Assembly: GCA_013151865.1 (NCBI GenBank)
Contig: JAADHN010000025.1
Location: 1 to 43,057 of the forward strand
DNA length: 43,057 bases
Origin: Kiritimatiellota bacterium
Lineage (GTDB): Bacteria; Verrucomicrobiota; Lentisphaeria; Oligosphaerales; JAADHN01
Direction: 5' to 3'
The notes under the pieces were generated by a model. It was not told where the DNA came from. It searched no databases and saw nothing but the letters and a program-made list of their open reading frames with translations. The stretch's first letter is position 1. Each line of letters begins with the position of its first letter. The position numbers were made by a program, and so were the translations under genes. Shown piece after piece: positions 1 through 43,057 of the stretch.

Positions 1-78
1 TTTTGTCCTCCTCCGCTCCTGGCGGAGCTACGGAGGACACCATCCTTCGTGCTGCGCTGCGCTCCGCGCGAAGGATGG
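1..78. repeat. Paired palindromic hairpins abutting the tmRNA 3' end
   Basis: Two inverted repeats lie side by side. One has 10-bp arms at 40-49 and 69-78 (CCATCCTTCG / CGAAGGATGG) around a 19-base loop. The other has arms at 5-11 and 32-38 (GTCCTCC / GGAGGAC) with a nested 6-bp stem at 11-16 and 22-27. The first stem includes the encoded CCA of tmRNA (76-78). On the tmRNA strand the distal hairpin is followed by AAAA, not a U-run, so this is not a classical intrinsic terminator for ssrA. It looks more like a REP-type element that could also stabilise or terminate the transcript. Confidence 0.6.
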
Positions 79-427
79 TGGAGGCGGGGGGAGTCGAACC
101 CCCGTCCTGATTGGACGCCACGCCGGCATCTACATGCTTAGTACACCATTTGAATCTCGCGCTCCGGCCGGCGATGTACGGCCTGCCGGTTTGCCAGCGT
201 CCGGAAAAGTCTCGCCGTCGGACCCGGGCGCCCGGTCCTTCGGCCAGTCCGAAGTCGTCGTCTTTGTCCCCTATCGGACGTCAGAGCAAAGACGTCGCCG
301 CATTAAGCAGCGAGTGCGAGCGGTTCGTTCGCAGTTACTAGGTTGACCGGTGATTAAGGAGGCCAACGGTCATCCTCCGCATGCAGCCGGCGCTTTCACC
401 CAACCAGTCGAGACCGGTTTCGCCCCC
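76..427 (-). ncRNA. ssrA: tmRNA (transfer-messenger RNA)
   Basis: tmRNA releases stalled ribosomes and adds a degradation tag, working with SmpB. The 5' end GGGGGCG (427-421) pairs with CGCCTCC just before the encoded ACCA at the 3' end, giving a 7-bp acceptor stem with one G-U. The T-arm is visible as GGGGGTTCGACTCCCCC, and the D-like 5' region as GAAACCGGTCTCGACTGG. The tag reading frame is GCG AAC GAA CCG CTC GCA CTC GCT GCT TAA, giving ANEPLALAA, close in form to ANDENYALAA of E. coli. At 352 nt the length is normal and the molecule is one-piece. I see no clear promoter in the 100 bases upstream. Confidence 0.96.
303..332 (-). other. tmRNA proteolysis-tag reading frame (ANEPLALAA)
   Basis: Ten codons inside tmRNA run from the resume codon GCG (332-330) to TAA (305-303). 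The hydrophobic ALAA-type end is the usual recognition signal for ClpXP and related proteases. The tag follows the sequence AACCTAGTAACT, which matches the usual position of the resume codon after the first pseudoknot region. Confidence 0.9.
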
Positions 428-1022
428 AGATGGTCGTGAGGCAGAGCGTCATGTGACGCGCAGAGAAAACGCTGCCGGACATCACTCCAGCTCGCACACT
501 TTACACCCACCGGGCCCGGCTGTCACCGAAGGCCGGAAATCTTGAACTCCGACCTCCTAACATTTGCCGTGCCGAGCCCCACATTCCGAATTATTTCGGT
601 TCAGTCAATATATCGTCTGGGGTGGGGGAATCAAGTGCCTGGAAGGCGGGACAGGGCCAGCGGGACCCGTTGGACCGTACAATTGGAACACAAGCAGCGG
701 TCGACGCGCGATCATCGCTTCAGTCTGCTTGCCGGAAGGCACGGCTCTCCCGCTCGGGGTGGTCGCCCGCCACGGGAGATGGTCCCGAGAGTGCATTCGT
801 TCAATTTGCGCACCCCCGACTTTGCGCGGAGAGCACTGGACGACGCACAGTCGTGTCGCCGGAAACCGCGTTTTCGCCCGCGTCGTGGTGTGGATGCGCC
901 CCATCGTCCGTTCGCTTCGGCCAGGGCTTCGGGGCAAAAGCAAGGGGACGACGGCGGGAGCGGGACAACGAGCACGACACGGCAGGCAGGTCGGCGCCCC
1001 GGCCGCCTCCGTCGCCGTCCCG
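428..1022. other. Intergenic region without a recognisable gene
   Basis: This stretch of nearly 600 bases lies between tmRNA and the HNH gene. Open frames cross it on both strands, but none resembles a known protein and none has a convincing ribosome binding site. A segment near 737-775 (starting AGGCACGGCTCT) resembles 21721-21760 in another intergenic region, so it probably carries a dispersed repeat. The tmRNA promoter must be in the first part, but I could not identify it. Confidence 0.5.
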
Positions 1023-1649
1023 TCACTCGAGTTCGACGGTCCAGTAGGCGTTGTCGAGGAACGCCTGCCAGCAGGCGTACTTGTCCTGACTCAACCGTAC
1101 AGTCAACACCGGGCTGCGCCGAGGACGCACGGGCGGACGGATCAGTCGCATATGGGCCTGGGCCGGCGTTTTGCCCCCCTTTTTCCCGTTGCAACGGACG
1201 CAGCAACAAACCAGGTTCTCCCAACTGCTCGCTCCGCCCATATGTCGCGGCACCACGTGGTCCAGGGTCAATTCGCTGGTGGCGAACCGACGGCCGCAAT
1301 ACTGGCAGGTGCTGCGGTCCCGCGCATAGACGTTGGCGCGGTTCAACTTGATGCGTCGCACCGGAAAACGGTCGTATCCGAGCAACCGGATGATCTTGGG
1401 CACGGCGATCGTCCGTCGGACGGTATGGACCCAGTCCGTGTGCGGACTGAACATTTCCCGAAACGCACTGACCTCGGTCCAGCTTTCGAAACTGTAGCTG
1501 CTGAAGCGCCCGCCCTCGGCGTTGATGACCTCGGCCCGCTCGCCACACAAAAGGCCGAAAGCCCGGCGCGCGGTCGTAACGCGAATCGCCATGTAGACCC
1601 GGTTCAAGACCAGGACGCTGGCGTCGAGTGCTGTTGCCTGGGCAATCAT
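1023..1649 (-). CDS. HNH endonuclease family protein
   Basis: This protein of about 208 residues has a zinc-supported HNH nuclease core. The order is CQYCG, then LDHVVPRHMGG with the catalytic His, then W-N and CVRCNGKKG. The N-terminal part (VLVLNRVYMAIRVTTARRAFGLL) is typical of the small stand-alone HNH proteins that are common in PVC and other environmental bacteria. Their substrate is unknown, so roles in repair, phage defence or mobility are all possible. The frame stays open upstream to 1769, but the family normally begins just before VLVLNR, so ATG 1649 was chosen. The ribosome binding site there is weak (GAAGAG close to the start). It lies 116 bases downstream of the broken FGGY kinase on the same strand. 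No intron, intein or inverted repeat suggests that it is a homing element. Confidence 0.85.
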   Translation of the reverse strand: MIAQATALDASVLVLNRVYMAIRVTTARRAFGLLCGERAEVINAEGGRFSSYSFESWTEVSAFREMFSPHTDWVHTVRRTIAVPKIIRLLGYDRFPVRRIKLNRANVYARDRSTCQYCGRRFATSELTLDHVVPRHMGGASSWENLVCCCVRCNGKKGGKTPAQAHMRLIRPPVRPRRSPVLTVRLSQDKYACWQAFLDNAYWTVELE

Positions 1650-1765
1650 CTCTTCATCTGCTGCGGCTTGGGCCCGAGGGGCCCCATGAAAAACTCGGCT
1701 TCTCGCGTGAGGCGGCGGACAAACGCTACCATAACGCGATCCGGACGGTCCTGCCAATCCGACCG

Positions 1766-3263
1766 TCAAGAGGTGCGGTGCGCCGCGCGGGCAAACACCG
1801 GTTCGAGGGCCGGATAGAGTCGATCATAAACCGCAAACGCCCGGTCGTACGCCTCGATCCACTCGGGGACAGGTTCGACCGTGTGCGAACTCCGCAACGG
1901 CGCCGTGGCGTCTCGGGCGGCTTCGGCGTTTTCGAACACGCCGCCTGCCAGCCCGGCAGTCATGGCCGCGCCCAGGCTCGCGGTCTCCGCGAATTCGAGG
2001 ACCCGCAATGGCGCCTTCAGGACAGAAGCCTTGATTCGGTTCCAGAGCGGATTGGCCGTACCGCCGCCGACGGCAATGACTTCGGACGGCTCGAAGTCGT
2101 ATTCGCGCTGGAGCAGCCCCAGTACCTGACGCCAGGAGAAGGCCACGCCCTCGAACACGGCCCGACACAGATCGCGCCCGTCTGTTGTGAGCGCCAGCCC
2201 GAAGAACACCCCGCGGGCCCCGGGATCCCACCACGGCGTGCGCTCCCCCTGCAGGTACGGCAGATAAACCACCCCTCCGGCGCCGGGGGCCGCGGCTGCG
2301 GCCCGAGCGGTCATTTCGTCGATGCCGCAGGAAAGGATCTGATCGCACATCCATTTGATCGAAGCGCCGGCCGTGCTGGTGGCCCCGATCGACACCCACA
2401 ACTCGGGCAGAGGATAACGGCAATTGGCGAACGCCGGATTCCGAGGGGCGGACGCCGCAGTGAACATGGGGCAATCGGTCGTGCCGGTACAAACGAAGAG
2501 TCGTTCACCGCAAACGACCCCGCCGCCCAGGGCGGCCAGAGGTGCGTCTCCCGCTCCGGCGCGGCACCCCCGGACACAACCCGCACGCTCGGGCGGCAGC
2601 GGGCGTCAACACTCCCGCCGCCGCTGTGGCAGGCAAAAGTCGAGGCAGGCGCCCAGGGGTCAAACCCGCGAGTTCGAGCAGGTCGGGGGCCCAAGCGTCT
2701 TCCCGGCCTGCATGCACCATACCGGAGAGGCCGGCGTGACTGTAGTCGACCACGAACCGGCCGGTCAGCCGACGAATCAAGAACGTTGTGGCTTGGCCGA
2801 AGATGTGCGCCCGGTTGAAGACATCCGGCGCGTTCCGCCGCAGCCAAAGCACTCCGGGCAAGGTGCACGTGCCCGGCGTGAGGCGGTTTCCGGTAAGTGT
2901 CTCAAACCGTTCAACTCCGAATTCCCGGCCGATGATCTCCACCTCATCGCGACTACGACGATCGCAGTACAGCAGCGCGTTGCAGAGCGGGCTCCCGTGT
3001 GCATCCATCGGGACCAATGCCGGAAAGATCGTACTCAATCCGATGCCCCGGACCTCGCGCATGGCCTCGGGCCGCCGGTCCGCCAACCGGTGCAGGACGC
3101 GGGTCAGAGTCCGCCACCAGACCTCGGGGTCGGCCTCGGCACGGTCCGGGGTCGGATTCAAGACCTCGAGCGGCTCGCGTTCGAAACCCGCGACGCGTCC
3201 GTTCGCCTCGTCCAGCAACATTACTTTCAGGGCCGACGTGCCCAAGTCGATTCCGATCAGCAT
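1766..3263 (-). pseudogene. FGGY-family carbohydrate kinase (xylulokinase-like), split by a frameshift
   Basis: The N-terminal half (3263 down to about 2562) begins MLIGIDLGTSALKVMLLDE, the ATP-binding phosphate-1 motif of FGGY sugar kinases. It starts at an ATG preceded by GAGGTG. The C-terminal half continues in another frame from about 2560 to the TGA at 1766. It reads AGAGDAPLAALGGG, then LFVCTGTTD and VAVGGGTANPLWNRI, which are FGGY motifs. The break is at about 2561, where CCG-C-GCC needs one base fewer or two more to stay in frame. As read, the first frame ends at 2505 and the second has an ATG only at 2467. Together the halves give about 498 residues, normal for xylulokinase-like FGGY kinases. 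This is either a real pseudogene or an assembly error: the break is not in a homopolymer and both halves are otherwise well conserved. The sugar substrate cannot be told. Confidence 0.85.
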
Positions 3264-3571
3264 AATGCACCTCGTGGAAAGACGCTCGCCGGCGTCGGGG
3301 CCTGGTTCGTCTCATGCCAGGGACAATACTGTGTCGATCCGCTCTGGGCCGAAAACGGTTGCGGACGATGCTGCACCAGGACTCGATTCCCGGCGCTCGC
3401 GTCGGAAGAGGGGCAATGCGCTTCACTTTCCGGGCGATGCGTGAACAATTCAGGCCAGGTTGCGCGGCCGCGTGGAATTTTCAAAGCGCCTCGGTACTAT
3501 AGAACATGAATCCGTGAAGACTCGGGGGCGCAGCAGTGCGAGAGCGATAGGCTGGGGGGATACCGCTCCGT

Positions 3572-3586
3572 CTGCAACGTTTGCAG
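3572..3586. promoter_or_regulatory. LacI-type operator-like palindrome upstream of the GH-A gene
   Basis: CTGCAACGTTTGCAG has 6-bp arms (CTGCAA / TTGCAG) around CGT, with an AACGTT core like that of many LacI-family operators. It lies in the 428-base divergent gap (3264-3691) between the FGGY kinase and the clan GH-A glycosidase, 105 bases before the latter's ATG. A -10-like GGTACTATAG lies upstream at 3493-3502, without a convincing -35, so a repressor bound at 3572 would sit downstream of transcription initiation. No LacI-family gene is present in the window. Nothing else is recognisable in this gap. Confidence 0.35.
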
Positions 3587-3691
3587 CCGGCGCCATTGCC
3601 GGACGCCGCCAGCGGGACACTCTGCGGACGGACGGGCAAGTCTCCGCGGCTGCAAAGAAACACGAATTCGCGCCGCGGGAAGGAGTCGAAT

Positions 3692-6262
3692 ATGGTTGCA
3701 GAATCGAATGTCCGGCCCGAGGCCGTTTTTCGAACCTTACAGACAACCCGCGGCATGGCCGTGCTCCTCTTGGGCGCACTATCGGCGGCGGCTCTCCGGG
3801 CCGGGACGGCGGACCCGACGGAATTCACCGTGCCGCAATCCGGGGCGGCATCAATGCGTGTGGACGCGCGCGCCGTAATCGAACCCGTGAATCGACGGGT
3901 GTTGGGGGTGTGCGCCATCTATCCCCCTTTCGACAGTGCATTCACCGCATTGTGGAAAGGGTGTTTCGACGGCAGCAGTATCCGCATCTGGGCGAACACC
4001 CGGTTTTTCGACGGGGGGAAGAAGGACTTGGAAGTCTGTGAAAACGCCTGGGAGACCGCGAGCGCGTTCGCCCGGGTCATGGGGTTCGTCGAGCGCATCG
4101 CTTTCTGTCCGTTTACCCGCATCGGACGCAAGGCGCACTATACCTCGGAAGCGAAGAACAACCTGGATCCGCGTCACCGGCCTTCGGCCTTGGCCGCCTA
4201 CATCCGCTGGCTGAACGAGACGCCCCACCCCGGGGCCCCGGAGGGGTTCGGGGTGACCGGTTGGGAAGTTTGGAACGAGCCCCAGTTCCCGGCCAGCGGC
4301 GCTTGGGACGCCGATGATTACGCCCGTTACGTTCTGGATTGCGCCGCCGCGGTCCGCCGGGTCGCTCCTTCTGTGGAAATCGGGGCTTCCCTCCATGAAG
4401 CGGACCGCAACTGGAACCGGCGGATGCTCGGCGCCGTGGCGGCACGGGCGCCAAACGCAATCTCGTTCGTCGTCTCTCACCCCTACGACTTTTCCTGGAT
4501 TCAGGCCCGTCGCCGGATGGGAGATTACTACGCCCGGGTCTCTGGGGCCGAGGTCTTGCGTCTCGAGCGCATTCGCCCAAAAGTCGAGGACGTTTTCGCC
4601 CTCGGCCACGGCCGCTGGCGCTTGGTGTGCAGCGAATGGAACACCCACCCACCCGGCTACACAAAGCCGTACAATGTCAGTACGGACATTGCCACGGCCG
4701 TGCATATTGCGGCCATGTTCGGGGTTTTCTGGGACGAACATGTGGACAGCGCGCAGTTTTTTCAGTTGTACGGTCGTGGGGCGGAAGGACACTTCAGTCT
4801 GGTTCGTCGCACGTCAAAAGGCCCGGTGCTCAACCCGACCGGTGCGGTGTTTCGCCTGTACACAAGACTGTTCCGTGGCGACCGCCTCGCCGCGGAAGTG
4901 ACGTGCCCCTCCTGGCCGTATCCCGGTCGCGAGAATGTACGGGTGCCCATGCTGTTCGGCCAGGCCGCCCGGGACGGCGACAAGGAACGCCTGGTCCTCA
5001 TGATCGGCAACCGCCATCGCGACCGAGCCGCGGCCGTAAGCGTCACGGTCACCCATTTCGCCCCGCGCGTACGTTATGCGCAATTGCGGTGCGTCACGGC
5101 TGACGCGCCAAATTCCGATAAACCGCGCTTGATCGAGCGTCGCGTACTCCTGCCTCCGGGACCGGACCCCTCATTCCGGCTCGAAGTCCCGGCCCACAGC
5201 GTTTCAGCCCTGACGCTGGGGGGCATAGTGCCGCCGACTGAGGACGAACTGTTCTCGCAGCGGCTGTGTTTCATCCAAGAGTGGCGGGTGAGCCGGGTGC
5301 TCGACCCCGGAGACGCCCCGGACCACGGCCTGGGCATGCCCCTGCCCAAAACCGCGGAGCAACCGGTACAGACGTTGACCGCCGATTCCACCGGTTTCGT
5401 GAACCTGGGCTCACTGTTGGCGGCGAGCGGTAGGGCCGCGGCACTGCGCGAGGGGTTTCAGGCTCGGGCGCTGACGTGGATCTTCTCCCCCGTCGCCCGC
5501 ACCGTCGGCGTGAGCCTGGGCCTGGACTACTGGGGGACCGTCCGCGTGAATGGGGAGCTGGTGCTGGACGTGCGGGAAGCGAAAGGGCCGCCCCGAGCCG
5601 ACCAGTACCGGGGCAAGGCCCGCCTGAATGCGGGCTGGACACAGCTGGCGGTGCGGGTGGCAAGCGGTTCGAAAGGGTTCGGGTTCTGGCCGGCCGTCGA
5701 GCAGACCGGCGACCTCCGCTTCCAGGCTGCGGACTCCGCCCCCCCCTGGCCGCGGGCGTGGTGGATCTGTGCCGACCGCGGCGCCGACGTCAACTCATGG
5801 AAAGGACAGCGCGACCGGGCGAACCCCGACCGGCCCGTGCTCCAAGTTTCCCCCAAACGCCCCAACCTTCGCCGGGCCTATGTCCGGTGGCCGCGGATCG
5901 CGTTGCCGCCCGGTGCGAACTCCGCAGACATTCAGGCGCGAATCATCCTGACGTCCGCCTATCGTCGCGGCAAGGGGCGCGTCTGGCTCCGGCCGGTCCG
6001 GGCGAAATGGGACCCCCGGACGCTGACGTTCTCGACCCAACCCAAGCTGGGGCCTCCCCTGCCCCGGCGGGTGGATGCGGCAGACCGGACCTGGGTGTTC
6101 CAAGGCCCGGAAATCGACGCTCTGGTCCGAAACTGGATCGCTCACGGCGAAGCGAACTTCGGCATTGCCGTGGAAAGCGACATCGAGTTCTATGCCGCCT
6201 TCGCCTCCGACGACGACCCTTTGCGCGCGCCGCGCCTCGAACTGCGTCTTCCCGAAGAGTGA
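3692..6262 (+). CDS. Secreted clan GH-A glycoside hydrolase (GH39/GH51-like) with C-terminal DNRLRE-type domain
   Basis: The protein has about 856 residues. Residues about 20-40 form a signal peptide (MAVLLLGALSAAALRAG). A TIM-barrel glycosidase domain follows, with the acid/base in GWEVWNEPQ (Glu196) and a nucleophile in VCSEWNTHP (Glu315), a spacing and context typical of clan GH-A families such as GH39 and GH51. The middle part is beta-rich (about 380-640). The last 170 residues (from about ADRGADVNSWKG, ending PRLELRL) look like a DNRLRE/CBM96-type beta-sandwich. The start was placed at ATG 3692 because GGGAAGGAG lies 6-8 bases upstream and the signal peptide follows. It probably cleaves an arabinofuranoside, xyloside or related linkage in an exported polysaccharide. 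Exact specificity is not readable. It heads a plus-strand cluster with a sulfatase and a GH141-like enzyme. Confidence 0.85.
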   Translation: MVAESNVRPEAVFRTLQTTRGMAVLLLGALSAAALRAGTADPTEFTVPQSGAASMRVDARAVIEPVNRRVLGVCAIYPPFDSAFTALWKGCFDGSSIRIWANTRFFDGGKKDLEVCENAWETASAFARVMGFVERIAFCPFTRIGRKAHYTSEAKNNLDPRHRPSALAAYIRWLNETPHPGAPEGFGVTGWEVWNEPQFPASGAWDADDYARYVLDCAAAVRRVAPSVEIGASLHEADRNWNRRMLGAVAARAPNAISFVVSHPYDFSWIQARRRMGDYYARVSGAEVLRLERIRPKVEDVFALGHGRWRLVCSEWNTHPPGYTKPYNVSTDIATAVHIAAMFGVFWDEHVDSAQFFQLYGRGAEGHFSLVRRTSKGPVLNPTGAVFRLYTRLFRGDRLAAEVTCPSWPYPGRENVRVPMLFGQAARDGDKERLVLMIGNRHRDRAAAVSVTVTHFAPRVRYAQLRCVTADAPNSDKPRLIERRVLLPPGPDPSFRLEVPAHSVSALTLGGIVPPTEDELFSQRLCFIQEWRVSRVLDPGDAPDHGLGMPLPKTAEQPVQTLTADSTGFVNLGSLLAASGRAAALREGFQARALTWIFSPVARTVGVSLGLDYWGTVRVNGELVLDVREAKGPPRADQYRGKARLNAGWTQLAVRVASGSKGFGFWPAVEQTGDLRFQAADSAPPWPRAWWICADRGADVNSWKGQRDRANPDRPVLQVSPKRPNLRRAYVRWPRIALPPGANSADIQARIILTSAYRRGKGRVWLRPVRAKWDPRTLTFSTQPKLGPPLPRRVDAADRTWVFQGPEIDALVRNWIAHGEANFGIAVESDIEFYAAFASDDDPLRAPRLELRLPEE

Positions 6263-6286
6263 TTCGATCCCCCGGCACGCGCCTTT

Positions 6287-6314
6287 TTGCAACCCGAAAC
6301 AATTGGCCTATACT
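6287..6314 (+). promoter_or_regulatory. Putative sigma-70-type promoter before the Tat-sulfatase
   Basis: TTGCAA (6287-6292) and TATACT (6309-6314) are separated by 16 bases, in the 378-base gap (6263-6640) between the GH-A gene and the sulfatase. The predicted leader is about 320 nt. The rest of the gap shows no gene and no clear terminator for the upstream gene, so readthrough from it is also possible. Confidence 0.4.
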
Positions 6315-6640
6315 TCTTGCCGGCCGCTGATCTTCTCCGTAAGCGTTCCGATCCAGCCCCGCTCGACTTTGTCGGGACCGATCAGTCCGTCCAGGGACAA
6401 AACGTCCATCGAATCGGCGGCGAACAGGCCGGAACGTCATTCGAGAACGACTGACACGGGCTTGCGGCGGAACGCGAGCAATGCTCAGTGCGCAAGATCG
6501 CAACTGCGGAAATGACGCAGGCATATCGGATGTTCAGGTGCGGCGGCGTCCGCACGCCGATGACGCCGCGTCGGTTCCGGCCGGCGGCGGGTCTGAGGGA
6601 CGCCGGCCGACCGCACACACCTCGGGTGGAGTCGGGCATC

Positions 6641-8548
6641 ATGGCAATTTCACGCCGGTTGTTTTTGGGAAAAATGACCAAGGCCGGCGCCGCAGTCGTC
6701 ACGCCGGCCGCGGTGCTGGGCGCGGGTCGGGACCGCCGTCCTCCGAACATCATTTACATCATGGCGGACGAGATCGGCTATTACGAACTGTCGTGCATGG
6801 GGCATCCGCACATGCGAACGCCCAATCTCGACCGTTTGGCCGCCGAAGGCGTACGCTTCACCCAAGCTCTGGCCGGCGCACCGGTCTGCGCGCCGACCCG
6901 CTGCTGCTTTCTCACCGGCAAACACATGGGGCACACGTCGGTCCGCACCAACTGGGGCGGCGATCCCATGCGCGCCGGGGAACCCACGGTGGGGACCGTT
7001 CTGCGACGGGCAGGGTACGCCGTGGGCGGTTTCGGCAAATGGGGCTGCGGCGGTCGCGGCTCGACCGGAGTTCCGGAAAAAAACGGGTTTGACGTCTTCT
7101 TCGGGTACTACGACCAAGTACACGCCCACTCATACTACCCCCCGTACCTGATCCGGAACAGCCGCGAGGCGCCGCTGCCGGGCAATCGCGGCGGGCACGC
7201 CGGCAGGACATATTCCCATTATGCGATCATGGAGGAAGCCAAGAAATTCATTCGGGACAATCGGGAGCGACCGTTTTTCTGCTACCTGCCCGTGACGCCG
7301 CCCCACGGCTGGTTCGACATACCCGATACGGAGCCGTCCTGGCGCCTTTACAAAGACAAGCCCTGGCCGCGCGCCGCCAGGGTGTATGCGGCCATGGTCC
7401 ACATGTTGGACCGGAATGTCGGTGAGATCGTCGGTCTTCTGCGCGACCTCGGCATTGCCGGGAACACCGTGGTGTTTTTCTCCGGCGACAACGGCGGCAT
7501 GGACTACTTTCGCGACGAGCAACATCCCCGGGGCTTCCATGCGCCCAACGTGAATCCCCGTACCGGGGTCGCATTCCGCGGTCATAAAGGGAATCTCTAC
7601 GAAGGCGGCCTGCGCATTCCCATGATCGCCTGGTGGCCCGGCAGGATCCGGCCGGGACGCGTGAGTGATTCTCTCTGGTACTTCCCCGATTTCCTGCCTA
7701 CTGCGGCCGAGCTGGCCGGCGTGCGCCCGCCGCGGGAGACCGACGGGGTCTCGATCGTGCCTGAATTGCTGGCTGCGAACTCCGCAAATCGATTCCGACA
7801 ACCCCGGCACGAGTTTCTCTATTGGGAGATGGGCATGTCCCGCGCCGTCCGTTTGGGCCACTGGAAGGCCGTGTATACGCCCGCCGGCGGCTGGGAACTC
7901 TTCGACCTGAACACGGACATCGAAGAGAAGCACAACGTGGCCGGGGCGCACCCGCAAATCGTCGAACGCGTGAAAGAGATCGCGGCGCGGGCCCACGAAC
8001 CGGCGCGGCCCGGCCGATACTTCGATTTCACCCTCGAGAAGAAAGACCGGATGGCCTCGGGCGAGCGGTACTGGGGGCCGCCGGCCGCTGCGCAACAGTT
8101 GCCGGAAGACGGTCTGATCCCGCGGGCCGAGTACCGCATCGCCCGAGTCAGCAGCGAATCCCGGTTCAACGGCAAACTGGCCGTCAACGCCATCGACGGC
8201 GCTCCCCGGTCGATTTGGCACACGCGGTGGAAGGGACAGCCGGCCAAACCGCCGCACGAGATCGTCCTCGATCTCGGGGGCGAACATACCGTATCCGGCA
8301 TTCGTTATCTGGCCCGACAGGACAGCGGCTGGAACGGCGGATTCAAGGACGTTGAAATCCACGTCGGGAACGATCCGGACCGCTTTCCGGCGCGGCCTGC
8401 GGCGGTCTGCACTTTCCGCAAGACCAAAAAACCACAAGAAGTGCGGTTCGCACCGACACGTGGTCGGTACGTGGGCATCCGCATTCTCTCGGAGATCAAC
8501 GGCGGCATCTGGGCGTCCGCCGCCGAGATCGGGGTCGTGGGGGAGTAG
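6641..8548 (+). CDS. Tat-exported S1-family sulfatase with C-terminal F5/8 type C domain
   Basis: The protein has about 635 residues. The start at ATG 6641 gives MAISRRLFLGKMTKAGAAVV, a Tat-type signal (SRRLFLGK) followed by a hydrophobic Ala/Val stretch. The sulfatase core begins with PPNIIYIMADEIGYYEL (metal-binding Asp43, with Glu44 where Asp is usual) and has the maturation motif PVCAPTRCCFLTGK, in which Cys83 would become formylglycine. Further S1 motifs are GYAVGGFGKWG and FFSGDNGG. From about residue 490 (AEYRIARVSSESRFNGKLAVNAIDG) to the end lies a discoidin/F5-8C (CBM32-like) module that should bind sugar. A formylglycine-generating enzyme is needed but is not in the window. An upstream in-frame extension to 6488 was rejected because it buries the Tat signal. 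It probably removes sulfate esters from the same polysaccharide that the flanking glycosidases attack. The subfamily is not determined. Confidence 0.93.
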   Translation: MAISRRLFLGKMTKAGAAVVTPAAVLGAGRDRRPPNIIYIMADEIGYYELSCMGHPHMRTPNLDRLAAEGVRFTQALAGAPVCAPTRCCFLTGKHMGHTSVRTNWGGDPMRAGEPTVGTVLRRAGYAVGGFGKWGCGGRGSTGVPEKNGFDVFFGYYDQVHAHSYYPPYLIRNSREAPLPGNRGGHAGRTYSHYAIMEEAKKFIRDNRERPFFCYLPVTPPHGWFDIPDTEPSWRLYKDKPWPRAARVYAAMVHMLDRNVGEIVGLLRDLGIAGNTVVFFSGDNGGMDYFRDEQHPRGFHAPNVNPRTGVAFRGHKGNLYEGGLRIPMIAWWPGRIRPGRVSDSLWYFPDFLPTAAELAGVRPPRETDGVSIVPELLAANSANRFRQPRHEFLYWEMGMSRAVRLGHWKAVYTPAGGWELFDLNTDIEEKHNVAGAHPQIVERVKEIAARAHEPARPGRYFDFTLEKKDRMASGERYWGPPAAAQQLPEDGLIPRAEYRIARVSSESRFNGKLAVNAIDGAPRSIWHTRWKGQPAKPPHEIVLDLGGEHTVSGIRYLARQDSGWNGGFKDVEIHVGNDPDRFPARPAAVCTFRKTKKPQEVRFAPTRGRYVGIRILSEINGGIWASAAEIGVVGE

Positions 8549-8647
8549 CGATGGCCTCGGTCGGGCCGGCACGCCCTCGAATCGGCCTGAAACCCGCGGC
8601 CGGACCGGCGATATCGAGGTTTTGATTCAATCACGGAAACAATCACC

Positions 8648-11599
8648 ATGCTCATCCGCTCCCGGACAGGAATTCGCCCCCGCTGCCCGGACCGACGGCG
8701 CCGCGCGTTGTTCTTCACCGCCCGTTTCCTCCGGGCCGCGGCAGCGGCGGCGTTGTGGGGGGCGTCCCCCCCCGGCACGGGGGCCGAACCTTCAGCACCC
8801 GCCGTGTTCTACGTGTCGCCGCGCGGGCGGGACACATGGAGCGGCCGAACGCCTGCGGCAAACGCAAACGGCACCGACGGTCCGTTTGCGTCCCTGGAAC
8901 GGGCGCGGGACGTCATCCGTGCACTCAAGAAGCGGACCTCGGGCGCCATGCCGCCGGTAACGGTATTCGTGCGCGGCGGCGTATATGCTCTGCCGCGGAC
9001 CTTCCAATTGCGCCGCGAGGATTCCGGCCGGCCGGGGGCGCCGGTGCTCTATGCCGCGTACCGCGACGAAAAGCCCGTGTTGTCGGGGGGACGCCGGATC
9101 ACCGGATTCACGCCGTATCGGGACGGCATTCTCAAAGCCGACCTGCGCGCCCAGGGATTCCCGAAGTACCGCTTCAAGCAACTCTTCTTCAACGGGAAAC
9201 GTCAGCACTTGGCCCGCTATCCGAACTTCGATCCCACAGCCCCCATCTGCGGCGGATGGTTGTTCGTGCCGGGCGACTACGTCCCGCTGACCCGCAGGAA
9301 GACCGTGGAAACGTTGGAACAACGGCGGACCTTTCGCGTTCGCCCCCGGGACTTGCACCGATGGACCCGCCCGACGGAAGGGACCGTCATGGTCTTCCCA
9401 CACCACAACTGGTGGAACCACATCGTACCGATCGCCGGCGTGGACTACGAACGCGGGACCGTCCGGCTTGGCGCCGACCGTGGGTTCGACGCACGTCTCG
9501 GCGACCGGCGCTTCGGCATGAAAGGCGGAGACCGTTTCTACTTTCGCGGCCTTTTCGAAGAACTGGATGCCCCCGGAGAATGGTATCTCGACCCCCGAAC
9601 CTGGACCCTCTATTTCATCCCGCCCGGCCCCATGAGCGATGCAACGGTAACCGTGCCCGCGATGAATCGAGTCCTCGATCTCCAGGAGGGGGTGCGATAC
9701 GTCACCTTTCGCGGGTTCACCATCGAGTGCAGCGACAAAGAGGCGGTGTCGATGTACAAGACCGACCATTGCCGTCTGGAAAAATGCGTGGTCCGCAATG
9801 TCATGGAATACAACAGTTGGTCTGCGGCGGTGCGAATCTCCGGGACCAACAATTCCGTGACGGGTTGCGACGTGTACAGCGTCGGCTCCACCGGCATCTT
9901 TTTGGGCGGCGGCGACTTCGACACCCTGGAAGCGGGCAACAACACGGCCGACAACAACTACATTCATCACACGGGCGTGTTCTACAAAGCAGGCAGCGGC
10001 ATCTCGTGCACCGGGGTCGGCAACCGGGTCTCGCACAATTTGATTCACGACACACCGCGCCAAGGCATCCGTTGGAACGGAAACGACCACGTAATCGAGT
10101 ACAACCACCTGCGTCACACCAACACGGAGATTTCGGACACGGCCGCCATCAATGCCTGCAATACCAGTTGGACCAAACGCGGCACCATCATCCAATACAA
10201 CTACATCCACGACCCTGTCGGCTTTGGCTGGGACCGCACTCGCGGCTGGGTGGCGCCCTACTACTGCTGGGGCATCTATCTGGACAACATCACCTGCGGT
10301 GTGACGATCCGCGGCAACATCATGGTCCGGGTCGTGCGCGGTGGTCCGTTCATTCACGGCGGTCGCGACAACCTCATCGAAAACAACATCATCGTTGACG
10401 GCGGCACGACACAGATGACCTACAGCAGTTGGAAACCGGACCCGGGCAAAGGCACCGAGAGCATGAAGGCCGCATTCGCCCGAACCGCCGCTTTGCCCGC
10501 TTATCGGAAGTATCCGCAAATCCGTGCTCTCGAGAACATGCCGTTCGAGGAACGCCTGAAAATGGCAGGCAATCGCTTCGTGCGAAACATCATCTGCTAC
10601 CGGGGCGATGCCGCGGCGCTCTACTCGGTCCGCAACCTGGACACCGCGACGACGGAGTCGGACTCCAACGTGATTTGGCACTTCGACAACCCGCTGCTGG
10701 TCCGTGGGTTGCGCGGCGTGCCCCCGGAGAGGCAGTGGTCTGCGTGGAAAGCGCTTGGTTTCGAGCGGCGTACCGTCGTGGCGGACCCCCGGTTCGTGGA
10801 TGCGGAGCACGGCGACTACCGGCTGCGGCCGGATTCTCCTGCGAGAAGGATTGGGTTTCGGCCCATTCCGGTAGATAAGATCGGACCGTACAAGTCACCG
10901 TTGCGCGCCACTTGGCCCATCGTCGAGGCGCAAGGCGTGCGGGAGCATCCTTTGCAACTCGACCGCATGCCGGGACCGCCGCCGAAACCGGCCCGCCCCC
11001 GCCCGACGTTCCGCGTTCCCCGCCTCACGGGCCCCATCACGGTCGACGGCGCCGTACTCCCGGCGGAATGGAACCAAGTGAACATGCAACGCGGGATCAC
11101 ACTCAAGGAGGACCCGCGCGGCGCGGCGTCCAAGCCGGTCAGCTTCGCGCACTTGGGGTTCGACGACGAGGCGTTGTACGTGGCGTTCGTAAACCGGGTC
11201 AGCGAGGCGGCGCCGCTCAAGACCGACGCGGTGTGGAACCGAAACGACGCGGTCGAGGTGGCCTTCCGGACCCCCTCGGGGACGGTTTTCGTGTTGCGCG
11301 GGTATCCCAAAGGCCAGTTCGAGAGCAGCACCGAGGCGGGCGCCCCCATCGAGGCGGCCCGCCGTCTTCAGACCGCGACGCGCTACGGTGCGCGGATCGT
11401 GAACCGCCGGCAGTGGACGGCCGAGTGGCGTATCCCGTTTGCCGCACTCGGGATCGACCCGAAATCCCGCGGTCCTTTCGACTGCAACCTGACCGTGCGC
11501 AAGACGGCGACGGACCAGTGGCTCATGTGGCATGGGACCGGCGGCGCGTCCTGGCAGGTCTCGCATGCGGGTCGCATCGTTTTCGGCCGGGAGCAGTGA
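8648..11599 (+). CDS. Secreted GH141-like right-handed beta-helix protein with CBM9-like C-terminal domain
   Basis: The protein has about 983 residues. An Arg-rich N-region and an Ala-rich hydrophobic segment (about 28-46) form a signal peptide. FYVSPRGRDTWSGRTP followed by [12 protein letters not shown] is the usual opening of GH141-type and related parallel beta-helix enzymes. The helix (about 330-600) shows repeated N-rich rungs such as NNYIHHTG, NRVSHNLIHDTPRQGIRWNGN and IENNIIVDGG. From about residue 795 (RLTGPITVDGAVLPAEW) to the end is a CBM9/DOMON-like beta-sandwich, including LYVAFVNR, VWNRNDAVEVAF and WTAEWRIPFAALGI. GH141 members act on fucosides or xylans in pectin- or xylan-type glycans. 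The activity here is inferred from similarity only. The 99-base gap to the sulfatase suggests co-transcription. A paralogue without the CBM9-like tail is encoded at 32939-35713. Confidence 0.85.
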   Translation: MLIRSRTGIRPRCPDRRRRALFFTARFLRAAAAAALWGASPPGTGAEPSAPAVFYVSPRGRDTWSGRTPAANANGTDGPFASLERARDVIRALKKRTSGAMPPVTVFVRGGVYALPRTFQLRREDSGRPGAPVLYAAYRDEKPVLSGGRRITGFTPYRDGILKADLRAQGFPKYRFKQLFFNGKRQHLARYPNFDPTAPICGGWLFVPGDYVPLTRRKTVETLEQRRTFRVRPRDLHRWTRPTEGTVMVFPHHNWWNHIVPIAGVDYERGTVRLGADRGFDARLGDRRFGMKGGDRFYFRGLFEELDAPGEWYLDPRTWTLYFIPPGPMSDATVTVPAMNRVLDLQEGVRYVTFRGFTIECSDKEAVSMYKTDHCRLEKCVVRNVMEYNSWSAAVRISGTNNSVTGCDVYSVGSTGIFLGGGDFDTLEAGNNTADNNYIHHTGVFYKAGSGISCTGVGNRVSHNLIHDTPRQGIRWNGNDHVIEYNHLRHTNTEISDTAAINACNTSWTKRGTIIQYNYIHDPVGFGWDRTRGWVAPYYCWGIYLDNITCGVTIRGNIMVRVVRGGPFIHGGRDNLIENNIIVDGGTTQMTYSSWKPDPGKGTESMKAAFARTAALPAYRKYPQIRALENMPFEERLKMAGNRFVRNIICYRGDAAALYSVRNLDTATTESDSNVIWHFDNPLLVRGLRGVPPERQWSAWKALGFERRTVVADPRFVDAEHGDYRLRPDSPARRIGFRPIPVDKIGPYKSPLRATWPIVEAQGVREHPLQLDRMPGPPPKPARPRPTFRVPRLTGPITVDGAVLPAEWNQVNMQRGITLKEDPRGAASKPVSFAHLGFDDEALYVAFVNRVSEAAPLKTDAVWNRNDAVEVAFRTPSGTVFVLRGYPKGQFESSTEAGAPIEAARRLQTATRYGARIVNRRQWTAEWRIPFAALGIDPKSRGPFDCNLTVRKTATDQWLMWHGTGGASWQVSHAGRIVFGREQ

Positions 11600-11652
11600 C
11601 CGCGTCGTCGCCCCGCCCTCCTTCGCAGATTCTTTCCCGCTTCGCAGGCCTT

Positions 11653-11669
11653 CCGGGGCCTTTCCCCGG
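11653..11669. terminator. Possible bidirectional hairpin between convergent genes
   Basis: CCGGGG-CCTTT-CCCCGG forms a 6-bp stem with a 5-base loop in the 85-base gap between the GH141-like gene (plus) and glycogen phosphorylase (minus). There is no U-tract on either side, so intrinsic termination is uncertain. Confidence 0.25.
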
Positions 11670-11684
11670 GACAGCTGCTCGCGG

Positions 11685-14180
11685 TCAATCGCGGCGCGGG
11701 GTTGCGGGGACGGCCACCGGCCGTATGCCCCAAATCTTCTCTGCGTACTCTCGGATCGAACGGTCGCTCGAAAACCGACCCATGTTGGCGATGTTGCAGA
11801 CCACGCGCCGGTCCCACTCTTCCGGATTCGCGTACACACGGTCCACCTCTTCCTGGACACGGCAATAATCCTCGAAATCCGCCAAGACCATGAACGGATC
11901 GCCCTCATCGAGCGTGCGGCGCAACAACGGTTCGAAAACACCCGGTTCCCGCTTCGAGAACAAGTCGGCGCGGACCGCATCGAGAACACGGGCCAGACGG
12001 GGACTGTTCGCCACCACGTCGCCCGGGCTGTAGCCCCGCTCTTGGAGCGCCTGGACCTCGTCCACCGTCATGCCGAACAGAAAGAAATTCTCGGCGCCGA
12101 CCGCGTCGCGGATCTCGATATTAGCGCCGTCGAGCGTGCCGACGGTCAGGGCGCCGTTGAGGGCGAATTTCATGTTGCCGGTGCCGGATGCCTCGCAACC
12201 GGCCAGAGAAATCTGCTCGCTGACGTCGGCGGCCGGAATGAGGGCCTCGGCCAGGGTCACGCGATAGTCGGGCAGGAAGAAGACCTGGAGTGAATCGCGT
12301 GTGCGCCGGTCCCGATTGACCACGACGGCAATGTTGTTGATCAACTTGATGATGAGTTTGGCAAGCAGGTAGCCGGGGGCCGCTTTGGCGGCGAACAGAA
12401 AGGTCCGCGGCGGTCCGTTCGGACCCGCCCCTTCCCGAAGGGCCAGGTACCGGTCGATGATGTGCAGGGCATCGAGGAGTTGCCGCTTGTACTCATGGAG
12501 GCGCTTGGCCTGGACGTCGAAAAGCGTAGCCGGATTCAAACGCGGCCCGCCGGCGGCCCGCAGAAAAGCCGCCAAGCGTTGTTTGTTGGCGTTTTTCACG
12601 GCGCGCAGTTCCGCGTGGAACTCGGGGTCCCGTTCCCATTGCATGAGTTGTTTGAGGGCGTCGAGGTCCGCCGCCCACTCGTCGCCGATCCGGCGCCGGA
12701 TACAGTCGGCCAAGCCGGAGTTGCAGCACAACAGCCAACGCCGGGGAGTGATGCCGTTGGTGACATTTCCGATCTTTCCCGGCTGAATACGCTCGAAATC
12801 CGCCAGAACGGTCTGCCGCAGCAACCGGGAATGGAGTTCGGCCACGCCGTTGACGGCGTGACTGCCCACCACGGCGAGATGGGCCATGCGGACCCGGCGC
12901 TCCGGCTCTTCCTCGATCAGCGAGACGCGCCGGACCAAGTCCGCGTCGCCGGGAAACTCGGCCCGGACGCGGTCGAGGAAACGTTGGTTGATGCCGTAAA
13001 TGATCTCGAGGTGTCGCGGCAACAGCCGCTCGACCAAGTCGACAGGCCATTTTTCGAGCGCTTCGGCCATGAGAGTGTGGTTCGTGTAGCCCAAGGTGCG
13101 AGTGACCAAGTCCCAAGCTCGGTCCCAATCGAGCCCGGCTTCGTCCACGAAAAACCGCTGCAGCTCCGCCACGGCCAAAGCGGGGTGGGTATCGTTCATC
13201 TGAATGGCGACTTTGTCGGGAAAGGCACTCCAGTCCCGGTGGCGCTTCCGATAGCGGCGGACGATGTCCCGAATACTGCAGGCCACCAGGAAGTACTCCT
13301 GCCGCAGGCGAAGTTCGCGCCCCGCCTCGACCAGGTCCATGGGGTAGAGGACCTTCGAGATGTTCTCGGAACTCACTTTCTGCTGGACGGCCCGGACGAA
13401 ATCGCCGTTATTGAAGATCTCCATGTCGAAGTCGTTCGAGGCCCGGGCCTTGAACAAACGCAACAGGTTGACCGTCTTGCCGCCGTAGCCCACCATGGGC
13501 AGGTCATGGGGTTCCCCCAGTACCGCGGCCCAATCGAGCCACATGGGATTGTCGGCGCCGGTCCGGTCGGGGGCGTGCTCGATCCGTCCGCACATGGGCA
13601 CCAGGACAGTATGCTCGGGCCGCACCAGCAACCATGGGTTGCCGACGGCGAGCCAGGGGTCGGGGCGCTCGCGCTGCCAGCCGTTGCCGATCTCCTGCCG
13701 GAACAGGCCGTACTCGTAGAGAATGCCGTACCCGTAGGCGGGATACCCCAAGGTCGCCAGCGAATCCATGAAACAGGCCGCGAGCCGGCCGAGCCCGCCG
13801 TTCCCGAGAGCGGCGTCCCGCTCGACTTGAGCCAGTTCGTCCAAGTCGCAGTCGAGTCGCGCCAATGCGTGCCGGACCAAGTCGAGTATCCCCAGGTTCA
13901 CCAGGTTCTTGCTGAGCAGTCGGCCGACCAGATATTCCATGGAAATGTAATAGACTCGCTTGACGTCCTGATCGTGATAGGCCTGCTGGGTCGCCACCAT
14001 GTGCTGCGTCACCCGATCGCGGACGGCCAGCGCCAAGCTCACGTACTTGTCCTCGAGCGTTGCGGTGGCCCGGTCCTTACCGCAGGAGTAGCGGAGGTGA
14101 TGCAGAAACGACAGGCGGAAGTTTTCTTCGCCGGTCAGGGAACGAAAGCGTTCAAGAACAGCTTCCAGACGCTTGGTCAT
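11685..14180 (-). CDS. glgP: Glycogen/starch/alpha-glucan phosphorylase
   Basis: This enzyme phosphorolyses alpha-1,4-glucan to glucose-1-phosphate with PLP, in the cytoplasm. The 831 residues are a full-length GT35 protein. Diagnostic stretches are YYISMEYLVGRLL, DAALGNGGLGRLAACFMDS, IQMNDTHPALAVAEL, KIGNVTNGITPRRWL and VQAKRLHEYKRQLL. The PLP-binding site is EASGTGNMKFALNG, with Lys671 forming the Schiff base. ATG 14180 was chosen over an in-frame ATG at 14207 because AGGAGAG lies just before 14180 and the extension is only low-complexity MKKEKKERT. It is preceded by a leader that is homologous to that of the next upstream gene. There is no other glycogen gene in the window. Confidence 0.97.
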   Translation of the reverse strand: MTKRLEAVLERFRSLTGEENFRLSFLHHLRYSCGKDRATATLEDKYVSLALAVRDRVTQHMVATQQAYHDQDVKRVYYISMEYLVGRLLSKNLVNLGILDLVRHALARLDCDLDELAQVERDAALGNGGLGRLAACFMDSLATLGYPAYGYGILYEYGLFRQEIGNGWQRERPDPWLAVGNPWLLVRPEHTVLVPMCGRIEHAPDRTGADNPMWLDWAAVLGEPHDLPMVGYGGKTVNLLRLFKARASNDFDMEIFNNGDFVRAVQQKVSSENISKVLYPMDLVEAGRELRLRQEYFLVACSIRDIVRRYRKRHRDWSAFPDKVAIQMNDTHPALAVAELQRFFVDEAGLDWDRAWDLVTRTLGYTNHTLMAEALEKWPVDLVERLLPRHLEIIYGINQRFLDRVRAEFPGDADLVRRVSLIEEEPERRVRMAHLAVVGSHAVNGVAELHSRLLRQTVLADFERIQPGKIGNVTNGITPRRWLLCCNSGLADCIRRRIGDEWAADLDALKQLMQWERDPEFHAELRAVKNANKQRLAAFLRAAGGPRLNPATLFDVQAKRLHEYKRQLLDALHIIDRYLALREGAGPNGPPRTFLFAAKAAPGYLLAKLIIKLINNIAVVVNRDRRTRDSLQVFFLPDYRVTLAEALIPAADVSEQISLAGCEASGTGNMKFALNGALTVGTLDGANIEIRDAVGAENFFLFGMTVDEVQALQERGYSPGDVVANSPRLARVLDAVRADLFSKREPGVFEPLLRRTLDEGDPFMVLADFEDYCRVQEEVDRVYANPEEWDRRVVCNIANMGRFSSDRSIREYAEKIWGIRPVAVPATPRRD

Positions 14181-14273
14181 CGTTCTCTCCTTTTTTTCCT
14201 TTTTCACACCGAATTCGCCCTTGACGCTACCATTTATTCGTCATGGTGTTTTCATTCCGAACTTGACAATACC
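14181..14273 (-). repeat. Leader element, copy 1 (upstream of glgP)
   Basis: On the minus strand this begins GGTATTGTCAAGTTCGGAAT and runs to the glgP ribosome binding site AGGAGAG. About 42 of its first 52 bases match copy 2 at 16546-16637, and the purine-rich end aligns too. Inside it the TTCGGnnTGAAAA motif occurs twice (near 14255 and 14210). A third degenerate occurrence (CTTCGGTATGGAAAA, with CGACGAGTGAATG after it) lies further upstream around 14310-14346, so the element looks built from a tandem unit of about 50-90 bp. The rest of the 313-base gap to the GHL10 gene (14181-14493) holds no gene. It could be a mobile repeat or a conserved regulatory leader. Confidence 0.6.
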
Positions 14274-14493
14274 TTCAAGCGTCCACCCCACGGCAACACG
14301 ACCGCGTCGGCGGCATTCACTCGTCGTTCTTTTTCCATACCGAAGCTCGCCCCTCCCCCGCAATCATGGAACAGGCTTCGGACGGACGGTTCGACCGGCA
14401 ACGCACGCCCGGCCGGGCACGGTCGTGCATTTCGCGAACCCCCGGAGTGGGGCGTCACGGACCTCCGGCGTCTGACACGGCGGAACTTGACGG

Positions 14494-16545
14494 TTACTGT
14501 TGGGCGGGACCCGCCGAGGCATCGAACCATGCTCTGAGCGGGGCAAGCAGTCGTCTAGTGGCGCGCGGCTTGTAGCAGAACCCGCAAAAGCCCGCGGCGC
14601 CGGCCTTCCGGGCCAGGATGACGTGAAGGGCGACCTGCGCGGGATCTTCCATTGTGCCGGAACTGCTGGCAATGCCGATCCCCTCGACGATGGGGAAGCC
14701 CGGCGGGACCGCGGCACGATGACTCTCGACCAACGACTCGTAGAGGACGGGATCGAGCGTATATGTCATGGGACAAACGAAATCGAGCCAGCCTTCCCTA
14801 CACCAACGCACCCAGTCCTGCCCCACGTTTTCCCGGCAGTCGGGCCAGTCCCGGAAGACCGCGGCACTGATTTTCACTTTCGGGTTTGCGCGTCGCACGG
14901 CGGCCGACACGTGGCGGACGATGGCGGAAATCCGCTCGCAACGGAATTCGACGTAGGCGGCAGCCCGCGGCCCACCCTCGAGCACGTCGGCCGGCCAACT
15001 CTTCACGGGCGCGCCGCTTTCTTTCTCGAACAGGGCCCGACACTTGGCGCAATAGCACCCCTGGCGATTGGGGTAGCGGATGAAGTCGTACTGCACGCCG
15101 TCCACGTCGTAATTGGCCGCGATCTCCACCATCGGCCGGGTAATCGCCTCAACGTTCTCGGGTTGCGACGGGCAGAACCAGTCGATCGGCTGCCCGTCCG
15201 GTCCCTCCTGCAGCCGGCCTTGGGCGCGAAGACGGCGCAGCGACGCCGGCGAAGTCCGCCCCTCGACCACGCAATTGTTCACGTAAGCGTGCAACTCGAT
15301 CCCGTTGGCGTGGGCGTACTTCACGGCGGCCGCGAGCCAATCGCCCCCCTCCGCCGCCATCGGGTCCTGCACATCCGGCTGGACCTTCGAACCGTAGAAG
15401 GCTGCGGTCCCGCCCGCAATCCGCAAGACGGCCATGTTGATACCCAGCTTGCGGAGTTCCGGCATGACCACGGCCGGGCGGCGATCCTTGCCCACGTGAA
15501 GCCACACACCGCGGCGCTCCTCGGGCGGCGGCGGCGCAAAAAGCCCGCGCAACTTCAGTTCTTTTTTCAACACGGTGTTCCCCAATTTGACCGTAAGTTC
15601 ATGTCCGGCCTCGGAATCCCGGCCCGGCGGCGCGGTCAGGCGGAAGTCGGCCTGGCGCAGAATCGAGCCCGGCGCGACGGGCCGCGGGGTGAGAGACCGC
15701 CCGTCCAGTCGCATCTCGACGGTCTGCCCGGGTTCGACCGGTCCCGTCACCAGGCGAAAGGCGGTCGGCAAACCGGCCGGCGCCGTGGTTGTTTCCGGAA
15801 AAACCATCAACTCCGGGCCCGAGAGGACGCGCATTCGCTCCTGCCGGGGCACATCCGGGGCGAGCCACCGGAAGAAAGCTTCGGTAAGTTTCAGTTCCAC
15901 CGGGTTCACCCGTGGCAGATCGAGGGACAGACCGGTGCTGACCACTTTGCCTTTGCCGATGGTCCCGACAACCGCGACCGGTTGTCCGTCTCCATTCCGG
16001 ATGACGACCGTGCCCTGCGACCCGACCTTCTCGATGATGTGGTCGCGGAACGCGGCCTTGAAGTCCGTGATGCCCGCCACTGCCGGATGCCCCGGGACAA
16101 CTTTCATGCTCCGCTTGCCGTACACCCGCCGAACGCCGATGGAGATCCGGGACAGAATGTGATGATGCCAGGTCTGAAGCACGCTGCCGCCCGCGGCCAG
16201 GTAAGCTGCGATGTTGCGAGGCCCGTCTTTCGGACTGTTCCCCGGACGGTGCATGTCGGAGAGGTAGACGATATCGTACTGAAGCAGCGTGATAAGGTGG
16301 AGGTCGACAAAACTCTCGACCTGCCAGCCGCGTTTCGCAAGGCCCCGGACGATTTCCCGGACGGGCGCGCCCTGACCCCGCGCACGGGTGACGTCGTACA
16401 CGCCGATTTTCAGGGCTTTCGCACGGGTGTCCGGGGCACGTGCGGCGGCGTGCGCGGCTCCTGCGACCGCGACCATCGTACCGGCCAAGAACAGCATGGC
16501 GCTTCCGCGGGGAGGTGGTGCGGATGGCGGGAGCGGCATCTTCAC
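14494..16545 (-). CDS. Secreted GHL10-type (DUF4015/YngK-like) glycoside hydrolase with N-terminal ThuA/GATase-like domain
   Basis: The protein has 683 residues. A signal peptide (SAMLFLAGTMVAVAGAAHAA) is followed by a flavodoxin-like domain (about 45-230: IGVYDVTRARGQG, YDIVYLSDMHRPGN, GGSVLQTWHHH, VVGTIGKGKVVSTG) resembling ThuA/trehalose-utilisation or GATase-1-like folds. The C-terminal half (about 345-680) is a TIM barrel of the GHL10 type, with RRGVWLHVGKDRR, YDVDGVQYDFIRYPNRQG, a CYCAKC metal-like cluster, and DFVCPMTYTLD. Family members act on glycans or cell-wall-like polymers, but specific activities are poorly known. GTG 16545 was preferred as start because CAGGAGA sits 7 bases upstream. 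ATG 16539 in the same frame would be too far from it. It shares a leader element with glgP downstream. Confidence 0.82.
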   Translation of the reverse strand: MKMPLPPSAPPPRGSAMLFLAGTMVAVAGAAHAAARAPDTRAKALKIGVYDVTRARGQGAPVREIVRGLAKRGWQVESFVDLHLITLLQYDIVYLSDMHRPGNSPKDGPRNIAAYLAAGGSVLQTWHHHILSRISIGVRRVYGKRSMKVVPGHPAVAGITDFKAAFRDHIIEKVGSQGTVVIRNGDGQPVAVVGTIGKGKVVSTGLSLDLPRVNPVELKLTEAFFRWLAPDVPRQERMRVLSGPELMVFPETTTAPAGLPTAFRLVTGPVEPGQTVEMRLDGRSLTPRPVAPGSILRQADFRLTAPPGRDSEAGHELTVKLGNTVLKKELKLRGLFAPPPPEERRGVWLHVGKDRRPAVVMPELRKLGINMAVLRIAGGTAAFYGSKVQPDVQDPMAAEGGDWLAAAVKYAHANGIELHAYVNNCVVEGRTSPASLRRLRAQGRLQEGPDGQPIDWFCPSQPENVEAITRPMVEIAANYDVDGVQYDFIRYPNRQGCYCAKCRALFEKESGAPVKSWPADVLEGGPRAAAYVEFRCERISAIVRHVSAAVRRANPKVKISAAVFRDWPDCRENVGQDWVRWCREGWLDFVCPMTYTLDPVLYESLVESHRAAVPPGFPIVEGIGIASSSGTMEDPAQVALHVILARKAGAAGFCGFCYKPRATRRLLAPLRAWFDASAGPAQQ

Positions 16546-16637
16546 AGGCGATCTCCTGTTTTTTCCGTATCACGCAATTGGAGCATGACGCTGACATTCA
16601 TTCGTTATTCCGTCTTCATGCCGAACTTGACACTACC
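16546..16637 (-). repeat. Leader element, copy 2 (upstream of the GHL10 gene)
   Basis: On the minus strand this begins GGTAGTGTCAAGTTCGGCAT and runs to CAGGAGATCGCCT immediately before the GTG start. It has the same orientation, the same distance to the start codon and nearly the same length as copy 1 at 14181-14273. Mismatches cluster in the middle, while GTCAAGTTCGG, ACGAATnAATG and AGCGTCA are kept. Confidence 0.6.
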
Positions 16638-16674
16638 TTTCGGGCCGATTTCCCCCCCGTCCGCGCCCTCACGC

Positions 16675-17736
16675 TCATCCTGGACAATCCGGCTCCCGGG
16701 GGCACGGTCCATTTCGGCAGAATCGTGCGAACGGTTTTGCCAAGCTCCGAATGTCGGGCGGCAGCGGGGCGGTAAAACGGACACGCCGGCCTGTAAGCGG
16801 ATGCAGAAAAGCCAATTCCGCGGCGTGCAGGGCTTGGCGCGGCAAGCGCAGTCGGGCCAAGTCTGTCCGATCCAGTCCCCCCTCGACGAACCGGAGGAAC
16901 AGGGATTCGTCCACGCCGTACAGTTTATCGCCGACCACGGGGAATCCAAGCGCCTCGAGGGTGGCGCGGACCTGGTGCAATCGGCCCGTGACGGGTAGGG
17001 CCCGGACCAGCGACAATCCGGCGGCACGGCACACCGGCTCGAAGAAGGTGAGCGCGGGCCGGACCCGCTCGGGATCCGGCTCTTTTCGGGAAGGCAACTC
17101 CGTAACAAAACGTTGCTTTTTGCGAATAAGGCCTGCCGGGACACGGACCATCCAACCCTCGGCCCGTACGGGTTCGTCGAAGCTTCCCTCGACCACCGCC
17201 AAGTAGACCTTTTCCACAGTGCGGCGCTCGATCTGACGGCGACAATGCCGGGCCGCTGCCGGTGTGCGCGCCAAAAGGACGATCCCGGACGTCTCGCGGT
17301 CCAGGCGGTTGACGAACTCGAAACGGTCGTACCCAGTCTCGTGCAGCAAGCCCCACAACGTGTTCCGGAAGAAGCGTCCACCCGGATGCACCGGCAGATT
17401 GCCGGGCTTGTCCACCACCAAGAGGGAGGCGTCTTCGTAGACGATACGGAAGCGTCGGTCCACGGGCGGCTCCCACAGATCGGCCGGTCGATACTCGAGG
17501 CGTTCGCCTCCGTTCAGAATCAACGCCGGATCGGGCGGGCGGCCTTCCACCAAAACCTGACCGGAACGGACCCGCTCCCGCCATTCGCTCTCAGTGTGAT
17601 ACGTGAAACGCTCGACCAGATAGGCCAGCAGCGGACGACCGGCAGCCGTTGCCGGGACCGCCACGGACGCTCGACGCCGCATTCTTCCGGCCGGAAGCGG
17701 TCCATCCGGCTGCGGGTTTTTCGAAAGTCCAGGCAT
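16675..17736 (-). CDS. RluA-family pseudouridine synthase
   Basis: The enzyme converts uridine to pseudouridine in rRNA or tRNA. The 353 residues contain an S4-like N-terminal part (SEWRERVRSGQVLVEGRPPDPALILNGGERLEY) and the synthase domain (about 85-300). The catalytic motif is FVNRLDRETSG with Asp146. The motif RLHQVRATLEALGFPVVGDKLYG is also diagnostic of RluA, RluC and RluD. The start at ATG 17736 is supported by AGGA 8 bases upstream. A longer reading to 18066 would run into the upstream membrane-protein gene and is low complexity. The target nucleotide cannot be assigned. The C-terminus, ending in PCPREPDCPG, is slightly longer than usual. Confidence 0.93.
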   Translation of the reverse strand: MPGLSKNPQPDGPLPAGRMRRRASVAVPATAAGRPLLAYLVERFTYHTESEWRERVRSGQVLVEGRPPDPALILNGGERLEYRPADLWEPPVDRRFRIVYEDASLLVVDKPGNLPVHPGGRFFRNTLWGLLHETGYDRFEFVNRLDRETSGIVLLARTPAAARHCRRQIERRTVEKVYLAVVEGSFDEPVRAEGWMVRVPAGLIRKKQRFVTELPSRKEPDPERVRPALTFFEPVCRAAGLSLVRALPVTGRLHQVRATLEALGFPVVGDKLYGVDESLFLRFVEGGLDRTDLARLRLPRQALHAAELAFLHPLTGRRVRFTAPLPPDIRSLAKPFARFCRNGPCPREPDCPG

Positions 17737-17824
17737 TGGTTCGTCCTGCAAAATCACCGCGACGGGGGGCGGTTGTCCGTATCGGCATCGACTGCCGCGG
17801 TCGACCCGCCGGCTGAGCCGCAAG

Positions 17825-19993
17825 TCATCGTTCGCGTCTTGCGAAAGCCAGGAGTTCGCCGGCCATGGCGGCGGCCGCACAGAGGAGGGCCGCCGTCCTG
17901 AATCCGGCCCACCAGGGCAGGAGAACACCGCCGGCGCACAGTCCGCCGGCGGCCCCCAACAGGTCCAGACCGAAAGCGGCCGCCGGGGCTGCGGCGTGTG
18001 TCCGCCCCCACCGCACAGTGCGCCGAAAGAGTCCCCCCATCCGTGCGCCGAGAACCGCGTTGACAAAGGCCAGGACCATAAAAAGCAGTCCCTCGGGGAG
18101 CCGCTCGAAGATCGGCAGCGCCGGGAACAGGCCGGGCAGGATCAGCACGACCAGCACGGTCCGGCGGTCCTCAATCCAGGGCCGAGTCCGGTGGGCCCCC
18201 AGAAAGATGCCGACCATGCCGGCGGCGGTCAACAGCGCCACGAGCCAGTATGCCTGTCCGGCCACGCTCTGGCTCAGGTACAAGCTGTAAACCAGGGCCA
18301 TGGTGGTGACCCAACTTCCCCAGAACAAAGCGGACGCCCCGCGGAGTCCCGGCTCGAGTGCTCCGGTAAGGACCAACAGCAGCCCGACGAGGACCACCGC
18401 GGCCCACGGCATGGGGTGGAACACCCGGTCCCAAAAAGTCTCCGCGGTTTCGATCATGGCGCCGCGAAAGAGTAGGTACGCGTAGTACGCGGCCGGGAAT
18501 ACTACGGAGTTCACCGGCGGCGGCGTTTCGGACACGGCGGCCGGACCCAACGAACGTCGCATGGCGGCATCGAAAAAGACTGCGGCGGCCTGGGCCTCGG
18601 CTCCCGCATCCACGGCGGCCGTGAGACGCTCCCGGGTCCGTTTCTGAACAAAGCGAGTCGACAGCGGCTTGCGGCTTCCCACAAAGACGATGCCCCCCAA
18701 GTCGGTCCGGTACTCGGCCGTATGAGGCAGACATTGGCCGAGAGCGGCGCGAACGGTCCGGAGGTAGCGGACCTGACGCGGATGCAGGTAGCCGGGCGCG
18801 GTCGGCAGTACCACGGCAAGCACCCCGCCGGGAGCCAAATGTCCGGCGGCCGACGCCAGGAATTCCCGGGTCAGACAACGATTGGCCAACAAGGACGCCG
18901 GCTCGGCGCCGAGCACCACGATCAGGTCGCTCGACCGTCCGGAAAGCGCCCGCCACGGCGAGGCGCTCACGTGCAGACCGGGGGGCAGGTCGAACTTCTG
19001 CCACCGCGCGAGGAAACGCATCTTGGCGCGATCCGTTTCCCAAAGATCGAGGCGGCAGTCACGCAGATACCGGGCTGTCCCGGCGAATCCGGCGGAAACC
19101 GGGCGCAACAAGAAAACATGGCCCCATCGTTCCGGAAACTGGGCCAGAAAAGTCAGGAGCGCCGCCTTGCTTCGGGTCGGTCGATTCTCGGGCGTCGGCA
19201 AGCCGTTCTCGAACACGAAGACTGCGCCATTTCGTTCGGCGGCAGTCATGGCGCTGAATGGTGTGTTGACGTGGGCGAGAATCCGATATCCGGGGAGCCG
19301 CAGCTCAAGGGAGTGACGAGACAATCCCTCGAGCCAGCTCGTGCGCGCGACCGTCAGGCAGGCCAGGCCCAGGCCGGCGACCAACAACCAGCCCCGGGCG
19401 CGCCGGCCCGCGAGCCGCGGAGCGATCAGGATCAGGACCGGCAGCAACAACAATGCGGGCAAAGAAAGACCGCCCGAGTAGACGTACCCGGCCATGCAAA
19501 GACCGGCCCACAATCCCCCCAATGTCTCGAATGCGTACGCACGGGATGTCTCCACCTCGTTGCGGACGGCACAGCGCGCCAAACGCCATGGAAACAGGGC
19601 CCCGCCCAGCACGCAGGGCACGAGGAGGAAAACCGGGACCCGCAGATAATCCCGGAAGCCCAGAACGTCCTTGGCCCCCCAGGCGCGCGCCCAAAGGAAA
19701 ACCCCCAGGGACGCCACCGTGAAAAGCACCAACCCCCACTCGGCCCGGATGCGCTTCAACCGGCCCGCAAGCGGCGCCGCGAAAAAGGCGCCCAGCCCCC
19801 CGAGCAGCGTCCAAGCGGCCAACGCGAACGCCATGGCCGCATCGCTGCCGTACAAGGCCGTAAAAATCTCGCGGATCAGCAGAACTTGGCTGGTGATGGT
19901 GGTGAAACCGGCAAGGAACATGAACGCGGGCAGGGCCGGGTCCGCCCCTATTGCGGGGCCGGGGGAGGACGCATTCGAGCCGCTTGTTTGCAT
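17825..19993 (-). CDS. Polytopic membrane protein with degenerate spermidine synthase-like domain
   Basis: The protein has about 722 residues. About seven TM helices come first (residues about 20-220, including FTTITSQVLLIREIFTALYG, the typical opening of MFS-spermidine-synthase fusions). A soluble Rossmann-like domain follows (about 240-480), then about seven more helices. The soluble domain is recognisable from LNRCLTREF-like NRCLTREFLAS and HLAPGGVLAVVLP. The SAM-binding glycine loop and the DLPDP catalytic Asp of true aminopropyltransferases are missing, with VVLGAEPAS in that place. Aminopropyl transfer is therefore unlikely. Such proteins are found in planctomycetes and deltaproteobacteria with unknown function. 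ATG 19993 was preferred over GTG 20014, which has no ribosome binding site. It lies 88 bases upstream of the RluA gene, probably in one operon. The 256 bases before it hold no gene. Confidence 0.8.
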   Translation of the reverse strand: MQTSGSNASSPGPAIGADPALPAFMFLAGFTTITSQVLLIREIFTALYGSDAAMAFALAAWTLLGGLGAFFAAPLAGRLKRIRAEWGLVLFTVASLGVFLWARAWGAKDVLGFRDYLRVPVFLLVPCVLGGALFPWRLARCAVRNEVETSRAYAFETLGGLWAGLCMAGYVYSGGLSLPALLLLPVLILIAPRLAGRRARGWLLVAGLGLACLTVARTSWLEGLSRHSLELRLPGYRILAHVNTPFSAMTAAERNGAVFVFENGLPTPENRPTRSKAALLTFLAQFPERWGHVFLLRPVSAGFAGTARYLRDCRLDLWETDRAKMRFLARWQKFDLPPGLHVSASPWRALSGRSSDLIVVLGAEPASLLANRCLTREFLASAAGHLAPGGVLAVVLPTAPGYLHPRQVRYLRTVRAALGQCLPHTAEYRTDLGGIVFVGSRKPLSTRFVQKRTRERLTAAVDAGAEAQAAAVFFDAAMRRSLGPAAVSETPPPVNSVVFPAAYYAYLLFRGAMIETAETFWDRVFHPMPWAAVVLVGLLLVLTGALEPGLRGASALFWGSWVTTMALVYSLYLSQSVAGQAYWLVALLTAAGMVGIFLGAHRTRPWIEDRRTVLVVLILPGLFPALPIFERLPEGLLFMVLAFVNAVLGARMGGLFRRTVRWGRTHAAAPAAAFGLDLLGAAGGLCAGGVLLPWWAGFRTAALLCAAAAMAGELLAFARRER

Positions 19994-20249
19994 GACCACC
20001 GACCTTCGGAACACAGTGACAGCGAGTGCTGAAGCGAACCGCCGAACTGCCGGCGGTCCTCGGGGAACGCGACCTGCGCAGAAGTGTCACGTCAACGGTT
20101 TGCTGACAGGTTCAGCACGCGAATGCTCACAATTGCGGCCCCCACGCCCCCCGCAATTCGACTCGCCGCGACTTGCCGGCAGTCGACCTTGCCGTTTGTT
20201 CGGCATTCGGCTTACGGGGCAGCGATCCTCCCGCGGTTCGGCCCGAATC

Positions 20250-21455
20250 TCACATGAGGCCGTACAAGCGCGCGTCCGCGGTTTTCCGGCGCCAAAGCGC
20301 GACGTCCACGGCGCAAACACGGGCCACGTCTTCCGGGATTGCGGCGGGGGCGCGATCGATCAGCTCCCTCACGGCCGGACCGCCGGCGAGGATATCGATG
20401 GGCGGGCGTTCGGTCTCGTATTCGTACGGCGGCGGCCGCCATCGGACCTGTCGCGGCCAAAGGCGTTTTGCGCAGAGCAACAGGACCAACGTGGTCCGAA
20501 CCGGTTCGAAATCCTCCGGATCCGTCACATGTAGAAACAGGCCGCCGCAGGATTGACCGGCCCACTTGCCGAAGGTCGGTTCGAATCGGACCGGACGGAA
20601 CCGGACCCCGGGCAGGGCGAACTCCGCAACCGCGTCACGCCAGCGGAAAGGCTCGATGAACGGGGCGCCGCAGATCTCGAACGGCGTTGTGGTCCCCCGT
20701 CCTTCGGAGAGATTCGTCCCTTCGAGCAGCACTTGGCCGGGATATGCGAATACCCCATCGATCCGCGGCAGATTGGGGGAAGGCGGCACCCATGGCAGCC
20801 CCGTGTCCCGGAAGCGCATTTCCCGAGACCAGTTCTGCAGGGGGCATACGTGCACGTCGGCGCCGATGCCCAGGGCGCGGTTCACAAATCGAGTCGCTTC
20901 CCCGAGCGTGAGGTCGTGACGCAACGGCAGAGAGGCCATCCCAACGAAACTGCGGAAGGCAGATCCCAGGCGCGGACCCTCGATCCGCGTTCCGCCAAGC
21001 GGGTTCGGACGGTCCAGAACCAGGACCCCGATCCCGCGCTGCGCGCACACCTCGAGGCAAGCGGTCACAGTCCAAAGAAAAGTGTAAACCCGGCAACCCA
21101 CGTCCTGAAGATCGACCAGGAGCCAGTCGAGTCCATCGAGCATCCGCGGCGCCGGGCGCCGGGTTTCCGAGTAAAGACTGTACACCGGCACATCCAGGAC
21201 AGGGTGTCGGGAATGGGGGGTCTCGATCATGTTGTCCTGCTGCTCGCCCCACAAACCGTGCTGGGGCGAAAACAGGACCGCGAGCTGTCCGGGCCACCGT
21301 GCCGCAAGCACCTCCGGCGCGGGCCGAAACTCGCGGTCCACGGCGGCCTGATTCGTCAACAGCCCGAAACGCGCGCCCTGTTCCAGGAAACCCGGCGGCG
21401 ATGCGATGCACACCTCCAAGCCCGGCGTCACGTTTCTGTCGGGGCCGGCGCGCAT
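20250..21455 (-). CDS. namZ: DUF1343 protein, exo-beta-N-acetylmuramidase NamZ family (GH171)
   Basis: NamZ proteins remove terminal N-acetylmuramic acid from peptidoglycan chains. The 401 residues cover the whole DUF1343 family: RFGLLTNQAAVDREFRPA, LFSPQHGLWGEQQDNM, VPVYSLYSETRRP, DWLLVDLQDVGCRVYTF, LDRPNPLGG, and YPGQVLLEGTNLSEGRGTTTPFE. These are the family's signature blocks in the usual order. No signal peptide is visible, so a cytoplasmic role in recycling muropeptides seems more likely than secretion. ATG 21455 follows AAAGGAAG. The neighbours do not include other wall-recycling genes. The divergent Gfo/Idh gene 442 bases away could share a control region. The gene symbol rests on family membership only. 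Confidence 0.88.
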   Translation of the reverse strand: MRAGPDRNVTPGLEVCIASPPGFLEQGARFGLLTNQAAVDREFRPAPEVLAARWPGQLAVLFSPQHGLWGEQQDNMIETPHSRHPVLDVPVYSLYSETRRPAPRMLDGLDWLLVDLQDVGCRVYTFLWTVTACLEVCAQRGIGVLVLDRPNPLGGTRIEGPRLGSAFRSFVGMASLPLRHDLTLGEATRFVNRALGIGADVHVCPLQNWSREMRFRDTGLPWVPPSPNLPRIDGVFAYPGQVLLEGTNLSEGRGTTTPFEICGAPFIEPFRWRDAVAEFALPGVRFRPVRFEPTFGKWAGQSCGGLFLHVTDPEDFEPVRTTLVLLLCAKRLWPRQVRWRPPPYEYETERPPIDILAGGPAVRELIDRAPAAIPEDVARVCAVDVALWRRKTADARLYGLM

Positions 21456-21550
21456 GATTCTTCCTTTCCGCTTAAGGGCCCTTCGCCGCCTGACCTCATG
21501 TGCGGTGCGGCCCTGTCCAAGGGCCGAAACTCCTCACCTGCCGCGTGGCC

Positions 21551-21570
21551 GGTAAGATAGCGTATCTACC
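21551..21570. promoter_or_regulatory. Palindrome with -10-like GGTAAGATAG in the namZ / Gfo-Idh divergent region
   Basis: GGTAAGATA-GCG-TATCTACC is a near-perfect inverted repeat with one bulged A, about 96 bases upstream of namZ and 328 upstream of the oxidoreductase start. Its first 16 bases match 38483-38498 in another divergent region at 14 positions. It can be read as a -10 box (TAAGAT) or an operator. The remaining gap (21456-21897) contains a dispersed-repeat-like segment at 21721-21760 and no gene. Confidence 0.4.
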
Positions 21571-21897
21571 CACCTCTGCGATGCGAAGGACCTTCCCCCA
21601 GCTTGATTCCAGCCCGACCCGGCATCATTGTGTGTTGTGTTCACCGAACCCCGCCGGGAGGCGCAAATGGAGCATGCGTATTGGCCGGCTCGCGAGCGAC
21701 GTTTCGGTCCGCTCACCGGGAGGCACGGCTCTGCCGCCCGGCGGGATCGTCCTCCACAGCGGTTGGGTCCGGACTGTGGGGTCCTTCGGTTTGTGCGTCA
21801 CCGGATTTGCGCAGGGAAATACGGGGTTGCAGCGCGACCGCAGCCGTTGTGAAAAGGTCCGAGCCGCGATTCGAAAACGGAACAAGAGGAATTGGTC

Positions 21898-23025
21898 ATG
21901 GGCAAAAAGATCAGGGTTGGGATCATCGGCGCCGGACAGATCGGCACGGCGCACATGCGCAGGTACAGCCAGCACCCGGATGTGGAGATGGCGGCCGTAT
22001 CGGACCTCTTCCCCGAGAAGATTGAGACCGCGCAGAAAAACTTCGGCATTCCGGACGGCTATGCGGACTTCGCCGACCTGCTCGAGCGGGACGATATCGA
22101 AGCCGTGGACGTGTGTGTCCACAACAACAAGCACGCACCGATCACTGTCGCCGCACTCGAGGCGGGCAAGCATGTTTTCTGCGAAAAGCCCATGGCCGGC
22201 ACTTATCGGGACGCTTTGGCCATGCATGAGGCGGCCTCGAGGCACGGGCGGAAACTCAGTATTCAGCTCGGCACCTTGTTCAATATGCAGACGCGGGCCG
22301 CGGAACGCCTCATCCGGGACGGCTGCCTCGGTCGCATTTATTACGCGCGCTCGGTGGGGTTCCGGCGGCGCGGACGCCCTTTCGTCGACGGCTACGGCAC
22401 GGCCAATTTCGTCAACAAACCCATCTGTGCCGGGGGCGCCCTGTTCGACATGGGCGTTTATCACATCGCCAATATCCTGTACCTGCTGGACAATCCGGAA
22501 GTGATTTCCATCACAGGCGCCACTCACCAGGCCTTGGACATGTACGAAGACCGACGCAAGTTCTCGGAGTTCGGCGTGGAGGAGTTGGGCCTGGGCTGGG
22601 TCCGGCTGGCCGGCGGCATTTCATTCGATATCGAGGAAGCTTGGGCCGTCCACTACGACAACTCCGAATCAAGCAAGCTCCTGGGGGCCAAAGGCGGTAT
22701 CAAGCTCAGCCCGTTCGCCTTTTTCTCGAGTCGGAGCGACATGCCCATGACCTCCACATTCGACCTGGACGGCAGCAACACCCGCTGGCATTCCTGTTTC
22801 CCGGACACGGACGCCTACGACAGCCCCCAGCAGCATTGGATCGCGGCGCTCCAGGGGCGTGTCCCCCTGCTACCCACGGCAGAAGTGGCCCTGAACACAA
22901 TGCTGATCAGCAGCGGCATCTATTTGTCTGCCGAACTGGGCCGTGAAGTCACGGCCGACGAGGTCCGCAAGAAGACCGTGAGCACGGCCATCGACCCGTA
23001 CACCCCTGAAAAGGTTTGGCATTAA
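21898..23025 (+). CDS. Gfo/Idh/MocA-family NAD(P)-dependent oxidoreductase
   Basis: The protein has 375 residues. A Rossmann nucleotide-binding motif GIIGAGQIG (residues 9-16) is followed by SDLFPEKIE and the family's EKP motif in FCEKPMAG (Glu96-Lys97-Pro98). The catalytic region is GGALFDMGVYHIANIL, with the Asp-x3-His pair usual in this family. The C-terminal alpha/beta domain is complete. Members oxidise or isomerise sugars, inositols or amino-sugar derivatives, or act as glycosidases. Substrate is not assigned. ATG 21898 was chosen over TTG 21892 because AGAGGA lies 7 bases before it. Its place opposite namZ and upstream of sensor genes suggests sugar metabolism. No signal peptide is present, so it is cytoplasmic. 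Confidence 0.92.
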   Translation: MGKKIRVGIIGAGQIGTAHMRRYSQHPDVEMAAVSDLFPEKIETAQKNFGIPDGYADFADLLERDDIEAVDVCVHNNKHAPITVAALEAGKHVFCEKPMAGTYRDALAMHEAASRHGRKLSIQLGTLFNMQTRAAERLIRDGCLGRIYYARSVGFRRRGRPFVDGYGTANFVNKPICAGGALFDMGVYHIANILYLLDNPEVISITGATHQALDMYEDRRKFSEFGVEELGLGWVRLAGGISFDIEEAWAVHYDNSESSKLLGAKGGIKLSPFAFFSSRSDMPMTSTFDLDGSNTRWHSCFPDTDAYDSPQQHWIAALQGRVPLLPTAEVALNTMLISSGIYLSAELGREVTADEVRKKTVSTAIDPYTPEKVWH

Positions 23026-23226
23026 CCCGAAGGATGCATGCGTCGGGGTCCGGCCGCAAAGAAAGAAAGAGTGTGTGGCCGCGCGCGAGTGCGATTCTGG
23101 GTGAGGTTTCGTTCCCGCCGTGGGGACCGCTGGCACGGCGCGCCTTGGGCAGGCGCAATTGCCCGTACCGCATGTCGTGGTTCTGGGGCTCTGCGCTCTG
23201 TGGCCGAGTTGAATCTGCAGGATGCC

Positions 23227-23255
23227 TTGTTAAACCAAAAACAGCGAAGTATTAT
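23227..23255 (+). promoter_or_regulatory. Putative sigma-70 promoter before the sensor genes
   Basis: TTGTTA (23227-23232), a 17-base spacer and TATTAT (23250-23255) form the best-looking promoter of the window. It lies in the 421-base gap (23026-23446) after the oxidoreductase, about 190 bases before the first sensor gene. The -10 is embedded in GTATTATAG, a pattern shared with three other intergenic regions. The gap contains no other recognisable feature. Confidence 0.55.
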
Positions 23256-23446
23256 AGGAAGAAACGCCGGAGGATTGTGGATTGCGGGACCGCAGGGAAG
23301 ATCCGGTATGCGGAGTGACGGCGATGCGCTCCGTGAGCCGAAGCCGGTGCGAGACGAGGCTTTTCCCAAGTGCCACGTATTGCTTTTGCTCATAGGCCGA
23401 ATCTCCTGCCGGCGAACGTGCCTCGCGGGAGGAGGGATGGTACGCC

Positions 23447-24721
23447 ATGAATACACGGTCGTTCTTCGTGGTAGATCCCATCGCCAGGCGGTGGCCTGCC
23501 CTCGCCAGGGTCATGGTTGGACGCATAACCGTCCTGGGCGTTCTTTTTATTGCGCTTGCAGCCTTGGGGCCGCGAGACGAAATCTCCTTCTACTCCTTCA
23601 TTTCTCTCGCTTTCGTCATTAACATCCCCTACGCACTCTGGCTGCGAAAGGAGCAAACCGCTCGACAGAGCACGCCGCTTCAGTTTCTGGTAGACACGCT
23701 TCTGGTGACGGGCCTTGTGCATTTTACCGGCGGCCTCCAGAGCGAATTGGTTTTGCTGTATCCGTTGGTGATCCTTTCAGCCGGACTGGTGGTCTCCGGC
23801 GAGTTTTCCATGAAGGTCACGGTCCTGTGCATCAGTCTTTACGCGACGTTGATCGTTCTCGAAATGCAAGGCTTGGTGCGGTATTACGGCCCGGGCCCTT
23901 TCCCGTACACGAACGGACAGCACGTGGTTCAGGCCTTGATGCTGCGGATTTTCGTGTTCACGTTTTTCACCGCGGCAAGCAGTTTCCTTTCCGACAGACT
24001 CGGGAGAGGCAGGGACGGAGTGGGACCGACCGGCATGGTTTCTTCGCTGATCTGCAACTTTATGGCCCCGATCGCACTGTGTGCAAACCGGCAGGGCAAG
24101 ATCCTTTTTGCGAACAAAGCCGCGGCGGATTTCATCGGCCATCCCTCCGATTTCATCAGGGGACGAGACATCGGCGACTTTATTGTTGACGCCCCGCCCG
24201 CCGCGGGAGCGAAACCTTTTGAGGCACGGATGTGTACGCTGACCTTTCAAAAAACCGACGGTATGGTCGTTCACATTCCGTGTTCTATCGTGATGGTCCC
24301 TGCGGAAGTGCTGGCGGAGCACGTCGACGACTTGAACCAATTCTCTCCCACAGATGCGCCCTTGCTCTTGATCGTGGGATGGCCGCCGGATGCCGGTGAA
24401 GGATTACCGGGACAGACGCGCCGAGAGAATGATCGAATGCCCGGTGAAATTCTTGCCGGGTACCGACATTCTCTGCTCAATGCCCTGAGTCCCGTCAAGA
24501 CCGCGGCAGGTGCTTTTTGCGAGGTACTCGAGCGTGTGGGAGCGGACAGCACGGCGTGGAGCCCCGAGGACCGTGAACTGTCGAAGGGACTCTTGGACGC
24601 GCTGTGCACCGGCACCGGCCGCTTGCACAAGAGAATCATGGAGCTGTTTCCCGTGCCGGAGCAAGAACCGCCGGCCAGAGAGAAAAACGAAGAGGCAACC
24701 GGTGCCGGGCCTACGGGCTGA
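23447..24721 (+). CDS. PilS-like six-TM PAS sensor protein lacking a kinase ATPase domain
   Basis: The protein has 424 residues. Six hydrophobic segments fill residues about 22-185 (ITVLGVLFIALAALG, FISLAFVINIPYALWL, FLVDTLLVTGLVHF, LLYPLVILSAGLVVSG, VTVLCISLYATLIVLEM and LRIFVFTFFTAASSFL), arranged as in PilS/NtrB-type kinases. A PAS domain follows (about 205-300: LCANRQGKILFANKAAADFIG). The last part resembles a dimerisation helix (GYRHSLLNALSPVKTAAG) but continues into a short charged tail, and no N, G1 or G2 ATPase box occurs. The frame closes at a normal stop with no second half in another frame, so it seems to be naturally short. It begins after GGAGGAGGG. It may act as a sensing partner of the downstream hybrid kinase. 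Its length is about 100 residues below PilS. Confidence 0.75.
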   Translation: MNTRSFFVVDPIARRWPALARVMVGRITVLGVLFIALAALGPRDEISFYSFISLAFVINIPYALWLRKEQTARQSTPLQFLVDTLLVTGLVHFTGGLQSELVLLYPLVILSAGLVVSGEFSMKVTVLCISLYATLIVLEMQGLVRYYGPGPFPYTNGQHVVQALMLRIFVFTFFTAASSFLSDRLGRGRDGVGPTGMVSSLICNFMAPIALCANRQGKILFANKAAADFIGHPSDFIRGRDIGDFIVDAPPAAGAKPFEARMCTLTFQKTDGMVVHIPCSIVMVPAEVLAEHVDDLNQFSPTDAPLLLIVGWPPDAGEGLPGQTRRENDRMPGEILAGYRHSLLNALSPVKTAAGAFCEVLERVGADSTAWSPEDRELSKGLLDALCTGTGRLHKRIMELFPVPEQEPPAREKNEEATGAGPTG

Positions 24722-24745
24722 GAGCCGGAACTGCCTGCATCTGTC

Positions 24746-24762
24746 GGGCGGGGCGCCCTTTT
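24746..24762 (+). terminator. Possible intrinsic terminator or attenuator between the two sensor genes
   Basis: GGGCG-GGG-CGCCC followed by TTTT, 25 bases after the stop of the first sensor gene. The stem has only five pairs, so it is weak. A related GGGCGCCCTTTTT stretch recurs near 25003 in the same 331-base gap (24722-25052), which otherwise holds no gene or clear promoter. Confidence 0.35.
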
Positions 24763-25052
24763 CCTGCGTTGCCACGCACTTGAAACGAACCGGCCCCCCG
24801 GACCGGATCGTTCGAGCGCCGACTTTCCTGCGGGCAGAGAACGAGTACGGCGGTGAGAATGGGCGTTCGACTTTCAGCTTTCCGAACTGAAACTGCCGGG
24901 TTCGAGGGGGCATGTTCCGGGTATGGGGCCGGAGATCGCAGAGACCGAGGCCGACGTGGTCCATCTGCGGGCCCCACGAGGCCTTTTCGGGCGCCCTTTT
25001 TACCAGAACCCACCTGCGTCCGGACACTTGCACCGCCCGCTGGGGGGGCACG

Positions 25053-28034
25053 ATGATTCGCACCAGGAAAACCGTATTCTTCGTCTTCGCGGCGTTCATG
25101 GGGATCCTGATAATCGCCCTCTATGAAACGACGACCCTTCTCTGGTCGCAGAGGATGGTCGAGGCCGAAGCGAAGAACATGGAATGGCTCCGCCGGCACC
25201 TGACTTTATCCCTGGGGCTGGAAGTGACCCGGATTCGCCGTGCTTTGGCGCTCTTGGTTGCGAATCCGCAGAATCTGACCCGGCAATTCCTGCGTACTAT
25301 CGAAGTTGACTACGGCATGGTGGTCGAGCCCGCCGACACCGGCGCACGCGTCACGACCGTTGTGCAGTTGGGAGATGACCCGCCGGGCGCGACAAAGTCT
25401 CTGGCCCGGGAAGCGGTGGCCAAATTCGGGAAGCTCCCCGCCGCCAGCGGATCAAGCGTTTGCCGGTTTCTCAAAACCGATGACGGAAAACTCTTTCTGC
25501 TCGCCGCCGCCAAACTGCCGAGCAGCCCGGACCGATACGTGATCGTCGCCGAGCAGTGGGACATCGGGACCCTGGGACGTTTGGCCGGCAGACCGCTTTC
25601 CTCAGCGGTGTTCCAACTCAGCCATCGAAGGCGCGGACCGACCGGCGATTTCAAAGCGCCGCGGTTCATCGAAGATGCCGGTTTGCGGGTTGCGGACGAC
25701 TGCTACTCTTGGACGGTCCTGCTGCTGCTTCCGGACGCACCGACCGCCCTGAAGGCGGACGTCAGCTTCCGCAGTGCATTGGCTCTTTCCATCGACCGCG
25801 CCAAGATGTGGTCGGCGTTTCTGTTTCTCGCATTTGCCGCGTTGGCTCTGGTCGTGTTTACGGGGACGCTGGACCGCTGGGTTTTCAATCCCCTGCAGCG
25901 CCTCAGTGGCGCGGTCACGGCAATCTATTCCTCCGGCGATTTCGACCGCCGCCTCCCCGAGCCAGACAAGAGCGAATTGGCTCAGATATCTCGCGAGCTG
26001 AATACGCTGTTGGATACAATCTCCGAGTCGCGTGCCGCACTGATCGAGGGCGAAGTCAGATACCGGTCCCTGGTGGAAACGGCTGGAGACGGTATTTTGG
26101 TGGTTCAAAAAGGCCGGATCTGTTACGTAAACCCAGCCTTCTGCCGATTGGTCGGCGAGGACACGAGTCGGGTCTTCAGCAAACCCGCGCGGGATTACTT
26201 CGAGTTGCCCCGTGAAGCACTCCAGGAAGAGCAGGGCCTGAAATCGGCGCCCGAACGATTCATTTTGTACGAGGCTACGGTCAGGGCCGAAAAGTCGCAG
26301 CGGATCTCGGTCGAGATCAACCAGGGCACATTCAAGTTCAAGGACCAAGCCGCCTTCTTGCTTGTGGTGCGTGATCTTTCCATCCGGAAACAGCTCGAAA
26401 CGACACTCCGCATCGAACGAGAACGACTGCGTCTGATTATGGACTCCGTGTCTGAGAGTATCATCGCTGCCGACGCATCCGACCGGATCGTTTTCGTGAA
26501 CCCTGCCGCATGCCGATTCTTTTCCTTGGGACCCAACGAATTGATCGGACATTCGCTCCCAGACGTTTTCCGCGCGGTCCACGGTGACGATATCCCTGCC
26601 GAGTTCACGGGCACAATGAACGTGGCGCTCCGGACCGGTCGGCCCGTCGCTTTACGCCAAGTGCACATCTCCCCGAAGGGTGGAGAAAAACGTGTGGTTG
26701 ACGGCGCGCTGCTCCCCCTCAAGCGGGACGACGGCAGTGTGGCGGGTGCAATGGTGATTCTGCGTGATATTACAGAGGAACTATTCATCCAGAAACGGTT
26801 GCAGGATTTCGAGAAAATGGAGTCGCTGAATTACCTCGCCAGCGGCATTGCTCATGATTTCAACAACATCATTACAGCCATCGTCAACAACATCGGCCTG
26901 GCCATGCTCTGTGGAGGCAATACAGCCCAAGCCGTAGATCCTCTCAAGAAGGCGGAGGAGGCGTGCCAGCAGGGCCGACGCCTGGCCCGTCAACTCCTGG
27001 ATTTTCTGAAACAGCGCCCTTCCACCAGGGAGCGGTTGCGAATCGACAGGGTCGTCAGAGAGTGTGCGGACTACATCCTGCACGGTTCGAACGTTCAATA
27101 CCGGATATCGGTTGCCGGAGAAATCGAACCGGTGGAGGCAGACCTCGGCCGGATCAGTCAAGTCTTCAGCAACCTGATCATCAACGCCCGACAGGCAATG
27201 GGAGACGGGGGCCGACTGCTGTTGGAACTGACATGCATCGAATCGACCGACCCCACGGAAAACCAGACGATTCCGAAGCGGTTCGTTCGCGTCCGGGTGA
27301 CAGACTCCGGGCCCGGAATCCCGAACGACCGGCTGCCCCGAGTGTTCCAGCCGTATTTCACCACGAAGACAGACGGCACCGGGCTCGGCTTGGCCATTAC
27401 CAAATCCATTGTCGAGGAACACGGCGGCCGGATCCTGGTGGATTCCGAAGTCGGCCGGGGCACGACCTTCAGCGTCTTCCTGCCCGTTGCCGAGGCCAGC
27501 GGTAAGGAAGACGGCGCCGCGGGGGCGCCCCTCCCGCACCTTATGTCCGTACGGGGAAAGAAAGTCCTTTTTGTCGACGATAATCCCGCCATCGGCCAAG
27601 TGGTCACGCAAGTCCTCGAAGCCTTCGGATGCGATGTGGCATGGGCCGAGGACGCAGCCACTGCCTTGGGGCTGTTCCGAAGACGAAAGGACGAGGGCGC
27701 GCCGTTCGACGTGATTGTCACAGACCTGAACCTGGGGGGGGGAGTTCCGGCGCGGCCCTTGCCCGAGGGATCATCAAAGAGATGCCGAACATGCAGATTA
27801 TTGCCGCCAGCGGCGATCATACCCATCCAGTCATCAAAGACTACCGGAGTTTCGGCTTTGCCGGTGTTATCCTTAAACCGTTCACAGTTAATGAGTTCAT
27901 TGATATGTTACACCGGCTTTGAGCCGCCGCACTCCTTTCTTGCCGCCGCCATGGGGACGACATCGTTCGCACACATCCTCTCCACTGAGCGCGCCGAACG
28001 CTCCCGCGCCCCCAGGGCCCCTGGTGAAGAATGA
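25053..28034 (+). CDS. Hybrid sensor histidine kinase whose receiver domain is interrupted at a G9 tract
   Basis: From ATG 25053 there is a TM helix (MIRTRKTVFFVFAAFMGILI), an extracytoplasmic region (about 35-245), a second TM (about 250-272), a HAMP linker and two PAS domains (about 330-460 and 465-580). The H-box is GIAHDFNNIITAI with phosphoacceptor His601. The ATPase boxes are FSNLIINARQAMGD, DSGPGIPNDR, YFTTKTDGTGLGLAITKS. A receiver follows: LFVDDNPA (Asp842-Asp843) and VIVTDLNLGG (phosphoacceptor Asp891). At 27734-27742 nine Gs keep a frame that turns into low-complexity sequence and stops at 28034. One more G (or two fewer) restores ALARGIIKEMPNMQIIAASG and GVILKPFTVNEFI, with the receiver's Ser and Lys, ending at 27922. 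This is an assembly error, phase variation or slippage. No response regulator with an output domain is adjacent. Confidence 0.88.
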   Translation: MIRTRKTVFFVFAAFMGILIIALYETTTLLWSQRMVEAEAKNMEWLRRHLTLSLGLEVTRIRRALALLVANPQNLTRQFLRTIEVDYGMVVEPADTGARVTTVVQLGDDPPGATKSLAREAVAKFGKLPAASGSSVCRFLKTDDGKLFLLAAAKLPSSPDRYVIVAEQWDIGTLGRLAGRPLSSAVFQLSHRRRGPTGDFKAPRFIEDAGLRVADDCYSWTVLLLLPDAPTALKADVSFRSALALSIDRAKMWSAFLFLAFAALALVVFTGTLDRWVFNPLQRLSGAVTAIYSSGDFDRRLPEPDKSELAQISRELNTLLDTISESRAALIEGEVRYRSLVETAGDGILVVQKGRICYVNPAFCRLVGEDTSRVFSKPARDYFELPREALQEEQGLKSAPERFILYEATVRAEKSQRISVEINQGTFKFKDQAAFLLVVRDLSIRKQLETTLRIERERLRLIMDSVSESIIAADASDRIVFVNPAACRFFSLGPNELIGHSLPDVFRAVHGDDIPAEFTGTMNVALRTGRPVALRQVHISPKGGEKRVVDGALLPLKRDDGSVAGAMVILRDITEELFIQKRLQDFEKMESLNYLASGIAHDFNNIITAIVNNIGLAMLCGGNTAQAVDPLKKAEEACQQGRRLARQLLDFLKQRPSTRERLRIDRVVRECADYILHGSNVQYRISVAGEIEPVEADLGRISQVFSNLIINARQAMGDGGRLLLELTCIESTDPTENQTIPKRFVRVRVTDSGPGIPNDRLPRVFQPYFTTKTDGTGLGLAITKSIVEEHGGRILVDSEVGRGTTFSVFLPVAEASGKEDGAAGAPLPHLMSVRGKKVLFVDDNPAIGQVVTQVLEAFGCDVAWAEDAATALGLFRRRKDEGAPFDVIVTDLNLGGGVPARPLPEGSSKRCRTCRLLPPAAIIPIQSSKTTGVSALPVLSLNRSQLMSSLICYTGFEPPHSFLAAAMGTTSFAHILSTERAERSRAPRAPGEE

Positions 28035-28049
28035 GACGGGAGACGAGCC

Positions 28050-29153
28050 ATGATGCAACGCGAACGCCTGTTGACTGCGCTTCGGGGCGGAACGCCGGAT
28101 CAGGTCCCGGTCACCTGGGAGTTGGAGACGCGTGCCGCACACGCGTTCACCGGAAAGACAGGCTGGCGAGCGGTCTGTGACGCGCACCGAATGATCGGCT
28201 CGGCTATCTTCAATCTCCAAGGCGTGGGTCCGCACGTGACGTGCCGTCTGGGGCCCGGCTACGGCGAGACGTGCAAGGAGCGACGCCGGGAAGACGGCAC
28301 GACGGAACGGACCCACACGCTGATCACGCCGCGCGGCAGTCTGGTCGAACGCTGGCGCGTCGGGCACTTGCCGCACGACCCCATGCTCGGGGTCCGGATC
28401 GAACACTTCGTCAAGGCCCCCGCCGACTACGAGATCCTGGCCGACTTCGTTGCCGAACAGGCTCGAACCGCCGTCCCGGATACGAGCGTCAGCCGCGAAG
28501 CGCGCGAGTACGTCGGTCACGACGGTGTGGTCGGGTTCTGGATGGGCGAGGCCAATTACCTGCTCGGCGACGCCCGGTCCGCCGAGCGTTTCGTGCTGGA
28601 CCTGATCGACCGACCTGAAGTCATCCACCGCACCTTGGAAGCCGTCGACCGGCTGAAGGAGAAGGAGTTGGCTGCGTTCAATGAATCGAACGCCGAGGTG
28701 CTCCTTCTCGACCTCTGCTGGGCCTCGACGAGCCTGCTTAACCCGGCGCTGGTACAGGAGTTCGTGCTGCCGCGCGTACGCCGTCTGATGGAAAACATCC
28801 GCCGGGACAGGATCGTGGGCTTCTTCACCACGGGCAGAATCCGTGCCGTGCTCGACCAACTTGTCGACTTGCGGCCGGACTTCATCCAGCATTTCGACGT
28901 GCTCGGGGATTGCGACCTTGCCGAAGTCAAAAGGACTTACGGCGACCGGATTTGCATCATGGGCAATTACAACCCGGTCGTATTGGCACACGGAACACTC
29001 GAACAAGCACGAATCGAGGCCCGGCGCTGTCTGGACGCCGCCATGGCCGGAGGCGGCTACATTCTGACCACCTCCGACGAAGTCCCCGCCGACGCCGGAC
29101 TCGACAACATGAAAGCCGTGGTCGAGTATGTGGCCGAGCACGGGCGATACTGA
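28050..29153 (+). CDS. Uroporphyrinogen decarboxylase (URO-D)-family protein
   Basis: The protein has 367 residues and an alpha/beta barrel of the URO-D/methyltransferase superfamily. It starts MMQRERLLTALRGGTPDQVPVTWE, the usual opening (a Arg/Glu-rich helix, then GxxPDxxP). The family blocks GFWMGEANYLLGD, VLLLDLCWASTSLLNP and FIQHFDVLGDCDLAEVKRTYG are followed by CIMGNYNPVVLAHGT and GGGYILTTSDEVPADAG. Hem-type activity is unlikely: such paralogues in PVC genomes often sit in catabolic loci and resemble MtaA/MtbA-type methyltransferases. No corrinoid protein or methanol-type partner is nearby. The start follows GGGAGACGAG and is 16 bases after the as-read stop of the hybrid kinase, so the two genes are probably co-transcribed. 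Confidence 0.88.
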   Translation: MMQRERLLTALRGGTPDQVPVTWELETRAAHAFTGKTGWRAVCDAHRMIGSAIFNLQGVGPHVTCRLGPGYGETCKERRREDGTTERTHTLITPRGSLVERWRVGHLPHDPMLGVRIEHFVKAPADYEILADFVAEQARTAVPDTSVSREAREYVGHDGVVGFWMGEANYLLGDARSAERFVLDLIDRPEVIHRTLEAVDRLKEKELAAFNESNAEVLLLDLCWASTSLLNPALVQEFVLPRVRRLMENIRRDRIVGFFTTGRIRAVLDQLVDLRPDFIQHFDVLGDCDLAEVKRTYGDRICIMGNYNPVVLAHGTLEQARIEARRCLDAAMAGGGYILTTSDEVPADAGLDNMKAVVEYVAEHGRY

Positions 29154-29241
29154 CGGCAGTATCTTACGCAGGGCAACCACCGCAAGACAAGCGACGAAAC
29201 AGATCCATGCCGACGTACCGCCGGAAGGATGTTTGGGACGT

Positions 29242-30717
29242 TCAAGTCGGACGCGTCCGGACGCCGGCACGGATTTCGGCGAGCCGGGCCGCCATTCGCT
29301 CGGCCCGGCTCGTTTCTTCCGCGGCCAAGCTCCGAATCTGACCAATGTCCATGCCGAGGTCGTAGAGCTGCGGTTCGTTCGAGTTGCCGAGTTCGATGTG
29401 TGTGGTCGGACTCACCGACGGTCCCTCGTGCGGTGGGATGAACGTCCAGTCCCCCGACCGGAGCAAGGTCTTGGCGTTGATCCCTTCCACCACCAACTCC
29501 TCGCGCCCTTCGCGACTCTCTCCCAGTAACGCGGGCAGGATGTTGAAGCTGTCCGGGGCCGCTTCGGAAGGCAGGGCCTGACCGAGCAGCTCGGCAAGGG
29601 ACGCAAAAAAATCCACGTGACAGACCAGTGCGTCGGTGTCCCCGGGAGCTACTTTCCCGGGCCACCGCAAGATGAAGGGCACCCGCGTGCCGCCGTCGTA
29701 CAGGCTGTACTTGCCGCCCCGCAACGGTCCCGCCGGACGATGATCGCCGCAGAGTTCTTCCGCGAGGTCTTCGTACCCGTCGTCGAGCACCGGACCGTTG
29801 TCGCTGGAAAAGATCACGAGTGTGTTCGCGGCCAAACCCAGCCGGTCGAGCTCATCGAGGAACCTGCCGACGCACCAGTCCATTTCCGCAATCACGTCGC
29901 CCCGGGGACCGAGCCCCGTTTTCCCCGCAAAACGCGGGCCGGGCAGGCGCGGCACGTGCGGCTGATGAAAGGCGTAATAGAGGAAAAACGGCGCGGTGCA
30001 GTGTTCGTTGACAAACGCCAGGGCCTTGTCCAGGAAGACCTCGGCCATCTCCTCGTCGACCCACAGCGCCGACGTCCCTCCACGCATGAACCCGATTCGG
30101 CTGACCCCGTTCACGATACTCATGTCGTGCCCGTGGCTGTACCCCATACGCAGTAATTCCGGGTTGTCCCGCCCCGTGGGGATGCCTGGAAACGCCTGGG
30201 CCGGATCGTATGTAACCTCAATGGGGTCCGCCGGGTCCAACCCGTCCACGCTGCGCCCGTCGAGATACACGCATGGGACCCGGTCGTTGGTGGCCGCCAT
30301 GATGTAGGACGAGTCGAAACCCACGTCCAGCGGCCCCCGGGGCAGAGGCTTGTTCCAGTCCGGGTTTCCCGCGCCGATCCCGAGGTGCCATTTGCCCACC
30401 ACGCCTGTGGCATACCCGGCCTCCCGCAGCATGGACGGCAGGGTCGGCGTCCCCGGGGGAATGATCAACGGAGCGTCTCCGGCAAGAATGTGGGCCTGCG
30501 GGTTCCGCCACGGGTATGCCCCGGTCAGAAGACTGTAGCGTGACGGCGTGCAAGTGGCCGCTGTAGCGTAGCCCTGTCGGAACCTCAATCCCTGGGCCGC
30601 CAAACGGTCGATGTTCGGCGTCGGGATCCGGGCGGCGCCGTAACAGCCCACGTCGCCAAACCCCAGATCGTCGGCGTACAGAATGACAATATTGGGTCGG
30701 TCGCGTCCGGCGCTCAT
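29242..30717 (-). CDS. S1-family sulfatase without a visible signal peptide
   Basis: The protein has 491 residues. The opening is MSAGRDRPNIVILYADDLGFGDVGCYG, with metal ligands Asp16-Asp17. The maturation site is TCTPSRYSLLTGAYPWR, with Cys56 as the predicted formylglycine. GVVGKWHLG, FFLYYAFHQPHVP, FSSDNGPVLDDGY and the C-terminal WTFIPPHEG belt complete the S1 core. The start is ATG 30717: AAAGGAGGT lies exactly upstream, the strongest ribosome binding site in the window. No signal peptide or lipobox precedes the catalytic domain, even if the frame is extended to 30783, so a cytoplasmic location is predicted, unlike the Tat-exported one at 6641. It converges with the URO-D gene (88-base gap). 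Confidence 0.93.
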   Translation of the reverse strand: MSAGRDRPNIVILYADDLGFGDVGCYGAARIPTPNIDRLAAQGLRFRQGYATAATCTPSRYSLLTGAYPWRNPQAHILAGDAPLIIPPGTPTLPSMLREAGYATGVVGKWHLGIGAGNPDWNKPLPRGPLDVGFDSSYIMAATNDRVPCVYLDGRSVDGLDPADPIEVTYDPAQAFPGIPTGRDNPELLRMGYSHGHDMSIVNGVSRIGFMRGGTSALWVDEEMAEVFLDKALAFVNEHCTAPFFLYYAFHQPHVPRLPGPRFAGKTGLGPRGDVIAEMDWCVGRFLDELDRLGLAANTLVIFSSDNGPVLDDGYEDLAEELCGDHRPAGPLRGGKYSLYDGGTRVPFILRWPGKVAPGDTDALVCHVDFFASLAELLGQALPSEAAPDSFNILPALLGESREGREELVVEGINAKTLLRSGDWTFIPPHEGPSVSPTTHIELGNSNEPQLYDLGMDIGQIRSLAAEETSRAERMAARLAEIRAGVRTRPT

Positions 30718-31299
30718 GAGAGACCTCCTTTGCATCTCCGATTCGAATATCGGCAAAGCCGCCTTCGTATGGCAAAACGGCAATCAGCTTACCAATTCAA
30801 GATCCAAAGTCCAATTCGGGCGCACATGTCGGTTGCGTAAGTGGTGGCTGTGTTGTGGGAAATGGGGACCGCGCATTCGCCCGGTCGAACACGGATCAAT
30901 ACGACAACCCAATTCGTCCGCCTGAGGCGGGCTTCCCAATCCTGCCGAAGGACCCATCCCTTGATCCGAAACGGCGTCCCAAACCAGATTTGTGAGATTG
31001 CGGCATCATGGCCGGCCCATGGCGCCGTCCCTTTCATGGACCAACGATTAGGGCTCAATCAAACGGCGTCTCGAGAGTTCGGACAAAAGAAGGGCGCCGG
31101 GTGCGAGCCCGTTCCCGGGGGAGGGGGGGCCGCTCCCGCCGAACGGGCCCCGGCCGGCTTGTCTGCGTGCCCCGCAAGGGCAGGCGATGCTGTCATCTGG
31201 AGTAATCCCGCCCAGCGGGAGAGCGCCGACTTCCGTGCCGCGCGCATCCTTTTCGAACCGCCGCGCTGCCGAGTCCCGTTCGTGGCGCAAACACCGTAT
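30718..31299. other. Intergenic region with an inverted repeat, no recognised gene
   Basis: About 580 bases between the sulfatase start and the obg stop, both on the minus strand. No frame in it resembles a protein. An 8-bp perfect inverted repeat (GCCCGTTC at 31107-31114, GAACGGGC at 31141-31148) encloses a G-rich run. On the minus strand it is followed by a short T-rich stretch, so it could end obg transcription. The part from 30784 to 31080 is less GC-rich than its surroundings and includes TCCGCCTGAGGCGG-type palindromic sequence, which suggests repeat-derived DNA. Confidence 0.4.
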
Positions 31300-32286
31300 T
31301 CAACCCGACAGCAATTTGCGGAGTTCGCACACCAGGTTATCGAGCCCCTCACCGCGGATCGCGGCGCCGGCGAGCAGAGGCAGGTCCACCGCGCCACGGA
31401 GGCGTTCGAGGTTCTCCGCCGCCGCAGGAAGGTCCATCTTGTTGGCCAGGACAAGGGCGGGGCGCTCGAGCAATTCGGCCCGATACAGGCCAAGCTCCCG
31501 CCGAAGTGCGTGGAAATCGTCCCAGGGCTTTCGATCGTCCACCCCGGCCGCGTCGATAACATAGAGCAGGATCCGGGCGCGCTCGATATGGCGGAGAAAT
31601 GCGTGTCCCAGGCCCACGTTGCGGTGGGCGCCGTCGATCAATCCCGGAATGTCGGCCACGGTAAAACGGAAGAAATCGGGAAACTCGACAACGCCCACGA
31701 CGGGGTTCAAGGTGGTAAAGGGATACGCGGCTGTCTTGGGATGAGCGTCCGAGATCGCCGCCAGCAGCGACGACTTGCCCGCGTTGGGATATCCGACGAG
31801 CCCCACGTCGGCCAACGTCTTGAGTTCGAGACGAATCTCCCGTTCCTCGCCCGGCCCGCCGGGATCCGAAAGCCGCGGTGCGCGTCGCGTCGAGGTAACG
31901 AACCGCATGTTGCCGCGGCCGCCCCGCCCCCCCCGGGCCACCACGACTTCCCGGCCTTCCTCGCACAAATCGGCAATCAACTCACCCGTGTTCGCGTCCT
32001 CGACACGTGTCCCCACCGGTACGGCGACGATCCGGGTCGCACCCCGGGCCCCGTGACGCCCCTTGCCTTTGCCGTGGCCGCCGTTCCCGCCTTCGTAATG
32101 CGGCATGTAATATAGGGCCACCAGGCTCTGCTCGCTGGACGATGCGCGCAGCACCACTGCCCCGCCGTCGCCGCCGTCGCCGCCGTCCGGGCCGCCGCGG
32201 GGTACATACTTCTCCCGCCGGAAACTGACGCAGCCGCTGCCGCCGTTCCCGCCCCGAACCTTAATCTTGACGCGGTCGATGAACAT
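31300..32286 (-). CDS. obg: Obg-family GTPase
   Basis: A conserved GTPase for late 50S ribosome assembly and stress signalling. The 328 residues comprise the Gly-rich Obg domain (1 to about 155: GGNGGSGCVSFRREKYVPRGG, PDGGDGGDGG) and a G domain. The G motifs are GYPNAGKSS (G1), AAYPFTTLNP (G2 region), DIPGLIDGA (G3) and ANKMDLP (G4). The OCT domain found at the C-terminus of some homologues is absent, and the protein ends with LRKLLSG. ATG 32286 was chosen because MFIDRVKIKVRGGNGG is the conserved start. The TTG 21 bases upstream is less likely. It lies 198 bases downstream of rpmA, the usual order in bacteria. Confidence 0.97.
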   Translation of the reverse strand: MFIDRVKIKVRGGNGGSGCVSFRREKYVPRGGPDGGDGGDGGAVVLRASSSEQSLVALYYMPHYEGGNGGHGKGKGRHGARGATRIVAVPVGTRVEDANTGELIADLCEEGREVVVARGGRGGRGNMRFVTSTRRAPRLSDPGGPGEEREIRLELKTLADVGLVGYPNAGKSSLLAAISDAHPKTAAYPFTTLNPVVGVVEFPDFFRFTVADIPGLIDGAHRNVGLGHAFLRHIERARILLYVIDAAGVDDRKPWDDFHALRRELGLYRAELLERPALVLANKMDLPAAAENLERLRGAVDLPLLAGAAIRGEGLDNLVCELRKLLSG

Positions 32287-32483
32287 GCCGGTTCCGTTCG
32301 AGGGCAAAACAACGTGTGGAAAGGCGTCTCACCGGGATGGACCCGACAGAGGCGGCGGACGCCAGGACCGGGGCGGACGCCTGTCGACAAAAAGGCCCCT
32401 GCAGCCGTCCTTGTCACGGCTGGCAGCGGCCTCGTGAATACCTGCCCCGGGCAACAGTGACCCGCGCCCGAAGACTTCGGACC

Positions 32484-32735
32484 TCAGGCTTCGCTCGGAA
32501 TCACATGAACACGTCGGACCTTCTTCTGGAATTCAACCACGCCATCCTTGAGCGCGAACAGAGTGTAATCGCGTCCCAAGCCGACGTTGCGGCCCGGGCG
32601 AAACCGTGTCCCGCACTGGCGCACGATAATGCTGCCGGCAGTCACGTGCTGGCCGCCCCAGACCTTGAGACCGCGATACTGAGGATTGCTGTCCCGGCCG
32701 TTCCGACTACTGGACTGGCCCTTCTTGTGTGCCAT
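32484..32735 (-). CDS. rpmA: 50S ribosomal protein L27 (bL27)
   Basis: The 83 residues [20 protein letters not shown] to VHVIPSEA match bacterial L27 along the whole length, including the [19 protein letters not shown] segment that reaches the peptidyl-transferase centre. There is no Firmicute-type cleaved N-terminal extension. GGAG lies 8 bases upstream. It precedes obg as expected, but rplU (L21), which normally precedes rpmA, is not found in the 203 bases before it or in the neighbouring reading frames. A hydrolase gene ends there instead. Confidence 0.97.
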
Positions 32736-32872
32736 GACAAGCTCTCCAAAAAAGCTCGACCCGCGCGCAGGAAAGCGGCCGGCGGGCCTCCGTCGTTGTT
32801 GGATCGCACGTTCGGCCGGACCAAACCCCATCGAACGCCGGGTCCGCACCTTATCTTCAAACGCGAACACGT

Positions 32873-32900
32873 AATTTAGCTCGCGAAACCGACGGGTCAA
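32873..32900 (-). promoter_or_regulatory. Putative promoter for rpmA-obg
   Basis: On the minus strand, TTGACC (32900-32895) and TAAATT (32878-32873) are separated by 16 bases, about 140 bases before rpmA and just after the end of the GH141-like gene. This would allow rpmA-obg to be expressed without rplU. Confidence 0.45.
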
Positions 32901-32938
32901 CCCCGGCCGCACAATTCGACCGGAAACCGCGGACCGCC

Positions 32939-35713
32939 TCAGGCCCGGGGCCCGATTTCGAGAGACAGATCGTCGAGATAGAACTCCGCCTTCCCGGTGG
33001 CGTAGGAAATGATGCCCAGCCAAGTGGGCGCGAGAAACGCGGCGTCGGGCAGGCGGAACAGCCCCGAGGCCGTCTGTCCCGACGGCACCCGGACGGTCAC
33101 CTCGAACGTGCGGGGCGTACCCGGTCCGAACCCGAAGGACATGCGGACTTCGCACCAGACGCCGTTGGGAATGCGCCCCAGTGGCTTGCGGCCGACCCGC
33201 ACCGTGCCGTCCGGCCCGAACTGCATCCTCGGACCACTCAGGAACTCGCGGTCGCCACGATTGGCGTAGTCGCGGAACTCGATATTGACCAAACCGGGAT
33301 CTTCGGGACCGTTCCGGAAGGCGAAGGCAAACACGACCCGCCCTTTCTTCCTGTCTCCAAGGCGAATCGAGCGGATGAGGTACGGGTAGAATGGCTGGGA
33401 CAGGCCGCCTTTTTCAAAGCCTTTCAGGCTGCGCTTTCCGCGGAAAGCCGCTTCCTCGGTGACCACGAACTCTCCCTTGTCGGGGGTTCGCCCCGCGCAG
33501 GCGAACTCACGAGGACAAACCCCTATGGGGACTTGTTCGAGGTCGAGCTTGAACCCCGGCTTCAACGGCGGCAGCACCCGGCGCGCCATCTTGTAGACCG
33601 GTGGGTCGAACACGGGCGCCTCGGGGTCGTCCACATCGCGAAACGCCGCCTCGAGTCCGGCCGCGGCCGGGTCCGGCGGACGAATGCCGAGTTCGAACGC
33701 CGGCGATCCCTTCCGCAGGCGGAAATCCCGTTGGACTGCGTCGACGAAAAGCGGGTCCGCCACGCGCGAATGGACGTCCCGGCCCGTGGCCCGCCACTGC
33801 CCGAGCGTGCGCCCGGCAAACAACGGCGGTTTCCCGGACGCGCTCCAGTAGAGGTTCCAGTCGAAAACGGTGTCCGCCTTGCCCGGATCGTGACGACGAC
33901 TGAGCATGTCCTCTTGTTCGAGATAGACGATGTTGCGCTCGAACGTGTACGCCGGCGAATGACTGCGCGCGCTGGTGACCGGGTCCTGACGAACAAAGGC
34001 GATGATATTGTTCCGGACCGTGTTCCCGCGCGCCCGATGCTGATTGTAGCCGCCGAACTGCACGTCGTAGACAAGGTTCTGCTCGACCAGAAACGGACCG
34101 CTGCCTTCGTCGAGATAGATGCCAAGTTGGCCCTCGCTGCAGGCAAAAGGCCCTTCGAAGATGTCGTGGATCACGTTTCCCCGAATGACCGTGCCCGGTT
34201 GCCGGCCGAGCGTGTAGATGCCGCCGCCGTCCTCGATGAGCCGCATCACGCGATGGATGTGATTGTACTCGATGGCGTTGTCCGCCGCGGAAGTCTCGGC
34301 CAACCCCCAGGACCAACCGACCGCAACCCCGGTATACGGGAAATTGCGGACCTCGTTATGGCAAACCCGCAACCCACGCACAATCCCGGCCCAAACCGCA
34401 TTCGCAGAGAAATTCTCGATGCCGCCGTCCGCGATCACATTGTTCTCGACCGTGTTGTCCACGGGCAGTTCGGGCGGGCCGGCCGTCCGCGACATGCGAC
34501 TGTCGCCCACTTTCACCCCGCCGCCGCCCAAGTCGTGCAGCAGGCAACCGGCGATCCGATCGTTCGCACAACCGCGCCCGAACGAGACCGCGTAGGCTCC
34601 GGTATGTGCCACGCTGCAACGTTCCATGACGCAATGCCGGGCCCAGGTCCACTCGATGGCGGCGGGTAGAGTGGGCTGTCCCTGCGAGACGTCGTAACCG
34701 GACCGCGGCGGCGCCCATGCTGTATGACAGAATGTCAGCCCCTCGAAACGCAACCTCTCGACAAGCCGGCCCGTCTTTTCGTCGCCCGCAACAACGACAA
34801 GTCGCTCCAGAAACGGTGCGATCACTTCGGTGTTCTCGGGCGTCTCGCCGGGCAGAGGCAGGTAGTAAAGTGTCCCCTCCGAACGGTCGAGATACCACTG
34901 GCCGGGCTGTCTGAGTTCTTCCCGGATGTTCTCGATCCAATACGGATTGCGCCCGCCGCGATACCAATGGCCGATCCGGAAAGTCGGCATTGAAGTGAAC
35001 CGCACGACATTCCGCTTGAAATCGAGTTTCTCGATGTACAGGCGCGATGCGCTCCAGGCGTGCAGCGCGACCACCTCGATGTCGGACAGGTTGCGCCATT
35101 CCCGAAAATCACCCTCGAAGAATATGAAATCCCGCTGCGCGGCACGGTGGGCGGCCGCCTTACGGGCCGGCGAGTAGGTGAGCCCGGCCACGGTGAGCAT
35201 CCCCTTCGTCGGCCGGTACCGGCGCTCGAAGTGCTTCGCTCCACGGCGGCGAACGTACAATTGGTGAAAATACCACCCCTGCCGCACGCCGGGGACCGGG
35301 GCGCGCCAGCACGCCGCGCCGTTGATCCGGCCCGGCCGAAATCCGGTGATCCGCCGTCCGCCGCTGATGACCGGACGCTCGCCGCGGAAAGCGCGGAAGA
35401 CTGTCCGGCCGGTCTCGTCCCCCGAATCCTCCGGGCCGAAGGCGAGCGGGCGCGGCAGCAGGTAGGTCCCGCCGCGCATTTCGACCACGAACGGGCCCTG
35501 CCCACCCGCGGCGCGAGCGGCACGCAAGGCGTCGCGAGCCCGCTCCAGAGATGCGAACGGACCGTCCGTGCCGGCTGCCGTCGCGGTCGCCAAACGCCCC
35601 GACCACGCATCGTCGCCCCCCGGTGCGACATAAACCGTGACGCCTGCATCGAGCGCACCCGACGCAAAACAGAGGGCCGAGATCAAGAGCTGTACGAACG
35701 TTTTGAGCTGCAT
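32939..35713 (-). CDS. Secreted GH141-like right-handed beta-helix protein with C-terminal jelly-roll domain
   Basis: The protein has about 924 residues. The signal peptide is [24 protein letters not shown]. The catalytic-type part starts [20 protein letters not shown] and [16 protein letters not shown], in the same order as the protein at 8648-11599. It continues with [32 protein letters not shown] and beta-helix rungs ([58 protein letters not shown]). The C-terminal about 180 residues (from [20 protein letters not shown]) form a concanavalin-like beta-sandwich with [14 protein letters not shown] at the end. ATG 35713 was chosen because it begins the signal peptide. The longer frame to 35767 has no signal. 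It is likely a second xylan/fucoside-type enzyme with a different binding tail. Substrate is unknown. Confidence 0.83.
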
Positions 35714-35962
35714 GGTGAAGTGCCCTGCTCTGCTGCCCTGCGCCGAGCGCTCGGCTTTTCTCGTCAATTCCTGCGCACGAAGCCTTCTCCGATTCCTCCA
35801 CCAAAGTCCCGGTGGGTCCCATGGTTCTCCCCCGGCACAGGGACCCCATCCCGATTCCTGCCTTGCCGCGGGACTTCGGGTCCGTTGGTGCGTTTCGTCA
35901 CTTCCTGCGCCGAGCGCCTTCCTCGCTTCCTCAACAGACTCCTCCGTGGCGCCTCTCCACGC
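35714..35962. repeat. Imperfect direct repeats between the GH141-like and glycyl radical enzyme genes
   Basis: Two copies of about 40 bases, near 35758-35799 (TCGTCAATTCCTGCGC...) and 35893-35932 (TTTCGTCACTTCCTGCGC...), are alike in most positions. A shorter CTGCGCCGAGCG unit occurs once more at about 35740. The 249-base gap contains no gene. The repeats could be intergenic repetitive DNA or regulator binding sites for the downstream minus-strand gene. Confidence 0.45.
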
Positions 35963-38335
35963 TCACCGCCGGTGTTTGGTCCGGGCAATGACATGTTCCT
36001 GCAATTCGGGAGAGAGCAATCGGAAGACCTGCGAGTATCCGGCCACGCGGACAGGAATGTTCCCGTATCTCTCCGGATCCTGCCGCGCCTGCCGCAAACG
36101 TTCCGCCGTGGTCACATTGAACTGCATTTGCCCGACCCCCATTCGGACTGCGGCGCGCAGCAGCGAAACCAGTCGCTCCACACCGCGTTCTCCGGCGACC
36201 ATGGCGGGATCGAGATCGATGATGGCGGCCGTTCCGCCGCCGGCGCGGTCGTGCGGGAGACGGGCAAGGCTGCACAGCAGCGCGCTCACACCCTTTTCGT
36301 CGCGTCCCTGTTGGGCCGACAGTGAATAGGCGATCGGCTGCCCGGCGCGACGTCCGTCCGGGGTCGCCCCCAATCCTTTGCCGAATCCGATGTTGGCGAT
36401 GAACGAAAACAAGTGAACCACGAAACGCCCGCCCAACGGACTTCGGGCGGCATCCATCAGATCTATGAAATGCGCGGCCGTCTCGGCCGCGAAGGCATCG
36501 ACTTCGGGACAGCCGTTGCCGTATTTCGGCGCCCCGCGGAGCAGCATCTGCCGCAGGGACTCGTGCCCCTGGAAGTCTTCCTCGAGGGCGGTGAGCAGGG
36601 CCGACGGGGAAATCTTTCCCTGCTCGAACACGAGCGTCCTCACCGCCTCGAGACAGTCCGCCGTATTGGGAATGCCGAGTACGCAGATGCTGTGATACAG
36701 ATACCGCGCCCCGCCGTCGGTAATGTCGCGCCCGCGACGGATGCATTCATCGGTGAGGACCGACCAGCAGGGCAGAGGCCCCCCTTCCCGCTGCGCCAGT
36801 TCGCCGCGATTCACATGGTACACCATCCGTTGCGCGAAAAACTCGACCTGCCTGCGGTAGGCCGCGTAGAAATCGTCGAACGAAGCACACCGAACGAATT
36901 CGCCGGTGGCCGGCCCGAGCCGCTGGCCCGTGCGGGGGTCAACCCCATCGAACAAGGCCAGTTCCAAACATTTGGCGAGGTGGAACCAGCCGGACACCGC
37001 GTGCGGGTTCGCCTTGCCCGGAATCGTCAACTCCACGCACCCGATGGGCGCGTAATCCCCGACGTCGTCCGCACTGATCCCATGGCCGACAAGGGCCGGG
37101 ATGAAACAGTCGTCGTTGAAGACGAAAGGAATACCGCCCCCGCGGGCGATCATACGCGCACATTGCGATAACAGTCCGGACGGACTCCGGGCGTGAAGAC
37201 GGACGGACAGGTCGCGGACGAACCCGACGCTCTCGGTCGCTTCGAGAATGATGCCGGTCATGTCGTTGGCAAGGTCTTCGCCGGCGGCGTCGCGTCCCGC
37301 CAAAGTGATAGCCTGCACGTCGTAATCCTGGTACAATTTGCAGGCGAGTTCCTGCATGAGTTCGACGGCTTGGTCGCGCGTGATGCGGCCGGCGGCAAGG
37401 TCGGCCTCGTACCAGGGCTGCAACATTTGGTCGAGCCGCCCGATCGAGTTGGCATTGATGCCGTCTTCGCCGCAACTGAGCACGTGCCCGAGCCAGAGAC
37501 TTTGCACCGCCTCGAACAAGTTCCGCGCTCCGTGCGCGGGCACTCGAGCGCACACATCCGCCATACGCCGCAGTCGGCGCCGTTCTTCCGTCGAGGAAGC
37601 CGAAGCAGCCAGCCGCCGGGCTTCCTCGGCATAGCGTTGTCCCAATAGACAACCGGCTTCGCAAACCCTCAGTCCGGCATTCCAGAAGGCCTCGCTGCGG
37701 GCGTATTGCGGGTCGCTCAATTCCAGTGCGGACTTGGCCGCAACGAGTTCCTCGCGCAGTCCGACAAACCCGACACGCAGGAGTTTCGGATAATCCCGGA
37801 TGGAATGGTTCTCCATCCAACCGATGGCGGTGTACACCTGCTGTCCGTGCTCGCCCGCCTGCTCCGGACCGCGGTCGTACGCCGGGAGGCCGATGTCCGA
37901 ACACGTCCGCCCACGGGTGGCGTCGTGCCACCGTCGCAGCAGATCGCGGACCGCGGGAAAGTCCGCCGACGTGATCCCGAACTCGCTCCAACGCTCCTGT
38001 CGATCCACAAATGCAGGATCGTCCGGCGACACCAGTCGATGCCCGGTGAAATGCTCGCCCGCCAAATGCCAATCGGGGTAAATGCGGACTTCGCTGAGCC
38101 GAACAAGCTCGAGGAGCGTCGCCGCGCGCACCTCGCCCACACTCATGCCGGGACGCCAGGCGCGAAAAAGCGCCACGGTACGGGTGAAGGGGTTGGCGTC
38201 CGGGACCCACGAGCCACACCGGTTGTTGTGGGCCTGGGCCAACACACCCGTGCGAGTCGTTACATCGTCGCGCAGGCGCTGCAGTCGCGGCCCCAAGCCC
38301 GTGGCCGAACGTTTGGCCTCTGCAATAGCCGACAT
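35963..38335 (-). CDS. Glycyl radical enzyme (PFL-like, GCVE-type)
   Basis: The 790 residues fit the PFL domain fold. The radical site is RVAGYSQVFRLLSPELQEHV with Gly766, 25 residues from the C-terminus. The active-site motif is PIGCVELTIPGK: Cys433 as thiyl radical and Glu435, the C-x-E arrangement found in glycyl radical dehydratases and C-N lyases but not in pyruvate formate-lyase (CC pair). Other family blocks are GITSADFPAVRDLL and LPCWSVLTDECI. An eliminase or decarboxylase on a diol, sugar-derived or amino compound is more likely than a formate lyase, but the substrate cannot be read. The required radical-SAM activase is not within 5 kb on either side. ATG 38335 is supported by GGGGAG 8 bases upstream. 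The enzyme is oxygen-sensitive, so an anaerobic or microaerobic lifestyle is suggested. A DUF5107 gene is divergent from it. Confidence 0.88.
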   Translation of the reverse strand: MSAIAEAKRSATGLGPRLQRLRDDVTTRTGVLAQAHNNRCGSWVPDANPFTRTVALFRAWRPGMSVGEVRAATLLELVRLSEVRIYPDWHLAGEHFTGHRLVSPDDPAFVDRQERWSEFGITSADFPAVRDLLRRWHDATRGRTCSDIGLPAYDRGPEQAGEHGQQVYTAIGWMENHSIRDYPKLLRVGFVGLREELVAAKSALELSDPQYARSEAFWNAGLRVCEAGCLLGQRYAEEARRLAASASSTEERRRLRRMADVCARVPAHGARNLFEAVQSLWLGHVLSCGEDGINANSIGRLDQMLQPWYEADLAAGRITRDQAVELMQELACKLYQDYDVQAITLAGRDAAGEDLANDMTGIILEATESVGFVRDLSVRLHARSPSGLLSQCARMIARGGGIPFVFNDDCFIPALVGHGISADDVGDYAPIGCVELTIPGKANPHAVSGWFHLAKCLELALFDGVDPRTGQRLGPATGEFVRCASFDDFYAAYRRQVEFFAQRMVYHVNRGELAQREGGPLPCWSVLTDECIRRGRDITDGGARYLYHSICVLGIPNTADCLEAVRTLVFEQGKISPSALLTALEEDFQGHESLRQMLLRGAPKYGNGCPEVDAFAAETAAHFIDLMDAARSPLGGRFVVHLFSFIANIGFGKGLGATPDGRRAGQPIAYSLSAQQGRDEKGVSALLCSLARLPHDRAGGGTAAIIDLDPAMVAGERGVERLVSLLRAAVRMGVGQMQFNVTTAERLRQARQDPERYGNIPVRVAGYSQVFRLLSPELQEHVIARTKHRR

Positions 38336-38482
38336 GGCAACGTCTCCCCTGCCCTCGCAACAGCACACACCGGGCGTCGAGTTGTCGCCCGACGCTTTTG
38401 TTCAGACGCGCCCGAGCAAAACGGCCCGAAGAGGCAATCGACGGGAATCTTCCATTACACCAGCGTCTTCCGTCGATTTCGT

Positions 38483-38498
38483 GGTAAAATAGCGTGTC
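38483..38498. promoter_or_regulatory. GGTAAAATAGCGTGTC motif in the GRE / DUF5107 divergent gap
   Basis: Contains the -10-like TAAAAT and matches 14 of 16 bases of the motif at 21551-21566. It sits in the short gap between the glycyl radical enzyme (minus) and the DUF5107 gene (plus), about 50 bases upstream of the latter. No convincing -35 is present, so it could be an operator or a -10 with an unusual -35. Confidence 0.4.
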
Positions 38499-38534
38499 GT
38501 CTTCAAACCGGCGGGTGCTCCTGCAGGGATTGAC

Positions 38535-40559
38535 GTGAGAACAATGAATCGACTCGAAGTCGAGACGTGGACCTTTCCGGGCGCGGACCTCGGTCCGGAA
38601 AACCCATTGCCGCCCCTTGCCTGCCCAGGCGACGTGCACCGGGTCGCGGGGGGCCCCGGTGTGCCGCGGAGTATGCTGCGCCGTATGCGGTACGGCCGTG
38701 TCCCCGGGCCGCTGCCGTATACCCTCCAGGATGGATACAGGCGCGATCTCACTCCCCGGGAGTTTCGGGTCGCAGTGCTCGAGAACGAATTTCTCCGTGC
38801 CGCGTTCCTGCTCGATTACGGCGGACGTCTCTGGTCCCTGCTTCACAAACCCACCGGACGCGAGTTGCTCGAACGAAACCCGGTGTTCCAACCTGCGAAC
38901 CTCGCCATTCGAAACGCTTGGTTCAGCGGCGGCGTCGAGTGGAACATCGGCACGACCGGCCATTGCCCCTTCACCTGCTCGCCCCTGTTCGCCGCCGCCC
39001 TCGAACGGCGCGACGGCACCAAAGTCCTGCGGCTTTGGGAATGGGAACGGATTCGCGGCATTCCGTTCCAGATCGACGCCCTGTTGCCGGACGGCTCGCC
39101 GGTGTTGTACGTGTACGTCCGCCTGCGAAACCCGCACGAACGGACGGTCCCCATGTATTGGTGGTCGAATATCGCGGTCCCGGAAACGGACGACACTCGG
39201 GTACTGGTCCCTGCGGAGTCCGCATTTCGATTCAAGTACGCAGCGGGGCCGCGCCTGGACCTGGTCCCTCTGCCGACCGTCGCCGGAACGGACGTCACAT
39301 ATCCGGTCCACAGTCCACGGTCCATGGACTATTTCTTCTTTCTGCCCAACGGCGCACGGCCGTGGATCACGGCCCTGGACGGCACGGGCCGAGGACTGGT
39401 GCAAACCTCGACCGCCCGCCTGCGGGGGCGAAAACTGTTCGTCTGGGGCCGGGGCGCCGGCGGACGCCGCTGGCAGCAATTCCTCTCGCGGCCCGACCGG
39501 GCCTACATCGAAATCCAGGCCGGCTTGGCGCGCACCCAGGCCGAGCATGTGCCCATGCCGGCCCGTGCGCAGTGGTCCTGGATCGAAGCGTACGGTCTGC
39601 TCGAGGCCCCGGCCGAAGTCGTGCACGACGCCGATTGGAGCGCCGCCCGGCAGGCAGCGGCAAGCGCACTGGAACAACTCGTTCCGCGGGAAACGCTCCT
39701 GAAGCAGGCGGCACGGTGCCGCCGGTTTGCGGACCGAACGCCCCGGAGTCTCCTGCATTTGGGGTCGGGCTGGGGCGCGCTCGAGGCCATGCGCCGGCGG
39801 TATCGGGGCGAACCGCCGATCCGTGCTCCCGGAGTGTGCTTTCCCGAGAATTCGCTCGGAGCGGCCCAAGCGTCGTGGGAAATGCTGCTGCGGACCGGGA
39901 TATATCCTGCCGGACCGCCGGAGCACGCGCCGGTTTCGTTCCAAATCGAGCCGGAGTGGCGAGCGTTGCTCGAGGCGTCGGTGCACACCCCTCACGGCCG
40001 GAACTGGGCGGCATGGTATCAGCTCGGCATCATGCGTTGGGCCGCAGGTGAATACGACGCCGCGAGGGAGGCTTGGGAAAACTCTTTGCAGGGCGCGAAC
40101 ACGCCGTGGAGTTCACGCAACCTTGCCATACTCGACCGCCGGGACGGCAATCTTGAAGGCGCCGCGAGGCGAATGCTCGAGGCAGTGCGTAAAGCGCCGA
40201 GCTGTCTGCCGCTGGCACTCGAATGCGGCCGCATGGCCGTCGACGCCGGCCTGTACGATGCCTGGCTCGATCTGCTCGAGACGCTCCCGGAGACCGTGCG
40301 GGAAAACGGGCGGGTCCGCATCCTCGAAGGTCAGGCCGCCCTCGAACTCGGCGACCTCGAACGAGTCCGACGCATCCTCCATCGCGGCTTTGTTCTCGTG
40401 GACCTGCGCGAAGGCGAACGCACGCTCTCCGAACTATGGTTTGCCTACCACGAACGCCGCCTAAGTGCGGAGGAAAACGTCCCGGTGGACAATGCCCTCC
40501 GCGACCGGGTCCGACGCGAGTTTCCCGTCCCGCCGGAACTGGATTTCCGCATGTCCTGA
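38535..40559 (+). CDS. DUF5107 (galactose mutarotase-like fold) protein with C-terminal TPR repeats
   Basis: The protein has 674 residues if GTG 38535 is used (AGGGA 5 bases upstream). ATG 38544 in the same frame is the alternative. The N-terminal two thirds is a beta-sandwich of the DUF5107 type, with FLLDYGGRLWSLLHKPTGRELL, WFSGGVEWNIGTTGH and MYWWSNIAVPE as family blocks. This fold resembles aldose-epimerase and glycosidase-like carbohydrate-binding proteins. The C-terminal about 200 residues contain helical repeats typical of TPR (AAWYQLGIMRWAAGEYDAAREAWENSL, SSRNLAILDRRDGNLEGAARRML, ILEGQAALELGDLERVRRIL). No signal peptide is visible. Biochemical function is unknown. Divergence from the glycyl radical enzyme suggests a sugar-related role. 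It ends just before a tandem repeat. Confidence 0.85.
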   Translation: MRTMNRLEVETWTFPGADLGPENPLPPLACPGDVHRVAGGPGVPRSMLRRMRYGRVPGPLPYTLQDGYRRDLTPREFRVAVLENEFLRAAFLLDYGGRLWSLLHKPTGRELLERNPVFQPANLAIRNAWFSGGVEWNIGTTGHCPFTCSPLFAAALERRDGTKVLRLWEWERIRGIPFQIDALLPDGSPVLYVYVRLRNPHERTVPMYWWSNIAVPETDDTRVLVPAESAFRFKYAAGPRLDLVPLPTVAGTDVTYPVHSPRSMDYFFFLPNGARPWITALDGTGRGLVQTSTARLRGRKLFVWGRGAGGRRWQQFLSRPDRAYIEIQAGLARTQAEHVPMPARAQWSWIEAYGLLEAPAEVVHDADWSAARQAAASALEQLVPRETLLKQAARCRRFADRTPRSLLHLGSGWGALEAMRRRYRGEPPIRAPGVCFPENSLGAAQASWEMLLRTGIYPAGPPEHAPVSFQIEPEWRALLEASVHTPHGRNWAAWYQLGIMRWAAGEYDAAREAWENSLQGANTPWSSRNLAILDRRDGNLEGAARRMLEAVRKAPSCLPLALECGRMAVDAGLYDAWLDLLETLPETVRENGRVRILEGQAALELGDLERVRRILHRGFVLVDLREGERTLSELWFAYHERRLSAEENVPVDNALRDRVRREFPVPPELDFRMS

Positions 40560-40561
40560 CA

Positions 40562-40992
40562 CCAACCCGGCGCGACGCCGTGTCTACTTCCGCCGACCCG
40601 ACCCCTCTTCCCATCCGCGTTCATTCGCGTCCATCCACGGTTCTCTTCATACCCGTCAGCAGGAGCGACGACACGCCGCGCAGCTCCCCTCCGAAAAAAC
40701 GGCGAGACGCCGTTTCCACTTCGCCGGCCCGACCCCTCTTCCCATCCGCGTTCATCCGCGGCCATCCGCGGTTCTTTTCGGACTTTTCAGCAAACGCGGC
40801 GGCACACCGCGCCGCGGTCCCCGAAAAAAAAAGACGAGACGCCGTGTCCACTTCCGCCGACCCGACCCCTCTTCCCATCCGCGTTCATTCGCGTCCATCC
40901 GCGGTTCTCTTCATACCCGTCAGCAGGAGCGACGACACGCCACGCAGCCCCGAAAAAAGGACGGGACGCCGAGTCCACCTTGCCGGCTCTGA
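40562..40992. repeat. 132-bp tandem repeat (about 3.2 copies)
   Basis: Units start with GACGCCG at 40574, 40706, 40838 and (partial) 40965. They carry CTCTTCCCATCCGCGTTCAT and CGCGTCCATCC(A/G)CGGTTCT, then, in copies 1 and 3, ATACCCGTCAGCAGGAGCGA. Each unit boundary is preceded by CCGAAAAAA of variable A length. Copies 1 and 3 are most alike; copy 2 differs in its middle. The repeat lies between the DUF5107 and UPF0210 stops (convergent), so it could also act in termination. The sub-motif ATCCGCGTTCATTCGCG is like intergenic repeats known from PVC genomes. Confidence 0.9.
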
Positions 40993-42372
40993 TCAGTTGT
41001 TCAGGCTGTGGATCGGCGCCGGAATACGCCCGGCAAAACCGATGAATCGGGCCGATTTCCCCGGATTCGGTACCGGGATCACCACGCTTTCCCCGAAAAG
41101 CCCGCCAAACACGGCATGGTCCCCCGCCTTCTTGCCGGGCACCGGAATAATCCGGACCGCCGTGGTCTTGCGATTCACCACACCGATGGCCATTTCATCG
41201 GCGATCAGAGCCGAAAGCGTCTCCGGCGGCGTATCCCCCGGCACCGCCACCATATCCAGGCCGACGGAACATACGCACGTCATTGCCTCGAGCTTCTCGA
41301 TGCTCAATTCTCCCCGAGCGGCGGCCGCAGCCAGTTCGGCGTCCTCGCAGACCGGAATGAAGGCCCCACTCAACCCGCCCACGGTCCGGGACGCGAACGC
41401 GCCGCCTTTTTTCACTGCGTCGTTCAGCAGTGCGACACAAGCCGTCGAACCCGGCGCCCCGATGGCGTCCACGCCCAGAATGCGGATGATTTCGCCGATG
41501 CTGTCCCCCACCTTCGGCGTCGGGGCCAGCGACAGGTCCACCACACCGAACGCAATACCCATGCGCCGAGCCACTTCCCGGCCGAGCAATTCGCCGCATC
41601 GGGTCACCCGGAAACTGGTCTGTTTGATCTCCTCGGCCAGGTCGTCCAGGCCGAGCCGCTCCGAACCTTCTTGTCGAATCAGGCGTTCAAGGGCGCGAGC
41701 CACGACCCCCGGTCCGCTGACCCCGACGTTGATCACCGCTTCCGGCTCGCCATGGCCGTGGACCGCGCCCGCCATGAACGGATTGTCCTGGGGTTGATTG
41801 GCAAATACGACAAACTTCGCACAGGCAAACCCATCCCGGTCCGCACTGCCCTCGGCCATTTCCCGAATCACACCGCCGAGACGGGCGATCACGTCCATGT
41901 TGATCCCCGCCCTCGTGCTCGCCACGTTCAGGGACGCACACACCTTCTCCGTCTCGAGCAGGGCGGCCGGCAACGCCTCGAGCAGCACCAGGTCGGCCCG
42001 GCTGGCGCCCTTCTCAACCTGCGCGGAAAAACCGCCCACGAAATCAACCCCCACCGAGCGCGCCGCCTGATCGAGCGCTTTGGCCAGGCGCACGAACCCG
42101 TCCCGGTCCAGGCCGGCGCCCACGTCGGCCATTGGACTCACCGCCAACCGCTTGTTCACCACAGGCACGCCGTACCGCTCGCTCACCTCGTTGCACACGT
42201 CCACCAAGTTGCCCGCCACGGTCTCGATCTTGTTGACGATCTTTCTGCAAAAAATACGCAGGTCATCATGCCGACAATCCAGCAGATTGATGCCCAGCGT
42301 CACGGCCCGGACATCCAAGTTCTCGTGTTGGATCATGGCCACCGTATTCAGAATCTGATCGGATCGGATCAT
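40993..42372 (-). CDS. UPF0210 (DUF711, PFL-like) family protein
   Basis: The 459 residues match the whole length of the UPF0210 family, including VAGNLVDVCNEVSERYGVPVVNKRLAVSP near the start, FVGGFSAQVEKGAS, FMAGAVHGHGEPEAVINVGVSGPGVV and FRVTRCGELLGREVARRMG. Its structure is related to pyruvate formate-lyase and ribonucleotide-reductase-like barrels but it has no known enzyme activity and no glycyl radical site. An ACT-domain partner (UPF0237), often next to it in other genomes, is not seen here. The start ATG 42372 overlaps the aroC stop by four bases (ATGA), so the two genes are probably translationally coupled. Confidence 0.9.
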   Translation of the reverse strand: MIRSDQILNTVAMIQHENLDVRAVTLGINLLDCRHDDLRIFCRKIVNKIETVAGNLVDVCNEVSERYGVPVVNKRLAVSPMADVGAGLDRDGFVRLAKALDQAARSVGVDFVGGFSAQVEKGASRADLVLLEALPAALLETEKVCASLNVASTRAGINMDVIARLGGVIREMAEGSADRDGFACAKFVVFANQPQDNPFMAGAVHGHGEPEAVINVGVSGPGVVARALERLIRQEGSERLGLDDLAEEIKQTSFRVTRCGELLGREVARRMGIAFGVVDLSLAPTPKVGDSIGEIIRILGVDAIGAPGSTACVALLNDAVKKGGAFASRTVGGLSGAFIPVCEDAELAAAAARGELSIEKLEAMTCVCSVGLDMVAVPGDTPPETLSALIADEMAIGVVNRKTTAVRIIPVPGKKAGDHAVFGGLFGESVVIPVPNPGKSARFIGFAGRIPAPIHSLNN

Positions 42373-43057
42373 GAGTCGGATACTCCGGTACAAGTTTTCT
42401 GCAACAACAGACAGTCCGCCAGGACCAATGCCGCCATGGCCTCGACCACGGGTACGACGCGCGGCACAATGCACGGATCATGGCGCCCCCCCACAGAAAT
42501 CTCGGCCGGCGCACCGTCGAGCGTCACAGTCTCCTGGAGTTTGCTGATCGAGGCGGGCGGACGAATCGCGGCCCGCAGCACGATATCCGCGCCGTTGGAA
42601 ATCCCGCCCAGGATTCCCCCGCAACGATTGGTTCGCGTCCGCACACGGTCGCCGTCCATGGCAAAAGCGTCATTGAATTCCGAGCCGCGGAGACCGGCGC
42701 ACTCGAACCCCACACCGATTTCGACCCCCTTGACCGCACCAATGGACATGATCCCAAATGCAAGACGCGCATCCAGTTTCTCGAACACCGGGTCCCCAAG
42801 CCCCGCCGGACACCCCCGGATGCGCAGCTCCACCACGCCGCCGACCGAATCGCCCTCCGCCCGGGCCGCCTCGAGCACCGCGATCATCTGCGCCGCGGCT
42901 TCGGGGTCCGGACAGCGGACCGGGTTGGCTTCCACCGTCCCGAGGTCGACCCGAGCGGCAAGAACCGGGCCGATCTGCAAGGCATAGGCCGTCAGCCGAA
43001 CGCCATGCGTTTCGAGGAACTTCCGCGCCACGGCCCCGGCCGCCACACGACCCGCCG
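42369..43057 (-). CDS. aroC: Chorismate synthase, C-terminal part (runs off the window)
   Basis: Catalyses the last step of the shikimate pathway, from EPSP to chorismate, with FMN. About 229 residues are present; the N-terminus lies beyond the right edge. GVVELRIRGCPAGLGDPVFEKLDARLA, GFECAGLRGSEFND and NRCGGILGGISNGADIVLRAA are the well-conserved C-terminal blocks. KLQETVTLDG and GRHDPCIVPRVVPVVEAMAA follow, and the end is SDS. The TGA overlaps the UPF0210 start codon. Confidence 0.96.
   Translation of the reverse strand, partial: AGRVAAGAVARKFLETHGVRLTAYALQIGPVLAARVDLGTVEANPVRCPDPEAAAQMIAVLEAARAEGDSVGGVVELRIRGCPAGLGDPVFEKLDARLAFGIMSIGAVKGVEIGVGFECAGLRGSEFNDAFAMDGDRVRTRTNRCGGILGGISNGADIVLRAAIRPPASISKLQETVTLDGAPAEISVGGRHDPCIVPRVVPVVEAMAALVLADCLLLQKTCTGVSDS

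Follow-up and report, generated by a model that had tools for sequence, protein, structure and literature searches.

Probable one-base under-count of a nine-G tract in the receiver-coding part of a hybrid histidine kinase gene

The hybrid histidine kinase gene of the window (the whole analysed stretch of DNA, 43,057 nucleotides) contains exactly nine G at positions 27734-27742 (+), directly 3' of the receiver Asp codon, where the receiver is divided between two reading frames. The recorded G9 tract is probably one base too short (a probability of roughly 0.7), most likely because the sequencing, or the assembly of the consensus, under-counted a long G/C homopolymer. This reading gave the best fit because two unrelated genes are also broken at long G/C runs, with the same sign and each one base short, and because the breaks depend steeply on the run length; an assembly error, which an earlier note on this DNA had listed last among its options, has thereby become the best-supported of them. 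The frame break is an ordinary finding. In the living cell the gene would probably encode a complete receiver of the DLT(I/V)PGGMGG type at its C-terminus, and the missing G would have been lost from the assembly only, with the base retained by the organism.

Kinase gene and the frame break

The open frame as read spans 24912..28034 (+), the last 97 codons of which are out of the receiver frame; the likely kinase start is the ATG at 25053 (+). A HAMP domain was identified at 25875..26024 (+; Pfam PF00672, residues 322-371, E 4e-7), followed by a PAS domain at 26421..26780 (+; PF08448/PF00989) and a second PAS domain with a weaker Pfam match at about 26058-26180 (+). The HisKA dimerisation/phosphoacceptor domain at 26829..27011 (+; PF00512) had an E value of 5e-5, slightly below the gathering score, and contains the motif GIAHDFNN, whereas HATPase_c at 27144..27491 (+; PF02518) was matched with an E value of 2.8e-25. 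Both domains that define the kinase part of a hybrid kinase, HisKA and HATPase_c, were thus found by Pfam and by the motif. Judged from its domains, the gene is predicted to encode an ordinary membrane-bound hybrid histidine kinase with the order TM - HAMP - PAS - PAS - HisKA - HATPase - receiver.

The first half of the receiver, including the Asp, lies in the kinase frame at 27564..27740 (+) and corresponds to positions 1-54 of the Response_reg model (PF00072), while positions 55-110, with the ASG and LKP motifs and the stop codon, were matched in the other frame at 27743..27922 (+). The E values of the two halves were 5e-7 and 7.7e-5, respectively, and a complete receiver in a single frame is not encoded by the recorded sequence. 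The receiver Asp is residue 938 counted from the ATG at 24912 and residue 891 counted from the ATG at 25053, the latter being the Asp891 of the earlier note. Across the tract the kinase frame reads VTDLNLGGGVPAR and ends at the stop at 28034; the alternative frame reads GGGSSGAALARGIIKEMPNMQIIAASGDHTHPVIKDYRSFGFAGVILKPFTVNEFIDMLHRL after the tract, comprising 62 residues with the stop at 27920-27922. The earlier description, according to which the G9 tract splits the receiver and the frame as read loses the receiver Ser and Lys, was confirmed by the exact count, by the two Pfam halves and by the location of ASG and LKP in the other frame.

Past the tract, the codon model favoured the shifted frame (score +7) over the frame as read (-31), and the 97-residue tail of the latter had no Pfam match. 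Considering the split of Response_reg at the tract and these codon scores, the frame break is therefore beyond chance. A second lesion was absent downstream and both receiver halves were well conserved. The absence of a further lesion implies that the break is either an artefact or very recent.

Two features were observed 5' of the kinase domains. A G7 run at 25042-25048 (+) is located four bases 5' of the probable kinase ATG at 25053, and it may affect initiation or may point to a misplaced start. The adjoining upstream gene at 23447-24721 (+) codes for a PilS-like membrane domain, a PAS domain and a short HisKA-like helix (GYRHSLLNALSPVKTAAGAF) without an ATPase domain; the product is probably a degenerate sensor beside the hybrid kinase.

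Tract length compared with related kinases

The nearest relatives of the kinase were outside the genus and the family of the organism, and a scan of the named genomes for a close relative resulted in a single distant Bacteroidetes kinase only. In total, 44 related kinase loci were collected and 35 of them were readable across the receiver. The receiver was in a single unbroken frame in all 35. The same-phylum hybrid kinases with C-terminal GG-type receivers (L010-L017, L102-L123) share the HisKA-HATPase-receiver order and the DLT(I/V)PGGMGG loop, and are 35-42% identical to the kinase under study over the kinase core and the first receiver half. Unlike it, the readable ones have an unbroken receiver without a long G run.

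The distances from Asp to SG and from Asp to Lys were determined as 29 and 51 residues, respectively, in 27 related receivers, 26 of which have the loop DLT(I/V)PGGMGG or a near-identical one. The corresponding values for the canonical receivers of more distant matches were 28 and 49-51. The downstream half in the window has the GG-type stretch YxxxGF..LKP(F/Y), and the 29/51 spacing requires three glycines ahead of SSG, i.e. the tract extended by one base. The tract is thus one base below the length predicted from the 27 receivers. As the window fits both family spacings only with the additional base, the tract appears to be one base short rather than two long. The earlier note had proposed that either one extra G or two fewer would restore the receiver; the former agrees with the 29/51 spacing, whereas the latter was rejected since it gives the generic 28/50 and departs from the nearest, GG-type relatives.

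The longest G/C run at this site among the scored relatives was 7, and most runs were 3-4. With no scored relative above 7, the tract is therefore not a conserved slippage site.

Long G/C runs and sister breaks in the genome

The genome is a 176-contig draft of 6.2 Mb with about 63% GC and 97% completeness. About 74 G/C runs of at least 9 were counted genome-wide, where a second-order Markov model built on 400 kb of this genome predicts about 50 (3.4 per 400 kb); therefore, the G9 tract by itself is unremarkable. The survey covered the flanks of every G/C run of at least 9 and 400 kb elsewhere, and the frames on both sides were scored with a codon-periodic model. Piecewise scoring was adopted, as HMM segmentation was too insensitive for the 180-nt tail. 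The frame was kept at about 22 of the approximately 25 intragenic runs of at least 9, a count that is approximate given that the model is weak (about 0.24 bits per codon) and breaks near gene ends may escape. The frame was broken at three runs, located in the kinase under study, in a VWA-type gene on C135 (L076) and in lpxD on C94 (L062).

In contrast, the coding G/C runs of 6-8 were intact in 161 cases and broken in none (3/25 versus 0/161, Fisher p = 0.002). The three breaks agree in sign and size, each being one base short. Since long G/C runs slip in real replication too, the length dependence alone cannot separate an artefact from biology. The frame was preserved at about 22 of the 25 or so long tracts in coding sequence, which speaks against an artefact: the assembly is not generally poor at homopolymers. 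Further candidate breaks were rejected: L055 and L080 represent the end of one gene beside the start of another, and the A6 candidates in L032, L137 and L139 probably mark neighbouring genes whose ends adjoin or overlap. In the 400 kb of L125-L144, G/C runs of length 8 were about 2-fold more frequent than expected from the Markov model (22 versus 11), whereas those of length 9 were absent (0 versus about 2.8); these values, which are small numbers, are compatible with under-counted runs.

The break in lpxD, a core gene of the cell envelope (L062, G000:C94:2401-5409), is at a C9 tract at C94:3901-3909. Matches to the NCBIfam lpxD models covered positions 1-93 in one frame before the tract and positions 92-343 in another frame beyond it. 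In the genome profile search, the TIGR01853 segments 1-88 and 91-324 were 5 nt apart instead of the expected 6, so that the one-short estimate is a profile fit which assumes no indel in the linker. No other locus in the genome exceeded the family cut-off for lpxD, and lpxC and lpxB were present, open and intact. A truly broken lpxD is implausible because this is the sole recognisable copy and lpxC and lpxB are intact. The three concordant breaks together are as expected from consensus under-counting.

The VWA-type gene (L076, G000:C135:31436-34445) is broken at a G10 tract near C135:32936-32945. The gene is present in most genomes of the order and its halves share one open frame in many relatives (e.g. 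G022 C240, G008 C17, G004 C72, G001 C224), the coordinates of the halves overlapping by just the codon common to both query pieces. The abutting halves in the relatives indicate that the G10 of this organism is one base short. Conserved genes other than the kinase are thus broken at long homopolymers in the same assembly. Even without reads, a seeming phase-variable switch in a draft assembly can thus be tested by asking if other genes, a single-copy envelope gene among them, are broken by the same amount at homopolymers of equal length, as they were here. Contingency loci should not be read off draft consensus sequence.

The GeneTack authors attributed singleton frame transitions with intact relatives to sequencing errors or indels (PMC3711429). 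Similarly, the frame transition of the kinase is present in one genome, at a homopolymer, with the relatives intact. In the present case, unlike the GeneTack singletons, the error reading is backed by the sister cases in the same assembly and not by re-sequencing.

Alternative readings and known homopolymer switches

A genuine one-base deletion, private to this organism and caused by replication slippage, is unlikely. The receiver would be truncated and non-folding while the kinase core would still work; spontaneous contraction of long G runs does occur, and the loss of the C-terminal receiver next to an intact kinase core would be easier to tolerate than most. However, the equal one-base losses in the single-copy lpxD and in the VWA-type gene would have to be real too, and the downstream half has not decayed. 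Programmed recoding, in which a -1 frameshift on ..GGG GGG GGA or transcriptional slippage would give some full-length product from the nine-G template, is highly improbable. A -1 shift does yield exactly the three-glycine loop, in direction and product matching the family spacing, and the slippery heptamer G_GGG_GGA is present in the kinase register, although it is inherent to any nine-G run so placed. Against recoding, the RNA 3' of the tract folded no better than shuffles (MFE z = +0.44, +0.92 and -0.23, without pseudoknots), an SD-like stimulator was not visible 5' of the tract, and no relative with the single-frame receiver (35/35 readable) has the tract. The region 27300-28300 had no Rfam match. 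Transcriptional slippage is moreover best documented for A/T tracts (PMC6260861).

A phase-variable poly-G switch, by which reversible slipped-strand mispairing would switch the kinase back and forth between a form that has a functional receiver and one that lacks it, is distinctly unlikely. The tract length falls in the known mutable range, conservation extends to both receiver halves, and the sensor kinases bvgS (PMC1891110) and flgS (PMC3930126) are known cases of phase variation at a homopolymer. The tract is, however, neither maintained in the relatives (at most 7 at the site) nor enriched in the genome, where runs of at least 9 are near chance and a set of contingency loci is not evident; in addition, lpxD and the VWA-type gene are not of the contingency type. 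The phase switch and the transcriptional slippage put forward in the earlier note thus gained no positive support. It is very unlikely that this uncultured bacterium has a poly-G slipped-strand switch that toggles the receiver only, so that one subpopulation would have it and another lack it, with the kinase core made in both.

The known switches resemble the kinase under study only in part. In Bordetella pertussis, bvgS undergoes a C6/C7 phase change that renders BvgS non-functional, and both alleles have been seen (PMC1891110). The likeness is a one-base change in a G/C homopolymer within a hybrid sensor kinase gene; in the kinase under study, unlike bvgS, one allele was seen and the loss is limited to the C-terminal receiver. 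In Campylobacter jejuni, homopolymer-length switching was shown for flgR and was reversible in experiment, and flgS is also phase-variable (PMC3930126). These are likewise two-component genes with homopolymers involved, whereas the flgR tracts consist of A/T, unlike the G9, and the reversibility there is experimental.
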